The notes beneath the pieces were generated by a model, which searched no databases, was not told the origin of the DNA, and was given only the letters and a program-made list of their open reading frames with translations. From contig JAVBXP010000031.1 of the NCBI GenBank assembly GCA_030824495.1, forward strand, positions 1 to 64,000: DNA of 64,000 nt, in the 5' to 3' direction. This stretch comes from a bacterium. Lineage in GTDB: Bacteria > Pseudomonadota > Alphaproteobacteria > Caulobacterales > Caulobacteraceae. Position numbers and translations under genes: made by a program. Below are positions 1-64,000 of the stretch, piece by piece. Each line of letters starts with the position of its first letter. Position 1 is the first letter of the stretch.

Positions 1-52
1 TAGATATCGATTCAGACTCACATAGGCGGGGCCTCAATTAGAAGGACACCGC

Positions 53-1219
53 CTAGCCCTTCCGCGACAGGTCCCGCGCCTTGGCCAGGCGCTCGACGCC
101 GGCGTCGAGCGTTTCGTCCTTCTTGGCCAGGCAAAGCCGCAGGATCGTCGTGACGTGGTCTTCCTCGTATAGGGCCGAGACCGGAATGCTCGCGACGCCA
201 GCTTCCCGAACCGCGCGCAGGGCGAAGGACCGGTCGTCTTCGGTGACGCCTGAGGCGGCAAGATCCACATTGAGGAAATAGGTGCCTTGGCTCGGCAGGA
301 CGGCGAAGCCTTCCCGCTGCAGGCCCGCAGCCAACCGGTCGCGTGAGCGCTGCAACGCCTTGGGCATGGCCTCGAACCAGTCGCCGCTGTTCTCCAGGCC
401 GAACGCCACCGCCGCCTGCAGGTTCGGCGGGGTGGTGAAGGTCAGGAACTGGTGGGTGCGCGACAGCGCGTGAGTCAGGGCGGGGGCGGCGCAGAGGAAG
501 CCGACCTTCCAGCCGGTCAGGCCGAACATCTTGCCGGCCGAACCGATCTTCACGGTTCGCTCGCGCATACCGGGGTAGGCGATCAGCGGGCGGTGGACGG
601 CGCCGTCGAACACCACCTGCTCCCAGACCTCGTCGCAGATGGTGATGGCGTCATGACGCACGCAGAACTCGGCCAGCAGGGCCAGGTCGGCGTCGGGCAA
701 CACCGCTCCGGCCGGATTGATCGGATTGTTCAGCACCACAAAGCGCGTCGCCGGCGTGAACGCGGCTTCAAGCATGGCGCGGTCGAACCGCCAGTGGGGC
801 GGGGACAGCTTCACCAGCCTGGGCACGCCGCCCGCGCGGCGGATCAGCGGCAGATAGGCGTCGTAGAGCGGCTGGAAGACCACCACCTCGTCGCCCGGCT
901 GGATCAGGCCAAAGAAAGCCGCGGCTAGTGCTTCGGTGGCGCCCGAGGTGATGGTCACTTCGCGCGTCCAGTCGAGGTCGAGCCCTTGCGTCCTGGCGTA
1001 GTGGCCGGCGACCGCTTGCCGCAACTCCGGCAGGCCAGCCATCGGAGGATACTGGTTGTAGCCGTTCATCACGACGTCGGCGGCCTTGGCCCGGATTGCC
1101 TCGGGCCCGGGATCGTCCGGAAAGCCCTGGCCCAGATTGATCGCGCCGTGTTCACGGGCCAGGCCCGACATTTCCTCGAAGACGGTGGTGGGCAGGTTTG
1201 CGAAGATCGGATTGGCCAT
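53..1219 (-). CDS. PLP-dependent aminotransferase, class I/II
   Basis: A 388-residue fold-type I aminotransferase that would swap amino groups between an amino acid and a 2-oxoacid in the cytoplasm. Visible features: N-terminal INLGQGFPD, the TSGATEAL phosphate-binding turn near residue 90, NNPINPAG, CDEVWE, and SAGKMFGLTGWKVGF with the PLP lysine near residue 229. This pattern resembles the kynurenine aminotransferase / YbdL methionine aminotransferase group, but substrate cannot be fixed from sequence. Full length for the family. It is divergent from the GNAT gene with only 40 bases between the start codons, so both promoters must lie in or next to that gap. The start at MANPIF is the natural family start. 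Confidence 0.93.
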   Translation of the reverse strand: MANPIFANLPTTVFEEMSGLAREHGAINLGQGFPDDPGPEAIRAKAADVVMNGYNQYPPMAGLPELRQAVAGHYARTQGLDLDWTREVTITSGATEALAAAFFGLIQPGDEVVVFQPLYDAYLPLIRRAGGVPRLVKLSPPHWRFDRAMLEAAFTPATRFVVLNNPINPAGAVLPDADLALLAEFCVRHDAITICDEVWEQVVFDGAVHRPLIAYPGMRERTVKIGSAGKMFGLTGWKVGFLCAAPALTHALSRTHQFLTFTTPPNLQAAVAFGLENSGDWFEAMPKALQRSRDRLAAGLQREGFAVLPSQGTYFLNVDLAASGVTEDDRSFALRAVREAGVASIPVSALYEEDHVTTILRLCLAKKDETLDAGVERLAKARDLSRKG

Positions 1220-1259
1220 GATGGTTGCCTAGCATAGCGGGGCGCGGGATATTTCGCCT

Positions 1260-1721
1260 ATGCGGATCATAGCTTTCGAACCGCGTCACGCTCAGGCTTG
1301 GCGCAGCCTGAACGAGGCTTGGATATCCAAGCACTTCGCTATCGAGGCGAAGGACCGCGCCGTCCTGGACGACCCCCAGGGAAAGATCCTGGACCACGGC
1401 GGCCATATCTTCATGGCGGAGCGTGACGGAGAGGTTATTGGCTGCGTGGCCCTGATCGCTATGGCCGACGGCGGCTATGAGGTCGCCAAGATGACGGTGA
1501 CCGAGGCCGCACGCGGGACGGGGCTCGGCCGGATGCTGATGCAGGCTTGCATCGAGAAGGCGCAGGCCGATGGCGCGCCTCGGCTCTATCTGGAGACCAA
1601 TTCCAGCCTTGGCCCTGCGCTTGGCCTCTATCGCGCCATGGGATTTGTCGATCTCGACCCGGCCATGCGACCGCCGAGCGATTATGCGCGTTGTGATGTG
1701 TGGATGGAGCGCCCGGTCTAG
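1260..1721 (+). CDS. GNAT family N-acetyltransferase
   Basis: A 153-residue single-domain acetyltransferase of the GNAT fold, using acetyl-CoA. The core is seen as VIGCVALIAM (beta 4), the CoA pyrophosphate loop ARGTGLGRMLMQ near residues 88-99, and LYLETNSSLGPALGLYRAMGF in two parts near residues 110-130. Such small enzymes act on amines of metabolites, antibiotics or protein N-termini; the acceptor here is unknown. It is 35 bases upstream of the MFS pump on the same strand and may share its transcript. Complete and ordinary in length. Confidence 0.9.
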   Translation: MRIIAFEPRHAQAWRSLNEAWISKHFAIEAKDRAVLDDPQGKILDHGGHIFMAERDGEVIGCVALIAMADGGYEVAKMTVTEAARGTGLGRMLMQACIEKAQADGAPRLYLETNSSLGPALGLYRAMGFVDLDPAMRPPSDYARCDVWMERPV

Positions 1722-1756
1722 CTTGGACGCGCCGGTTGCCAGGAGGCGGTAGGCAG

Positions 1757-3346
1757 ATGGCGGGCGTGGCGTTGCAGCCATCCAGAGCGCGCTACTTCGC
1801 CTACGGGGCGGTCTCGATCCTGCTGGGCTTGACCCAGGGATTGGGCTTCAACCTCATCAACAACAACCTGCCCTGGATTCAGGGTTCGCTGGGCGCCTAT
1901 CCCAACGAGGCGGCGTGGCTGGCGACCGCCTATACCGCCACCAACGCGACCATCGCCCTGCTGGCGATCAAATTCCGGTTCCAGTACGGGCTGCGGCTGT
2001 TCGCCGATATCGGCCTGGGGCTGTTCATCGTCGTGGCCCTGGCGCACCTGTTCACCGATGATCTGCGCTCGGCCATTGCCGTGCGCGCGGCGGCGGGTGT
2101 GGCGGCGACAGCGCTCAGCACGCTCGCCCTGCTCTACATGATCAACGCCGTGCCGGAGGCTAGGCGGCCCATGGGCATCGCGCTGGGGGTCGGGTGGAGC
2201 CAACTGGCTGCGCCGCTATCGCGACTGGTCTCGTCCGACCTGCTGCAGATCGGCCAGTGGCACGGTCTCTACCTGCTGGAGATCGGGCTCAGCCTGCTCT
2301 GCCTGGCGGCGGTGAACCTCATGCCGCTGCCGCCCATCCCGCGGGTGAAGATGTTCCAGGCCCGCGATTTCCTCACTTTCGCGCTGTTCGCGCCCGGCGT
2401 TGCGCTGCTGTGCGCCGTGCTGTCCCAGGGGCGCTTTGTATGGTGGTTCAACGCGCCCTGGCTGGGCTGGTGCCTGGTGGCGGCGATCATCCTGCTGTCA
2501 GCCTCGGTCCTGCTGGAGTTGCACCGCGAGAAGCCGTTGCTGCACGTCCGATGGCTGACCACTTCTGACATGCTGCGTCTGGCGGTGATCATCCTGCTGT
2601 TCCGGATCGTGCTGTCGGAGCAGGGAGTGGGGGCGTTGGGCTTCCTTCAGGCGATGGGCGTCAACAACGACCAGATGCGAGGGCTGTCCTGGGTGATGTT
2701 CTGGGCGACCCTGGCCGGGGTGATCGGGGTGGCTGTGACGATCAATCCGGCTCGGGTCTCCACTCCGGCCCTCATCGCCCTGTTGCTGATCGCGGCGGCG
2801 GCATGGTCGGACAGCCGTCTGACCAGCCTGACCCGGCCCGAGCAGATGTATGTCAGCCAGGGACTGATCGCCTTTGCGAGCGCGCTCTTCCTGCCCGCCG
2901 CGATGTTGGCGGGCTTTTCCCGCGCCATGCGCCAGGGCCAGGAGTTCATCGTCAGTTTTGCGGTGATCTTCGGCGCCGGTCAGAGCCTGGGCGCCTTGGC
3001 CGGCTCGGCCTTTCTCGGCACGCTCCTGACCATTCGCCAACGAGCCTACACGAGCCAGATCGTCGAGCACTTGACCCTCGCCGATCCCCAGGTTGTCGCC
3101 AGGCTTCGGCAGTATGCCGGGGGCTATGCGGGGACGGTGAGCGACGCGGCGGTCCGCCAGGCCGAGGGCGTCGTGCTGCTGGCGCAAGTCGTGACCCGAG
3201 AGGCCACGGTCCTGGCCTATGGCGACGTGTTCCGCGTGATCGCGGCGTTGTCGCTATTGGTGTTCTTCTACCTCCTGGCGCTGCGTCTACGCGAGGACGC
3301 GCGCACGCGTCGCGCCAACGCCCTCATTCCAGCAAAGGCTGTTTGA
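1757..3346 (+). CDS. MFS transporter, DHA2 (EmrB-like) drug efflux permease
   Basis: A 529-residue inner-membrane protein with about 14 hydrophobic segments, the layout of the DHA2 drug:proton antiporters (EmrB type). The start at 1757 is chosen because a perfect AGGAGG lies at 1741-1746, and upstream in-frame codons read into the preceding GNAT gene without hydrophobic character. It is followed 2 bases after its stop by a HlyD/EmrA-type adaptor, so the pair probably forms an efflux system across both membranes with an outer membrane channel encoded elsewhere. A soluble loop of about 60 residues precedes the last membrane segment (near residues 450-500). Substrate cannot be predicted. Confidence 0.9.
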   Translation: MAGVALQPSRARYFAYGAVSILLGLTQGLGFNLINNNLPWIQGSLGAYPNEAAWLATAYTATNATIALLAIKFRFQYGLRLFADIGLGLFIVVALAHLFTDDLRSAIAVRAAAGVAATALSTLALLYMINAVPEARRPMGIALGVGWSQLAAPLSRLVSSDLLQIGQWHGLYLLEIGLSLLCLAAVNLMPLPPIPRVKMFQARDFLTFALFAPGVALLCAVLSQGRFVWWFNAPWLGWCLVAAIILLSASVLLELHREKPLLHVRWLTTSDMLRLAVIILLFRIVLSEQGVGALGFLQAMGVNNDQMRGLSWVMFWATLAGVIGVAVTINPARVSTPALIALLLIAAAAWSDSRLTSLTRPEQMYVSQGLIAFASALFLPAAMLAGFSRAMRQGQEFIVSFAVIFGAGQSLGALAGSAFLGTLLTIRQRAYTSQIVEHLTLADPQVVARLRQYAGGYAGTVSDAAVRQAEGVVLLAQVVTREATVLAYGDVFRVIAALSLLVFFYLLALRLREDARTRRANALIPAKAV

Positions 3347-3348
3347 TC

Positions 3349-4419
3349 TTGAGCGACACGCCTGAAACCGCCCCGGCCCCCGTGCGCAGACCCTGGTCGC
3401 GCGCCGCCATTCCGATTGTGGCCGCGGCCATCGGCGGGGTGTTGCTGGTGTTGTTCGCCTGGCGGCTGCCGCCCTTCGACACGGGGATACAGAGCACCGA
3501 CAACGCCTATGTTCGGGGCAATGTCACTCTGATCAGCCCGAAGCTGGACGGCTATGTCACGCAGGTGCTGGTCAAGGATTTCATGCAGGTCGCCAAGGGC
3601 CAGACCCTGGTGGTGATCGATGATGGGAACTATCGCGAAAAGTTGGAACAGGCCCGCGCCGGCTTGGCGTCGGAAAAGGCCAACCTCGCCAATTGGGATC
3701 AGCAGCGCCGTCGGGGCGAGGCCAATATCAGCCTGGTCAGCAGCGAGGGCGCCAGCGCCAGGGCGGCCCTGGCCAAGGCCAAGGCCGACTACAACCGGGC
3801 GCGGCCGCTGGTGGACCAAGGGTGGCTCGCCCCGACCGAGCTCGACCGGCTGCGGCTGGCGGTGCAGCAGGCCGAGGCCGGCGTCGCCCAGGCTGACGCC
3901 CAGGCGCGCGTCGCGCGGGAGGATCTGACCTCAGTCGATGTCAGCCGCGCGGCCCTGGAAGCGGCGGTCGCGAAGGCCGAGGCGGCGGTGAAGCTGGCGC
4001 AGATCGACCTGCAGAACACCAAGATCACCGCGCCGATCGCCGGTCAGGTGGGGGAGGTCGGGGTCAAGGTTGGCCAGTACGTCACGCCCGGCACCCAACT
4101 GATGGGCCTGGTTCCCGAAACTGTCTGGATCACGGCCAACTTCAAGGAGACCCAGGTGGCCGATGTCGGGGTGGGCGAGCCGGTGCGAATCCGCGTGGAT
4201 GCTCTACCGGGCGTGACCCTGTCTGGGCGGGTGGAACGCATCGGGCCGGCGACGGGATCAGAATTTTCGATCATCAAGGCGGATAACGCCACCGGCAACT
4301 TCACGAAGGTGGTTCAGCGGCTGCCGGTGCGTATCGCGATCGATCCGGACCAAGAGGCGGCCGCACGGCTGCGGCCGGGGATGTCGGCGGTGGTCAGCAT
4401 CGACACGCGACGAAGGTAG
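3349..4419 (+). CDS. HlyD/EmrA family efflux adaptor
   Basis: A membrane fusion protein of about 356 residues that links the upstream MFS permease to an outer membrane channel. It has one N-terminal membrane anchor (residues about 20-40), a split biotinyl-lipoyl-like domain beginning STDNAYVRGN, a long alpha-hairpin rich in Ala, Lys and Glu (about 100-215), and the return strand KITAPIAGQVGEVGVKVG. No ATG is available at the N-terminus. The TTG at 3349 is 2 bases after the permease stop and follows AAAGG; a TTG at 3343 overlapping that stop is the alternative. Gene order permease-then-adaptor is reversed relative to E. coli emrAB. Confidence 0.88.
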   Translation: MSDTPETAPAPVRRPWSRAAIPIVAAAIGGVLLVLFAWRLPPFDTGIQSTDNAYVRGNVTLISPKLDGYVTQVLVKDFMQVAKGQTLVVIDDGNYREKLEQARAGLASEKANLANWDQQRRRGEANISLVSSEGASARAALAKAKADYNRARPLVDQGWLAPTELDRLRLAVQQAEAGVAQADAQARVAREDLTSVDVSRAALEAAVAKAEAAVKLAQIDLQNTKITAPIAGQVGEVGVKVGQYVTPGTQLMGLVPETVWITANFKETQVADVGVGEPVRIRVDALPGVTLSGRVERIGPATGSEFSIIKADNATGNFTKVVQRLPVRIAIDPDQEAAARLRPGMSAVVSIDTRRR

Positions 4420-4430
4420 CGCGCCTCGCC

Positions 4431-4790
4431 TTAGTGGTGGGTGGCGCTGCGCAGGGCTTCGCCGAGCGTGTGGCGGGTGAGTGGCTTGCCGAGGAAGCCG
4501 ACAGGGTTGATCGCGGCCATCGACACCCGGAAGTCTTCGGTGATCGAGCCCGAGACGAACAGCGAACGAACGCCCAGCTGATCGTAGAGCTTACGAGCGA
4601 GCTTTCCGCCGTCGGTATTCTTGGCCAGGCGAATATCGACCAGAGCAAGGTCCGGAGGGCCACCCTCGGCCAGCTCCCAGGCCGTCACGGCGTCTGCGGC
4701 CTCGGCCACCACCTCATGGCCCATGTCTTCCAGCAGGCTCACAATGTCCAATGCGATTAGTGCGTCGTCTTCAACAACCATAATACGCAT
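4431..4790 (-). CDS. Single-domain response regulator (CheY-like)
   Basis: A 119-residue receiver domain with no output domain. The acidic pocket E7-D8-D9, phosphoacceptor D52 (in VDIRL), S80 and K102 (GKP) are all present, so it should be phosphorylated. It starts 5 bases after the stop of the histidine kinase gene, so kinase and regulator are almost certainly a cognate pair made from one transcript. As a stand-alone receiver it would act through protein contacts rather than DNA binding. In alphaproteobacteria HWE/HisKA_2 kinases often pair with such receivers, for example in general stress or motility control; no specific role can be assigned here. Confidence 0.92.
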   Translation of the reverse strand: MRIMVVEDDALIALDIVSLLEDMGHEVVAEAADAVTAWELAEGGPPDLALVDIRLAKNTDGGKLARKLYDQLGVRSLFVSGSITEDFRVSMAAINPVGFLGKPLTRHTLGEALRSATHH

Positions 4791-4795
4791 CGGCC

Positions 4796-6105
4796 CTACT
4801 GACTCCTTGGGAAGAGCACCGCGAATGCGGCGCCAGCTTCCGGTCGTTCAATCTCGAAACGCCCGCCTAGTTGTCGCGACAGAGCCTCGATGGCCCTCAT
4901 CCCCAAGCTCTTTTTGGCGTGTGGCGTAAAGCCCTCTTGAAGGCCGTCGCCATCATCTGAAACAGACAAGCGATAGTCGTCGCCTTCGGTTCCAAAGGTG
5001 ACCTTGATCCGCGACGGCCTGTCTGGCGGGCAGCCGTATTTCAGGGCGTTGGTGATCAGCTCATTGAGGATCAACGCCAGCGGCACGGCCTGGCGCACAT
5101 CCAGCACGGCCGACTGGATATCCGTCTCCAGCACGATGTCATCGCGGCCTAGCGACTCGACCAGGTCATGGGATAGCGCCTTGGCATAGTGGCCCGCGTC
5201 GAAGGCGCCGATTTCCCCGCCGGTCTTGTAGAGTTGTTCGTGCACTCGGCCGACGGCGATGATCCGGTCCAGGGTCTTCTCGAGCGCCTCGCGCGCATCG
5301 GTGTGTTCGACGGTTCGCGACTGGAGGCGAACGACGCTGGCGATCTGCTGCAGCGAGTTCTTGACCCGATGGTTCACCTCATCGAGGAGCAGGGTCCGGT
5401 CGGCCAGCAGAGCGCGCAGGCGTTCAGCCGTGTCAGCCTCGACTTCCCGGTCGAGGCTGATGTCGCGCAGGGCCTTGAAGAACAGCATCGCCAGCAGGGC
5501 CGCGAAGATCAGCGTGGCCGCGATCAGGACCGCGCGGACGGTGGCGACCTGTTGCGATCGAACCGCCTCGAGCCGGGCTTCTTCGTGTTCCAGCTCGGTG
5601 GCGATGCGACGCACGCCGTCCATGGCCGCCATGCCCTCGCCGCGGGCGATGATCTGGATCGCAGCGCCCACCGTGCCTTGTCGGCGCGCGTCCATGGTTT
5701 GGTCTATGATGTCCAACCGTGTCGCCATCAGGCGACGAAGCTCGTCAATCCTGCGCTGCTGGAGCGGGTTGTCGCGGGTCAGCCGGTCAAGGGTGTCGAT
5801 CTGGCGGTGAGCGATCTTGCGACCAGTCTCGACGCGTCCGGCGAATTGGCTGTCGCCGGTCAGGATGAAGGCCCGCTGGGCCGACTCCGCATCCGTCAGG
5901 GCCTGGCGGAGGCCGTCGATGCCGGTGCGGACTTCATGGGTATGAGAAACGGCGGCGGCGGCGCGATCGTACCAGACGAAGGCGCCGCCGAGCGCTGCAA
6001 AAGCTAGGAACAGGGCGGTGACGGTAAGCGCGAGCAGGCGAAAAGCCCGCTCGCGCGCGAGTTGTCGGTTGGAACCCGAAACCTCGGCCGGATCGCTCCG
6101 CGCCA

Positions 6106-6106
<1 letters not shown>
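4796..6106 (-). CDS. Sensor histidine kinase, CHASE3 plus HisKA_2/HATPase
   Basis: A 436-residue membrane-bound kinase. Domains in order: transmembrane helix about 23-46, a periplasmic helical CHASE3-like region about 48-190 (with DAESAQRAFILTGD), second transmembrane helix about 197-212, the HisKA_2 dimerisation segment LLDEVNHRVKNSLQQ with phospho-His H246, then HATPase_c with the N box LNELITNALKYG and the G box DDGDGLQ. It begins with GTG, whose G is also the last base of the typA TAG stop, so its translation is probably coupled to typA. Its partner is the downstream receiver. CHASE3 suggests an extracytoplasmic signal; which one is unknown. Confidence 0.92.
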
Positions 6107-7938
<1,832 letters not shown>

Positions 7939-8156
7939 TGATTTGGCTTTTGAACGCCCTATTTGGGGAAGCGCGCGCTTTTAGGCGACGAATGGCCAAT
8001 TAGCCAGCGCCTTCTCGCCGCGGCGCGGAACATTGCTATTTTCCGATGGTGCAGCGCAGCATTTTGAGCTCGCGGTTTGGCGGCCAAAATCGCACTGATT
8101 TGTAACGTGATTTTTCAGAGGTTGCGAAAAACGTGATCAGGAAGTCACAAAAGTGC
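7939..8156. other. Intergenic region upstream of typA and the small RNA
   Basis: About 218 non-coding bases between the typA start and the small RNA promoter. It is AT-richer than its surroundings, with runs such as TTTTTCAG and GCGAAAAACG, and must contain the typA promoter reading to the left. I could not pick a convincing -35/-10 pair for typA. A GGAAC at about 8027 resembles the -35 of the alphaproteobacterial EcfG sigma factor, but no matching CGTT follows at the right distance. Confidence 0.5.
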
Positions 8157-8185
8157 TTGGCGTTTTGTGCGTCGCACTCTATAAC
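8157..8185 (+). promoter_or_regulatory. Sigma-70-type promoter of the small RNA
   Basis: TTGGCG at 8157-8162, a 17-base spacer, then TATAAC at 8180-8185. This is one of the best housekeeping-type promoters in the window. Transcription would begin at about 8190-8193, immediately before the first hairpin of the proposed small RNA. Confidence 0.65.
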
Positions 8186-8191
8186 TCGAAT

Positions 8192-8274
8192 TGTGAGGCG
8201 TCGCTGACGCCTCTGCCCTTCCTGGGCGTTTCCTCCCTAATGAACTGCCGGGCCCTCGGGTCCGGCTTTTTTTT
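8192..8274 (+). ncRNA. Candidate trans-acting small RNA, about 83 nt
   Basis: Free-standing transcription unit between typA and rmuC: strong promoter at 8157-8185, then three consecutive hairpins and a T-run. Hairpin 1 is GAGGCGTC-GCT-GACGCCTC (8195-8213, perfect). Hairpin 2 is GCCC-TTCCT-GGGC (8215-8227). Hairpin 3 is the terminator at 8247-8266 with eight T (8267-8274). The linker at 8228-8246 is predicted unpaired and contains TTTCCTCCC, an anti-Shine-Dalgarno-like sequence, as found in several alphaproteobacterial regulators with CCUCC loops. No open reading frame fits. I do not recognise it as 4.5S, 6S, tmRNA or RNase P RNA. Function as a translation-blocking small RNA is inference. Confidence 0.6.
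8247..8274 (+). terminator. Rho-independent terminator of the small RNA
   Basis: An inverted repeat at 8247-8266 (arms GCCGGGCC and GGTCCGGC, one G-T pair, four-base loop) followed directly by eight T at 8267-8274. It lies upstream of rmuC on the same strand, so it ends a transcript starting after typA rather than serving any annotated protein gene. Confidence 0.75.
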
Positions 8275-8345
8275 GGCCTGCGCCTTTAGCGCATGTTCTT
8301 GGCCGCCGCTAGCTCGATCGCGCGACTCCGATTATAGAACGGAGC

Positions 8346-9617
8346 ATGAACTTAGACCTCTTCCTCGTCGCCCTCATCGCCGCCCTCGTGGCGGCGGCGC
8401 CCGCGATCGCCTGGGCCCTGATGGAGCGCAGCCGCGCCAACCGTGCTGAGGCAAGGGCTTGGGATCTCCAGGACGCCGCGGCGCGGGTGCGGGTCATGGA
8501 AGAGCAGAGCGCCAAGAACAGCGCCTTCCTGCAGGCCGAGGCCGCCGCCACCATCGCCGAGCAGGTGATGAAGCGCGCCGATGAGACGTTCCATAATAGA
8601 GAGCAACTGGCGCAGGCCCGCCTCGAGGCGCAGCTCAAACCCGTCGCCGACAGCCTGGCCAAGTTCCAGGAGCAGGTGGTCGCGGTTGAAAAAACGCGCG
8701 CCGAGGAAACCGGCGGCCTGAAGGAGCAGATCAATCAACTGCTGACCGCCTCGATCGCCACCCAGAGCGAAGCGCGGAAGCTGTCTGCGGCGCTACGTCG
8801 CGGGGCCGGCGTCCAGGGGCGCTGGGGTGAACAAACCCTGCGGAACGTGCTGGAGGCCGCCGGCCTTCATAATCGCTACGATTTCGACGAGCAGACCTCG
8901 ACTGACACCGAGGAAGGGCGCCGGCGTCCGGACGTCACCGTGCGCCTGCCGGGCGGGGCGGTGTTCGTCATCGACGCCAAGTGCTCCTTGAACGCCTTCC
9001 TCGACGCTCAGGACGCGGCGGACGATGCGACGCGTGAGGCTTGCTACGTCCGTCACGCCCAGAGCGTGCGCGCTCACATGATGGGGCTATCGGCCAAGTC
9101 CTACTGGGATCAGTTCAATCAAGGCTCGCCCGACTTCGTCGCCATGTTCATTCCGGGCGACAGCTTCCTGGCGGCGGCGCTGGAGCGTGCGCCAGAGCTG
9201 ATGACCGAGGCCATGGATCGCCGCGTGCTGGTCGTGACGCCGACCACCTTGTTCGCGCTCTGCAAGGCCGTGGTCTACGGCTGGCGCGTCGAAGAGCAGG
9301 CGGCCAACGCCCAGGAGATCTCCAAGCTGGGTCGTGAACTCTACAAGCGTCTGTCGGTGATGGGCGGCCACGCCGCTTCGGTCGGCAAGGCGTTGGAAGC
9401 CGCGGTGGGCCGCTACAACCAGTTCGTGGGCTCGCTGGAGACCCAGGTCATGACCCAGGCCCGCCGGTTCGAGGACCTGAAAGTCGATCATGAGGGCAAG
9501 GAGATCGCCGAGCTCGCACCGGTCGAAACCGGGATCAGGCCGCTGACCAAGCTCGCCGCCGACGATGGCGACGATGTCCAGGGGCGCCTCGCCGCCTTGA
9601 CGGCAAAGGGTCGCTGA
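8346..9617 (+). CDS. rmuC: DNA recombination protein RmuC
   Basis: A 423-residue RmuC family protein. It has an N-terminal membrane helix (residues about 4-25), a long coiled coil (about 28-150), then the PD-(D/E)XK-like nuclease-fold domain, seen as GRWGEQTLRNVLEAAGL, RRPDVTVRLPGG and FVIDAKCSLNAF around 160-220. RmuC limits recombination at inverted repeats and is thought to act on DNA near the membrane. It is followed 15 bases later by def, suggesting co-transcription. GGAG lies only one base before the ATG, so the ribosome binding site is poorly spaced, but no better start exists. Confidence 0.94.
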   Translation: MNLDLFLVALIAALVAAAPAIAWALMERSRANRAEARAWDLQDAAARVRVMEEQSAKNSAFLQAEAAATIAEQVMKRADETFHNREQLAQARLEAQLKPVADSLAKFQEQVVAVEKTRAEETGGLKEQINQLLTASIATQSEARKLSAALRRGAGVQGRWGEQTLRNVLEAAGLHNRYDFDEQTSTDTEEGRRRPDVTVRLPGGAVFVIDAKCSLNAFLDAQDAADDATREACYVRHAQSVRAHMMGLSAKSYWDQFNQGSPDFVAMFIPGDSFLAAALERAPELMTEAMDRRVLVVTPTTLFALCKAVVYGWRVEEQAANAQEISKLGRELYKRLSVMGGHAASVGKALEAAVGRYNQFVGSLETQVMTQARRFEDLKVDHEGKEIAELAPVETGIRPLTKLAADDGDDVQGRLAALTAKGR

Positions 9618-9632
9618 CCTACCTGCGTTCGT

Positions 9633-10142
9633 ATGGCTATACGTGAAATCCTTGTCGTTCCCGATCCCGTCCTGAAGCTGGTGTCGCAACCGGTCGAGAA
9701 GGTCGATGACGATCTGCGCGCGCTCATGGATGACATGCTTGAGACCATGTACGACGCCCCCGGCATTGGCCTGGCCGCGATCCAGATCGGCGTGCCCAAG
9801 CGCGTGATCGTCATGGACATCGCCGGTCCCGACGATCCCAAGGCGCCACGCTACTATGTGAACCCGGAAATCGTCTGGGCCTCCGAAGAGACCGCGCCCT
9901 ACGAAGAAGGCTGCCTCTCGATCCCGGATATCTATGACGAGGTCGAGCGTCCGGCTCGCGTGAAGCTGAAGTACCTCAACTATCAGGGCGAGGAAGTCGT
10001 TGAGGACGCCGAGGGCCTGTTCGCCGTCTGCATCCAGCACGAGATGGATCACCTCGAAGGCGTTCTCTTCATCGACCACCTGTCGCGCCTGAAGCGTGAA
10101 CGCGCCGTCGCCAAGGTGAAGAAGCAGTCCCGCGCCGCCTAG
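9633..10142 (+). CDS. def: Peptide deformylase
   Basis: A 169-residue metal enzyme removing the N-formyl group from new proteins. All three signature motifs are present: [11 protein letters not shown] (motif 1, near residue 45), EEGCLSIP with the metal-binding Cys (near 90), and QHEMDHLEG with both metal His and the catalytic Glu (near 135). Normal length. It acts after Fmt, whose gene lies 1.4 kb downstream, separated here by an acetyltransferase and a lipoprotein on the other strand. Confidence 0.97.
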
Positions 10143-10331
10143 CGGGCGATAGCGCCAGGCGCGGCGTCGCCTGACGGCTTCAAATAATTTGGCATCTCTG
10201 CGCTTTAGCGCCGCTCTGTCGGCGCGCCCAAGCGATGCGAGATCCCATGCCGGAATTTGTCATTGAGCGGAACGGGCTCCTCGGCCTGCAACAGTCTCGC
10301 TTGGCGCGCGGGTTCTCGTTAGCTTCGGCCA

Positions 10332-11087
10332 ATGAACCTTGACCTTGTGCTGGCCCGTTTTGACGCCGAGGTGCGCGCCAATCCCGCTCCCCCGGCCGGG
10401 ATCGCCGTCGAACGACGCGATGGGCTCATCCTACTGACCGGCGGCTTCAACTACGTCTCGGCCTGGGATTTGACGGCGGAGACCATGGGCGCGGTCGTGG
10501 CGGAGCAGGCGGCCTGGTTCCGCGCGCGGGGCGAGGAGCTGATGTGGCGCGTCTATGATCATGACGGCCCGCCGGCGTTGGCCGCTTGCCTCGCCGAGGC
10601 TGGCTTTGAACCGGACCCGCCCGGCACCCTGATGTTCTTTGACCTCGTTGGCGACGTCGCTGGCGCGCCGGCAAGCGGCGTTGAGGTGCGAAGGGTGCGG
10701 ACCATGGAAGATCTGGACGGGTTCGTCAGCGCCGGCGGCAAGGCCTTTGGCCACGAAGAGGCGTGGCAGCGCGCGGCCTTCGCCAAGCAGTTGGACGATC
10801 CCGATATGGCGTTGTTCATCGCCTGCGTCGCCGGCGAGGCGGTCGCGTCGGCACGGCTGGAGATGGCGCCGGGGCGCACCTTCGGCCAATTGTTCGGGGG
10901 CGGCGTCGCACCGGCGCACCGACGGCGGGGCCTCTACCGGGCCTTGGTGGCCGCGCGGGTCGCCGAGGCGAGGGCGCGCGGCTTGGCCTATCTCAGCATC
11001 GAAGCGCGCGACAGCAGCCGGCCCATCCTGGAACGTTTGGGCTTCGTGCCCGCCGGCCGGGAAACCACCTGGACGCTGCGCCCCTAG
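10332..11087 (+). CDS. GNAT family N-acetyltransferase
   Basis: A 251-residue protein whose C-terminal half (about 110-251) is a GNAT domain with [19 protein letters not shown] as the CoA-binding loop and helix, and [13 protein letters not shown] near the end. The N-terminal half (residues 1-105) looks like a decayed or diverged second GNAT-like domain ([15 protein letters not shown] resembles a domain end), typical of two-domain members of the family. The substrate is unknown. It is separated from def by 189 bases, which include a small hairpin CAGGCG..CGCCTG after def but no clear T-run. Confidence 0.88.
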
Positions 11088-11097
11088 GCGAGGGCCG

Positions 11098-11451
11098 CTA
11101 GTTCGTCGGCGGGGCGGGCGCAGGCGTCGGGGCGGTCGCGTCGTGGATCGCCGCCTTGGTGTCGCGGGCTGCAGCGCGCGCGGCGCCCTTGGCCTGGACG
11201 GCGGCGTCCTGAGCTGCGGTCCGGACCCGCTCGCGGGTCTGTTGCGCTTCAGGGCTGGTCGCGGCGGCCTTGGTTTCAGTCGCGACCTTGGACGCCGCGG
11301 CCCTGGCCTCGGCGGCGGCCTTCTCGGCGGTGGCCTTGGTCTCGGCGGCGGCGCGGTCGGCCGTGGCTTTCGCCTGTTCCTGCTTGGCTTCCGAACATGC
11401 CGAAAGGCTCAGACCGGCGACGGCGAGGCTGATGATGACGAGGTTGCGCAT
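11098..11451 (-). CDS. Alanine-rich small lipoprotein
   Basis: A 117-residue exported protein. Residues 1-19 form a lipoprotein signal ([19 protein letters not shown]) with lipobox LSAC and acylation at C19. The mature part is an uninterrupted Ala/Lys/Glu-rich helix made of loose repeats such as [15 protein letters not shown], followed by a Pro/Ala tail ([11 protein letters not shown]). GGGAG sits seven bases before the ATG, so the start is well supported. Low-complexity helical lipoproteins like this often occur at the cell envelope; no function is known. It lies on the strand opposite to def and fmt. Confidence 0.75.
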
Positions 11452-11538
11452 GGAGTATCTCCCTACCCGAGCTTGCAGTTGAACGGCGAAGCTTGCGTGT
11501 GGTTCCTAAATTCGTCCGTGGCGTCTAAACCGAAGAGG

Positions 11539-12465
11539 ATGCGTATCGCCTTTCTCGGAACCCCCGACTTCGCCGTCGCCGCCCTGGACGCCTTGGTTCA
11601 GGCCGGCCATGAGGTCGCGTGCGTCTACTCCCAGCCGCCGGCCCCTCGAGGGCGCGGCCAGGCGCTGAAACCCTCGCCAGTGCAAGCCTATGCCGAGGCG
11701 CGCAGCATTCCGGTGCGGACCCCGGTCTCAATGCGCGACCCTGAGGAAATCGAAGCCTTCGCCGCCCTGAACCTGGACGCCGGCGTGGTGGTCGCCTTTG
11801 GCCAGATCCTGCCGGCCGCCGTCCTGGATGCTCCTAGGCTGGGCTGCTTCAACCTGCACGCATCGCTGCTGCCGCGTTGGCGGGGCGCCGCGCCGATCCA
11901 GCGGGCGATCATGGCGGGCGACAAGGTGACCGGCGTCGAGGTCATGCAGATGACCGAGGGCCTGGACGAAGGTCCGGTGCTGTCGTCGGAAAGCGTGCGT
12001 ATCGACGCCCTGGAGACCGCCGGGACCCTGCATGATCGGTTGGCGGAGGTTGGCGCGGCCTTGCTGGCGCGCACCATGGCCGCCGTCGAGCGTGGCGAAG
12101 CCAGCGCCACCCCACAGCCGCAGGACGGCGAGACCTACGCCAAGAAGATACGGCCCAAGGAGGCCCGCATACGCTGGGCAAAGCCGGCCTCGGAAGTCGA
12201 TTGCAAGATTCGGGGGCTCTCGCCATTTCCCGGCGCTTGGTTCGAGCTTGCGACCGAGAAGGGGCCGCTGCGCGTGAAGGCGCTGCTGTCCCGGCGCGAG
12301 GACGGTGACGGCCCGGCCGGCGTGGCGCTGGACGACGCCCTGCTCATCGCCTGCGGGGAGGGCGCGGTGCGTCTGCTGCGCGTCCAGCGCGAGGGGCGCG
12401 GGCCGCAGGATGCTGAGACTTTCCTGCGCGGGCTGGCGGTCCCAGTTGGGACCCAGCTCAGCTGA
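11539..12465 (+). CDS. fmt: Methionyl-tRNA formyltransferase
   Basis: A 308-residue enzyme that formylates initiator Met-tRNA using 10-formyl-tetrahydrofolate. Visible are [13 protein letters not shown] at the N-terminus, the folate-binding loop [16 protein letters not shown] near residue 105 with the catalytic His and following Asp region, and a C-terminal OB-fold part. The frame remains open far upstream, but MRIAFLGTP is the family start. No strong ribosome binding site is visible (GAGG touches the ATG). Its TGA stop overlaps the truA ATG by one base. Confidence 0.96.
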
Positions 12466-13208
12466 TGCCGCGCTACCGCCTCACCATCGAATATGACGGC
12501 CAGCCCTATAAGGGGTTCCAGGCGCAGGAGACCTTGCCTTCGGTGCAGGGTTCCATCGAGCGCGCGGTCAAGGCGTTCAGCGGTCAGACCCTGCGCCTGC
12601 AGGCGGCCGGTCGCACCGACACCGGGGTCCATGCGACGGGCCAGGTTATCCATATCGACCTGGAGCGCGAATGGCGGCCGGAGGTCGTGCGCGACGCCTT
12701 GAACGCCCATCTGATGCCCGAGCCGATCGCGATCATCGACGCCCAGGTGGCGGAGGGCGATTGGCACGCGCGGTTCTCAGCGACCGAGCGGCGCTACATC
12801 TATCGCATCCTCAACCGCAAGAGCCCGCCGGCTCTGGACCGGGGCAAGGTCTGGCACATGAAAAAGCCGCTTGACGCCCAGGCGATGCACGACGCCGCCC
12901 AGGTGCTGATCGGCAATCACGACTTCACCACCTTCCGCCACATGCAGTGCCAGGCCAAGTCGCCGATCAAGACCATGGACGTGGCGCGGGTCTGGCGCGA
13001 GGGCGAGCAGGTGCTGCTGGAGTTCGCTTCGCGCTCGTTCCTGCACCGCCAGGTCCGCTCGATGACCGGAACCTTGGCTGAGGTGGGGATCGGACGCTGG
13101 AGCGCTGCGGACGTGAAGGCTGCGTTGGAAGCCCGCGACCGCAAGGCGTGCGGGCCGGTCGCCCCCGCCGATGGCCTGTATCTGGTGGGTGTGAAGTACG
13201 AGGGCTAG
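12465..13208 (+). CDS. truA: tRNA pseudouridine(38-40) synthase TruA
   Basis: A 247-residue enzyme isomerising uridines 38-40 in the anticodon arm of many tRNAs. The catalytic Asp is D52 in [14 protein letters not shown]; other family blocks are [13 protein letters not shown] and [14 protein letters not shown] near residue 195. The ATG shares its A with the fmt TGA (TGATG), indicating translational coupling. Ends shortly before a palindromic repeat that may terminate transcription. Confidence 0.97.
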
Positions 13209-13215
13209 TCACCCA

Positions 13216-13261
13216 CTCGTCATCCCCCGGATCAGCCTGCGGCTGACCGGAGGATGACGAG
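13216..13261. repeat. Palindromic intergenic repeat, short form
   Basis: Outer arms CTCGTCATCC (13216-13225) and GGATGACGAG (13252-13261) pair perfectly, and an inner hairpin CAGCC-TGC-GGCTG lies at 13233-13245. It sits between the convergent truA and dapE genes, where it can act as a terminator for both. The right half nearly matches the right end of the longer element at 20832-20944, so this is a member of a dispersed repeat family. Confidence 0.8.
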
Positions 13262-13274
13262 CAAGACTGGGGCT

Positions 13275-14423
13275 TCAGCCGAACTTGCTGAAGTAGCGCT
13301 CAATCACGCGCTCATAGACCCGCTGCAGATCGCGAATTTCTTGGACCGGCGCGCGTTCGTCCACGGCGTGCATGGTCTTGCCCACCAGGCCCAGTTCGAC
13401 CACCGGACAAAGGTCGCGAATGAAGCGGGCGTCGGAGGTGCCGCCGGTGGTGGAAAGCTCGGGCGCGGCGCCTGAGACATCCTGGACCGCGGCGGCCACC
13501 ACGTCCGTGAACGCGCCAGGCTCGGTCAGGAATGCTTCGCCGCTGACGACGGGCTCGACCTTGATGGTCCCGCCGAAACCCTCGGCGGCCTTGGCGGCTT
13601 CGGCCTCGATCCAGGCTGCCAGCTCCGCGCCCTTGTGCGAGGGGTTGAAGCGGATGTTGAGACGGGCCTTGGCTTGGGCGGGGATGACGTTCGTGGCGCC
13701 GTTGGCCACATCGACCGTGGTGACCTCCAGGTTGGAGGGCTGGAAGCCGGTATAGCCCTCGTCCAGCACGTGGTTCTGGAGCTTGGCCAGGAGGTCGATC
13801 AGCACGGGGATCGGGTTGGCGGCGCGGTGCGGATAGGCCACGTGGCCCTGGCGGCCGTCGACCGTGATCCAGGTGTTGATCGAGCCGCGCCGGCCGATCT
13901 TGATCATGTCGCCGAAGGTCTCGGCGCTCGACGGCTCGCCGACGATGCAATGGTCTAGGATCTCGCCCTGGGCCTTCAGCGCCTCGACGACCATCTTGGT
14001 GCCGTGGGTGGCCACGCCTTCTTCATCGCCGGTGATCAGGAAGGACAGCGAGCCCTTCACCTGGCCCGCCGCGATGGCCTTTCCGGCGGCGGCGGCGAAG
14101 GCGGCCACCGCGCTCTTCATATCGACCGAGCCGCGGCCGATCAGCATGCCGTCGACGATCTCGGCGGCGAAGGCTTCGCGGCTCCAGGCCTGGGCGTCGC
14201 CCACCGGCACCACGTCGGTGTGGCCGGCGAAGCAGAGGTTCGGCCGCGCGGTCCCGTAACGGGCGTAGAGGTTCTCGATCTCGCCGAAGCGCATCCGCTT
14301 ACAGGCGAAGCCGAGGCCTTCGAGGGTGCGCTGGACGATGTCCATGGCGCCTTCGTCGGCGGGGGTCACCGACGGGCGGCGGATCAGTTCCTGGGTCAGG
14401 GCGATAGGGTCGAGCTCGGACAT
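13275..14423 (-). CDS. dapE: Succinyl-diaminopimelate desuccinylase
   Basis: A 382-residue M20-family zinc hydrolase that converts N-succinyl-LL-diaminopimelate to LL-diaminopimelate in lysine and peptidoglycan synthesis. Metal ligands and catalysis: H68 and D70 in GHTDVVPVGD, D101 in GRGSVDMK, E134-E135 in TGDEEG. The start MSELDPIALTQEL at 14423 gives the usual family length; an open frame continues 111 bases upstream but lacks homology character. It belongs functionally with dapD, about 1.7 kb away on the same strand. Confidence 0.95.
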   Translation of the reverse strand: MSELDPIALTQELIRRPSVTPADEGAMDIVQRTLEGLGFACKRMRFGEIENLYARYGTARPNLCFAGHTDVVPVGDAQAWSREAFAAEIVDGMLIGRGSVDMKSAVAAFAAAAGKAIAAGQVKGSLSFLITGDEEGVATHGTKMVVEALKAQGEILDHCIVGEPSSAETFGDMIKIGRRGSINTWITVDGRQGHVAYPHRAANPIPVLIDLLAKLQNHVLDEGYTGFQPSNLEVTTVDVANGATNVIPAQAKARLNIRFNPSHKGAELAAWIEAEAAKAAEGFGGTIKVEPVVSGEAFLTEPGAFTDVVAAAVQDVSGAAPELSTTGGTSDARFIRDLCPVVELGLVGKTMHAVDERAPVQEIRDLQRVYERVIERYFSKFG

Positions 14424-14585
14424 GGCTTGCTGGTAGCCGGGGGCGAGGCGCGGAGCAATGGGCGAGCCGGCGACGCACCAGCCCGGAATGGGTAGGCCAT
14501 GAGGTGGCCGCCGCCCGAAATGGGAACCCATCACATCGACCCGGCGCGGCCGATGGCCGATTAATCATCTGCCGTCGGGGCCGAA

Positions 14586-15224
14586 GTGATGTTGATGTTT
14601 TTCCGCAAGAGTGTCGCGCAGCCGCCGCAGGAACGCGGTGAGAGCATCGCCGATCTCCTCGCCTGGTGCGGGGCGGGCGGCAGGAGCGATAACTTTGTCC
14701 GCGACGGGTCCGCCAAGTCGGCGCGCCAGGTCTCCGCCAGCGACCATCTTTACTTCGCCGCACGGCTCGTCGCCGCCGACGGTCGCCAGCAGGTGATGCA
14801 GTACGCTTTCGTGGATGATCGAGGGAATGTGGCGTTCAGCGCCTTCGTGCGCTCCACCAGCCCGGCGATGGTGTACGGCGGGGCGGCGAGCGAGGACCTG
14901 TCGGTCGAGCCGATCAGCGACGCGCTGTTCGCTCAGTTGGCGATCAAGCTGTGCGCGGGCGCGACACTAGTCGGCTTCCACCGAGTGCTGCAGTCGGGAA
15001 TGTTGCCCGATCAGGCTGTAGCCGGCGCGGCTGGCTCCGAGTGTGCCTGGCGGCGGTTCCAAGCCGTCGCGCGTCAGCGCGGGATCGGGTTGTCGCGCCG
15101 CGAGCCGCTAACCCTGAACGATTGCCTTGAGAAGCTGGGTCTCGCGCCGTTGGAGACCGAGGACGCGGCGCTACGCGCCCTGGCCATCCGTGCGCTGTGG
15201 CGCAAGCTCGACGGCGCCGAATAG
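14586..15224 (+). CDS. DnaQ-fold protein lacking exonuclease residues
   Basis: A protein of about 212 residues that I read as a degenerate DEDD exonuclease fold. The strand-loop segment YAFVDDRGNVAFSAFVR, the later ASEDLSVEPISDALFAQL, the motif-II-like ATLVGFHRVLQSGML (compare LVAHNxxFDxxFL in DnaQ) and the C-terminal LNDCLEKLGLAP..DAALRALAIRAL follow the exonuclease order. However the acidic residues of motif I (DTETTG), the Asp of motif II and the His/Asp of motif III are not seen. So it is probably a non-catalytic relative, or a wrong assignment. It starts at GTG 14586 or ATG 14589; GGGG at about 14577-14580 serves either. Divergent from dapE. Confidence 0.7.
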   Translation: MMLMFFRKSVAQPPQERGESIADLLAWCGAGGRSDNFVRDGSAKSARQVSASDHLYFAARLVAADGRQQVMQYAFVDDRGNVAFSAFVRSTSPAMVYGGAASEDLSVEPISDALFAQLAIKLCAGATLVGFHRVLQSGMLPDQAVAGAAGSECAWRRFQAVARQRGIGLSRREPLTLNDCLEKLGLAPLETEDAALRALAIRALWRKLDGAE

Positions 15225-15239
15225 CCGCCGGAAGGCAGA

Positions 15240-15713
15240 CTATTTCTCGGCTTGGACGGTGTCGCCCAGCAGGGGCTTCAGGTCATCGAAGAACTGGCTG
15301 GCGTCATAGGCCTCGCCCAGTGTGAACAGGCCATCGCCCTCGCGGACAAGATAGCCCCGCTCCACCAGGGCCAGAAGCTTGCGCCTGGCGGTCTCGCGCG
15401 GGATCTGGGTGATTTCGGCCAGGCTAAGCGCGTTCAAGCCGCGGCGGCGGCGGAAGGTCTGGGGCGGGCGAGGGCCGCGCGGCATCGCCTCGGAGAGCTC
15501 CGCCAGCAGGAAGATCAAATAGAGCAGGCACTGGTCCAGGTCCCCGTCGAACTTTGAGCGGATGCGGACCAGCGCGGTCGAGAGATGGCCGCCCCAGCGG
15601 TAGTAGGACCGCATGGTCTCCACATCCAGGGGGCTGATGGCTCCCTCTTTGGAGGTCTGCTCCCCGCAGGGCTTGGAGGACGCTACGACTTTGAGCGAAG
15701 GCGCTGAATTCAT
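15240..15713 (-). CDS. Winged-helix transcriptional regulator, unknown family
   Basis: A 157-residue protein with an N-terminal unstructured stretch, a helical region (about 35-85, SYYRWGGHLSTALVRIRSKF and a hydrophobic helix CLLYLIFLLAELSEAM) and a C-terminal winged helix: LNALSLAEITQIPRETARRK followed by LLALVERGYLVREGDGLF (about 92-135), which has the shape of a Crp/MarR-like helix-turn-helix and wing. Likely DNA binding; target unknown. Three TTAA boxes lie just upstream of its start. It ends 15 bases from the convergent DnaQ-fold gene. Confidence 0.75.
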   Translation of the reverse strand: MNSAPSLKVVASSKPCGEQTSKEGAISPLDVETMRSYYRWGGHLSTALVRIRSKFDGDLDQCLLYLIFLLAELSEAMPRGPRPPQTFRRRRGLNALSLAEITQIPRETARRKLLALVERGYLVREGDGLFTLGEAYDASQFFDDLKPLLGDTVQAEK

Positions 15714-15728
15714 GGTGCGGGCCTTGCA

Positions 15729-15748
15729 TTAAAGTTAATTCGAGTTAA
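15729..15748 (-). promoter_or_regulatory. Clustered TTAA boxes, possible CtrA site
   Basis: TTAA occurs at 15729-15732, 15735-15738 and 15745-15748, the last reading TTAACC. The CtrA consensus of Caulobacterales is TTAA-N7-TTAA; the second and third boxes here are separated by 6. They lie 16-36 bases before the start of the winged-helix gene. Only suggestive. Confidence 0.3.
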
Positions 15749-16016
15749 CCGTGTTGTCAGCAACAGTCTTTCTCTCGCTAAAATCAGCATTGATCCTCCG
15801 GAGGAGAGTCCTGCCATTTCAAGCGCTAGCTCGGTTACGTTGCGTGTAGTGCGGTGTTCGATAGGTAAGCTACTGATTCGCCTCATGGGCGAGAAGCGAT
15901 TGCTATGGTAAACGCCGCCTGCGGGTATGGTTGTGGGCCTTTTCCTGTGGATGACTTGGCCCGTGGCGGCAGGAATCCCGGTCCGAACTACCTGTCCAGC
16001 CTAGCGCACATACGAA
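15749..16016. other. Non-coding gap between dapD and the winged-helix gene
   Basis: About 270 bases without a credible gene on either strand. It contains a perfect 12-base palindrome TCCTCCGGAGGA near 15790-15802 and otherwise no structure I can support. The dapD terminator lies at its right end. Confidence 0.5.
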
Positions 16017-16040
16017 AACAGGCCCGCAAGCGGGCCTGTT
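16017..16040 (-). terminator. Rho-independent terminator after dapD
   Basis: Perfect inverted repeat ACAGGCCCGC..GCGGGCCTGT (16018-16039, extendable by one A-T pair), followed in the leftward direction by TTTTCG. It ends the argB-HAD-dapD operon, 50 bases after the dapD stop. Confidence 0.85.
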
Positions 16041-16090
16041 AGCGAATCAGTTGATGACCTGTGGAGGACGCGGGGACGCGTCCTGCGCGA

Positions 16091-16920
<830 letters not shown>

Positions 16921-16921
<1 letters not shown>

Positions 16922-17583
16922 CAATTGGCTTCCTTGAGGCGCGCCGCCGTCAGGAACGGCGTAAGCTTATCGGTGCGGTGGTGGACAAAGGGTGCGGTGG
17001 AGGCGAGCGCCTTCGAGCCGACCAGGACGGTGGTCATGCCGAGGTCCGCCGCCGGCTTCAAATTATGCTCGGAGTCCTCGAAGAACGAGGTCGTTGCAGG
17101 GCTTAGGCCGTGGGCGTCGATCATCCGCTGGAAGCCCAGCGGATCGGGCTTGGGCGCGAACCCGAACGAATGGATGTGGAAGACGTCGTCAAACAATCCG
17201 CGAAGGCCCAGGTGGGCCAGCACCCGTTCGGCGTGCTTGTCGTCGGCGTTGGTGAAGATCAATCGACGGCCGGGCAGGCCCGAAATGGCCGCGACCAGCT
17301 CTGGATCCTGGGCCAGGAGCTCCAGGGACAGGTCGTGGAAAAGGGCGTGGAAGTCGGCCGGGTCGACGCCGTGGTGCAGCATCAGCCCCTTCAGGGTCAG
17401 GCCATGCTCGGCGAGATACTTCTTCTGCAGCCCAAAGGCTTCCTCCATCGGCAGCCCAGTGACCTTGGCCACGAAGGCGGTCATCCGGCCCTCGACCTGA
17501 CCCATGAACCCGGATTCGGCGGGATACAGGGTGTTGTCCAGGTCGAAGAGCCAGGTGTCGATGTGAGAGAGGTCTGGCCTCAT
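16921..17583 (-). CDS. HAD-family pyrimidine 5'-nucleotidase-like phosphatase
   Basis: A 220-residue haloacid-dehalogenase hydrolase of the Sdt1/phosphoglycolate-like subfamily. Motif [10 protein letters not shown] (nucleophile and acid Asp near residues 14-16), motif [11 protein letters not shown], the Lys of motif III in GFAPKPDP, and motif [14 protein letters not shown] are all present. It probably dephosphorylates nucleotides or a small sugar phosphate. The gene is locked between argB (4-base ATGA overlap) and dapD (1-base overlap), a conserved alphaproteobacterial arrangement, which raises the possibility of a role near amino acid synthesis. Confidence 0.9.
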
Positions 17584-18494
17584 GCGCGGATGAGCGTCCC
17601 CGAGCCGTGTTCGGTGAAGAGTTCGGTCAGCATGGCGTGCGGGCGGCGGCCATCGAGGATGACGACCGCCTCAACGCCCGACTCCACCGCCGCGATGGCG
17701 GTTTCCAGCTTCGGGATCATGCCGCCGGTGGCGACGCCCGAGGTGATGGCTTCGCGAGCCTCGGCCAGCGTCATCTGGCGGATCAGGTCGCCATTGGCGT
17801 CCAGCACGCCGCGCACGTCGGTCAGCAGCAGCATGCGCTTGGCGTTCAATGCGCCGGCCAGGGCGCCGGCCACGGTGTCGGCGTTGATGTTGTAGGTTTC
17901 GCCCTCGACCGACACGCCGATCGGCGCGACCACGGGGATGTAGTCCTCGTCGGCATAGATCAGGGCTTCGATCAGCTTGGGATCGATGCGGGTCGGCTCG
18001 CCGACAAAGCCCAGGTCGACGACCTGTTCGATCTGGCTGTCGGGATCCTTCTTGGTGCGGTGGGCCTTCTCGACGGTGATCAGGCGGGCGTCCTTGCCCG
18101 ACAGGCCCACGCCGCGCACATCGGCCTCGGCGCCGGCCAGGGTGATCCAGTTGGCGATTTCTTTGTTGATCGCGCCGGACAGCACCATCTCGGCGACTTC
18201 CATGGTGGCCTCGTCGGTCACCCGCAGGCCGTCGATGAAGGTCGACTTCACGCCGGCCTTGTCCAGCATGCGCGAGATCTGCGGCCCGCCGCCGTGGACG
18301 ACCACGGGATGGACACCCAGCATCTTCAGCAGCACGGCGTCTGCGGCGAACAGCCTGGCGACGCTTTCCTCGCCCATGGCGTGGCCGCCGTATTTGATCG
18401 TCACGACCTCGCGGTCGTAGATCTGGATGTAGGGCAGGGCCGTGGCCAGGGTCTTCGCGGTGGCCCAGCCCTGTTCTTCGGCGTCGTCGGTCAA
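17580..18494 (-). CDS. argB: Acetylglutamate kinase
   Basis: A 304-residue kinase phosphorylating N-acetyl-L-glutamate with ATP, second step of arginine synthesis. Motifs: IKYGGHAMG near residue 34 (phosphate-binding Lys), [11 protein letters not shown] near 70, [16 protein letters not shown] near 195 and TDVRGVLD. There is no ATG at the N-terminus. The TTG at 18494 follows GGAGGG at about 18505-18510 and gives the normal length; a TTG at 18530 would add 12 residues and has no ribosome binding site. First gene of the argB-HAD-dapD operon. Confidence 0.95.
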
Positions 18495-18737
18495 GGCTTT
18501 CGGCCCTCCAAGAGCCTCTCTGGGCTCCAAGTCGAAGAGTTAGGGCGCGCCAGCCGCCGGACTCGGCGTCCAGGTTCGGCCGATGCGCCCTAGTCGGAGC
18601 GCTCCGATAGCGGACCCTGACCCGCCTGTCACCGCCTCGACGCGCCACAAGGGCGTGCCAGCGTCACTGTTCGTCGGGTCGCTAGGGGATTTCAAGCGCT
18701 CCAACTTGCGGTGATGGCGCGCTATGGCGCGCAGCGA

Positions 18738-19496
18738 TCAAAGGGCCACTTCGGGCAGCAGCCTCTCGAAGTGGTCTTCGACGGCCTGATAGCATTCGCA
18801 GGCGGCGCGCTCGAGGCCGCGCCGGTCGATGATCTCGACCCGTCCGCGTTGGCGGCGCAGGAGGCCTTTGGTCTCCAGGTTCTGGATCACCGCGGTCACC
18901 GTGGTGCGCTGGACGCCGAGCATTTCGGCCAGCGATTCCTGGGTCAGTTGTATGATCTGGTCGCCGGCCCGGTCATGGGTGGCCAGCAGCCAGCGACAGC
19001 AGCGCTCCTCGACCGAGTGCAGGGCGTTGCAGGCCACAGACTGCATCATCTGCGCCAACAGCGCGTCGGCGTAGCGGGAGAACAGTTCTCCAAACCGCGG
19101 CGAGACGTCCTTGATGTTCTCCAACGCGGCCGTGGGTATGGCGAGCGCCAGGCCGGCGATCTGGACGACCGCCCGACCGAAGGCTGGCTTGTTGCCCGCG
19201 CTGACGATGCCGCCCACTGCGCCCTCGCGGCCGATGGTGGCGGCCTCAATCTCGTGGCCGTCGCGCGTGATGATCAACAACGAGACCATCGTCTTGTGCG
19301 CCGGAAAATAGGTGGTGATCACGTCGTCGCCGGGTTCGAACAAGACCTGTCCGCGGTTCAGGGTGACCACCTCTAGACGGCCGACAAGCTTTTCGAAGTC
19401 CGCGACGCTTACCGCCGCGAGCAACCGGTTGGCCACGCGTGGCTCAAGGCCCAGGCGTTTGCGGTCCGAAGGTGGATCGACGGTGCTGATGCTCAT
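18738..19496 (-). CDS. Crp/Fnr family transcriptional regulator
   Basis: A 252-residue regulator with an N-terminal cyclic-nucleotide-binding-like beta-roll (about 30-150, FEPGDDVITTYFPAHKTMVSLL) and a C-terminal Crp-type helix-turn-helix (about 180-225, LTQESLAEMLGVQRTTVTAVIQNLETKGLL). No Cys cluster for an Fnr-type iron-sulfur centre is visible. AGAGG lies before the ATG at 19496, which also starts just before recognisable homology. Members of this subgroup in Caulobacterales and Rhizobiales are mostly uncharacterised. Confidence 0.9.
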   Translation of the reverse strand: MSISTVDPPSDRKRLGLEPRVANRLLAAVSVADFEKLVGRLEVVTLNRGQVLFEPGDDVITTYFPAHKTMVSLLIITRDGHEIEAATIGREGAVGGIVSAGNKPAFGRAVVQIAGLALAIPTAALENIKDVSPRFGELFSRYADALLAQMMQSVACNALHSVEERCCRWLLATHDRAGDQIIQLTQESLAEMLGVQRTTVTAVIQNLETKGLLRRQRGRVEIIDRRGLERAACECYQAVEDHFERLLPEVAL

Positions 19497-19592
19497 ATTG
19501 GGACCTCTGACCGACCATACGCTGCGAACGGGCCAGCGCATACAACGGCCACGCTAGCTTCACTGTCGGGTTCACGACGGACTTGGCTAGTC

Positions 19593-20737
<1,145 letters not shown>

Positions 20738-20831
20738 GATGGCTGGCCCTGTGGTTAGGTTGGGCCAGTTGTTCCATGCGGGGCGTTCAGCGCAAAGCGT
20801 GACCCCGCGTCATCGCCTTTGCCAACCACCT

Positions 20832-20944
20832 TCGTCATCCTCCGGTCGTCTGAAGGACGATCCGGGGGACCCAAGCGGGCTAGCCAGCTTTTCACCTCAG
20901 CTTGGGTCCCCCGGAGCAGCCTTTGGCTGCCCGGAGGATGACGA
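20832..20944. repeat. Long composite palindromic repeat
   Basis: Outer arms TCGTCATCCTCCGG (20832-20845) and CCGGAGGATGACGA (20931-20944) match over 14 bases; inner arms CCGGGGGACCCAAGC (20862-20876) and GCTTGGGTCCCCCGG (20900-20914) match over 15. Between outer and inner stems lie small hairpins TCGTC-TGAAG-GACGA (20846-20860) and CAGCC-TTT-GGCTG (20917-20929). The whole can fold into a cruciform. Located between engB and the acyl-CoA dehydrogenase gene. Its right end matches the repeat at 13216-13261. Confidence 0.85.
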
Positions 20945-20958
20945 GCTTGGTGTTGTGG

Positions 20959-21609
20959 CTAGGGCCGGACTTCGCAGGTGGTCATGATCTCGGCGCGCAG
21001 TTCGGCCAGGCCGTCGCCCTTTTCCGAGGACGTGGCGAGCACGCGGGGGAAAGCGGCCGGACGCTTGGCGATCGCCGCCTCGGTCTTGATGCGGGCCGCT
21101 TCGACTTCGTGCGGCTTCATCTTGTCGGCCTTGGTCAGGATGATCTGATAGGAGACCGCCGCCTTGTCGAAGGCGTCCATCGGCTCCTTGTCGACTTCCT
21201 TCAGGCCGTGACGGGCGTCGATCAGCAGATAGGCCCGCTTCAGGTTCGCCCGGCCGCGCAGGAAGTCGCGGCCAAGGTTCTGGAACTTCTTCACCGTGAT
21301 CTTGGAGGCCTTGGCCCAGCCATAGCCGGGTAAGTCGACCAGCCGCAGCTTGTCGTCCAGCACGAAGAAGTTCAGCTCGCGGGTGCGGCCCGGCTCGTTG
21401 GAAGCACGAGCCAGACCCTTGTGACCCACCAGACCGTTGATCAGCGACGACTTGCCGACATTGGAGCGGCCGGCGAAGGCCACTTCAGGCAGGTCGCCCG
21501 GCGGCAGGCCGTCGATGGCGACGGCCCCCATCATGAAGGTGGCCTGGCGTGCGAACAGTACGCGGGCCTCCTCCAGCTGTTCTTCGGTGAAGAGCGGGTC
21601 CTCGTTCAC
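20959..21609 (-). CDS. engB: Ribosome biogenesis GTPase YihA/YsxC (EngB)
   Basis: A 216-residue GTPase needed for 50S subunit assembly. G1 is [12 protein letters not shown] near residue 47, G3 DLPGYGWAK near 118, G4 TKADK near 158. Normal length with a short basic N-terminus. It begins with GTG whose G is the last base of the yidC TAG stop (TAGTG), the same junction type seen between typA and its downstream kinase. Position next to yidC is typical for alphaproteobacteria. Confidence 0.95.
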
Positions 21610-23405
21610 TAGGCGGCCTTCGACTTCTTGCCGGTCAGCTTGGCGATGATCTGGTCGATGGGGTTGTCCACCTTGAAGCGGCGCATGATCAGGTATTGCT
21701 GCAGGATCGTCAGCACGTTCGACCAGGCCCAGTAGATCAGCAGGCCGACCGCGAAGGGCGCCATGATGAACGTGAACATGATCGGCATGAACTGGAAGAT
21801 CTTCTGCTGCACGGGATCAGCCTGCGGCGGGTTCATGGCCGTCGAGAGGTACATGGTCACGCCGTAGAGCAGGGCCAGCGGGCCCAGGTGCAGGAGGTCG
21901 GAGTTCAGGAACCCGCCGATGACCGGGACGGTCGCCGGATTGTAGGGCAGCAGGCCGAACAGGTTCCAGATGGTCAGCGGGTCGCGGGCCGAGAGGTCCT
22001 GAATCCAGCCGAAGAACGGCGCGTGCCGCATTTCGATGGTGACCGTCAGCACCTTGTAGAGGCCGTAGAAGACCGGGATCTGCACCAGCATGGGCAGGCA
22101 GCCCGTCAGAGGATTGATCTTTTCCTTCTGATAGAGCGCCATCAGCTCCTGTTGCTGCTTGGCCGGGTCGTCCTTGAGGCGCTTGCGCAGCTCTTCGACC
22201 TGCGGCTGCACCTTCTTCATCTTGGTGAGCGACTCGTAGCTCTTGTTGGCCAGCGGGAAGAAGATGAGCTTCACCGCGACGGTCAGCAGCAGGATGGCGA
22301 TGCCGAAGTTGCCGACGTGGCGGAAGATGAAGTCGAGGAAGGCGAACATCGGCCGGGTGATGAACCAGAAGTTCCCCCAGTCGACGGCCATGTCGAAGTG
22401 CGGCACGCCCAGCTTGGTCTCGTAGTCCTTCAGGACCGGAACCGTCTTGGCGCCGGCGAACAGCCGGGTGGTCTCGGTGATCTGGCGGCCGGCGGGGATG
22501 ACCCGCGGCTGGCCGATATAGTTGGCTTCGTAGATGTCGGTCGCACCGGCCTTGGTCACCCGGTACTGGCTCTGGATGCGCTCTTTCTGATCCGGGATCA
22601 TGGCGGCGAGCCAGTACTTGTCGGTGATGCCGGTCCAGCCGCCGGTGGAGGTGATCGGCGAGCCGCCGCCGTCCTTCAGCCACTTGGCGTACTTCACCTG
22701 GCGCAGTTCGTCGCCGAGCCAGCCGATCGCGCCTTCATGGACGATCTGGATCTTGCCCAGACCCGCCGGGATGCCCTGGCGCTGGACCGAGCCGTAGGGG
22801 GCGAGCGTCACCGACCCCGTGCCGGTGTTGGCCACGGTGTCGGTCACCGTGAACATGAAGCGGTCGTCCACCTCGATCTTGCGGGTGAAGGTCAGGCCCT
22901 GGCCGTTGCTGGTGCGCAGCGTCAGCGGCTGGCCCGGCGCGAGGGTCGAACCCTCGACCAGTTGCCAGACGGTGTCTGCGGTCGGCAGGCCGGGCAGGTT
23001 GGCGCCGGTCCAGCCGAACTCGGCGAAGTAGGCGTAGCGCGAGCCCTCAGGACGCAGCAGCTCCACCGGGGGCGAGGTCTTGTCGACCGTCTGGCGGTAG
23101 TTCTTCAGGAACAGGTCGTCGATCCGCGCGCCGCGCAGGGAGACTGAACCGCTCAGGGCCGGAGTCGTGATCGGCATGCGGGCGCTGGCCGCCGCGGCTT
23201 GCTCACGCGAGACCACCACGGTTCCAGGCGTCGCGCTGGGCAGCACGCCGGGTTTCTGGGTTTCGACGGTCGCAGCCTTCTGGCGGACCATGTCGGCGTT
23301 CCGCCGCTTGGTGGCGGGGTCCACGACCAGGAACTGGTAGGCGATCAGGATCAGAACCGCGCTGACCACGAAGATGATCGTATTGCGGTTGTTGTTCTCT
23401 TGCAT
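21609..23405 (-). CDS. yidC: Membrane protein insertase YidC
   Basis: A 598-residue inner-membrane insertase working alone or with SecYEG. N-terminal membrane helix (about 7-25), a large periplasmic domain of beta type (about 60-350), then the conserved five-helix core (about 370-580) with [40 protein letters not shown] and the C-terminal [16 protein letters not shown]. Ends with a basic tail. Part of the rpmH-rnpA-yidC-engB cluster, but yidD, which is usually beside it, is absent here and lies at 53460-53735. Confidence 0.97.
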
Positions 23406-23417
23406 AAGGACGCGCGC

Positions 23418-23819
23418 TCAGGCGGAGGGGGAAGGAGGGGCGCGCGGCGAAGCGCGGGACGGGCTGTCGCTATCGGCCGCGAGGCTTATCAGCGCGCTTT
23501 TCACATCGTCAAGCAAACGCGGCCAAGGGCGCGTCGGCGCGCCGTTGCGAGCGATCAGTACATAGTCGAAGCCGGGCTTGGCGAGCTGCGGCAAAAGCAC
23601 CCTGGCGGCTTCACGCATGCGCCGCTTGGCGCGATTGCGGACCACCGCCCCCCCGACCTTACGGGTGGCGGTGAAGCCGACTCTGATCAAGGGGGTGTCG
23701 TCGGCCCGATTCCGGGCCTGCAGTACGATCGCGCCTTTGGCGCACGAAACAGCGCGCGCCGTAGCGAGAAAATCAGGGCGCTTTTGCAAGCGCTCGATTT
23801 TTGGGGGGGCGTCGGTCAT
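23418..23819 (-). CDS. rnpA: Ribonuclease P protein component
   Basis: A 133-residue basic protein that assists the RNase P RNA in maturing tRNA 5' ends. The RNR motif region is clear: VGGAVVRNRAKRRMREAARV near residues 55-75, with FLATARAV upstream for substrate contact. The tail is Ser/Pro/Ala-rich and not conserved. I start at ATG 23819; a GTG three codons upstream is the alternative. It follows rpmH by 34 bases, the usual order. Confidence 0.94.
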   Translation of the reverse strand: MTDAPPKIERLQKRPDFLATARAVSCAKGAIVLQARNRADDTPLIRVGFTATRKVGGAVVRNRAKRRMREAARVLLPQLAKPGFDYVLIARNGAPTRPWPRLLDDVKSALISLAADSDSPSRASPRAPPSPSA

Positions 23820-23853
23820 CGCCGACACCTAAGCCGTCAAGACGTGGAACGTC

Positions 23854-23988
23854 TTAGGCGGTCAGGCGCTTGCGGCCCTTGGCGCGACGGCGAGCCACGA
23901 TCTTGGCGCCGTTCTTCGTCGCCATACGGCTGCGGAAACCGTGACGACGAGCGCGCACCAGTCGGGACGGTTGGAAAGTCCGCTTCAC
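23854..23988 (-). CDS. rpmH: 50S ribosomal protein L34
   Basis: A 44-residue very basic ribosomal protein beginning [20 protein letters not shown] and ending KGRKRLTA, which is the complete L34 sequence. The start codon is GTG at 23988. First gene of the rpmH-rnpA-yidC-engB run, driven by the promoter at 24021-24049. Confidence 0.97.
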
Positions 23989-24020
23989 GTGATTAGCTCC
24001 GGCTCGAAAACAAGGCGCGC

Positions 24021-24049
24021 TTCCTAGGGGAGGCGGCGGGACGTGTCAA
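24021..24049 (-). promoter_or_regulatory. Sigma-70-type promoter of rpmH
   Basis: In the leftward direction: TTGACA (24049-24044), 17-base spacer, TAGGAA (24026-24021). This leaves a leader of about 25 bases before the rpmH GTG start. The -35 is a perfect match to consensus. Confidence 0.6.
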
Positions 24050-24144
24050 CCGCTGCGACCCTCAACACGCGCCATTGCGCATGGTTTGAGCGTTCGAAGC
24101 GGCATTAATGTGATCCGCGGGGTTCGTCACCCCTCTGGGGCCGG

Positions 24145-24891
24145 TCAGGCCAGGGTCAGAATCACCGGCCCGCGCTTGGTCGCCACGAGGGTGTGTTCGT
24201 ACTGGACCGTGGGCTCGCCGCCCGGCGGGGTGAGCGTCCAGCCGTCGTCCAGTTCCTCCACCCAGTCAGCGCCGAGCGACAAGAACGGCTCGATGGTGAA
24301 GACCAGGCCTTCGTGAATAAGGCGGCGGTCGCCGCGCTCCCACCAGGTCGGAATCTCGCTGGGGTCGTCGTGCAGCGAGCGGCCGACGCCGTGGCTGGCG
24401 AGGTTCTTGACCAGGCTGTAGCCGTGCTTGTCGGCGAAGGTCTCGATGGCCTTACCGATCTCGTTCAACTTGCCGCCGGGGCGCACAGCGCGGATGCCGC
24501 TCCACATGGCGCGGCGGCCGTCGCGGCACAGGCGCTCGATCTTCGGGGTCACGGGAGGCACGGCGAAGCTGGCGCCGGTGTCGCCATAGAAGCCGTTCAA
24601 CTCGGCCGAGACATCGATATTGACCAAGTCGCCGGCGGCGATCTTGCGGTCATCCGGAATGCCGTGGGCGCAGTCGGGGCCGACGGAAATGCAAGTCGCG
24701 CCCGGGAAGTTGTAGGTCAGCTCCGGCGCCGAGCGGGCGCCTTCCAGTTCCAGCATCTGGCGGCCCAGCTGGTCCAGCTCACGCGTGGTGATGCCAGGTT
24801 CCAGGGCCTTGCTCATGGCGTCCAGCGTCCGCGCCACCAACCGGCCGGCCGCCTTCAGGCCCTCGAGTTCTTCTTCTTTTTCAATGGTCAT
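24145..24891 (-). CDS. map: Type I methionine aminopeptidase
   Basis: A 248-residue dinuclear-metal peptidase removing the initiator Met. Metal ligands are seen in NIDVSAELNGFYGDTGASF (two Asp), ASHGVGRSLHDDP (His), FTIEPF (Glu) and QYEHTLVAT (Glu). No N-terminal SH3-like extension, so it is the short MetAP-Ia type. The last gene of a leftward run TetR-esterase-quinone oxidoreductase-map, beginning 14 bases after the preceding stop, so it is probably co-transcribed, though it will need its own expression as an essential gene. Confidence 0.96.
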   Translation of the reverse strand: MTIEKEEELEGLKAAGRLVARTLDAMSKALEPGITTRELDQLGRQMLELEGARSAPELTYNFPGATCISVGPDCAHGIPDDRKIAAGDLVNIDVSAELNGFYGDTGASFAVPPVTPKIERLCRDGRRAMWSGIRAVRPGGKLNEIGKAIETFADKHGYSLVKNLASHGVGRSLHDDPSEIPTWWERGDRRLIHEGLVFTIEPFLSLGADWVEELDDGWTLTPPGGEPTVQYEHTLVATKRGPVILTLA

Positions 24892-24905
24892 GGCGGAGCG
24901 CTACC

Positions 24906-25883
24906 CTACAAATCCGGCCGCACGATGGTTTTGCCGACCACTTTGCGGGTGGCCAGGGAATCGAACGCGGCGCGCCACTCGTCAAGCCGATACTCGTGGT
25001 CTACGCGGGGCTTCATCTTGTCGGCCATAGCCCAGATGGCGGCGGTGTTCTCGCGGCCCTTTTCAGGGAATTGGCGGCCGTACTCGCCGGCCCGTACGCC
25101 CATCACCGAGAAGCCCTTGATCAGGGCGATATTGACCGGCAGCACCGGCTGACGGCCGGACGTGAAGCCGATCGAGAGGATGCGGCCGTTGAAGGCGATG
25201 CAGCGCAGGCTCTCGTCGAACACGTCGCCGCCCACTGGATCGTAGATCACGTCGGCGCCGCGTCCGCCGGTGATCTCCTTGACCCTCTCACGGAAGCCGC
25301 CGGTCACATTCACAATGGCGTCAGGCTGGTACTCGGCCTGTAGGATGGCGAGCTTGTCGTCCGACGCCGAGGCGGCGATCACCTTGCAGCCGAGGTGTTT
25401 GGCCATGTCCACGGCGGCCAGGCCGACGCCGCCGGCCGCGCCATGCACCAGCACCCACTCGCCAGCCTCGACCTGGGCGCGGCGCACCAGCGAGACATAG
25501 GCGGTGAGATAGGCGGTCGAGTATCCGGCCGCCTGACTGAACGACAGGCTTTCGGGCTTCTTGCGCAGGATCGCAGCGGGGGTGACTGCGTATTCGGAGA
25601 AGCCGCCGATCCGGGCGCCGCCGACCACGGCGTCGCCGATCTGGAACTCCGTCACGCCTTCGCCCAGAGCCGACACCTCGCCGGCGACCTCCATGCCCGG
25701 AATGAACGGCAGGGGCGGCTTGTGTTGATACTCGCCGCGGGTCTGCAGCAGGTCGGGGAAGTTCACCGCCGCCGCACGGACCTTGATCTGCACCTCGCCC
25801 GGACCAGGGGCGGGGGGCTCGATCTCTTTCAGGACGCAGCCGCCGTAATCCGGGGCCAGTTCCTCAACCAACAGCGCGCGCAA
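24906..25883 (-). CDS. NADPH:quinone oxidoreductase-like (zinc-free MDR family)
   Basis: A 325-residue medium-chain dehydrogenase/reductase. The N-terminal GroES-like domain contains AAVNFPDLLQTRGEYQ and PFIPGMEVAGEVSALG; the Rossmann part has GAAGGVGLAAVDMAKHLG near residue 145 and YDPVGGDVFDESLR near 220. The catalytic zinc ligands of alcohol dehydrogenases are missing, as in quinone oxidoreductases and enoyl reductases. The TTG at 25883 follows GGAGG with 6 bases spacing and fixes the start, giving a 20-base overlap with the upstream esterase gene. Confidence 0.88.
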   Translation of the reverse strand: MRALLVEELAPDYGGCVLKEIEPPAPGPGEVQIKVRAAAVNFPDLLQTRGEYQHKPPLPFIPGMEVAGEVSALGEGVTEFQIGDAVVGGARIGGFSEYAVTPAAILRKKPESLSFSQAAGYSTAYLTAYVSLVRRAQVEAGEWVLVHGAAGGVGLAAVDMAKHLGCKVIAASASDDKLAILQAEYQPDAIVNVTGGFRERVKEITGGRGADVIYDPVGGDVFDESLRCIAFNGRILSIGFTSGRQPVLPVNIALIKGFSVMGVRAGEYGRQFPEKGRENTAAIWAMADKMKPRVDHEYRLDEWRAAFDSLATRKVVGKTIVRPDL

Positions 25884-26922
25884 TACGTCCCTCCAGGCCT
25901 TCGCGGACCAGGCCCGCAATTTCACGACACGCTACGTCGGCGCAAGGGACGACACCGGTGAAGGCGGTGAAACCGTGAGCCTGGCTGTCGTAGCAACGAT
26001 AGGCGACGGGCACGCCAGCGGCGCGCAGCCGCCTGGCGTAGGCCTCGCCCTGATCGACCAACGGATCGAAGCCCGCCGTCACGATGACCGCCTGGGCTAG
26101 CCCGGAGAAATCGCCCTCGCGGATCGGCGACAGGCGCGGGTCGGCCGGGTCGGCGCCTGGACCCATATAGTGGCCCATGAACCACTCCATCATCGCCCGC
26201 GAAAGTGGGAAGGCGTCGGCATAGGTGGCCATGGAGGCCGTTTCGCTGACCACATCGACGCACGGATAGATGAGCAGTTGCAGGGCGGGCTGCGGTTCGC
26301 CGGCGCGGCGAAGTTCCTGGCAGACCACGGCGGCGAAGTTGCCGCCTATGGAATCGCCCCCAATCGCCGCGTGGCCGGCCGGAGCGCCGAAACTGGCCGC
26401 ATGCTCACGGGCGTACCGGAACGCGCCCAGCACGTCCTCCAGGCCCGCGGGGAAGCGATGTTCTGGGGCGAGGCGGTATTCCACTGACAAAACCGGCGCC
26501 CGCGCCAGCTTCGCCAGGATTCCGCAGAAGGCGTCGCAGGTGTCGAGGTCGCCGATCACCCCGCCGCCGAAGTGCGCAAACACGATCACCGGAGCGGCCG
26601 GGTCCTGGCCCTCCGGACGGTAGGCGCGCGCGGGGATCGAACCGTGGGCCGCAGGTATCGTGATCGCCTCCGTGCGCACGCCCGGTTCTGGCCTGCCGCC
26701 ATAGATGGCGGCGGCCTGGGCGCTGGCCCTGCGCGCGTCTTCCGGACTGAGCGTCGTCATCGGCGGCATATGCGCGGCCTGGGCCGCCATGAACTGGACC
26801 CGCGGATCAAGGGTGCGACCGCCGCGATAAACCACCGATCCTCCCGACATCAGTCGCAGGATCGGAGCGGGCAGTGACAGGACCGTGCGGGCGAGGACCC
26901 GCTGAGCCGATCCGCCAGGCAC
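25864..26922 (-). CDS. HSL-family alpha/beta hydrolase (esterase/lipase)
   Basis: A 352-residue esterase of the hormone-sensitive-lipase (family IV) type. The oxyanion segment is HFGGGVIGDLD (H117), where the usual form is HGGG; nucleophile S191 in GGDSIGGN; acid Asp in AGFDPLVDQ; catalytic His in SQAHGFTAF. The N-terminal 90 residues form the cap. It probably hydrolyses short acyl esters in the cytoplasm. Starts with GTG 4 bases after the TetR stop, so it is likely controlled by that regulator. The Phe after H117 is unusual. Confidence 0.88.
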   Translation of the reverse strand: MPGGSAQRVLARTVLSLPAPILRLMSGGSVVYRGGRTLDPRVQFMAAQAAHMPPMTTLSPEDARRASAQAAAIYGGRPEPGVRTEAITIPAAHGSIPARAYRPEGQDPAAPVIVFAHFGGGVIGDLDTCDAFCGILAKLARAPVLSVEYRLAPEHRFPAGLEDVLGAFRYAREHAASFGAPAGHAAIGGDSIGGNFAAVVCQELRRAGEPQPALQLLIYPCVDVVSETASMATYADAFPLSRAMMEWFMGHYMGPGADPADPRLSPIREGDFSGLAQAVIVTAGFDPLVDQGEAYARRLRAAGVPVAYRCYDSQAHGFTAFTGVVPCADVACREIAGLVREGLEGRIARAVG

Positions 26923-26926
26923 GCCT

Positions 26927-27550
26927 TCAGGCCTTGGACTTTGGAAGGCCCTGAAGACCTCCCTGGATCATGGCGACGGCGAATTCCGTGGCGCCCTGCG
27001 TGTCGATGGGGCGGCGGGTCAGCATCCGCTCGCCGACGTCGCGGGCGATCGCGATGCAGGCGGCGGCGACATAGTCGGGGTCGGCCGCGGGGGCGCGGCC
27101 CATGGCGATCTCATCGACAATGGCTTCGCGCACCTCGTTGAACACCGCCGCCATTTCGGGGGTTTCGCCATGCACGTGGGGCACCACCTCTTCAGGCGGG
27201 CGGCGTGCGAGCCAGGTCTTGTGGGCGTCGCTGAGGAACAGGAAATAGGCGCCGATGGCCGCGCGGACGAACTCGTTCCAATCGGCCGATTGCGCACGCT
27301 GGGCCTTCAGCAGCGGCGCGAACTGCCGCGCGCCTTCGGCCGAGAGGGCGAGGTACACCTCGTCCTTGGAGCGGTAGTAATTATAGAAGGTGCCGGCCGC
27401 GAGCCCTGTACGCCGGATGATGTCGCGCACCGTGGCGGTCTCGTAGCCAAGCTCCCCGAACACTTCGCGTGCAGCGTCCATGATGGCCTGCCGATTGGCG
27501 ACCTTGGTCAGCTCGCGCTTGCCGGCGGGGAGGTAGGCGACTTCGGACAT
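26927..27550 (-). CDS. TetR family transcriptional regulator
   Basis: A 207-residue repressor-type protein. The N-terminal helix-turn-helix is standard: REVFGELGYETATVRDIIRRTG and LAAGTFYNYYRSKDEVYLAL (residues about 25-70). The C-terminal ligand domain is helical without a recognisable ligand motif. As first gene of the TetR-esterase-oxidoreductase-map run it probably senses the esterase or oxidoreductase substrate. ATG 27550 is preferred; a TTG five codons upstream is possible, and neither has a strong ribosome binding site. Confidence 0.9.
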   Translation of the reverse strand: MSEVAYLPAGKRELTKVANRQAIMDAAREVFGELGYETATVRDIIRRTGLAAGTFYNYYRSKDEVYLALSAEGARQFAPLLKAQRAQSADWNEFVRAAIGAYFLFLSDAHKTWLARRPPEEVVPHVHGETPEMAAVFNEVREAIVDEIAMGRAPAADPDYVAAACIAIARDVGERMLTRRPIDTQGATEFAVAMIQGGLQGLPKSKA

Positions 27551-27648
27551 TCTGGTGTAACTCAAGAAACGTGACGCCCGTCATTGTAGGGCCAGCCGGT
27601 GCGCCAAGCCAAGACTGAGCGTTGTTGCGCAGCGCTGGCCGAGTTGAG

Positions 27649-28575
27649 TCAAACCGTGCGAGCGGCGCGGTCCTTGGCGTTGGTGGCCGAAATCGCCTCC
27701 CGCGCCGCTGTCCACTCGGCGTCGCCCCAGCTGCGCAGCCGAGAGAAGTTGCCGCCGGTGGCTTGCCAGGCCGCGCCGTCGATGGCGATCGTCTGGCCGT
27801 TCACATAGGCCGACAACGGATGCAGCAGATAGACCGCGAGATTGGCCAGTTCGCGCATGTCGCCGACCCGCCCCATCGGGTTGCCGGTCATATCCGAATA
27901 GGCGCCGCCGGTGTCCTTCGCCTGGCTGGGGTTGAGCCGCGCGCTCATGCCCTCGGTGGGGAAGGGGCCAGGCGCGATGTTGTTGAAGCGAATGCCGTAG
28001 TCGCCCCATTCGACCGCCAGCGACTGGCTCATGGTGGCCAGCCCCGCCTTCGACATCGCCGAGGGCACGGTGTAGGGGCCGCCATTCCAGACCCAGGTGG
28101 TCAGGATCGACACCACCGAGGCTCGCTTGCCCTCGGCGATCCAGCGTTTGCCGCAGTCGAGGGTGACGAAGAACGAACCCCGGAAGACGATGTTGGCGAT
28201 GGCGTCGAAGCCGCGTGGGCTGAGGTCCTGGGTGCGGCTGATGAAGTTGCCCGCCGCGTTGTTGACCAGGCCGGTCAGGGCGCCGCCGTCGCTCCAGATT
28301 TTGTCCAGCATTTCCGAGATCGCTTCGGGGACGCGGATGTCGCAGGCCAGGCCGACGACCTTGCCGTCGGCCTCAGGATGAGCAGCCATCAGTTCCTTGG
28401 CGGTGGCCTCCACGACGCCGCCGCGACGACCGCAGATATAGACCTCGGCGCCCAGGATCAGGCAGGCCTCGGCCATGACCTTGCCCAGACCGGTGCCGCC
28501 GCCGGTGATCAGGATCCGCTCGCCCGTCATCAGGCCCGGGCGGAACATCAGGTCGTCTGGGGTCAACTCGGCCAC
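27649..28575 (-). CDS. SDR oxidoreductase, 2,4-dienoyl-CoA reductase-like
   Basis: A 308-residue short-chain dehydrogenase. The cofactor loop is ILITGGGTGLGK near residue 20 and the N-A-A-G block is LVNNAAGNF near 105. The usual catalytic YxxxK is replaced by S-A-M-S-K in PYTVPSAMSKAGLA, with Tyr seven residues earlier, the pattern of peroxisomal/mitochondrial 2,4-dienoyl-CoA reductases (DECR). It would use NADPH to reduce dienoyl-CoA when unsaturated fatty acids are degraded. That fits the nearby acyl-CoA dehydrogenase remnant and PHB genes only loosely. Confidence 0.85.
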   Translation of the reverse strand: MAELTPDDLMFRPGLMTGERILITGGGTGLGKVMAEACLILGAEVYICGRRGGVVEATAKELMAAHPEADGKVVGLACDIRVPEAISEMLDKIWSDGGALTGLVNNAAGNFISRTQDLSPRGFDAIANIVFRGSFFVTLDCGKRWIAEGKRASVVSILTTWVWNGGPYTVPSAMSKAGLATMSQSLAVEWGDYGIRFNNIAPGPFPTEGMSARLNPSQAKDTGGAYSDMTGNPMGRVGDMRELANLAVYLLHPLSAYVNGQTIAIDGAAWQATGGNFSRLRSWGDAEWTAAREAISATNAKDRAARTV

Positions 28576-28629
28576 GGTGCGTCCTCCGCTTGTGTTGGGG
28601 GGATGTCGCGGCTCCTTACGCCGCGTCGG

Positions 28630-28953
28630 TCAAGCGGGCAGGATTTCGTGCGCCCGGTGGTTTTCTGCGACGCCGTCGATGAAGATCACGTCCCCTTCGG
28701 AGTGCTCGGTCCGCAGCGGCAGGATCGCTTGATAGGCAGGCGACGCGTACCAGTCGCGCGCGGCCCCGCGGTCGGCGAACTCGATGATGATCAGGTCGCC
28801 GGACCAGTCGCCCTCCAGCACTTCGGCCTCGCCGCCATGGACGCGGAACTTGCCGCCGAAGGGAGCCAGGGTGGCGTCGATCCGGTGCAGGTACTCGATG
28901 ATGGCCTCACCCATCACAATGTGGCGGAGTTTGGCGATGGCGTAGGTGGACAT
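28630..28953 (-). CDS. DUF1330 domain protein
   Basis: A 107-residue protein of the dimeric alpha/beta-barrel fold, family DUF1330. Characteristic parts are VHGGEAEVLEGDW, LIIIEFADRGAARDWYASPAYQAILPLR. The biochemical role of the family is unknown. GAGG lies before the ATG at 28953 (MSTYAIAKLRH), fixing the start. It precedes the SDR gene by 54 bases on the same strand and may be co-transcribed. Confidence 0.88.
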   Translation of the reverse strand: MSTYAIAKLRHIVMGEAIIEYLHRIDATLAPFGGKFRVHGGEAEVLEGDWSGDLIIIEFADRGAARDWYASPAYQAILPLRTEHSEGDVIFIDGVAENHRAHEILPA

Positions 28954-29076
28954 GGGAACCTCGTGGTCAGTGGACTTGGCTCCACGAACCTGTTCTCTCC
29001 CGGCGCCCGGATCGATTACGCGCGAGGTAATGCTCAGGCGCTTTTTTGGATCGCTAAGGATCATCAGCCGCCAACG

Positions 29077-29103
29077 AAAAAGGGGCCGCCTCGCGGCGAC
29101 CCC
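29077..29103 (-). terminator. Rho-independent terminator after the chemoreceptor
   Basis: A stem of GGGG.CGCC against GGCG.CCCC with one mismatch (29082-29103) and loop TCGC, followed leftwards by five T (A-run at 29077-29081). It lies 27 bases past the chemoreceptor stop. Confidence 0.8.
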
Positions 29104-29129
29104 CTCGTCTGTTCCTGGACGTCTTGTTC

Positions 29130-31061
29130 TTAGAATTCTTCCCAGGTGTCTTCGTCAGCCTGGGGGGCGTAGGCGAGGGCGTTAGCCCCACGCGTCGCCG
29201 GTCGTTGCGATTGGCGTTGCTGGGGCGGCGCGGCCCGGCGGGTGGCGGTCTGCACCCCGCCGCCGGCCACCTTGAAGCGGGCGACCAGGCGAGCCAGTTC
29301 CTCGGCCTCATCGGCCAGGACGCGGCTGGCGGCGGTCGATTCCTCAACCATGGCGGCGTTCTGCTGGGTGACCTGATCCATTTGGTTGACGGCGGTGTTC
29401 ACCTGACCAAGGCCGAGGGCTTCTTCCTTGGCCGAGGCGGCGATCTCGCCGACCACGTTGGAAATCTCGCCGACCTGGCGGACGATGCGTTCCAAAGCCT
29501 TGCCGGTTTCGCCGACCAGGCTCACGCCTGAAGCGACTTGCTGGCTGGAGGCCGAGATCAGGGTCTTGATCTCCTTGGCGGCTTCGGCCGAGCGTTGGGC
29601 CAGGGCGCGGACTTCCGAGGCGACAACCGCGAAACCACGGCCAGCTTCGCCAGCCCGGGCGGCCTCGACCCCGGCGTTCAGCGCCAGCAGGTTGGTCTGG
29701 AAGGCGATCTCGTCGATCACGCCGATGATCTGGCTGATCTGCTTGGCCGAGCTTTCGATCTGACCCATGGCCTCGATGGCGCGGCCGACGACCAGGCCGC
29801 CTTCTTCGGCGTCGGACTTGGCGGCGGCGACGGCTTCACGGCCGTGCGAGGCGCCTTCCGAGGTCTTGTTGACGGTCGCGGTGATTTCGTCGAGCGCCGC
29901 GGCGGTTTCTTCGAGGGTCGCGGCCTGGTGCTCGGTGCGGCGCGACAGGTCGTCGGCCGAGTGGCTGATCTCACCGGCGCCCGACTGGATGGAGGCGGTG
30001 GCGCCGGCGATGGCGCGCATGGCTTCTTCAAGCTTGGCGGAGGCGGCGTTGAAGTCGTCGCGAAGCTTGCGGTAGTCGCCGGGGAATTCGCGATCGAGAC
30101 GGTAGGTCAGGTCGCCGGCGGCGAGGCTGTCGAGACCCTGGGCCAGCGACTGCACCACCATGGCCTGTTCCTCGGCGATGGCCGCGGCGGCTTCGGCGTT
30201 CTGGCGACGGGTGACCTCGGCGGCGGCCTCGGTGTGCTCGTGTTCGACGCGGAGCTTCTCAAGATGGAGCTGGTTGTCGCGGAAGATGGTCAGCGAGGAG
30301 ACGATGGCGCCCAGTTCGTCCTTGCGGGCCAGGGCGTCCAGGTTGATCGCATTGTCGCCGTGGGCGAGGCCCTCGGTGGCGCTGGCGATCTTCTTGACGT
30401 CGCCCCGCAGAATGGCGGTCAGGGCCCAGGCCAGGGCGCCGGCGATCAGCAGGGTCGCAAGGGCGGCGATCATGGTCATCATCTGGGCGGCCTGCGAACG
30501 ATCTTCGCTGGCCTTCGCGTTGGCGTCGGTCAGGGCGCCGTTGGCGGCGACGATCTTGCCCAGGGTCCCGCTCATCTTCGTGTACTCCTCCTCGAAGGGA
30601 GCAGCGAAGCCTGCGGCGGTGCCGAAGTCAGTGGTGATCATGGCGGCGATGACGTCGAGCGCATCGCGGGTCTGCTTCAGCGCCTTGATCAACTCGTCGA
30701 AGGACTTCTTCTGCGAGGGCGGAGCCTTGGCGGCGATCGCCTCGACTTCCTTGGTGATCGCGTCGACTTCGGTCAGCAGCGCTTGGCTTCGACCTTCGAT
30801 CTGATCGACTTCGATGGCGGCGGCTTGGTGGGTCAGCAGGAAGTAGAGTTCGCCGTGAACGCCGGTGATGCGTTCCGAAACCTTCTGCAGACGCAGGCTG
30901 TTGGGCAGATCAGAGTGGACGACCTGGCGCAGGTCGCTTGCCTGGCCGCGCTGGATAACAACCGCGCCGCCGGCCGTCAGGGCCAGCATGACCAGTGCAA
31001 AAGCAGGTGCGAAGCCGATCTTGACGATCAGCGGCACGTCTACAAGCCGAAAGCGCTTCAC
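29130..31061 (-). CDS. Methyl-accepting chemotaxis protein
   Basis: A 643-residue chemoreceptor. Membrane helix about 12-33, periplasmic helical sensing domain of four-helix type about 35-190, second membrane helix about 195-217, HAMP about 218-275, a second HAMP-like segment around [20 protein letters not shown], then the signalling hairpin with the tip [20 protein letters not shown]. The C-terminus is TWEEF, fitting the xWxxF tether that docks CheR/CheB. GTG at 31061 follows GGGGGA at proper spacing; the long upstream frame is not coding. Ligand unknown. It stands alone without che genes nearby. Confidence 0.94.
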
Positions 31062-31296
31062 TAATTTTCCCCCGAAGCCATTAGCCTTTGGGGGAAGATG
31101 CAGCGATGTTGCTAACCAAACGTCACTGGCGTCAGGGTTTTTCGCGACTTGCGCGCGCGTGTATATACAAAGACACAACAATTGTGATTCAGCGGTTTAC
31201 TTGTCCTTAACCACATCTAATTGGTGAAGATCAGATTCTTTTAACCTGCATCCCCGATAACAGCGTTGCGTCCGTTATCTAGAAAGGGTTGGGGCA

Positions 31297-31605
31297 ATGA
31301 AGAATCTCATCAAACTCGGGGGCGGTATCGCTCTCTGCCTGGCGTTCGCCGGCGCGTCGTCCGCCGCTGATTTCCAAGACAGCATGGCCAAGTGCCTGAC
31401 CAAGCACGCCAACACCCGCGATGCGGCTGTTGTGATGCTTGAGTGCAGCGCCACGGCCGGCAAGCTTTCGGGCTGCAAGGTTCTGGAAGACAGCAAGGCC
31501 GGCAAGGGCTTCGATAAGGCCGCCCTGTGCGTGGCCGACGCCCTGCCGATGGGGTCGAAGACCGGCGTCGTGAAGGTGCCGATGCGCTTCCCCGGCGGCG
31601 CGTAA
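31297..31605 (+). CDS. Small periplasmic TonB-C-like protein
   Basis: A 102-residue exported protein: signal peptide about 1-23 (cleavage after ASSA). The mature part contains CSATAGKLSGCKVLED, then GKGFDKAALCVADAL and VVKVPMRF, a series that closely follows the C-terminal domain of TonB/energy-transducer proteins (usually G-L-CxV, GFGxAAL, VxVPIRF). Unlike TonB it has no membrane anchor or proline-rich span. Four Cys in the mature chain could form disulphides. Its own terminator follows at 31642-31670. A role at TonB-dependent receptors is inference from fold resemblance only. Confidence 0.65.
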   Translation: MKNLIKLGGGIALCLAFAGASSAADFQDSMAKCLTKHANTRDAAVVMLECSATAGKLSGCKVLEDSKAGKGFDKAALCVADALPMGSKTGVVKVPMRFPGGA

Positions 31606-31641
31606 GCGTCCCCGAACAAGAATTCCTATTCTTGCAGATCG

Positions 31642-31670
31642 CGCCCTCGGCCCTTGGCCGGGGGCGTTTT
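31642..31670 (+). terminator. Rho-independent terminator
   Basis: Stem CGCCCTCGGCC (31642-31652), loop CTT, GGCCGGGGGCG (31656-31666), with one G-T pair, then TTTT. It ends the small periplasmic protein gene 37 bases after its stop, and is also usable for the convergent DUF72 gene. Confidence 0.85.
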
Positions 31671-31681
31671 GCGTCGGGCGA

Positions 31682-32485
31682 TTACTTGTTCACGCGGGCG
31701 TCCAGGGCCTGAGCCGCGGCGGGCGCGCGGATTTTTCCCTCGTGGATGACATAGGCGAAGACTTCGCGCGGACCTTCGGCGGGGCCTGTGCGGTCGAGCG
31801 GCTTGAAGTCGCCGGGCACCTGGCCCTTCGCGTAGTCCGTGAGCCGTCCGGCCCAGGCGTCGAGTTCTTCAGGCGGGTAGGCGGTCTCGATCTCGTCGAC
31901 GCCCTTCATCAGCCGCAGATAGACGAAGCTCGTGGTGATGTCGGCGATCAGCGGGTGGGTCTCATGCTCGGCCACGCAGATGGCGACGTCATGGTCGCGG
32001 CACAGCTTCACGAAGGCCGGGTCGGCGAAGCTCGGATGGCGCACCTCAACCACGTGGCGCAGCGCCAGTCCGTCGAGTTTCTTCGGCAATAGGGCGAGGA
32101 AGCCGGCGAAATCGTCGGGATCGAACTTCTTTGTAGCCATGAACTGCCAGTTGATCGGCCCTAGCCGATCGCCCAGTTCGGCCACGCCCTGGTTCAGGAA
32201 CTTGCCGACCGATTCCCCAGCCTCGGCCAGGACCCGCCGGTTGGTGCAGAACCGCGAGGCCTTCACCGAGAAGACGAAGCCGTCCGGAGTGGCGGCCGCC
32301 CACTTGGCGAAGGTCTCGGGCTTTTGGCTCGAATAGTAGGTGGAGTTGATCTCCAGGGTCTTCAGGTGGCGACTGGCATAGGCGAGCTCGTCGGCCTGTT
32401 TCAGTCCTTCCGGATAGAACACGCCCCGCCAGGGTTCGAAGGTCCAGCCTCCGATCCCGGCACGGATCAAGCCCGCCTGCGCCAT
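31682..32485 (-). CDS. DUF72 family protein
   Basis: A 267-residue protein of the TIM-barrel-like DUF72 (YecE) family. Markers are IGGWTFEPWRGVFYPEGL at the N-terminus, LEINSTYYSSQKPETFAKW near residue 45, and VVEVRHPSF near 145. No enzymatic role is established for the family. It lies 14 bases after the M28 peptidase stop and is probably on the same transcript. Confidence 0.92.
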   Translation of the reverse strand: MAQAGLIRAGIGGWTFEPWRGVFYPEGLKQADELAYASRHLKTLEINSTYYSSQKPETFAKWAAATPDGFVFSVKASRFCTNRRVLAEAGESVGKFLNQGVAELGDRLGPINWQFMATKKFDPDDFAGFLALLPKKLDGLALRHVVEVRHPSFADPAFVKLCRDHDVAICVAEHETHPLIADITTSFVYLRLMKGVDEIETAYPPEELDAWAGRLTDYAKGQVPGDFKPLDRTGPAEGPREVFAYVIHEGKIRAPAAAQALDARVNK

Positions 32486-32499
32486 GTCGCCCTCGTTCG

Positions 32500-34149
32500 C
32501 TATTTCCGCTGGGACGCGGTGGCGTCCCGGGTGAGCTTGAATTCAGAGCCCGCTTTCCATTCCGGCCATTCGGTCGAATTGGCCAGCTTGCGGCCCAGAT
32601 CCAACATCAGTTGGCCGTCCTGCGCCATACCTTCAAGATTCCACGAGGGGTCATATTCGTCGGCCGGCTGGTGATAGCGGTCGGCGGTGTAGACCTTGGA
32701 GAAGGCGTCGCCCGCAGCCTTCCCGCCATTGACCAGGTCGCGGCCGGACCCGAACGAGATCGCCGGTACGCCGCGCTTGGCGAACGGGAAGTGGTCCGAC
32801 CGGAAGAAGCTGCCGGCCTCCGGGCGCGGGTCGGGCGAGTAGTAGCGGCCGTGGGTCTTGCCGACCGCGATCAGATCGTCCTGCAGAGTGGAGGCGGCGT
32901 TGCCGGACGAGGTGAAGTCCTTGGCTGGGCCGGATGGCGAGAGCGCGTCCATGTTGATGTTGGCGACGGTCTTGGCCAGCGGATAGAGCGGGCTGGCCGA
33001 ATAGTATTCCGAGCCCAGCAGGCCCTTTTCCTCAGCGGTCACGGCCAGGAACAGCAGCGAACGGTCCGGCTTCGGGCCGTTGGCGAAGGCGCGGCCGATC
33101 TCGATCATGGTGGCGATGCCGTCGGCGTTGTCGACGGCGCCGTTGTAGATCGTATCGCCCTTCGCATCCGGCAGGCCGACGCCCAGATGGTCCCAGTGCG
33201 AGGAGTAGATCACCACCTCGTCGGGGCGTTTGGCGCCGGGGACCAGGCCGACCACGTTCTTGGAGACGATCTTCTGAACGTCGACCGCGTAGTCGGTGGA
33301 GAAGGTCGCGCCCTTTAGCTCAACCGGCTTGAAGTCGCGGGTCTGGGCTTGCTTCTTCAGAGTCTCGAAGTCGAGACCGGAGGCCTTAAGCAGCTCTACA
33401 GCCTTGTCGCGCTGGATCCAGCCCTCGAGCGGTGCGTGGGCGTCGCTCGGCTTGTCGCGGATGATGTCGAAGACGGTGTTGGTGTTGGAGTTCTTCACCG
33501 TCGCCCAGCCGTAGGAGGCCGGGGCGGTTTCGTGAACCACCAGGAAGCCGGCGGCGCCACGGCGCGCGGCTTCTTCGAACTTGTAGGTCCAGCGGCCGTA
33601 GTAGGTCATGGCCTTGCCGCCAAAATCACCCTTACCGGTTTCGAAGTCTGGGTCGTTGACCAGCACCAGGGCGATCTTGCCCTTGAGGTCCTGACCCTTG
33701 AAGTCGTCCCAGTTTCGTTCCGGGGCCGTGACGCCGTAGCCGACGAAGACGATCGGAGCGTCCTTGATGCTGACGCGATCGGCGCCGGTCTGGGCCGCGC
33801 GCAGGGCGACCTCTTCGCCTTGGGTCCAGGTCTGGGTCTTGCCGCCGAGGTTCACGCTGACCGCGACAGGGCCCTCGGTCTCGAAGCGGGCGAGCGGGAC
33901 GTCCTGGGTCCAGGCGCGCTGGCCGTCCTTCAGGTCGCCGCCCGGTTGCAGGCCGGCGGCTTTATATTGCTCGATGATGTAGGCGACGGTCTTTTTTTCG
34001 CCCTCGGTCGCCGGAGCGCGGCCCTCATAGGCGTCGGATGACAAAACTTTAACGTGTTCGGCGATCTTGGCCGGGGCGATATCAGCGGCAAGAGCCGGAG
34101 CGGCGAAAACGGCCCAAATCGCGGCGCTGGCGAGGAGAAACTGCTTCAT
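32500..34149 (-). CDS. Exported M28 family zinc peptidase
   Basis: A 549-residue exported aminopeptidase-like protein. Signal peptide about 1-20 (MKQFLLASAAIWAVFAAPALA), a protease-associated (PA) domain inserted around 130-240, and the M28 catalytic core: SSHWDHLGVG (zinc His), NGAVDNADGIATM (bridging Asp), TAEEKGLLGSEYY (catalytic and metal Glu) and DALSPSG. Acts in the periplasm, probably on peptides. An ATG two codons upstream (34155) is the alternative start. It is divergent from the RND efflux operon. Confidence 0.92.
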   Translation of the reverse strand: MKQFLLASAAIWAVFAAPALAADIAPAKIAEHVKVLSSDAYEGRAPATEGEKKTVAYIIEQYKAAGLQPGGDLKDGQRAWTQDVPLARFETEGPVAVSVNLGGKTQTWTQGEEVALRAAQTGADRVSIKDAPIVFVGYGVTAPERNWDDFKGQDLKGKIALVLVNDPDFETGKGDFGGKAMTYYGRWTYKFEEAARRGAAGFLVVHETAPASYGWATVKNSNTNTVFDIIRDKPSDAHAPLEGWIQRDKAVELLKASGLDFETLKKQAQTRDFKPVELKGATFSTDYAVDVQKIVSKNVVGLVPGAKRPDEVVIYSSHWDHLGVGLPDAKGDTIYNGAVDNADGIATMIEIGRAFANGPKPDRSLLFLAVTAEEKGLLGSEYYSASPLYPLAKTVANINMDALSPSGPAKDFTSSGNAASTLQDDLIAVGKTHGRYYSPDPRPEAGSFFRSDHFPFAKRGVPAISFGSGRDLVNGGKAAGDAFSKVYTADRYHQPADEYDPSWNLEGMAQDGQLMLDLGRKLANSTEWPEWKAGSEFKLTRDATASQRK

Positions 34150-34197
34150 GAACATTCCAAGTGTGGGACGAGATTGCGCGGGACCGTAATTCGACGG

Positions 34198-34213
34198 CCT
34201 AGCTAACGCTAGG
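34198..34213. promoter_or_regulatory. Short inverted repeat in a divergent promoter region
   Basis: CCTAGC-TAAC-GCTAGG, a perfect 6-base inverted repeat with 4-base spacer, lies in the 226 bases between the divergent M28 peptidase and RND operon. The symmetry would suit a dimeric repressor. No regulator gene sits next to it. Confidence 0.3.
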
Positions 34214-34375
34214 GGGCTGCGACCAACACGACACAGTGGTGAAGGCCAATGCCGAATGTCTCGGCTCGGCAATCGACGGCGCGCCCGCACCCGACTAAGA
34301 CGAAAACGCCGGTATCGAGGTCAGCGCCGCGCCACGCGAAAGCCAGCAGGCTCAGTGAGCGTTCGCGGACCGCCA

Positions 34376-35827
34376 ATGACGAAAAGAATGATGCGTTCAG
34401 CCTCTTCCGCGACCACTCCCCTGGTCGCCCTGGCCTGCCTTGCGCTCTCGGCTTGCGCCTCCACGCGGAGCGTCGACACGCGCTTGCCCGCCGCTTTCGA
34501 GGCGCCTTCGCCGCCCCCCGCGGGCGCAGTCGCGCTCGACACATGGTGGATCGCCTTCAATGATCCGCAGCTCACCGGCCTGATCGAACAGGCGCTGGCG
34601 GCCAGCCCCGACGCGCGGACGGCGGCGGCTCGACTGCAGGAAGCCCGCGCGACGCGCCAGGGCGCCCTGACAAATTTCCTGCCGCAGGGAAACATCCGTG
34701 GCTCGGCGTCCAAGACCGACAGCCGGGTGATCGACGGCACGCGGGTCAGCATTCCCGACTTCTCGACAGTCGGCGAAAGCGAGAGCTACGGCGTCAATTT
34801 CGATGTGACCTGGGAAATCGACCTGTTCGGCAGGGTGTTCGCAGCGCGACGCGCGGCGAATGCTGAAATGGCCGCCGCACGGCTGGACTATGAAGCCACG
34901 CGGGCAAGTCTCGCGGCCAATGTCGCAGACAGCTATTTCCAGGCCCGCGGCTTGGCGATCCAACTTGAGGACGCCAAGGCGACCGCCCGCATTCAGAGCG
35001 AGCTGCTGCGTATCGTCCAGGTCCGGGTCGATCGCGGCATCGCCGCGACATCCGACGCCGACCGCGTCGCCGGCGACCTTTCTACAGCCGAGAGCCAGGT
35101 GGCCGGCCTGGAGGCCGAGCTGCAGGCGCAACGCCGCACCCTGCTGATCCTGGTTGGCCGTGGAATCGAGCCGACGGCGAACTTGCCGGTGGACGCCCAG
35201 GTGGGCGCTATTCCACAACCGCCCGCCGCCATCCCCGGTGAACTGCTCGCTCGCCGGCCCGACGTGCGTCAGGCCGAAGCCATGCTGGTCTCTGCCTTAG
35301 GCCGCCTCGACTACGCCAAGCTCGCATTCTTCCCGACCTTCAAGCTGGCGCCGGGTATCGGGCTTCAGGACACTCGGCAGCCGAACCTTTCCAATGTGGT
35401 CCAGAGCTGGACCATCGGCGCCAATGTGACGATCCCGGTGCTGGACATCCCGCGCCTGCTGTCGGAGCTGGACGCCCAGGACGCGCGCACCGAGCAGGCC
35501 GCGATCGCCTACGAGAAAGCGGTGCAAACCGCTTTTGGCGAAGCGGAGAACTCGCTGGTGCTGCTCGCCGCCGACCGTCGCCGCGTGGGCCTGCTGGACG
35601 CCGGCGAGGCCCGCGCCAAGCGGGCCTATGAGGCCTCTCGCAAGGGCTATGTGGCCGGCGTCACCGATTTGCAGACGGCGCTGAACAACGAACAGGCGTG
35701 GCGCAGCGTGCGCACCCAAGAGACAGCCGCCGAGGTGCAGGCCCTGCGCCGCGCGGTTCAAACCTACAAGGCCCTGGGAGGCGGTTGGCCGCTCCAGTCG
35801 GCTCCGACCAACAAAGAGGCTCGCTGA
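34376..35827 (+). CDS. Outer membrane efflux lipoprotein (NodT/TolC family)
   Basis: A 483-residue outer membrane channel of the RND-linked NodT type. Lipoprotein signal with LALSAC (acylated Cys near residue 22), then the domain start DTWWIAFNDPQLTGLI and two OEP repeats of long helices and beta hairpins (for example YGVNFDVTWEIDLFGRV and IPGELLARRPDVRQAEAML). First gene of a three-gene efflux operon. ATG 34376 is used; ATG 34388 would fit as well and keeps the signal. No regulator gene is adjacent. Confidence 0.92.
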   Translation: MTKRMMRSASSATTPLVALACLALSACASTRSVDTRLPAAFEAPSPPPAGAVALDTWWIAFNDPQLTGLIEQALAASPDARTAAARLQEARATRQGALTNFLPQGNIRGSASKTDSRVIDGTRVSIPDFSTVGESESYGVNFDVTWEIDLFGRVFAARRAANAEMAAARLDYEATRASLAANVADSYFQARGLAIQLEDAKATARIQSELLRIVQVRVDRGIAATSDADRVAGDLSTAESQVAGLEAELQAQRRTLLILVGRGIEPTANLPVDAQVGAIPQPPAAIPGELLARRPDVRQAEAMLVSALGRLDYAKLAFFPTFKLAPGIGLQDTRQPNLSNVVQSWTIGANVTIPVLDIPRLLSELDAQDARTEQAAIAYEKAVQTAFGEAENSLVLLAADRRRVGLLDAGEARAKRAYEASRKGYVAGVTDLQTALNNEQAWRSVRTQETAAEVQALRRAVQTYKALGGGWPLQSAPTNKEAR

Positions 35828-35828
35828 C

Positions 35829-36980
35829 GTGTCGAGATCCAAGACCTATCTGACGCTCACGGTCGGCCTCGTGTCCGCCTTGGCCCTGGCGGCCTGCGGC
35901 CCCAAGGAACAGCCCAAAAAGGATCCCGCCGCCGAGGCGCGCACCGTCCGAGTCGTGCGGGTGGAAAATCGCGCCATCACCGGTTCGTTGACCGCCTCGG
36001 GCTCGCTGATCCCTCGTGAGGAAGCGGCCGTCGCGCCGGAAGTCACCGGCTATCGCGTGTCGCGCGTGCTGGTCGAAGAGGGCGCCTATGTCCGCGCCGG
36101 CGAGACGCTGGCCCAACTCGACGGAGCTTTGATCGCCGCCCAGGTCGAACAGCAGCGCGCACTGGCCGCCCAGGCCGCGATCCAAGCCGATCAGGCGGAA
36201 GCCGAAGCCGCGCGGGTCGCCGGCCTCGATGGCCAGGGCGTCTTGTCGGACGAGGCGCTGCAGCAGCGCCGCTTCCAGGCCAAGGCCTCGCGCGCCACCG
36301 CCAACGCCCAGGCCGCCGCCTATCGCGACGCCCAGACCCGGGCAGGCAAGCTGGCGGTCACCGCGCCGGTCTCCGGTCTGGTGCTTGAGCGCACCGTGCG
36401 TCCAGGCGATCTGGCCGCCGGCGGCGCGACGCCGTGGTTCCGCATCGCCCGCGAGGGCAAGATCGAACTGTCCGCTGAGCTTCCCGAGGATGACATGGCG
36501 CGAGTGCGCATCGGGCAACGGGTCACCGTCACCTTGCCGTCGGGCGGCAGCGCGGAGGGTCAGGTGCGGATCGTCGCGCCGGAAGTGAACACCCAGACGA
36601 AGCTCGGCTCGGTGCGCATCAGCCTGCCGGTGCGCGACGATATTCGCGCTGGCGGCTTTGGTCGCGCGATCTTCAGCGACGCCTCGGGCCAGGGCCTGAC
36701 GGTGCCGGAGACCGCGATCCGCTATGACGCCGATGGCGCCAGCGTGATGACCGTGGGGGAGGGCAACAAGGTCAAGCGCGTGGTCGTCCAGACCGGCGCG
36801 CGCGGCGAAGGCCTCGTGACCCTCGTCAAGGGGCCGCCAGCCGGCACCCGAGTGATCCAGAACGCCGCGGCCTTCCTGCTCGACGGCGACGTCGTCAAGC
36901 CGATGGACGCGACCGCGGCTCCGGCTGCGGCTCCCGCGGCCAAGCCAGCGGCGGCTCCAGTTCCTGGTAAGAAACAATGA
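35829..36980 (+). CDS. RND efflux periplasmic adaptor (MFP) lipoprotein
   Basis: A 383-residue membrane fusion protein bridging permease and channel. It has a lipoprotein signal with ALAAC, the lipoyl half GSLIPREEAAVAPEVTGYRV, a short helical hairpin (about 95-155), the second lipoyl half APVSGLVLERTVRPGDLAAGG, beta-barrel and membrane-proximal domains, and an Ala/Pro-rich tail. GTG 35829 begins one base after the channel gene's stop. Its own stop overlaps the permease ATG by 4 bases (ATGA). Confidence 0.93.
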   Translation: MSRSKTYLTLTVGLVSALALAACGPKEQPKKDPAAEARTVRVVRVENRAITGSLTASGSLIPREEAAVAPEVTGYRVSRVLVEEGAYVRAGETLAQLDGALIAAQVEQQRALAAQAAIQADQAEAEAARVAGLDGQGVLSDEALQQRRFQAKASRATANAQAAAYRDAQTRAGKLAVTAPVSGLVLERTVRPGDLAAGGATPWFRIAREGKIELSAELPEDDMARVRIGQRVTVTLPSGGSAEGQVRIVAPEVNTQTKLGSVRISLPVRDDIRAGGFGRAIFSDASGQGLTVPETAIRYDADGASVMTVGEGNKVKRVVVQTGARGEGLVTLVKGPPAGTRVIQNAAAFLLDGDVVKPMDATAAPAAAPAAKPAAAPVPGKKQ

Positions 36981-39900
36981 GTGACGCTCACGCCAGCGGT
37001 GGCGGCGACGGGCTGAAGATTTCAGCCTGGGCCATTAAGAACCCAGTCCCGGTCGCAGTGCTTTTCGTGGCGCTGCTGCTGGCCGGGATGGTGGCCTACA
37101 CCGGCCTCTACGTGAAAATGTTCCCCAACGTGCAGTTCCCGATGGTGTCGGTGACGGTCACGCAGAACGGCGCTGCGCCGGGGGAAATGGAGACCCAGAT
37201 CACGAGGCCGATCGAGGACGCCATGGCCGGCATCCCGAACGTCAAGAACATCTATTCGACGGTCACCCAGGGCGTCTCCAGCACCAACATCGAGTTCGAG
37301 CTCGGCGAGGATCTGCAGAAGAAGACCGACGAGGTCCGCTCTCGCGTCGATCAGGCGCGCGCCGTGCTGCCGCGCGAGATCGACGAGCCGACCGTCACAC
37401 GGGTGGAGCTCGATAGTCAGCCCATCCTGACCTACGCGGTCACCGCGCCCGAGATGTCCGACGTCGAGCTGTCATGGTTCGTCGACGACACGCTGGGGCG
37501 TCTGCTGCAGGGCGAAAAGGGCGTGGCCCAGGTCGCTCGGGTCGGCGGCGTGACCCGCGAGATCAATGTCATCATTGATCCCGACAAGCTGAACGCCCGC
37601 GGCTTGACCGCGGCGCAGGTGAACAACGCCCTGCGCGCAGCCAACCTCGACGCCCCTGGCGGGCGGGTCGAGGTCGGCGGACGTGAGCAGACCCTGCGTG
37701 TGCTGGGTTCGGTCAATACGTTGAAGGCCCTGCGCGACTTCACGATCTCAACCGGCAACGGCGGCCATGTGCGGCTGACCGACATCGCCGAGGTCGGCGA
37801 CGGCTCGTCGGAGGTGCGCGGCTTCGCGCGCCTGAACGGCCAGCCGGTGGTCGGCTTCATGGTGATGAAGACTCGCGACTCCAGCGACGTCGCGGTCGAG
37901 GACAATATCATCGCCGCCCTGACCAAGGCCGAAGGCCAGTACAAGGGCGTCACCTTCACCAAGATCTTCTCCAGCGTCGACGAGACGCGGGCCAGCTTCC
38001 GGGCCACCCAGCACGTGCTGCTGGAAGGCATGATCCTGGCGGCCCTGGTGGTGTTCCTGTTCCTGCGCGACTGGCGCTCGACGGCCATCACGGCCTTCGC
38101 CATGCCGGTCTCGCTGATCCCCACCTTCTTCTTCATGAATCTGTTCGGCTTCTCGCTGAACGTCGTGACCCTGCTCGCCCTGACCCTGGTCATCGGCATC
38201 CTGGTCGATGACGCCATCGTGGAGATCGAGAACATCGAGAAACGCGTCGCCGGGGGCATGCGGCCCTATCAGGCGGCGATGGAGGGCGCGGACGCGATCG
38301 GCCTGGCGGTGGTGGCGACGACCTTCGCCATCGTCGTGGTGTTCACGCCTGTGTCGTTCATGGCCGGCATGGCCGGGCAGTTCTTCCGCGAGTTTGGCAT
38401 CACCGTGTCAATCGCGGTGCTGTTCTCACTGGTCGTCGCGCGGCTGCTGACGCCGTTGATGGCCGCCTATCTGCTGAAGCCGGTCGCTCACCCCAAGCCG
38501 CGCAAGCCGTTCGAGGGCTTCTATCGAAACACCTTGGAATGGGCGCTCGACCACCGGATCATCGCCTCGGTCATCGGCGGGGTGATCTTCGTCGGCTCCC
38601 TGTTCCTGGTGCCTTTGTTGCCGCAGGGCTTCCAGCCCGAGGGCGACCCTGACTATCTCTATATCAACGTGCAGGGTCCGCCCGGCGCGACCGCGACCGA
38701 CATGGAAGATGTCGTCCAACGCCTGACGAAGCTGTTCCACGACCGGCCGGAAGTCACCGGCGTGTTCGCCCAGATCGGGTCGACGGTTTCGGTCGGCGGT
38801 CCTGGCGGCGGCGGTGGCGGCGGCAGTGATCTGCGTTCCGGCACCATGACGGTCCTGCTGTCCGGTGACCGCGACATCAGCGGGGCCGACCTGCGCAAGG
38901 AAATGCGCGCCGACCTGCTCGCCATCCCCGACGCCCGCGTCAGCTTCCTGGGCTCCCAAGGCGAGGCCGGTCTCCAGAAGATCCTGCAGAGCAACGATCC
39001 AGCCAAGCTTCAGGCCACCGCGCTTGAGCTTGAAAAGCAGATGCGGACCCTGGACGTCATCGCCGATCCCCGGCCCTCGACCCCGCCGGTGGGGCCCGAG
39101 GTGGTGATTCGGCCGCGGGAAGCCGAGGCCGCGCGCCTTGGCGTCACCGCCGACACCATCGCCCAGGTCGCCCGGGTGGCGACGGTCGGCGATATTGACG
39201 CCAATGTCGCCAAGCTGACGGATGGCGAGCGGCGCCTGCCGATCCGCATCCGCCTGCCGGCCGACGCTCGCGCCGATATCCAGCGGATCAAGGCGCTGCG
39301 CATCCCCACCTCGTCCGGCGCGGTGACCACGCTTGAGGCGGTGGCTGATGTCGAGTTCCAGGCCGGGCCCGCGCGGATCGAGCGTCTGAACCGCATGCGC
39401 CAGCAGACGGTCCAGGCCGAGTTGAACGGGGTCGAGATGGGCACCGCCAACCAGGCCGTCGACAAGCTGCCGATCATGAAGAACCTGCCGGCCGGCGTGA
39501 CGCCGGCCGAGACCGGCCAGTTGGAGGCCATGCAGGAACTGTTCGCATCCTTCGGGCTGGCGGTCTTCTCCGGCGTGGCGATGATCTACGGCGTGCTGGT
39601 CCTGCTGTTCCGGTCGTTCTTCAAGCCGATCGTCATCCTCTCGGCCCTGCCGTTGGCGGTGGGCGGGGCGTTCCTCGGCCTGCTGATCTTCGACCTGTCG
39701 CTGTCGATCCCGTCGCTGATCGGGTTCCTGATGCTGCTGGGCCTGGCGGCCAAGAACTCCATCCTCTTGGTGGAATACGCCATCGAGCGTGAGCGCGACG
39801 GCATGGAGCAGCGGCAGGCGCTGATCGAGGCTTGCCGGGAGCGGGCGCGTCCGATCGTCATGACCACCCTGGCCATGGCGGCGGGCATGCTGCCGACTGC

Positions 39901-40111
39901 GTTCGCCCTGGAAAAGGGGGCCGAGTTCCGCCAGCCGATGGCGGTCGCCGTGATCGGCGGCCTGATCACCTCGACCTTGCTGTCGCTGGTGCTGGTGCCG
40001 GTAGTCTACGAGTTCGTCGATGACTTCGAGAACTGGCTCAAGCCCAAGCTCGCCAAGCTGGTCACGCCCCGTGAGGCGGCGCCGGTTCCGGCGCCGGAGG
40101 ATCGGCTCTAG
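36977..40111 (+). CDS. RND multidrug efflux permease (HAE1/AcrB family)
   Basis: A 1044-residue proton-driven exporter with 12 membrane helices and two large periplasmic loops. Signature parts: helix 1 NPVPVAVLFVALLLAGM, porter motif FPMVSVTVTQNGAAPGEMETQ, proton relay Asp pair in LVIGILVDDAIVEIENIEKR near residue 410, and AKNSILLVEYAIERERDG near 920. A Gly tract (GGPGGGGGGGS) sits in the second periplasmic loop near residues 606-617. Last gene of the operon. Its TAG stop overlaps, on the opposite strand, the stop of the threonine ammonia-lyase gene. Confidence 0.96.
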   Translation: MSDAHASGGGDGLKISAWAIKNPVPVAVLFVALLLAGMVAYTGLYVKMFPNVQFPMVSVTVTQNGAAPGEMETQITRPIEDAMAGIPNVKNIYSTVTQGVSSTNIEFELGEDLQKKTDEVRSRVDQARAVLPREIDEPTVTRVELDSQPILTYAVTAPEMSDVELSWFVDDTLGRLLQGEKGVAQVARVGGVTREINVIIDPDKLNARGLTAAQVNNALRAANLDAPGGRVEVGGREQTLRVLGSVNTLKALRDFTISTGNGGHVRLTDIAEVGDGSSEVRGFARLNGQPVVGFMVMKTRDSSDVAVEDNIIAALTKAEGQYKGVTFTKIFSSVDETRASFRATQHVLLEGMILAALVVFLFLRDWRSTAITAFAMPVSLIPTFFFMNLFGFSLNVVTLLALTLVIGILVDDAIVEIENIEKRVAGGMRPYQAAMEGADAIGLAVVATTFAIVVVFTPVSFMAGMAGQFFREFGITVSIAVLFSLVVARLLTPLMAAYLLKPVAHPKPRKPFEGFYRNTLEWALDHRIIASVIGGVIFVGSLFLVPLLPQGFQPEGDPDYLYINVQGPPGATATDMEDVVQRLTKLFHDRPEVTGVFAQIGSTVSVGGPGGGGGGGSDLRSGTMTVLLSGDRDISGADLRKEMRADLLAIPDARVSFLGSQGEAGLQKILQSNDPAKLQATALELEKQMRTLDVIADPRPSTPPVGPEVVIRPREAEAARLGVTADTIAQVARVATVGDIDANVAKLTDGERRLPIRIRLPADARADIQRIKALRIPTSSGAVTTLEAVADVEFQAGPARIERLNRMRQQTVQAELNGVEMGTANQAVDKLPIMKNLPAGVTPAETGQLEAMQELFASFGLAVFSGVAMIYGVLVLLFRSFFKPIVILSALPLAVGGAFLGLLIFDLSLSIPSLIGFLMLLGLAAKNSILLVEYAIERERDGMEQRQALIEACRERARPIVMTTLAMAAGMLPTAFALEKGAEFRQPMAVAVIGGLITSTLLSLVLVPVVYEFVDDFENWLKPKLAKLVTPREAAPVPAPEDRL

Positions 40112-41088
40112 ATCTCTCGGCGCAGCACCTGGGCGAACACTTCGGGATCGACGTTGCCGCCGGACAGCACCAGGCCGGTCGCGCCCTCGTCCCCGAACTT
40201 GACCTTGCCCGCCAGCAGGGCGGCGAGGCCGACGGCGCCGCCGGGCTCGACCACCAGCTTGAGGACGGCGAAGGCGTAGCGCATGGCTTCGGCCACCTCG
40301 GCGTCGGTGACGACCGCGACATCGGCGACGGTCTTCTGAAGGACCGGGAAGGTGAGCTCGCCGGGCGCTGGGCTTTCCAGCGCGTCGCACAGCGAGCGCG
40401 TTGTCGGCTTGATGTTGATCCGTTCGCCCTTTTGCAGCGAGCGAAGGGTGTCGTCGAAGCCTTCCGGCTCTACGCCGACGATGACCGTGGAAGGCGAGAG
40501 CGCCTTCACGGCGGTCGACAGCCCGGCCATCAAGCCGCCGCCGCCGATCGGCGCCACCACGACGTCGAGCTTAGCGTCACGCGCGGCGGCCTGGCGGACG
40601 AGTTCGAGGCCGATCGTGCCCTGGCCGGCGATGATGTCGGGATCATCGAAGGACGGAACGATGACCGCGCCGCGCTCAGCGGCCACTGTCGTGGCGAGAG
40701 CTTCACGGCTCTCGGTCAGGCGGTCGTAGAGCTGGACCTGCGCGCCATAGTCGCGCGTCGCCTCGATCTTCACCGTGGGCGCGTCGGACGGCATCAGGAT
40801 CAGGGCGGGCATGCCGAGCAGCCGGGCCGCCAGGGCCACGCCCTGGGCATGATTGCCGGAGGAGTAGGCGACGACGCCCGCCTGAGCCTGCTGCGGCGAA
40901 AGCTGGGCCAGACGGTTGTAGGCGCCGCGGAACTTGAATGCGCCGACCCGCTGCAAGGTCTCAGGCTTGATCAACACCCGGCGGCCCAAGCGCTCATTCA
41001 GGGCCGGGCTTTCGATCAGAGGCGTTTCGATTGCATGGCCGGCGAGGCGGGCGGCGGCGGCTTCGATGTCTGGCAAGGTCACTGTCAT
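40108..41088 (-). CDS. Threonine ammonia-lyase / serine dehydratase (short form)
   Basis: A 326-residue PLP enzyme that deaminates threonine to 2-oxobutanoate (or serine to pyruvate). The PLP lysine is K52 in VGAFKFRGAYN; SSGNHAQG follows near residue 77 and the phosphate-binding GGGGLMAG near 175. There is no C-terminal ACT regulatory domain, so it is the catabolic TdcB-like or serine-racemase-like form. I start at MTVTLPDIEAA (41088); the frame stays open upstream without homology character. Its stop shares CTAG with the RND permease stop. Confidence 0.93.
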   Translation of the reverse strand: MTVTLPDIEAAAARLAGHAIETPLIESPALNERLGRRVLIKPETLQRVGAFKFRGAYNRLAQLSPQQAQAGVVAYSSGNHAQGVALAARLLGMPALILMPSDAPTVKIEATRDYGAQVQLYDRLTESREALATTVAAERGAVIVPSFDDPDIIAGQGTIGLELVRQAAARDAKLDVVVAPIGGGGLMAGLSTAVKALSPSTVIVGVEPEGFDDTLRSLQKGERINIKPTTRSLCDALESPAPGELTFPVLQKTVADVAVVTDAEVAEAMRYAFAVLKLVVEPGGAVGLAALLAGKVKFGDEGATGLVLSGGNVDPEVFAQVLRREI

Positions 41089-41304
41089 TTGAGGTCCAGC
41101 ATAGCGCCGCGCGCCAAGCGGCGCGACCTCGCCGCATCGCGCGGGGCTTGACGAGGACGCCCGTCGCTGGTTTACCCCCAGCGAACCGGACGGCTGTTGG
41201 CTTAGGCTATGCGTCTGCTTCCTAAAATCGATCCAGTCCACCCGCCGAGAGCCTGTCGAAGGGCGTGGTTGGACCCGCTCGGCAGGCCGGGAAATCGTAT
41301 CTAA

Positions 41305-42591
41305 ATGGCCAATGTGACCGTGATCGGCGCCCAATGGGGCGACGAGGGCAAGGGCAAGCTTGTCGACTGGCTTTCGAACCGCGCCGACGTCGTCGTGCGT
41401 TTCCAGGGTGGCCACAACGCGGGCCATACGCTGGTGGTCGGCAACCAAGTCTACAAGCTGTCGCTGCTGCCCTCAGGCGTAGTGCAGGGCAAGCTGTCGG
41501 TGATCGGCAACGGCGTGGTCGTCGATCCCTGGCACCTGCTGGAAGAGATCGCCAAGCTGGGCGGGCAGGGTGTGAACATCACCCCCGAGTTGCTGGTCCT
41601 GGCCGACAACGCCTGCCTGATCCTGCCGCTGCACCGCGACCTGGACCAGGCCCGCGAGGCGGCCGCCGTCAACAAGATCGGCACCACCGGCCGCGGCATC
41701 GGTCCGGCCTATGAGGACAAGGTGGGCCGCCGCGCCATCCGCGTCGACGACCTGCGTGACCGCGACGCTCTGGAAGCCAAGATCGACCGCCTGCTGGCCC
41801 ACCACACGCCGCTGCGCCGGGGCCTGGGCCTGCCGGAATATGACGGCGCTCAGTTGCTGGCCGCTCTGGAAGAGATTGCGCCCAAGATCCTGCCCTTCGC
41901 CCAGCCGGCCTGGAAGCTGCTGGACGGTGTCGTGAAGTCGGGCAAGCGGGTGCTGTTCGAAGGCGCCCAGGGCGCTCTGCTGGACGTGGACCACGGCACC
42001 TATCCCTATGTGACCTCGTCCAACACCGTTGCGGGCCAAGCGGCCGCCGGCTCTGGCCTGGGCCCCAAGGGGCCGGGCTATGTGCTGGGCATCGTCAAGG
42101 CCTACACCACCCGCGTCGGCGAGGGCCCGTTCCCCACCGAGCTGTTCGATGAGGTCGGCCAACACCTGGGCACGGTCGGCAAGGAGTTCGGCGTGGTCAC
42201 CGGGCGCGCGCGGCGCTGTGGCTGGTTCGACGCGGTTCTGGTGCGCCAGTCCGTCGCCCTGAACGGCATCGACGGCATCGCCCTGACCAAGCTCGATATC
42301 CTCGACGGCTTGCCCACGCTGAAGATCTGCGTCGGCTACAAGCTGCGCGGCGAGACCCTCGACTATCTGCCAGCCGGTCTGAAGGACCAGTCGGCGATCG
42401 AGCCGATCTACGAGGAGATGGAAGGCTGGAGCGAAAGCACCGCCGGAGCCACCTCCTGGAAAGATCTGCCGGCCAATGCGGTGAAGTATGTTCGCCGGGT
42501 CGAGGAGCTGATTGGCGCGCCGGCGGCGATGGTTTCGACCAGCCCGCAACGTGACGACACCATCATGGTGCGTGACCCCTTCCAGGACTGA
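41305..42591 (+). CDS. purA: Adenylosuccinate synthetase
   Basis: A 428-residue GTP-dependent ligase that joins IMP and aspartate in AMP synthesis. Motifs: [17 protein letters not shown] at the N-terminus with the catalytic Asp and P-loop-like [16 protein letters not shown] near residue 38, the IMP-binding [14 protein letters not shown] near 130, and TKLDILDGL near 325. Full length. The 216-base leader contains AGCCTGTCGAAGGGC at about 41249, a word common in dispersed intergenic repeats of alphaproteobacteria. Confidence 0.97.
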
Positions 42592-42628
42592 CCCGTCAAG
42601 GCGTTCTTAAGAGCGCACGGTGCAGTGT

Positions 42629-42651
42629 GGGCTCCGAATCGTTCGGAGCCC
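42629..42651 (+). promoter_or_regulatory. RNA hairpin overlapping a ribosome binding site
   Basis: GGGCTCCGAA (42629-42638), loop TCG, TTCGGAGCCC (42642-42651): a perfect 10-base stem after purA with no T-run. The right arm contains GGAG, the only reasonable ribosome binding site for the GTG at 42659. So it may be a weak terminator of purA, a translational control hairpin, or both. Confidence 0.5.
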
Positions 42652-42658
42652 CGCTCTC

Positions 42659-43474
42659 GTGTTCACCGAAGACTTGAAACAAATTCAGCGCATGGCGCCG
42701 CTGATGCAGAAGGTGCTGATCGTCGACCCGGCCCCCGCCAGCGCGCGGATGCTGGGCGACCTGATGCGCAGCATCACGCCCCTGCAGATGTGGACCGCCT
42801 CCACCACGCGTAAGGGGTTGGACGCCGCCCGGCAGATCAATCCGCAGCTCATCTTCGTCGAGCTCGCGGGCGCGGATGTGGACGGGATCGAGTTCACCAA
42901 GCTATTGCGCAAGTCCGAGGCGGTCTGCCGCCAAGCGCCAGTGATCATGGTCACGGCCTCAGCGACGGCGGCGGCGATCGTCGGGGCCCGCGACGCCGGG
43001 GTGCATGAGTTTCTCCGCAAGCCTTACACGACCAAGGACCTGCTGCGGCGGCTGGAGGCGGTGACGCTTCGCCCACGCGATTGGGTCGAGGCGGTCGAGT
43101 ACATCGGTCCCGATCGCCGACGCTTCAATTCCGGCGACTATCAGGGCGCGTTGAAGCGGCGCTCCGATATTGCCGCGACGCCCGAAGCCGAGCGGATCAT
43201 CCAGGCGCTGAAGATCGTGCGCTCGGCGGTCCCGGCCGTCGTTACCGACCCGACCCAGGCGATGCGGGCCATGCTCGCCCAGATGGTCGAGCTGCAACGC
43301 GCCGCGGCGGTGACGCAGAACATGTTGCTCGCCAAGGCCACGGTGGAATTCCAGCTCTTCCTGGCCAAGGCCGCTCAGAGCGGCGTCTTGGTTCCGGCAG
43401 AGGTCGCCAAGCAGGCCGCCCCGCTGCTGGCCTTCCTGCCGAAGGACGAACCCTCCAAAGGAAAAGCGGCCTAG
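42659..43474 (+). CDS. Receiver-like protein with phosphoacceptor Asp replaced by Glu
   Basis: A protein of about 271 residues. Residues 18-130 form a CheY-like receiver: VLIVDP (only one Asp of the acidic pair), the beta-3 end PQLIFVELAG where E68 stands in place of the phosphorylated Asp, VIMVTAS, and K121 in FLRKPYT. The C-terminal part has YIGPDRRRF and then Ala/Gln-rich helices (about 195-260) without a known output domain. Glu at this site mimics phosphorylation in several regulators, so it may be constitutively on. GTG 42659 is chosen from spacing to GGAG; ATG 42692 is possible. Ends in a hairpin convergent with rpoH. Confidence 0.8.
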   Translation: MFTEDLKQIQRMAPLMQKVLIVDPAPASARMLGDLMRSITPLQMWTASTTRKGLDAARQINPQLIFVELAGADVDGIEFTKLLRKSEAVCRQAPVIMVTASATAAAIVGARDAGVHEFLRKPYTTKDLLRRLEAVTLRPRDWVEAVEYIGPDRRRFNSGDYQGALKRRSDIAATPEAERIIQALKIVRSAVPAVVTDPTQAMRAMLAQMVELQRAAAVTQNMLLAKATVEFQLFLAKAAQSGVLVPAEVAKQAAPLLAFLPKDEPSKGKAA

Positions 43475-43490
43475 CCAGGGGCTAGACCGC
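43466..43490 (+). terminator. Terminator hairpin between convergent genes
   Basis: GCGG-c-CTAGCC, loop AGG, GGCTAG-a-CCGC (43466-43490), one mismatch, overlapping the stop of the receiver-like gene and followed by TTCGATTTTC. It lies between the receiver-like gene and the convergent rpoH and can serve both directions. Confidence 0.6.
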
Positions 43491-43521
43491 TTCGATTTTC
43501 CTACAGGCTCGGTGAGCCGTA

Positions 43522-44412
43522 TCAGGCGTTGACGAGGTTCTTCTCGACCGCCGCGGCCTGCATCGACTTCTGCAGCTTCTCGAAGGCCCGAACCTCGATC
43601 TGGCGAACGCGCTCGCGGCTGACGCCGTACTCGGCGGCCAGTTCCTCAAGCGTGGTCGGGCTGTCCTTCAGCCGGCGTTCGGTCAGGATGTGCCGTTCGC
43701 GGTCGGTGAGTTCCGTCATCGCCGATTCCAACAGGCCCATGCGCTGGGTCCGTTCCTGGTTCTCGGCGACATAGGTCTCCTGGCTGACCGAGGTTTCATC
43801 CTCCAGCCAGTCCTGCCACTCGCTTTCGCCGTCCACGCGCAGGGGCGCATTCAGCGAGGCGTCGGGGCCCGACAGCCGGCGGTTCATCGAGATGACCTCG
43901 GAGTCCAGCACGCCCAGCTTAGTAGCGATCTGGGTCACCTGATCGGGATGCAGATCGCCTTCCTGGAAGGCGCTGATCTGGCTCTTAGCCTTGCGCAGGT
44001 TGAAGAACAGCTTCTTCTGCGCCGCCGTCGTGCCCATCTTCACCAGGCTCCAAGACCGCAGGATGTACTCCTGGATCGAGGCGCGGATCCACCACATGGC
44101 GTAGGTCGCCAAGCGGAAGCCCTTGTCCGGCTCGAACTTCTTCACAGCCTGCATCAGGCCGACATTGCCCTCGGAGATCACTTCCCCGATCGGCAGGCCG
44201 TAGCCGCGATAGCCCATGGCGATCTTGGCCACGAGACGCAGGTGGCTGGTGACGAGTTGATGGGCCGCATCGGAGTCTTCGTGCTCACGCCAAGCCTTGG
44301 CGAGCATGAACTCCTGGTCTTTGGCCAGCATCGGAAACTTACGGATCTCAGTCAGGTACCGGCTGAGGCCGCCATCAGGCGACATAACGGACAGCGATGT
44401 GGTCGCGGCCAT
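43522..44412 (-). CDS. rpoH: RNA polymerase heat-shock sigma factor RpoH (sigma-32)
   Basis: A 296-residue group 3 sigma factor. Region 2 is complete (VTSHLRLVAKIAMGYRGYG, ISEGNVGLMQAVKKFEPDKGF and RLATYAMWWIRASIQEYILR), followed by the RpoH box region QKKLFFNLRKAKSQI near residue 130 and region 4 with TLEELAAEYGVSRERVRQIE near 255. AGAGGGG lies before the ATG. A leader of roughly 160 bases follows the proposed promoter at 44579-44607, long enough for RNA-level heat control. Confidence 0.97.
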   Translation of the reverse strand: MAATTSLSVMSPDGGLSRYLTEIRKFPMLAKDQEFMLAKAWREHEDSDAAHQLVTSHLRLVAKIAMGYRGYGLPIGEVISEGNVGLMQAVKKFEPDKGFRLATYAMWWIRASIQEYILRSWSLVKMGTTAAQKKLFFNLRKAKSQISAFQEGDLHPDQVTQIATKLGVLDSEVISMNRRLSGPDASLNAPLRVDGESEWQDWLEDETSVSQETYVAENQERTQRMGLLESAMTELTDRERHILTERRLKDSPTTLEELAAEYGVSRERVRQIEVRAFEKLQKSMQAAAVEKNLVNA

Positions 44413-44578
44413 GAACGTATCCCCTCTTAGAATGGCGGACTTTCAAGTCGCTCAGCGCGCCATGCGCGCGAGACCGTCCGCCCCCTCCAATCCCTCAGAT
44501 AGGTATTGGTTGCGGTGGGCGTAAGGCCACGGTTGGGAGAAACCGACGGCCCGAAAATCCGACTGCTCAACTCAGGTA

Positions 44579-44607
44579 TTTGTACAGGCCGAACGCGGCG
44601 CCTTCAA
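44579..44607 (-). promoter_or_regulatory. Candidate rpoH promoter
   Basis: Leftward: CTTGAAG with TTGAAG at 44607-44602, 17-base spacer, TACAAA at 44584-44579. It fits a housekeeping promoter; CTTGAA also matches the -35 of heat-shock promoters, so autoregulation by RpoH is possible. Confidence 0.4.
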
Positions 44608-44629
44608 GGCGGATGGGGCACAAGCTTTC

Positions 44630-45649
44630 TTACAAAGCTGACAGGTTAGCTTCTAGTTGCGCCATATCGGCGGGTAGGGGGCTTTCGAACCTCAGGCGCT
44701 CGCCGGTGACGGGATGAACGAAGCCCAACACCGCAGCGTGCAAGGCCTGGCGCTTAAGCCCAGCCTCCGCGACAGCCTCCCGTACGGGCCCTGCCGGAGG
44801 CCCTGAACCATAGACAGGATCGCCCAGGCACGGCGTTCCCTTGGAAGCCATGTGGACGCGGATCTGATGTGTGCGTCCGGTCTCCAGTTGGCAAGAGATG
44901 CGCGCGGCGGTGGGTTTGCCGGGCGGGCCGAAGGTGCGTTCGGTCCGGTAGTGGGTGATCGCCTCGCGCCCGCCGGTCTTGAGGACGGCGATCTTCTTGC
45001 GGTCGTGGGTCGAACGTCCCAGGCGGCTCTGGATCGTGCCGCTCGCCGGGGTCGGCGCGCCGCGCACCAGAGCCACATACACTCGGTCGATGTCGTGGGT
45101 GGCGAACAGCTTCGATAGGCCCTGGTGGGCGGCGTCCGACTTGGCCGCGACCAGCACGCCGGAGGTTTCTTTGTCGATCCGGTGGACGATCCCGGGCCGC
45201 GCGACCCCGCCGATGCCGGACAGGCTCGCGCCGCAATGGTGCAGCAGGGCGTTGACCAGCGTGCCGGTCTCGTTGCCCGGAGCGGGGTGGACGGCCATGC
45301 CGGGCGGCTTTTCCACCACGATCAGGTCGGCGTCCTCATAGAGGATCGACAGCGGGATCGCTTCGGGCTGTGGATCGGCCGGCGCGGGCGGGGGGATCAG
45401 GATCTGGTAGTCGCCAGCCATGGCCTTGGCCGAGGCGTCGGTCAGCACCGCGCCGCGCAGGCTGATCAGCCCCTGGGCCATTAGCGCCTGGATGCGAGCC
45501 CGCGACAGATCCTCGACGTGTTCGGCTAGGGTTTTGTCCAGGCGCGCGCCGGCGGCTTCGGGCGAAATCGCCACGATCCTGGCGACCATGTCCCCGATGT
45601 CGAGGCCTTCAGGCGCGAGGTCGTCGTCCTCGATCGGAGGTTGGCTCAC
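44630..45649 (-). CDS. rluD: 23S rRNA pseudouridine synthase RluD-type
   Basis: A 339-residue RluA/RluD-family enzyme. N-terminal S4 RNA-binding region about 35-90 (RLDKTLAEHVEDLSRARIQALM), then the catalytic domain with EKPPGMAVHPAPGN and the active-site Asp in GIVHRIDKETSGVLV near residue 165, and LETGRTHQIRVHMAS. It modifies helix 69 of 23S rRNA. GTG 45649 overlaps the TGA of the upstream HTH gene by 4 bases (GTGA). Located upstream of rpoH on the same strand. Confidence 0.93.
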   Translation of the reverse strand: MSQPPIEDDDLAPEGLDIGDMVARIVAISPEAAGARLDKTLAEHVEDLSRARIQALMAQGLISLRGAVLTDASAKAMAGDYQILIPPPAPADPQPEAIPLSILYEDADLIVVEKPPGMAVHPAPGNETGTLVNALLHHCGASLSGIGGVARPGIVHRIDKETSGVLVAAKSDAAHQGLSKLFATHDIDRVYVALVRGAPTPASGTIQSRLGRSTHDRKKIAVLKTGGREAITHYRTERTFGPPGKPTAARISCQLETGRTHQIRVHMASKGTPCLGDPVYGSGPPAGPVREAVAEAGLKRQALHAAVLGFVHPVTGERLRFESPLPADMAQLEANLSAL

Positions 45650-46557
45650 CCTTTGAGGTGCCCGCCGGAGCTTAGCCCCTTGGAGAGGCTATTGGCCCAG
45701 CTCGACAGCAGGAAAAGTTCGCCCGTCCCGGCCGCGACGGCGCCAGGGCCGATGTCTCTGATTAGATGCTGGCGCATGGCGGGTGGCGCGGTTTCCTCGG
45801 TGGCGACGGTGTCGAGCCTTAGCAGTTCGGCGCAGCGTTCGTCGTCGATTTCCTCATCGCCCGTCAGATCGCCCAGCCGCTCCAGCACCACCGGATAGGC
45901 CGAGGGCGTGCGCGCGGCGTTGAGCGCGGCCGCCAGGATCAGGCCGTCGAGCTGCATCGCCTTGTGCAGCGCCACGCCATTGAAGATCAGGAAGATGGGG
46001 GTCTGACCCACGGTGTCGAACAGGATGGCGAAGAGTTGCCCCTCGACCGGCAGCAGCCATCCTTCGAACAGCAGACCCGAGCCGCCCATCTTGAACTTGA
46101 GCAGCCCGTCGGGACCTCGCCGGATCATGCCGTAGTCGTGGAAGATCTCGCCCGGCATCGCGATAGAGGGTCTGATGCTGCGCCAGAAGCCTTCATAGGT
46201 GGCGGCGCGTCGCGCCGTCATCATACGGACGAGGTCCATGCCCGGGAGCGGCAGGCCGTCGTAGACGCTGGTGGAGGGCAGGGCGAGCGCCGCGGCGGTG
46301 GTGGGCTCCACGCCGAAGACGGTGGCCAGTCCCTCGAGATCGCGATCCCAGTCCAGCATGGTGAAGCCGGGGCGGCGACTGGCGACCAGCCGGGTCAGGT
46401 TTTCAAGATTGTGGGCTGAGGGCGTCACCGCGCCAGACGCCCATCGGCCTACGAGGGACTTGTCGACGCCAAGGTCGGCGGCCAGCCGGCCCCGGCTCAT
46501 CGAAAGCGCCTTCAGTACAAGGTCAAGCTTTGTGGAGAAGGGCGTTGCACTCGACAT
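45646..46557 (-). CDS. Helix-turn-helix regulator with unknown C-terminal domain
   Basis: A 303-residue protein. Residues about 8-60 (LDLVLKALSMSRGRLAADLG, VDKSLVGRWASGAVTPSAHN) are an XRE/Cro-type helix-turn-helix. The rest (about 95-290) looks like a globular domain with FHDYGMIRRGPDGLLKFKMG, LLPVEGQLFAILFD, FNGVALHKAMQLDG, which I do not recognise; it could be a sensor domain with a PAS-like beta pattern. The ATG at 46557 is preceded by a region rich in GCAAC/GTTGC words, possible operator sites. Translationally coupled to rluD. Confidence 0.8.
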   Translation of the reverse strand: MSSATPFSTKLDLVLKALSMSRGRLAADLGVDKSLVGRWASGAVTPSAHNLENLTRLVASRRPGFTMLDWDRDLEGLATVFGVEPTTAAALALPSTSVYDGLPLPGMDLVRMMTARRAATYEGFWRSIRPSIAMPGEIFHDYGMIRRGPDGLLKFKMGGSGLLFEGWLLPVEGQLFAILFDTVGQTPIFLIFNGVALHKAMQLDGLILAAALNAARTPSAYPVVLERLGDLTGDEEIDDERCAELLRLDTVATEETAPPAMRQHLIRDIGPGAVAAGTGELFLLSSWANSLSKGLSSGGHLKG

Positions 46558-46590
46558 AACGTCGGTATGATTCCAATCGCCGACGCGAAA

Positions 46591-46660
46591 TGCAACCAAG
46601 AATGCAACCGTTGCGCACCTCCATGCACCGGTTGCAGCGAGCTTTGCCCGTCGCTGCAAC
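46591..46660 (-). promoter_or_regulatory. GCAAC/GTTGC motif cluster upstream of the HTH gene
   Basis: TGCAACC at 46591-46597 and again at 46603-46609, GCAAC-C-GTTGC palindrome at 46604-46614, TGCACCGGTTGCA palindrome at 46624-46636, and GCTGCAAC at 46653-46660. Five occurrences in 70 bases just before the HTH gene start (46557) suggest binding sites, most simply for autoregulation. Confidence 0.4.
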
Positions 46661-46782
46661 TTCCCGCCGAACGGCGTTCTTTCTAAAGCGCAATCGACGC
46701 CGACGGACCCGCTCTCGGCGACGCGAGAAATCAAGGCTGCTGAGCCGACCTCCGATCCGGAGCCCTCCAGGCAAGACGCGGC

Positions 46783-47006
46783 CTTGCGGCGATCCCGGTC
46801 CCCCCGACGCGGGATCGCCAAGACCGGAGGCGGTGGCCATACGAACCCCCATCCTGGCTTTCCAGGTGGTTTGGCCATCGCCCTCCGCGTCGCGACCAAC
46901 GCTCATCCGGGCGAGGGCCGGGACTTCAGGGGTCTGGGGGCTCCAGGCCGCCGCTGAAGCTCGGAATCCCACGGCGGCTATGTCCCGGCCTTCACCCGGA
47001 TGAGCG
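46783..47006. repeat. Cluster of inverted repeats in a 545-base gap
   Basis: The gap 46558-47102 has no credible gene. It carries stem 1 at 46783-46822 (arms CTTGCGGCGATCCCG and CGGGATCGCCAAG, one bulge), a weaker stem near 46826-46886 (GGAGGCGGTGGCC against GGCCATCGCCCTCC), and a long stem with 25-base arms at 46900-46924 and 46982-47006 (23 of 25 positions pair, the other two as G-T), itself holding CTTCAG..CTGAAG. These look like dispersed intergenic repeat units. Translations across it are low-complexity and overlap on both strands. Confidence 0.7.
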
Positions 47007-47102
47007 GGCGACGAGAGGCCGTGCTGGCCTTCGGTGGACATGTGAACGTCATCCTTCTCCAGTAGGGTTGGGAGCTTAGCCGGAAGCTTCGGGGGCAACG
47101 GG

Positions 47103-48773
47103 ATGCGGATCGACCGTCGACGGGCCTTGGCCCTGCTGGGTTTTGGCGCTGCGACGCCGGCGATCGCCCAGCCTTCTCCCCGCTACTCCGGGGCGGTGAC
47201 CTTCCGGCATGGCGTCGCCTCGGGCGATCCGCTGGCCGACCGCGTCATACTTTGGACCCGGGTCACGCCCGCCGATCCTGCGGCCGCCGAGATCTCCTAT
47301 CGCTGGCGGTTGAACCCCGTCGACCGCCGCGCCGGCGGCGCCAAGTCGGGCGAGGGCGTGACAAACGCCGGGCGCGATTGGACGGTGAAGGTCGATGTCG
47401 GCGGGCTGGGCGCCGGCCGCGCCTACACCTTCGAATTCGAGGCCAATGGCGTGACGTCGCCCATGGGGCGCACGCGCACTCTACCGTCCGGCCCGACCAA
47501 GGATGTCGTGCTCGCCGTCGCCTCTTGCTCGCTCTATCCGAACGGCTACTTCAACGCCTACGAGGCCATCGCCAAGCTGCCTCGGGTCGATGCTGTGCTG
47601 CATCTGGGCGACTATATCTATGAGTACGGTGGGCCGGATTCCTACGGCATGAACTCAGCGGTCGCCGCCGCGCGGCCCCACGACCCGAACCACGAGATCA
47701 TCTCGCTGGCCGACTATCGCCGCCGGCACGCGCAATACAAATCCGATCCGCAGCTTCAGGCCGCCCATGCCCGCGCCCCCTGGATCGTCGTCTGGGACGA
47801 TCATGAGACGGCCAATGACAGCTATGAGCATGGCGCCCAGAACCACCAGCCCGAGACTGAGGGCGACTGGAGCGAGCGCAAGGCGCGCGCCATCAAGGCC
47901 TATTACGAATGGATGCCCATCCGCGAGCCGGCCGGGGGCGGTTTTGCGATCAACCGAGCTTTCCAGTTCGGCGACTTGATGAGCCTGTTCATGGTCGAGA
48001 CGCGGCTGACCGCGCGCGACCAGCAATTGAACTACGACCGCGATCTGCCCGCGCCGGGCGGGCCGGCCGAGGTCGCGGCCTTCAAGGCCAAGCTCGGCGA
48101 CCCGGCGCGCCGGATGATGGGCGAGAGCCAGGAGGCCTGGCTGGCCGCCGGGCTGAAGGATTCGGTGAAATCTGGCCGCACCTGGCAGGTGCTCGGCAAT
48201 GAGGTGGTGATGGGCCGCCTGATGGCGCCTAGCCTGAAGAAGGAGTTGGGCGAGGCGCGCCTTGCCGAGATCATGGCGACGGAATCCCCGGCTTCGCAGA
48301 AGCGGCTGGAGCGGCTGGAACGCCTATCGCAGCTCGACCTGCCCTATGGCCTCGACATGTGGGACGGCTATCCGGCCGATCGTGAGCGGGTCTATGATGC
48401 GGTGAAGGCGGCGGGTGCGCGGGCCATCGTGCTGTCCGGCGACAGCCACGCCTTCTGGGCCAACGAACTTCATGACGCCAAGGGCGCGCGGGTCGCCGCC
48501 GAGTTCGGCACGACCGGGATCACCAGTCCGGGCGCGGGCGACACCATCAAGGCCTTCTCGGTCGGCGAGGTCTTCGCCTCGGCCAATCCGGAGGTGGTGT
48601 TCAGCGATCAGGGAGCCAAGGGCTTTGTGCTGCTGTCGCTGAGCCGCGAGCAAGCCAAGGCCGAGTTGATTGCGGTCTCGACCATTGTCGCCAAGCCGTT
48701 CGAGACGCGCGTGCTGAAGACGTTCGTCGTCAAGCCGGAGGGGACGGGCGTCTCGGCCTTGTCGGAGGCCTAG
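47103..48773 (+). CDS. phoD: PhoD-family alkaline phosphatase/phosphodiesterase
   Basis: A 556-residue exported metallo-phosphatase. The N-terminus RIDRRRALALLGFGAATPAIA has a twin-arginine signal. An immunoglobulin-like N-terminal domain (FRHGVASGDPLADRVILWTR) is followed by the catalytic core: VASCSLYP, LHLGDYIYEYG (metal Asp), WDDHETAND, and GDSHAFWANEL near residue 445. It uses Ca and Fe and releases phosphate from phosphoesters, often under phosphate limitation; no Pho box was identified. Its stop overlaps the convergent hisI stop in CTAG. Confidence 0.94.
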   Translation: MRIDRRRALALLGFGAATPAIAQPSPRYSGAVTFRHGVASGDPLADRVILWTRVTPADPAAAEISYRWRLNPVDRRAGGAKSGEGVTNAGRDWTVKVDVGGLGAGRAYTFEFEANGVTSPMGRTRTLPSGPTKDVVLAVASCSLYPNGYFNAYEAIAKLPRVDAVLHLGDYIYEYGGPDSYGMNSAVAAARPHDPNHEIISLADYRRRHAQYKSDPQLQAAHARAPWIVVWDDHETANDSYEHGAQNHQPETEGDWSERKARAIKAYYEWMPIREPAGGGFAINRAFQFGDLMSLFMVETRLTARDQQLNYDRDLPAPGGPAEVAAFKAKLGDPARRMMGESQEAWLAAGLKDSVKSGRTWQVLGNEVVMGRLMAPSLKKELGEARLAEIMATESPASQKRLERLERLSQLDLPYGLDMWDGYPADRERVYDAVKAAGARAIVLSGDSHAFWANELHDAKGARVAAEFGTTGITSPGAGDTIKAFSVGEVFASANPEVVFSDQGAKGFVLLSLSREQAKAELIAVSTIVAKPFETRVLKTFVVKPEGTGVSALSEA

Positions 48774-49168
48774 GGCCGCTCGACCAGCTTGCCGTCCTCG
48801 ACCACCCGGTAGAAGCACGAGCGGAAACCGACGTGGCAGGCGCCGCCGTCGCCCTGCGGCAGCACCTTCACCAGGATGCAGTCCTGATCGCAGTCGACGC
48901 GTATCTCGACGATCTTCTGGATTTGGCCGCTGGTCGCGCCCTTGTGCCAGATCTCGTTGCGGGAGCGGCTGAAATAGACGACCTCGCCCAGTTCGAGAGT
49001 CCGGGCGAGCGCCTCGGCGTTCATGTAGCCCAACATCAGCACCTCCCCGTTCTCGGCGTGGGTGGTGATGACCGGCATCAAGCCGTTCGCATCAAATCGC
49101 GGGGACAGGATCTCGCCGCGCTCTAGCGCGTCCTTGGTCGGGGCGGTGGGAAAGCTCGCTTGCGTCAT
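48770..49168 (-). CDS. hisI: Phosphoribosyl-AMP cyclohydrolase
   Basis: A 132-residue zinc enzyme opening the purine ring of phosphoribosyl-AMP, third step of histidine synthesis. Zinc and substrate residues are in VDCDQDCILVKV and GGACHVGFRSCFYR, with SRSRNEIWHKGATSG before them. It is the separate HisI, not fused with HisE. ATG 49168 (MTQASFPTAP) is preferred; an ATG three codons upstream exists. It stands apart from other his genes. Confidence 0.95.
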   Translation of the reverse strand: MTQASFPTAPTKDALERGEILSPRFDANGLMPVITTHAENGEVLMLGYMNAEALARTLELGEVVYFSRSRNEIWHKGATSGQIQKIVEIRVDCDQDCILVKVLPQGDGGACHVGFRSCFYRVVEDGKLVERP

Positions 49169-49215
49169 AATGCGCATATGGCGCGCCGACGGGGGCTCGC
49201 GCTAGCCTCCCCGCC

Positions 49216-50124
49216 ATGAGTTTGAAGGACAAGATCAAGAACCAGGTGGCGCGGTTCGACGCCTTCGCGCGGCCTTGGGCCGAACGCGGGCGCTGGCACG
49301 GCTACGCCTACGAGTTCCTGTTGTTCGGGTTGAAGCAGGCTTGGGCCTGCCTGTTCGGCGGGGCGATGCTGGCGTTGCTCATCCTGACGCACTTCTTCTG
49401 GCCCGCGGACCCAGTGATCTCTCGCTACGATTTCCTAGTGGTGGCGGCGGTGCTGATCCAGGGACTGCTGCTGGCCACCAAGCTGGAGCGGATGGAGGAG
49501 GCGCTGGTTATCCTGATCTTCCACGTCGTCGGCACCGGCATGGAGGTCTTCAAGACGGCGCATGGATCCTGGACCTATCCGGAAGCCAACATCCTGCGGA
49601 TCGGCGGCGTGCCGTTGTTCTCCGGCTTCATGTACGCCTGCGTCGGGTCCTACATGGCCCGCGCGATCCGGCTGTTCGAGATCAGGTTCGAGAACTATCC
49701 GCCGCTCTGGGGGCCGTGGGTGCTGGCGGTGCTCGCCTATCTCAACTTCTTCACCCACCACTACCTGCCCGACATTCGCTGGGGGCTCTACGCCTTGTCG
49801 GTGGTGCTGTTCGGCCGCGCCTGGTTCCAGTTCACGCCTGACCAGCATGTCAGGCGCATGCCGATGCTGCTCGGCTTCCTGCTGGTCGCGCTGTTCATCT
49901 GGATCGCCGAAAACGTCGGCACCTTCACCGCCGCCTGGGTCTATCCCAGTCAGAAGGACGGTTGGAGCCTGGTCCCGATGGCCAAGCTTGGGTCCTGGTA
50001 TCTGCTAATGATGCTGAGCTTCGTCCTAGTGACGCTGGTCCACCGTCCCGAGCGGGCGCCGGCCGGTCGCAGCCGGTCTGCTGTCAGGCCCTCCGAAGAG
50101 GGCCTGACCGGGCAGGTCGATTAG
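49216..50124 (+). CDS. DUF817 family membrane protein
   Basis: A 302-residue integral membrane protein with about eight hydrophobic segments, of the DUF817 (YoaT) family. Recognisable parts are RWHGYAYEFLLFGLKQAWAC, HVVGTGMEVFKTAHGSWTYP and FWIAENVGTFTAAW-like FIWIAENVGTFTAAWVYPSQ. No function is known for the family; the conserved charged residues within helices suggest transport or redox. Its stop overlaps the convergent folE stop (TTAG). Confidence 0.9.
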   Translation: MSLKDKIKNQVARFDAFARPWAERGRWHGYAYEFLLFGLKQAWACLFGGAMLALLILTHFFWPADPVISRYDFLVVAAVLIQGLLLATKLERMEEALVILIFHVVGTGMEVFKTAHGSWTYPEANILRIGGVPLFSGFMYACVGSYMARAIRLFEIRFENYPPLWGPWVLAVLAYLNFFTHHYLPDIRWGLYALSVVLFGRAWFQFTPDQHVRRMPMLLGFLLVALFIWIAENVGTFTAAWVYPSQKDGWSLVPMAKLGSWYLLMMLSFVLVTLVHRPERAPAGRSRSAVRPSEEGLTGQVD

Positions 50125-50753
50125 CGCTTGTTCACGAAGTCCAGGAACCGCTGACGCAGGGTCGCGTCGGTCTTGAACACGCCGGTGAATTGCGTGGTGA
50201 TGGTGGTCACGTGGCGGTGGTGGACGCCGCGGGTGGTCATGCACTGGTGCGCGGCGTCGATCAGGACGGCGACGCCGGCCGGGCGCAGGCTGTCGGTGAT
50301 GGCGTCGGCGATCTGCTGGGTCATCGTCTCCTGGGTCTGGAGGCGGCGAGCATAGATCTCAACGACCTTGGCCAGCTTGGAGATGCCGACGACGCGATTG
50401 GTCGGCATGTAGGCCACGTAGGCCTTGCCCAGGAACGGCGCCATGTGGTGTTCGCAGTGGCTCTCCACCTCGATCTCGCGCAGCATGACGATGTCGTCAT
50501 AGCCCTGCACGTCTTCGAAGGTGCGCGAGAGTTCCTTGGCGGGATCGAGCTTGTAGCCCTCGAACCATTCGCCATAGGCGTCGACGACGCGCTTGGGGGT
50601 GTCGATCACGCCTTCACGGCGCGGATCGTCGCCGGCCCACGCGATCAGCGTGCGCACAGCTTCCATAGCCTCTTCGCGCGATGGGCGCTTCACGGCTTCA
50701 AGATCAAGACCGGGCGTGCCGATCAGGGTTCGGTCGCGACTAGGAGCGTCCAT
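50121..50753 (-). CDS. folE: GTP cyclohydrolase I
   Basis: A 210-residue zinc enzyme making dihydroneopterin triphosphate from GTP, the entry to folate synthesis. Zinc and catalytic residues are in VESHCEHHMAPF near residue 100 and AAHQCMTTRGV near 168; ETMTQQIADAI lies between. The ATG at 50753 (MDAPSRDRTL) gives the usual length. Divergent from cysS, with about 210 bases between. Confidence 0.96.
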   Translation of the reverse strand: MDAPSRDRTLIGTPGLDLEAVKRPSREEAMEAVRTLIAWAGDDPRREGVIDTPKRVVDAYGEWFEGYKLDPAKELSRTFEDVQGYDDIVMLREIEVESHCEHHMAPFLGKAYVAYMPTNRVVGISKLAKVVEIYARRLQTQETMTQQIADAITDSLRPAGVAVLIDAAHQCMTTRGVHHRHVTTITTQFTGVFKTDATLRQRFLDFVNKR

Positions 50754-50963
50754 GATTGAGCGGTTCTTTCCGGGGCCTGAGTTGCGCCGGGACGAGGGTC
50801 CCGGAAATGACGCGTGCCACCCCTTAGTCTGGTCGAGCTGATCCACGGACGGAACCGTGGCCTCCAAGCCAGACCGAATGTATATGGGGCCAACACCTTT
50901 GACGGCAACTGTTACCCAGCGTCAGTTTTCTATAAGCCCGGCGCAGTTTTCATAAAGAACCCG

Positions 50964-52403
50964 ATGGCCCTGACCCTTTACGACACCATGGCTCGCGAGA
51001 AGCGGCCCTTCGTTCCCACCGATCCGGCGCGGGTGACGATGTATGTCTGCGGGCCCACGGTCTACAATTTCGCCCACATCGGCAATGCGCGCCCGGTGGT
51101 GGTTTTCGACGTGCTGTTCCGCGTGCTGCGGCACATTTACGGCGAAAAATCAGTGATCTACGCCGCGAACGTCACCGATGTGGACGACAAGATCAACACC
51201 AAGGCCGCCGCTGAGGGCGTGCCGATCGACACCATCACCGACCGCTACCTGGCGATCTACAACGCCGACATGGCCACGCTCGGCGCCCTGCCGCCGACCC
51301 ATCAACCGCGCGCGACCCAGACCATGGACGCCATCGTGGAAATGATCGGCCGCCTGGTGAGCAATGGCTCCGCCTATGCGGCCGAAGGCCACGTACTGTT
51401 CAACACCCAGGCCTATGCCGACTACGGCAAGCTATCGCGCCAGCCGATGGACGACATGATCGCCGGCGCCCGCGTCGACGTCGCGCCCTACAAGCAGCAC
51501 CCCGCCGACTTCGTGCTGTGGAAGCCCTCCAAGGAAGGCGAGCCGGTCTGGGACAGCCCTTGGGGCGCCGGCCGGCCGGGCTGGCACATCGAGTGCTCGG
51601 CGATGATCGAGCAGAGCCTCGGCCTGCCGATCGACATCCACGGGGGCGGCATCGACCTGCTGTTCCCGCACCATGAAAACGAGATGGCCCAGGGCCTGTG
51701 CGCCGGTCACGACCATAGCGTCGGCTACGCCAAGTACTGGATGCACAACGGCTTCCTGAACATGGGCGCCGAGAAAATGTCCAAGAGCGTCGGCAATGTC
51801 GCCCTGGTGCATGAACTGATCGCCCAGGCTCCGGGCGAGGCGCTGCGCTGGGCGCTGCTCGTCGGCCACTATCGCGCGCCGCTGGAGTGGAACGGCGAAC
51901 TGATCGACCAGTCGCGCAAGGCGCTGGACCGCATCTATGGCGCCCTGCAGGACGCCAACCGGTTCCTGGCCTCGCACGGCGGCGTTCCAGAGACCTCGGC
52001 CGAGGACTGGCGCACCAACCGCCCCGCAGACCGGTTCATGGCGGCGTTGGAAGATGACCTGAACACGCCGGCCGCCTTCGCTGCCCTGTTCGAACTGTCG
52101 GACCAAGTCCGGCTGGCCATCCGCAAGCAGTCGGAGGCCGAGGTCCTGCATAGCCGCCAGTTGCTGCTGGATTCGGCCAACCTGCTGGGCTTCCTGACCG
52201 CCGATCCCGAGGAGTGGTTCCAAGCCGGGGTGGATGAAACCCTGCGCGAGAAGGTCGACGGCCTGATCGCCCAGCGGGTCGAGGCGCGCGCGTCGAAGGA
52301 CTGGGCCGCCGCCGACCGCATCCGCGACGAGTTGACCGCGTTAAATGTCGAAGTGATGGATGGTCCGACGGGAGCGACGTGGCGGATCAAGGACGCTGTG
52401 TGA
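50964..52403 (+). CDS. cysS: Cysteinyl-tRNA synthetase
   Basis: A 479-residue class I aminoacyl-tRNA synthetase. HIGH motif as FAHIGNARP near residue 33 after YVCGPTVYN (zinc Cys), zinc site GWHIECSAM near 215, and KMSKS in GAEKMSKSVGN near 270; anticodon-binding domain at the C-terminus. The start MALTLYDTM is weakly supplied (AAAGAA) but fits the family. First gene of a six-gene run; its TGA shares a base with the next ATG (TGATG). Confidence 0.97.
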   Translation: MALTLYDTMAREKRPFVPTDPARVTMYVCGPTVYNFAHIGNARPVVVFDVLFRVLRHIYGEKSVIYAANVTDVDDKINTKAAAEGVPIDTITDRYLAIYNADMATLGALPPTHQPRATQTMDAIVEMIGRLVSNGSAYAAEGHVLFNTQAYADYGKLSRQPMDDMIAGARVDVAPYKQHPADFVLWKPSKEGEPVWDSPWGAGRPGWHIECSAMIEQSLGLPIDIHGGGIDLLFPHHENEMAQGLCAGHDHSVGYAKYWMHNGFLNMGAEKMSKSVGNVALVHELIAQAPGEALRWALLVGHYRAPLEWNGELIDQSRKALDRIYGALQDANRFLASHGGVPETSAEDWRTNRPADRFMAALEDDLNTPAAFAALFELSDQVRLAIRKQSEAEVLHSRQLLLDSANLLGFLTADPEEWFQAGVDETLREKVDGLIAQRVEARASKDWAAADRIRDELTALNVEVMDGPTGATWRIKDAV

Positions 52404-52957
52404 TGCTGAGCGGCAAGAACTCGAAAACCAACATGTTCACCCCGGCCAAGGGGTTCACCTTCAAGACGCCGGCGCCGTCCGGCCCCAGCGGTTTGCGGAT
52501 CGAACATCGGATCGGCATCCAGGCTCCGGCCGAGGTGATCTGGGACATCCTCTATGACGTGGAGCGTTGGGCCGAGTGGAACCCGCTCTATGTCCAGGCG
52601 GCGGGCCAGATCCGGATCGGCAGCCAGCTCGACCTGACCATGGTGATCGGCGACGAGCCGCCGACGGTCATCCACCCGGTCGTCCTGGAGTGGGTGCCGA
52701 ACGATCAGATCCATTGGCGGCTGAAGATGATGGGCGGTCTGATCTCGACCACCCGTTTCCTTGAGATCGAGGAGCTGGACGCTGCGGCCTGCATCTTCTC
52801 GAACGGCGAGATTTTCGGCGGTCTGATGGGGCCATCGCTCGGCAAGCGTATGGGCCGCAAGATCTATCGCAGCTTCCTGGCGATGGACGAGGCCCTGAAG
52901 GAGCGCGCCGAGGCTGTGTGGCGAGCGCAGGGCGGCGCGCCTACATCTGACTCATGA
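52403..52957 (+). CDS. SRPBCC (START-like) domain protein
   Basis: A 184-residue protein with the helix-grip SRPBCC fold, a hydrophobic-pocket domain binding lipids or polycyclic ligands. Typical blocks are RIEHRIGIQAPAEVIWDILY, DVERWAEWNP, and LEIEELDAAACIFSNGEIF. The ligand is not known. ATG 52403 overlaps the cysS stop; ATG 52433 (MFTPAKGF) is possible. It overlaps the following NifU-like gene by 4 bases, a hint that the two work together. Confidence 0.83.
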   Translation: MLSGKNSKTNMFTPAKGFTFKTPAPSGPSGLRIEHRIGIQAPAEVIWDILYDVERWAEWNPLYVQAAGQIRIGSQLDLTMVIGDEPPTVIHPVVLEWVPNDQIHWRLKMMGGLISTTRFLEIEELDAAACIFSNGEIFGGLMGPSLGKRMGRKIYRSFLAMDEALKERAEAVWRAQGGAPTSDS

Positions 52958-53403
52958 TCGACGATCTCTACTCGGCGAAACTTCTGAAGCTGGCGGCCAA
53001 CATGCCGCGCGCCGGCCGTCTGCCCACGCCTGACGCCAGTTCCGAGAAGATCGCCAAGCTGTGCGGCAGCCGGGTGACCGTCGATGTGGTTGTCGAGGGG
53101 GATCGCGTCGCTGACTTCGCGCAGGATGTTAAGGCCTGCGCGCTAGGACAGGCCTCGGCTTCAGTACTGGGCGAGCATGTGCTGGGCGCCAGCCTGGCGG
53201 AGATCGAGATGGCCCGAGATCAGTTCCGTGCTATGTTGAAGCAAGGCGCAGACGCGCCTGTTGGACGTTTCGCGGATCTCTCGATGTTGGCCCCGGTCAA
53301 AGACTATCCCGCCCGCCACGCCTCCACGCTGCTTGCGTTTGAGGCCGCGGCGGAGGCTGTCCGCCGCGCCGTGGAACGAACTAGCCCCGCCGGCGCGGCT
53401 TGA
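52954..53403 (+). CDS. NifU/IscU-like iron-sulfur scaffold, third Cys missing
   Basis: A 149-residue protein of the IscU/NifU N-terminal fold. The first ligand Cys is in AKLCGSRVTVDV (C37) and the second in VKACALGQASASVLG (C62), but the third motif, HCS in IscU, reads RHAST here: His kept, Cys changed to Ala. So a standard cluster site cannot form, although two Cys and the His remain. Genes like this are common next to yidD in alphaproteobacteria. Overlaps the upstream gene by ATGA and precedes yidD by 56 bases. Confidence 0.85.
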   Translation: MIDDLYSAKLLKLAANMPRAGRLPTPDASSEKIAKLCGSRVTVDVVVEGDRVADFAQDVKACALGQASASVLGEHVLGASLAEIEMARDQFRAMLKQGADAPVGRFADLSMLAPVKDYPARHASTLLAFEAAAEAVRRAVERTSPAGAA

Positions 53404-53459
53404 TCCTCAAGACCGCTAGGCGTAATCGCAGCGATTGAATCGCACGCCTGCGAGCCGGC

Positions 53460-53735
53460 ATGAACCTTTATGAAACCTGCGTCCGCGGCGCACTTCGCGC
53501 CTACAAGCTGACGCTTTCGCCCCTGATCGGGCGCCAATGCCGGTTTCTTCCGAGCTGCTCGGAATACGCCGCAGAAGCACTGATCCTGCATGGCCCCTGG
53601 CGCGGCTCCTGGCTCGCGACCCGGCGGTTGTGCCGCTGTAATCCCTGGGGAGGCGCGGGCTACGACCCGGTCCCCCAACCGCGCGACAAGACCCCGGACG
53701 GGTCGGCCTCGCGGACATGGACATGTGAATCATGA
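53460..53735 (+). CDS. yidD: Membrane protein insertion efficiency factor YidD
   Basis: A 91-residue YidD protein, attached to the inner membrane and helping YidC-dependent insertion. The family pattern is complete: [19 protein letters not shown] then [20 protein letters not shown] and [17 protein letters not shown] with conserved Cys. In many bacteria it sits between rnpA and yidC; here those genes are adjacent at 21.6-23.8 kb and yidD is 30 kb away. Overlaps thrS by 4 bases (ATGA). Confidence 0.95.
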
Positions 53736-55717
53736 TCGACCTGATTTTCCCCGACGGCTCCCAGCGCCAGTTCGAAGACGGCGCGACGGGCCGTGATGTC
53801 GCCGCCTCCATCGCCAAGTCGCTGGAGAAACGCGCCGTACTCATCAAACTGGATGGTCAGCTCTATGACCTCGACCGCGCGCTTCCGAGCGGCGGCCAGT
53901 TCGAAATCCTGACGCGCGACAGCCCCGAAGCGCTGGACACCATCCGCCACGACGCCAGCCACGTCATGGCTGAGGCGGTGCAGGAGTTGTTCCCGGGCAC
54001 CCAGGTCACGATCGGCCCGGCCATCGAGGACGGCTTCTATTACGACTTCGCCCGCGACACGCCCTTCAGCCTGGATGATCTGGCCAAGATCGAACAGCGC
54101 ATGAAGGAGATCGTCGACCGCGACGAGAAGATCGTGCGCGAGGTCTGGGACCGCGACGAGGCGATCGCCCACTTCAAGTCCATCGGCGAGGACTACAAGG
54201 CTGAGATCATCTCCGACCTGCCGGACGGCGAAACGATCACTGTTTATCGCCAGGGCCAGTGGAAAGACCTGTGCCTGGGGCCGCACCTGCCGTCCACGAA
54301 GTCGGTCGGCAAGGCGTTCAAGTTGATGAAGCTGGCGGGCGCATACTGGCGCGGCGACCATCGCAACGCCCAGCTTCAACGCATCTACGGCACGGCCTGG
54401 GCCAATGAAGCTGATCTCGAAGCGCACCTGATGCGGCTCGAAGAGGCCGAGAAGCGCGACCACCGCAAGATCGGCCGGGCGATGGATCTCTTCCATCTCC
54501 AGGAAGAGGCCAAGGGGATGATCTTCTGGCACCCCAAGGGCTGGACGCTCTATCGGACGGTCGAGGCCTATATGCGCCGCCGGCTGGAGATCGACGGCTA
54601 TGTCGAGGTCAAGGCGCCCCAGATCATGGACCGCGGTCTCTGGGAGAAGTCCGGCCACTGGGAGAAGTTCGGCGCGAACATGTTCACGTGCGAAACGACG
54701 GAAGGCGAAGAGCTGGCCGTCAAGCCGATGAACTGCCCCGGTCACGTGCAGATCTTCAATTTCGGCCAAAAATCCTACCGCGACCTGCCGCTCCGGATGG
54801 CTGAGTTCGGCGCATGCCACCGCTTCGAGCCTTCGGGCGCGCTGCACGGCATCATGCGTCTGCGCGCCTTCACGCAGGACGACGCGCACATCTTCTGCCG
54901 CGAGGACCAGATCGAGGAAGAGACGACGAAGTTCGTTCGCCTGCTCAACTCGGTCTATGCCGATTTTGGCCTGGAGCTGGACAGCGTGAAGCTGGCCCTG
55001 CGGCCCGACCTGCGCGCCGGCACGGACGAAACGTGGGACATCGCTGAAGACAAGCTGGACCGCGCCGCCCGCCAGGCGGTGAACATGGAAGTCGAGCGTC
55101 TGCCCGGCGAGGGCGCCTTCTACGGCCCCAAGCTCGAGTTCCACCTCTCCGACGCCATCGGCCGGACATGGCAGTGCGGCACGCTGCAGCTGGACTTCGT
55201 GATGCCCGAACGCCTTGACGCCGAGTACGTGGTCGAGGACGGCTCCAAGCAGCGGCCGGTCATGTTGCACCGCGCCATCTGCGGCTCGATGGAGCGTTTC
55301 ATCGGTGTAGTGATCGAAAATTACGCTGGCGCGTTCCCGCTTTGGCTGGCTCCGACGCAGGTCGTTGTCGCCACAATTACGTCAGATGCTGATGATTATG
55401 CCTTGAAGGTGGCTCAAGAACTGAGCGCCGCGGGGCTCCGGGTTGAAACGGATCTTCGGAACGAGAAAATCAACTACAAGATTCGTGAACACAGCCTCGC
55501 GAAGACCCCGGTTATAGCCGTGGTCGGTCGACGTGAGGCCGAGGAGGGCAAGGTGGCTTTGAGGCGTCTGGGGTCCGACGGCCAGGAGATCCTGACGGTT
55601 GTTGAAGCCGCCAAGAGACTTGCCTTAGAGGCGAGTCCGCCGGATGTTACACGCCAAGCTGTGCTTCGGGGTGCTTCGCCCCTGCAGGGCGAGGTCGGGG
55701 TAAGGGAGGCTGGATGA
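53732..55717 (+). CDS. thrS: Threonyl-tRNA synthetase
   Basis: A 661-residue class II aminoacyl-tRNA synthetase: TGS domain 1-60, editing domain about 65-225 ([15 protein letters not shown]), catalytic core about 245-535 with the zinc Cys/His in [10 protein letters not shown] and TQDDAHIFC, and anticodon-binding domain about 540-640. The last 20 or so residues ([18 protein letters not shown]) are beyond the family's usual end and look like a translated intergenic repeat holding a hairpin at 55676-55692. Starts inside yidD and overlaps the next gene by ATGA. Confidence 0.96.
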
Positions 55718-56652
55718 ACGGCATCGCCGCACCGATCGTCGCTTACGAACCCGCTCCGACGCAGGACTTCCTGAAGCTACGCCGCAAAGTCTCGGTGGTC
55801 ATGGTCGTGTACATGACCGGCGAGGCGCTCCAGCAGAGTGTCGAATGCGTGCTCGCCGACCCGTCGGTCGACGAGCTGGTGGTCGTGGACAACGGTTCGA
55901 CCCGGTTGGAGGCGGCGCGTCTGAAGCGGCTCGCCGACGGCGACCGGCGGGTGCGGGTGATCCAGGGGCAGGGCAATGTCGGGTTTGCGCGCGGCGCGAA
56001 CCTTGGCGCCCGCTCGGCGCGTGGCGAGGTGCTCGTCTTCCTCAATCCCGACGCGTTCCTACAAGCGGGCTGCATCGACGAACTGGCGCGCGCCATCGAG
56101 GGGCGCCCAGTTCCCAGCCTGGTCGGCGGCCGGGTTCTGAATTCCGACCGCACTGAGCAACGCGGCGCTCGGCGCGGCGATATCACCCCGGTTAGCGCCC
56201 TGGTCAGCCTGAGCCGCCTGGCCACCGCCATTCCCGCCCTGCGCCGCTATGAGGTGCATTGGGAGAGCGAGGCCGCGCCGGAAGACGTGATCGCCGTCCC
56301 GACCATTTCGGGCGCTTGCTTCTGCATGCGGCGCGAAGATTTCGACGCCGTCCAAGGCTTTGATGAAGGCTACTTCCTGCACGTCGAAGACGTCGATCTG
56401 TGCTGGCGCGTGCGCCAGGGCGGCGGGGAAGTGCTGTTCCAGCCCAAGGCCGAGGTGATCCACCTGGGGCATACCAGCCACGCCAGCCCGCTGCGCGTGG
56501 AGTTCCATAAGGGCGTCGGCCTGGCGCGCTACTTCCGCAAGCGCGCGGAAAACGGTCGCGAGGCCCTGCTGGCGTGGGCGATTTCGCCGCTCATCGTCTG
56601 CACGGCTATCGCCCGCCCGGTGATGTGGCGCATCCGCGGGCGCGCCGCCTAG
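55714..56652 (+). CDS. Family 2 glycosyltransferase (rhamnosyltransferase-like)
   Basis: A 312-residue GT2 enzyme of the WbbL type. N-terminal nucleotide-sugar fold: [44 protein letters not shown] and [12 protein letters not shown] (DxD equivalent NPDA), then [12 protein letters not shown] and [13 protein letters not shown]-like [16 protein letters not shown], which holds the catalytic acidic residues. A C-terminal hydrophobic stretch may associate with the membrane. Likely in cell-surface polysaccharide synthesis. Translationally coupled to thrS. Confidence 0.9.
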
Positions 56653-57552
56653 CTACTGCGGGAAGACGCCCGCGCGGCTGACGGATGCGGCGATCGGCTT
56701 GTTCAAAACCCCCGACATCCACTTGGCGGTCTCTATGAGCGCGCCGAGGTCGTAGCTGGTCTCAAAGCCGGCGCGCTCCAGCATATAGACAATATCCTCG
56801 GTGCCGATATTGCCCGTCGCCTCCGGCGCGAACGGGCAACCGCCCAGTCCCCCGCAACTAGCGTCCAGGATGTCGACGCCCGCCTCGACGCCAGCGAACG
56901 CGTTGGCCAGGCCGGTGTTGCGCGTGTCGTGGAAGTGCAGCCGCAGCGGCGTGTCGCCGATCACCGCGCGAACCGCCTCGACGCGGCGGCGGACGGTCCA
57001 GGGGTCGGCCACGCCGATGGTGTCCGCCAAGGCGATCTCGGCGACCTTGGCGTTGGCGGCCTCGCGGGCCAGCGACACGACGCGGTCTTCCGGCACTTCA
57101 CCATCGAATGGGCAGCCGAAGGCGACCGAGAAGGTCACGGAGATCGGCGGCCCGCCATCGGCGGCGCGGCGTTCGGCGATGCCGTGCATCGCCGCGATTT
57201 GTTCATCGACCGAGGCGCCCTGGTTGCGAATGCCGAACCCATCGGAGGCGCAGACCACGACATTGGCCTCGTCGCAGCCGCTCGCCACCGCCCGTTCCCA
57301 GCCGCGCATGTTCAGCACCAGCCCGATGCGCGAGAGCCTGGTATCCGGCGACAGGTCGGCCATCACCTCTTCGGCGCCGGCCATCTGCGGCACACGGTTG
57401 GGATTGACGAAGGAAACCACCTCCATCCGGCGCGCGCCGGCGGCGTCCAGGCGGCGGATGAAGTCCAGCTTCTGGCCGACGTCGAGGACGGTCTTCTCAT
57501 TCTGCAGGCCGTCGCGCGGACCCACTTCGACGATTTCGATGAAACGGCTCAT
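56653..57552 (-). CDS. Hydroxymethylglutaryl-CoA lyase
   Basis: A 299-residue TIM-barrel lyase splitting HMG-CoA to acetyl-CoA and acetoacetate in leucine breakdown. N-terminal VGPRDGLQNEK, VVSFVNPNRVPQM, HFHDTRNTGLANA (metal His), and the catalytic loop GGLGGCPFAPEATGNIGTE with the essential Cys are all present. It is not beside the usual leucine degradation genes. Its ATG overlaps the stop of the ArnT-like gene by 4 bases, and its stop directly abuts the convergent glycosyltransferase stop (TAGCTA). Confidence 0.93.
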   Translation of the reverse strand: MSRFIEIVEVGPRDGLQNEKTVLDVGQKLDFIRRLDAAGARRMEVVSFVNPNRVPQMAGAEEVMADLSPDTRLSRIGLVLNMRGWERAVASGCDEANVVVCASDGFGIRNQGASVDEQIAAMHGIAERRAADGGPPISVTFSVAFGCPFDGEVPEDRVVSLAREAANAKVAEIALADTIGVADPWTVRRRVEAVRAVIGDTPLRLHFHDTRNTGLANAFAGVEAGVDILDASCGGLGGCPFAPEATGNIGTEDIVYMLERAGFETSYDLGALIETAKWMSGVLNKPIAASVSRAGVFPQ

Positions 57553-59222
57553 TGGCCCTCAGATGGGATCGGGGCGTAGACGCGTAAAGTGGTGTCGTCG
57601 CCGTTGGAATAGTTGAGGCCCTCAACCTTGCCGATCTCGCGGGCCTTGACGTTGCGGGCCTTCAGGGACGCTTCGAACTGGGCCTGCTCGCGGCTTTCGA
57701 CGACCGCCGGGCGTTGATCGGCAAGGGCTTTGACGGCCTGATCGATGCCGCCCAGATCGGTTGGAGTGCCCAATTCGAACACCAGACTCGGCTCAGCGTA
57801 GCCCGCGACCGCCACCGGCGCGGGCGTGATGCCCTGTCGGGGCAACAACCTTTGCTCCGCCAAGATGTCGGCCGTGCGCTTGGAGAGCAGCAGCGGCTCC
57901 AGGCGCGGGATGAAGGTCGCCGCGAAGGCGCCGTGACCAAGGATGCTCAGCGCCGCCGCCGCGACCAGGGCCTTGGTCGGCTCTCGCCGCCAGAGCAGAT
58001 AGGCCCCAACCAGTCCGGCTGCGGCCAGCAGCAGCGCGGTCAGAATTGTGGCGGGCAGATCTGTAGGGTCGCCGTATTCGCTGAAAAGATAGAACACCGC
58101 CGCCGCCAGCACCGTCCCGACCAGGGCCGACAGAGCGACGCCCACCCACCGCGCGATGGGGCCAACCTCGCCGCGCGTCGCGGCGGCCGCCATCAGCCAG
58201 GCGAGCGCGCCATAGGTCGGCAGTGTGTAGTGAACCAGCTTGGTCGGGGTGGCCTCGAACACCAGAAACGCCGGGATCAGCCAGCAGAGCGCAAACCGCA
58301 CGCCCGGCTCGTTCCGCCCACGCCAACCGAGCGCCAGGGCGGCCGGCAACAGCAGCGAGCCGGGGAAGATGAGCAGCGGCAGCAGCAGGGTATGATAGCC
58401 GGGCGGGGCGCCGTGGCTTTCCTGGCCGCCGACCAGCTTGGGCGCGAAGTCGGCGCCGAAGGCCGTGGTCCAGAAAGCGCCGTCGGTGGCTACGGTGACC
58501 GCCGTGGCCCAGGGTCCGACGACCGCCGCCGTCAGGATCAGGCCCCAGATCCAGCCCATGCCCTTCAGCCAATCGGCCTTGCGGTCCCAGACGCAGAGGC
58601 TGAGCGCGGTGAGGACAACGACCATCAGTCCGACCGGACCCTTGACCAGCATCGACACCGACAGGCCCAGCCAGAAGAGTAGCCGGGTCAGGCGACCGGC
58701 GGGCGGTCCGTCGCGCGAGGCGGCATAGATGCGGCCCATCGCCGCCAGGGCAAGGGTCGTCGTTCCGGCCAGCACCGCGTCGGTCTTGGCGATGAAGGCC
58801 TCGGTCGAGAGCAGGAAGGTGGCGCCCAGCAGGCCCCCGGCCAGCAGGCCCGCCCGGTTCCCGAAGAAGGCCGCCGCACCCCAGGCGCAGGCCGCCGCCG
58901 CCAGCATGGCCCCCAGCAGGGAGGGCAGGCGATAGGCCCAGATCTCTCTGTCCTCAGGCGAGGAAAACGCCGCGACGCTGCCGGCCTGCAGCCAGTGGAT
59001 GCCCACCGGCTTCTTGAACCGCGGCTGGTCCTGGAATCGGATCACGACGTAGTCGCCGGTCTCCAACATCTGGGCCGTCGCCTGCGCGAACCGGCTCTCG
59101 TCGCGGTCCAGAGGCGGCATGGCGAATACGCCCGGCAAGCCTGCCAGGAATGCGATCAGGGCTGCGAACGCCGGCGCGCGCCACCCCCGGCTGAAGCGAT
59201 CGATATAGGCCTCGAGATTCAT
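57549..59222 (-). CDS. ArnT-like glycosyltransferase (GT39/GT83 family)
   Basis: A 557-residue integral membrane transferase with about 12 hydrophobic helices in its first 400 residues. The first periplasmic loop carries PPLDRDESRFAQATAQMLETGDYVV and QDQPRFKKPVGIHWLQ, the signature of lipid-A-modifying ArnT and related polyprenyl-phosphate-sugar transferases, with the catalytic Asp pair. A soluble C-terminal domain follows (about 410-557). It probably transfers a sugar from the lipid-linked donor made by the divergent GT2 gene 49 bases away. Confidence 0.9.
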   Translation of the reverse strand: MNLEAYIDRFSRGWRAPAFAALIAFLAGLPGVFAMPPLDRDESRFAQATAQMLETGDYVVIRFQDQPRFKKPVGIHWLQAGSVAAFSSPEDREIWAYRLPSLLGAMLAAAACAWGAAAFFGNRAGLLAGGLLGATFLLSTEAFIAKTDAVLAGTTTLALAAMGRIYAASRDGPPAGRLTRLLFWLGLSVSMLVKGPVGLMVVVLTALSLCVWDRKADWLKGMGWIWGLILTAAVVGPWATAVTVATDGAFWTTAFGADFAPKLVGGQESHGAPPGYHTLLLPLLIFPGSLLLPAALALGWRGRNEPGVRFALCWLIPAFLVFEATPTKLVHYTLPTYGALAWLMAAAATRGEVGPIARWVGVALSALVGTVLAAAVFYLFSEYGDPTDLPATILTALLLAAAGLVGAYLLWRREPTKALVAAAALSILGHGAFAATFIPRLEPLLLSKRTADILAEQRLLPRQGITPAPVAVAGYAEPSLVFELGTPTDLGGIDQAVKALADQRPAVVESREQAQFEASLKARNVKAREIGKVEGLNYSNGDDTTLRVYAPIPSEGQ

Positions 59223-59271
59223 GCCCGAGTTGATAGCACCGGCGCGCCGAATTTTCCGCTATGGAGGGAAT

Positions 59272-60000
59272 ATGGCCAAATCAACGCCCGACATTTCCGT
59301 GGTCGTCCCCGTCTTTGACGAGGAAGGCGCGGCGCCAGAGCTCGCCCGCGAAATCGCGGCCGCCTTTGCTGGGCGCGATTTCGAGATCGTCTTCGTCGAC
59401 GACCACAGCCGCGACAACACGCGGGCAGCGCTCACGGCGTTGAAGGGCGAGATACCGCAATTGCGGGTGCTGGCCCACGCCAAGAACTCCGGCCAGAGCC
59501 GTTCGATTCGCACCGGCGTCCTGGCCTCGCGCGGCGATGTGATCGTGACGCTGGATGGCGATGGCCAAAACGATCCGGCCGATGGCCCGGGCCTGGTGGA
59601 CGCGCTGGCCGCTGGGCCGCCGGATCTGGTGCTGGTCGGCGGCGAGCGGGTGAAACGCCAGGACAGCGCCGCCAAGAAGTTCGCCTCGAAGTTCGGCAAC
59701 GGCGTGCGCAAGCGGCTGTTGAAGGACACCGCCAACGACACTGGCTGCGGGCTGAAGGCCTTCCGCCGCGACGCGTTCCTGCGGCTTCCCTATTTCGACC
59801 ACATCCACCGCTATCTGCCGGCCCTGATGCTGCGCGAGGGGTATCAGGTGGACTTCCGACCGGTGAACCATCGCCATCGGCAGACCGGCCAGTCGAAATA
59901 CACCAATCTCGGCCGGCTCTGGGCCTCGGCGTCGGACCTGCTTGGGGTTATGTGGCTGCAGTCGCGCTCGCGCCTGCCCGGCGCCGTCGAAGAGCTCTGA
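59272..60000 (+). CDS. Polyprenyl-phosphate glycosyltransferase (GT2, DPM1-like)
   Basis: A 242-residue GT2 enzyme. ISVVVPVFDEEG, IVFVDDHSRDNTR, KNSGQSRSIRTGVLASRGD and VTLDGDGQNDP (DxD) are the dolichol-phosphate-mannose-synthase-type motifs, and HRHRQTGQSKY near residue 205 is the conserved terminal block. It would attach a sugar to a polyprenyl phosphate in the cytoplasmic leaflet. The start ATG 59272 follows GGAGGG. Divergent from the ArnT-like gene, with which it probably forms a two-step sugar modification route. Confidence 0.92.
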   Translation: MAKSTPDISVVVPVFDEEGAAPELAREIAAAFAGRDFEIVFVDDHSRDNTRAALTALKGEIPQLRVLAHAKNSGQSRSIRTGVLASRGDVIVTLDGDGQNDPADGPGLVDALAAGPPDLVLVGGERVKRQDSAAKKFASKFGNGVRKRLLKDTANDTGCGLKAFRRDAFLRLPYFDHIHRYLPALMLREGYQVDFRPVNHRHRQTGQSKYTNLGRLWASASDLLGVMWLQSRSRLPGAVEEL

Positions 60001-60071
60001 GGGAGCCCGGCTTGTCGCGTCTGGCAAAGCAGCGGAGTCTTCTGCTCGATCCGGGCGGGGGAGGGGTTTCC

Positions 60072-60500
60072 ATGTTCGCCGCATTGCCGCTGCTAGCCCT
60101 GCCGGTGCTGGCCTACAATCTGGCGGCCCTGACCCTGGCTGGCGGCTTCGGTTCCCAGGAAGCGGCGATCCGCATGAGCGAGCCTTTGTTCTCGATCGCG
60201 ATGAGCAACAGCGCCCAATGGCCTGTGAACCTCGGCGACGTCATGCTGCTGGTTGGCTTGATCGTCCTGTTCATAGAACTGCTGAAATCGACCACCAGCC
60301 GGCGGACGGCGATCGTCAATCACGCCTTGTCGATGCTGCTGTTCGTCGCCTGCCTGGTCGAGTTCCTGCTCGCGCCGGCCTTCGCCACCTCGACGTTTTT
60401 CCTGCTGACGGTGATGGTGTTGCTGGACGTGTTGGCTGGGTTCATCGTCACCATCGTCTCGGCGCGCCGAGACGTCGACTTCGGTTCGGACGGGGCCTGA
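60072..60500 (+). CDS. Small integral membrane protein, unknown function
   Basis: A 142-residue protein with four hydrophobic segments (about 1-22, 50-72, 83-103, 108-130). No catalytic motif is visible; the loops carry SEPLFSIAMSNSAQWPVNLGD and KSTTSRRTAIVNH. GGGGAGGGG precedes the ATG at 60072, which supports the start. It follows the polyprenyl-phosphate glycosyltransferase by 71 bases on the same strand and could belong to the same lipid-sugar pathway. Confidence 0.75.
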   Translation: MFAALPLLALPVLAYNLAALTLAGGFGSQEAAIRMSEPLFSIAMSNSAQWPVNLGDVMLLVGLIVLFIELLKSTTSRRTAIVNHALSMLLFVACLVEFLLAPAFATSTFFLLTVMVLLDVLAGFIVTIVSARRDVDFGSDGA

Positions 60501-60509
60501 GGCCCGCGG

Positions 60510-60578
60510 CTAGGTGAGCGCGCTGAAGATGAGCGTCACGACGGCGACGTCGAAGAGGCGGATGGCAAGGGTGAACAT
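60510..60578 (-). CDS. Possible 22-residue membrane peptide
   Basis: A short frame encoding MFTLAIRLFDVAVVTLIFSA followed by LT and stop, lying wholly in an intergenic gap. It would be a single hydrophobic helix of the size of type I toxins or small membrane subunits. The ribosome binding site is poor (GAGA about 10 bases upstream). Translation is unproven and chance is a real possibility. Confidence 0.25.
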   Translation of the reverse strand: MFTLAIRLFDVAVVTLIFSALT

Positions 60579-60641
60579 GAGCGTCTCGGCGATGGATTCA
60601 TCTCCGATTAAGCAAGACCGGCGCCAAGGCGCGGTTGGCTG

Positions 60642-60956
60642 ATGGCGCTGTTCTTCGATCGCCCGTGGTTCGAGGCCAAACTGGCCGAAAGGTCGCTTAG
60701 TCAAAGGGTTATGGCCGCGGCGGCGGGCATGAGCGAGGCCGAGCTCGTCCTGGTCTTCAAGGACCAGCGGGAACTTTCCGCCGAGGAGGTGGGCATTTTC
60801 GCCGACCTGCTGGGTGTGCCGCCGACGCAGATCGCCCACCATGCGGGAGTTTCCACGCCTGTTCCGGGGCAGGATGATCTGCCCGGCCGCCTGCTGGCCC
60901 TGGAAAAGAAGGTCGCCGTCTTGGAGGCGGAGATCGCGCGGTTGAAGGGGCGGTGA
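60642..60956 (+). CDS. Small HTH-like protein with C-terminal coiled coil
   Basis: A 104-residue protein. Residues about 7-65 (FEAKLAERSLSQRVMAAAAG, MSEAELVLVFKDQRELSAEE, VGIFADLLGVPPTQIAHHAG) look like an XRE-type helix-turn-helix with one turn altered; residues about 78-104 (LPGRLLALEKKVAVLEAEIA) form a short coiled coil with heptad leucines. A dimeric DNA-binding protein is the simplest reading. Regulatory target unknown. Its stop lies in a hairpin that ends transcription. Confidence 0.75.
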   Translation: MALFFDRPWFEAKLAERSLSQRVMAAAAGMSEAELVLVFKDQRELSAEEVGIFADLLGVPPTQIAHHAGVSTPVPGQDDLPGRLLALEKKVAVLEAEIARLKGR

Positions 60957-60968
60957 GCCCGCCCCTTC
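60944..60968. terminator. Terminator hairpin between convergent genes
   Basis: GAAGGGGCGG (60944-60953), loop TGAGC, CCGCCCCTTC (60959-60968): perfect 10-base stem across the stop codon of the small HTH gene, facing the GNAT gene. No strong T-run on either side, so termination may be partial. Confidence 0.55.
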
Positions 60969-60974
60969 GTGCGT

Positions 60975-61397
60975 TTAAGCCAGCAACTTTTGCATGAAGT
61001 ACCTCGGGAACATCGGCGCTGGCCCGTCGATCTGTCCGAACACACTGAAACCGAGGCGCTCGTAGAAGCTACGGGCCTGGAAGGCGTAGGTGTCGAGCCA
61101 CATGGAGCGACAGCCTCGAGCGATCGCTTCAGCCTGCGCCTGATCCATCAGCTGCGTGCCAAGCCCTTGGCCGCGCGCGCCCTCCGGTGCGACGACGAGG
61201 CCGATATAGAACGAACCCCATAGCGAAAGCGCCCATAGGCCTCCAAGGATCTCGTTATCGCCCGGAGCGGTGATGGTGAGGGCGAACGCCTCGCCCTGGG
61301 CGTCGCCGACAGCCTGTTGGTTGAAGGCCAGGAGCGGGCCCCAGATCGGCATGTAGGCGTCGTCGGGCGTGGCGGCCCGTTGGATTGAAAATTCCAT
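60975..61397 (-). CDS. GNAT family N-acetyltransferase
   Basis: A 140-residue acetyltransferase. LVVAPEGARGQGLGTQLMDQ near residues 70-88 is the CoA loop, and WLDTYAFQARSFYERLGFSV follows near 105. Closely resembles small GNAT enzymes acting on amines or antibiotics, with no specific substrate visible. Convergent with the small HTH gene. Confidence 0.9.
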   Translation of the reverse strand: MEFSIQRAATPDDAYMPIWGPLLAFNQQAVGDAQGEAFALTITAPGDNEILGGLWALSLWGSFYIGLVVAPEGARGQGLGTQLMDQAQAEAIARGCRSMWLDTYAFQARSFYERLGFSVFGQIDGPAPMFPRYFMQKLLA

Positions 61398-61555
61398 GAT
61401 GTCTTCCGAAGTCTGTGCGCCGCGTGGAACGCGGCCATGAGGGATGGCTCATGCGGCGTCGCGCCGGGAGGTTCCGGTTTCCGGTTCTAGCCGGTGACGT
61501 CCGCGCGCGAGGCGCGGGTCAGACTGCGACGAAACCCTTCATGCGGGCCAGGCTA

Positions 61556-61885
61556 TCAGACCTCGGTCTTTGCCGCGCCGCCCTTTCGCGCCCGCCTGTC
61601 GGCGGCGCCGGAATATTCGGTCTGGTTGTAGACCGTCCGCGCGGTGTCGAGGGTTTCCTTGCCGCCGCGTAGGCCGCGCCGATGGCCGTCCTGACCCAGC
61701 ACCTGGGCCGCAAAGACCGCGGCGGGGCCAGGCGCCCCGACGGGCGCAGGCGGGGGCGGCGTCTCGTACAGAGCCGGAACGCTCCGGTCTTCGATCTCAG
61801 ACGCGCCCCCGGTCTCGGCGCCTTGGGAGCGTCGAACGCGGCGGACCTGGTTGGCCCTGCGAATGGGGTCGATCGGAGACGTCAT
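61556..61885 (-). CDS. Conserved small hypothetical protein next to phaR
   Basis: A 109-residue basic, probably disordered protein: MTSPIDPIRRANQVRRVRR at the N-terminus, a Pro-rich middle (ETPPPPAPVGAPGP), and a more ordered C-terminal part AVFAAQVLGQDGHRRGLRGG followed by KETLDTARTVYNQTEYSG. From memory, proteins ending in a similar FAAQ.LGQ.G..RGL.GG pattern occur in related alphaproteobacteria, which supports a real gene; this needs a search. It starts 32 bases after phaR and probably shares its transcript, so a link to PHB granules is possible. Confidence 0.65.
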   Translation of the reverse strand: MTSPIDPIRRANQVRRVRRSQGAETGGASEIEDRSVPALYETPPPPAPVGAPGPAAVFAAQVLGQDGHRRGLRGGKETLDTARTVYNQTEYSGAADRRARKGGAAKTEV

Positions 61886-61917
61886 GGAGGCAGGACCCTA
61901 GCCCTCCTCAGGTTAAT

Positions 61918-62529
61918 CTAGCGTTTGGCGAGCTTCGCGATCTGCGCCTGCATGTCTTCCATCTGCTTTTTCAAAGCGTTGAGGGTTTCGTCGCCGGCCG
62001 GGCCAGCGGTGGGCGCGGGATCGGCGGGTTTCTGCGGCGCGGCGCCGTCCTCGGTCCGCGAATAGGCGAAGGGGGAGAACATCTTCATCGCGCGGTCGAA
62101 CATCGCCAGGTTCTGACGGATCTGTTCTTCATAGCCGCTGCCGAGACCGCCACCGGTTCCCAGGGTGGTGAACTGCGTGCGCATCCGCTCCTGCTGCTCG
62201 GCGAAGGTGGCCAGCGACAGTTCCAGATAGCTCGGCAGGAACGCTTGCATCGAATTGCCATAGAAGCCGATCAATTGGCGCAGGAACTGGATCGGCAGCA
62301 GGTTTTGGCCCTCCCGGCTCTCTTCCTCGAAGATGATCTGGGTAAGGACGGTGCGCGTGATGTCCTCGTTCGTCTTGGCGTCATAGACGACGAAGTCGAC
62401 GCCCTGCTTCACCATGTCCGACAGGTGCTCGAGCGTGACGTAGGATGAAGAAGCGGTGTTGTAGAGTCGCCGGTTTGCATACTTTTTGATGACGACGCGT
62501 GCGTCGCCGGATCCCTGGGTCTCAACCAT
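61918..62529 (-). CDS. phaR: Polyhydroxyalkanoate synthesis repressor PhaR
   Basis: A 203-residue regulator binding DNA and PHB granules, repressing phasin and itself. The N-terminal domain is the PHB/PHA accumulation regulator DNA-binding domain (VIKKYANRRLYNTASSSYVT, LEHLSDMVKQGVDFVVYDAK, TNEDITRTVLTQII), followed by the second PHB_acc region (LPIQFLRQLIGFYGNSMQAF, LPSYLELSLATFAEQQERMR) and a coiled tail LNALKKQMEDMQAQIAKLAK. The start is ATG 62529 (MVETQGSGDARVV). Divergent from phaA, as in most PHB-forming alphaproteobacteria. Confidence 0.95.
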   Translation of the reverse strand: MVETQGSGDARVVIKKYANRRLYNTASSSYVTLEHLSDMVKQGVDFVVYDAKTNEDITRTVLTQIIFEEESREGQNLLPIQFLRQLIGFYGNSMQAFLPSYLELSLATFAEQQERMRTQFTTLGTGGGLGSGYEEQIRQNLAMFDRAMKMFSPFAYSRTEDGAAPQKPADPAPTAGPAGDETLNALKKQMEDMQAQIAKLAKR

Positions 62530-62707
62530 CCCACAATCCCTTATTTGGCACGCTCCCCGCGGCGCACCCCTAGTCTTGCACCGCAGTATCGCGAATGCGA
62601 GGGCGTTCGGAAAGCAGGGGTTCCGATCAGGCGAGTTGGTTGCACCCCCTTGCCCAAGCTCCAGGCTTTCCCGATAGATGAAAGCCTTAAAGTCCAGGAG
62701 CCCCGCC

Positions 62708-63883
62708 ATGAGCGACGTCGTCATCGTCTCCGCCGCCCGCACCCCGGTCGGATCGTTCAACGGGGCGCTTTCAAGCCTCCCCGCCCACGAGCTAGGCAAG
62801 ATCGCCATTCAGGCCGCTATCGAGCGTGCCGGGATCACCGCCGCCGACGTCGGCGAGGTGATCATGGGCCAGGTGCTGCAGGCCGGCGCCGGCCAGGGTC
62901 CGGCCCGCCAGGCGGCTGTCAACGCCGGCATCCCGGTCGAGAGCCCAGCCTGGAGCCTCAATCAGCTTTGTGGCTCGGGCCTGCGCGCAGTTGCGCTGGG
63001 CGCCCAGCAGATCGCCGATGGCTCGGCCTCAGTGGTGATCGCCGGCGGCCAGGAGAGCATGAGCCAGTCGCCCCACGCCCAGAACCTGCGCGGCGGCCAG
63101 AAGATGGGCGATCTCGCCCTGGTCGACACCATGATCAAGGACGGCCTGTGGGACGCCTTCCACGGCTACCACATGGGCCAGACCGCCGAGAACATCGCCA
63201 ACCGTTGGCAGATCACCCGCGAGGACCAGGACATCTTCGCCGTCGCCAGCCAGAACAAGGCCGAAGCCGCTCAGAAGGCCGGCAAGTTCGCCGGCGAGAT
63301 TGCGCCCGTGACCATCAAGGGCCGCAAGGGCGATACGATTGTTGATCAGGACGAATACATCCGCCACGGCGCGACGCTCGACAGTGTTTCGGGCCTGCGT
63401 CCGGCCTTCGCCAAGGAAGGCTCCGTCACCGCGGCCAACGCCTCCGGCCTCAATGACGGCGCCGCGGCTCTGGTGCTGATGAGCGCCGACGAGGCCGCCA
63501 AGCGTGGCCTCAAGCCCCTCGCCCGCATCGCCTCCTGGGCCAATGCCGGGGTGGATCCTGAGATCATGGGCACCGGCCCGATTCCGGCTAGCCGCAAGGC
63601 TTTGGAAAAGGCCGGCTGGAGCGTGGCCGACCTGGACCTCATTGAATCCAACGAAGCCTTCGCCGCCCAGTCGATCTGCGTGGTGCGCGATCTCGGTCTT
63701 GATCCGGCCAAGGTCAATGTGAACGGCGGGGCCATCGCCATCGGCCACCCGATCGGCGCGTCGGGCGCGCGCATCCTGACCACCCTTGTCCACGAAATGA
63801 AACGTTCGGGGGCTAAGAAGGGCCTGGCCACGCTTTGCGTGGGCGGCGGCATGGGCGTTGCCATGTGCGTCGAAGCAGTCTGA
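62708..63883 (+). CDS. phaA: Acetyl-CoA acetyltransferase (beta-ketothiolase)
   Basis: A 391-residue thiolase condensing two acetyl-CoA to acetoacetyl-CoA for PHB. The acylated Cys is in [14 protein letters not shown] near residue 88; [18 protein letters not shown] holds the catalytic His near 347, and [13 protein letters not shown] the second active Cys near 377. AGGAG precedes ATG 62708. A hairpin with a T-run lies between it and phaB. Divergent from phaR, whose product may bind the 178-base gap. Confidence 0.96.
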
Positions 63884-63894
63884 CCATCTAGGTT

Positions 63895-63927
63895 GGGAGC
63901 GCCGGACCAACCGGCGCCCCGGTTTTT
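63895..63927 (+). terminator. Hairpin with T-run between phaA and phaB
   Basis: GCGCCGG (63899-63905), loop ACCAA, CCGGCGC (63911-63917), extendable to GGG/CCC with one bulged A, then GG and TTTTT (63923-63927). A terminator or attenuator that would lower phaB transcription relative to phaA. Confidence 0.65.
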
Positions 63928-63945
63928 CAAGCGGGAGGCGGCCCT

Positions 63946-64000
63946 ATGGGCAGAGTAGCGTTCGTGACGGGTGGGACGCGCGGCATTGGCCGGGCGATCT
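63946..64000 (+). CDS. phaB: Acetoacetyl-CoA reductase PhaB, 5' end only
   Basis: The first 18 codons of an SDR gene: MGRVAFVTGGTRGIGRAI, with the TGGTRGIG cofactor loop typical of PhaB. GGGAGG at 63933-63938 supports the start. The gene runs past the window end. Position right after phaA supports acetoacetyl-CoA reductase over other SDR roles. Confidence 0.8.
   Translation, partial: MGRVAFVTGGTRGIGRAI

Follow-up and report, generated by a model that had tools for sequence, protein, structure and literature searches.

The segment at positions 8157-8274 of the window, by which we mean the whole 64,000-nucleotide stretch of Caulobacteraceae DNA analysed here, is, judging by its family match, fold and comparison among relatives, a real regulatory small RNA gene, the Phenylobacterium member of the MmgR/SisA family (alpha-r8), and the PHB-sensing repressor PhaR probably controls it through a palindrome that lies in the promoter spacer. 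As a member of a known family the sRNA comes as no surprise; what is new is the conserved palindrome of PhaR type in its promoter. Our direct observations concern the family of the gene, its structure and position, the conservation of the palindrome and the presence of phaR; the whole reading, that of an alpha-r8 sRNA repressed by PhaR and pairing with target mRNAs by an anti-Shine-Dalgarno sequence, we regard as likely. The window is placed in Phenylobacterium by the relatives of its RmuC protein, the closest named record being a Phenylobacterium MAG with 98% RmuC identity.

All elements of the gene lie on the forward strand (+). A -35 element TTGGCG (8157-8162) and a -10 element TATAAC (8180-8185), both read from the sequence, are separated by a spacer of 17 bases, and between them is found the palindrome GTGCGTCGCAC (8167-8177), a probable PhaR/AniA operator. 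The alpha-r8 sRNA (8193-8274), delimited by the Rfam match, fold and covariation described below, would be an 82-nt RNA from its inferred start, the G of GUGAGGCG at 8193, a position obtained by laying the published SisA numbering (G33-C45, with C40 in the seed) on the aligned copies, which presumes that SisA resembles the copies found beside typA in what we took to be Caulobacter. Hairpin 1 (GAGGCGTC-GCT-GACGCCTC, 8195-8213), defined by fold and covariation, is followed by the weak hairpin 2 of the fold (8214-8228), directly 5' of the seed, by an open linker that is unpaired in the fold (8229-8246), and by a terminator stem-loop of 8 pairs (8247-8266) with a T8 run at 8267-8274. The linker begins with TTTCCTCCC (8229-8237), and the seed UUUCCUCCCU (8229-8238), of anti-Shine-Dalgarno type and likewise unpaired, is the same 10-mer that forms the core of SisA-D. 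The promoter boxes, three hairpins, open linker and T8 terminator listed in the first-pass annotation are all present by direct reading and in the fold; the CCUCC of its title, named there as a loop, sits in the linker and not in a hairpin loop.

The Rfam covariance model RF00519 (suhB/MmgR, alpha-r8) matches 8208-8281 (+) with 53.4 bits against a cut-off of 41, and it is the sole gathering-level Rfam match in the window. The model exceeds its cut-off once in the genome, at this typA-side copy, as well as in 55 of 60 relatives and in 145 of 149 family genomes. The weak hairpin before the core 10-mer (8214-8228) and the Rho-independent terminator after it (8247-8274), both criteria of alpha-r8 RNAs, are found here. 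The family motif was described by Corbino et al. (2005) as a probable noncoding RNA of antisense-type function, with four copies in C. crescentus (PMC1273637). The earlier label "unannotated" was fair for this gene and not for its family, which is already in Rfam. Eighteen further RF00519 matches in the genome, with at most 26.1 bits, were taken as chance, and among these weak matches (L002-L019) TTTCCTCCC is present in L012 (18.6 bits) only. SorX (RF02784, 26.7 bits) and anti-hemB (RF02837, 23.3 bits), which share with this sRNA a CCUCCCU stretch and a terminator, remained below their cut-offs of 46.6 and 49.5, and CcnA of C. crescentus, our first guess, was dropped on the RF00519 match. As a separate observation, a second alpha-r8 type occurs in Phenylobacterium-group genomes (L021, L023, L026, L034, L149), which is not typA-linked, has no hairpin 1 and bears a PhaR-type box directly 3' of the -35; one more locus (L020) contains two tandem alpha-r8 copies at 1361 and 1521, 160 bases apart.

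Two characterised relatives are useful for comparison. According to the description of Vogt et al. (2025), SisA-D of C. crescentus share UUUCCUCCCU after a weak hairpin (PMC12559287), and the sRNA of the window has the identical 10-mer in the same arrangement, with a terminator and, in the window's relatives, the FGase setting; it differs in that C. crescentus has four copies, whereas the window's genome has one over the cut-off, with rmuC in the place of the FGase gene. MmgR of S. meliloti belongs to the same Rfam family, is present as a single copy and, as reported, has a TTGTGCRNCGCA palindrome close to its start (PMC12542648, PMC7143759).

The RNA 8190-8274 folds at -40.5 kcal/mol, compared to a shuffle mean of -25.1 (z -5.45), and 0 of 200 shuffles were as good. 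Its terminator has the longest stem among 3 terminator-like sites in 7930-8360, for which the shuffle mean is 1.0. In an alignment of 48 distinct typA-linked copies standard pairs fill 99.5% of 1008 pair cells, while controls with slid partners gave 35-54%, and 11 of 21 pairs are changed on both sides, values reached by none of 500 shuffles. These changes are located in hairpin 1 (5 of 8 pairs, with 99.7% of cells paired across the 48 sequences), which lies mostly beyond the 77-position RF00519 model, and in the terminator (6 of 8 pairs); hairpin 2, with 100% of cells paired and almost no variation in these copies, provides no covariation evidence. RNAalifold gives the same structure, and the covariation across 48 copies supports the structure of the sRNA. 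The alignment comprises 48 of 53 distinct transcripts: L160 and L213, shortened by the T-run rule, were left out beforehand, as were L158, L193 and L194, which have a different 5' part, and the omission of these last three favours hairpin 1. Because TTTCCTCCC was required by the search rule, its nine bases are invariant partly through selection, and any copy whose seed differs would have escaped the search. Conservation of the stems and the linker had been set beforehand as the check by which the sRNA could be refuted, and it was found that hairpin 1 and the terminator covary and that hairpin 2 and the linker are near-invariant. The reading first proposed, a self-contained sRNA gene whose linker is of anti-Shine-Dalgarno type, is supported by the evidence.

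The conserved neighbour of the gene is typA (BipA; 6106-7938 on the reverse strand (-), by Pfam and synteny), which is placed head to head with it; rmuC (8346-9617 (+), by Pfam) stands outside the sRNA gene and is its neighbour in a subset of Phenylobacterium. Of 60 regions upstream of typA, taken from the 149 family genomes, 45 have the motif with its terminator (22 of the 25 same-genus regions and 23 of the 35 from other genera) and 15 lack it; among the three motif-less regions of the same genus, L170 and L176 keep typA beside the FGase gene and L169 stops at a contig end. For 14 of the 22 same-genus copies the far side is occupied, tail to tail, by an FGase gene with 56-87% identity to the FGase of contig C71; the remaining copies have rmuC there in 4 cases and neither gene within the stretch in 4. 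From the other direction, the motif is carried by 6 of 30 and 7 of 41 rmuC loci, two sets drawn partly from the same genomes. As the FGase gene stands beside the typA-linked sRNA more often than rmuC does, the common order, on this synteny, is typA-sRNA-FGase, and typA-sRNA-rmuC is a local rearrangement. The first-pass annotation gave the location as "between typA and rmuC"; rmuC adjoins the sRNA in some Phenylobacterium only. An FGase gene is a common but not universal companion of alpha-r8 RNAs; the window's genome has two FGase genes, each on a contig other than that of the sRNA, and neither adjoins an RF00519 match. In C. crescentus sisA adjoins the FGase gene, as Vogt et al. describe (PMC12559287), and by its position the sRNA of the window is the SisA ortholog; for the motif family as a whole, the account of Corbino et al. 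gives no specific neighbouring genes (PMC1273637). We also observe that in one Phenylobacterium group an rmuC-def pair (8346-10142) has replaced the FGase gene next to the sRNA and typA, and that elsewhere in the genus rmuC-def is located away from typA.

A generic sigma-70 scan reported 0 promoters in this segment (shuffle mean 0.1), a miss explained by TTGGCG having 4 of 6 consensus bases and by TATAAC ending in C, and with the scan silent the promoter call relies on direct reading of the boxes together with their conservation in relatives. This conservation is strongest at the T-T-G near -35, which is kept in typA-linked copies, and in the spacer, and is weaker, though moderate, at the -10. 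The spacer holds TTGTGCGTCGCAC at 8165-8177, an exact match to TTGTGCRNYGCAC. To describe its distribution we used 84 loci, from which 15 without motif and terminator and 6 duplicates were removed, leaving 63 with 61 distinct upstream sequences. The pattern YGCRNYGCR occurs in all 61 distinct typA-linked promoters within bases 85-15 before the seed (1.2 in shuffles) and in 60 of 61 within the narrower range of bases 85-38 (0.4 in shuffles), with 56 of them in three neighbouring positions; the only miss in the narrower range, L158, has its box nearer the seed. At loci that are not typA-linked the box was found in 8 of 20 over bases 90-15 and, in the narrower range, in 2 of 21 distinct upstream sequences.

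This palindrome has a counterpart in S. meliloti, where the mmgR promoter is reported to hold CAATTGTGCACCGCAGCATTA, 13 bases from the start, where PhaR (AniA) binds the palindrome efficiently by EMSA and altered palindromes abolish the binding, and where loss of phaR raises MmgR (PMC12542648). In the window the matching stretch of 21 bases stops 11 bases short of the inferred start, at nearly the distance seen in mmgR. The PhaR consensus given for B. diazoefficiens is TGCRNYGCASMA (PMC6201568). Loosening the pattern brings no enrichment: with one mismatch it occurs 30 times in the genome versus 28 for the reversed control, and is thus no commoner, and with two mismatches it occurs 14 times in the window versus 22.7 in shuffles, i.e. 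is rarer. What speaks for PhaR is therefore not pattern enrichment but the palindrome's conservation, its placement and its agreement with the tested mmgR site. Vogt et al. describe no motif common to the sequences upstream of sisA-D, as would be expected if the site were confined to sisA, and the main text of that paper makes no mention of PhaR control of the promoter (PMC12559287).

A phaR (aniA) gene, the probable source of the repressor, is encoded in the same window, 54 kb from the sRNA (61918-62808 (-); PF07879 with 1.3e-29 and PF05233 with 2.7e-17), and it is the sole PhaR gene of the genome. Its 296-aa open reading frame probably begins too far upstream, with the DNA-binding domain starting at residue 106; this longest frame overlaps that of a thiolase gene which lies beside phaR on the opposite strand (62678-63883 (+)). 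Taken together, the match of the palindrome to the PhaR-bound mmgR site and the phaR gene in the window make control by PhaR probable. PhaR is found in 149 of 149 family genomes, and hence its presence gives no contrast. The genome has three exact copies of the 13-base TTGTGCRNYGCAC pattern: in the sRNA promoter, at C47:146833 (L217, ~1501) and at C33:62345 (L216). The L217 site is centred ~20 bases before the panD start, and S. meliloti PhaR reportedly has a site at panC. Upstream of a phasin gene (PF09361; L219 ~1500-1631, C21:13241) a one-mismatch box and a second box, TGCACTGCA, flank CTTGAC, an arrangement that matches the two-box layout said to exist at S. meliloti phasins.

It would be logical to ask whether the same alpha-r8 sRNA could have a palindrome that serves as the site of another regulator, or as a feature of the promoter itself, with no control by PHB at all. 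We consider this unlikely, but of all the alternatives it is the one to be taken most seriously: the palindrome reading in Caulobacterales is drawn from sequence, the relaxed patterns are not enriched in the genome, SisA was nearly constitutive in the conditions that Vogt et al. describe (PMC12559287), and NtrC too is reported to control mmgR in S. meliloti (PMC7143759). Against it speak the match and a placement like that of the PhaR-bound mmgR site, the paired boxes at the phasin promoter of the same genome, and the retention of the pattern in 61 of 61 typA-linked promoters, which together argue for PhaR.

Two other explanations would deny that the segment is an independent sRNA. The element is on the rmuC strand, 72 bases upstream of the start of that gene, and might be seen as a cis-acting leader or attenuator of rmuC, but it ends in a strong terminator, rmuC is absent beside most typA-linked copies, and the family is known as sRNA from northern-blot evidence reported by Vogt et al. 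(PMC12559287), which makes such a role highly improbable. An encoded small protein, suggested by a 98-codon open frame (GTG at 8153) crossing the segment and by an ATG after the seed, has an even smaller, nearly negligible probability, as the sequence changes preserve base pairs and 5 of 48 copies have no ATG at that place.

With regard to its action, SisA is described as repressing mRNAs by pairing through the 10-mer, aided by Hfq, and as blocking ribosome binding, and the sponge CrfA counters SisA in C. crescentus (PMC12559287). The anti-Shine-Dalgarno mode of action proposed in the first-pass annotation is the published mechanism of SisA. The target prediction that had been advised was performed by scanning the linker against 58 start regions of the window (crude longest-ORF starts) together with those of phasin and panD, 60 in total, and yielded good contiguous seeds at some window genes, but no target is claimed, because an anti-Shine-Dalgarno seed fits many genes. 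By seed pairing the phasin start ranks 51 of 60, which gives no parallel to the link of MmgR with phasins, and panD ranks 22; in hppA, a SisA target, no clear seed site was seen by eye. Immediately 5' of the ATG of the gene at 55714-56652 (+), AAGGGAGGC is complementary to seven seed bases (-13.4 kcal/mol, rank 4); this gene, glycosyltransferase-like by eye, may be a target of the sRNA. Two places in the genome carry the full complement of the 10-mer: the strand opposite the sRNA, and C23:27207.

We propose the following sequence of events, suggested for Phenylobacterium by analogy with relatives in which pairing and PhaR action have been published. RNA polymerase would start near 8193 and stop at the T8 run ending at 8274; PhaR on the palindrome between -35 and -10 would hold this transcription down until PHB granules, for which PhaR is reported to leave DNA (PMC3079617), draw it off; the RNA would then, probably bound to Hfq, offer UUUCCUCCCU between its stems, pair with purine-rich ribosome-binding sites and lower the translation of its targets.

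On a larger scale, we are inclined to believe that throughout Caulobacteraceae, probably with Caulobacter included, the typA/FGase-linked SisA is repressed by PhaR via a palindrome common to rhizobial mmgR. In the open-licence literature searched we found no paper that names both SisA and PhaR, though the link may still be published, and Phenylobacterium was not found there in this connection. If this suggestion is true, PHB granules would release an anti-Shine-Dalgarno sRNA, and the feast-to-famine circuit of SisA and CrfA would be tied to carbon storage; with PhaR acting at the palindrome, carbon storage would feed directly into the very SisA-CrfA circuit that is studied in Caulobacter.
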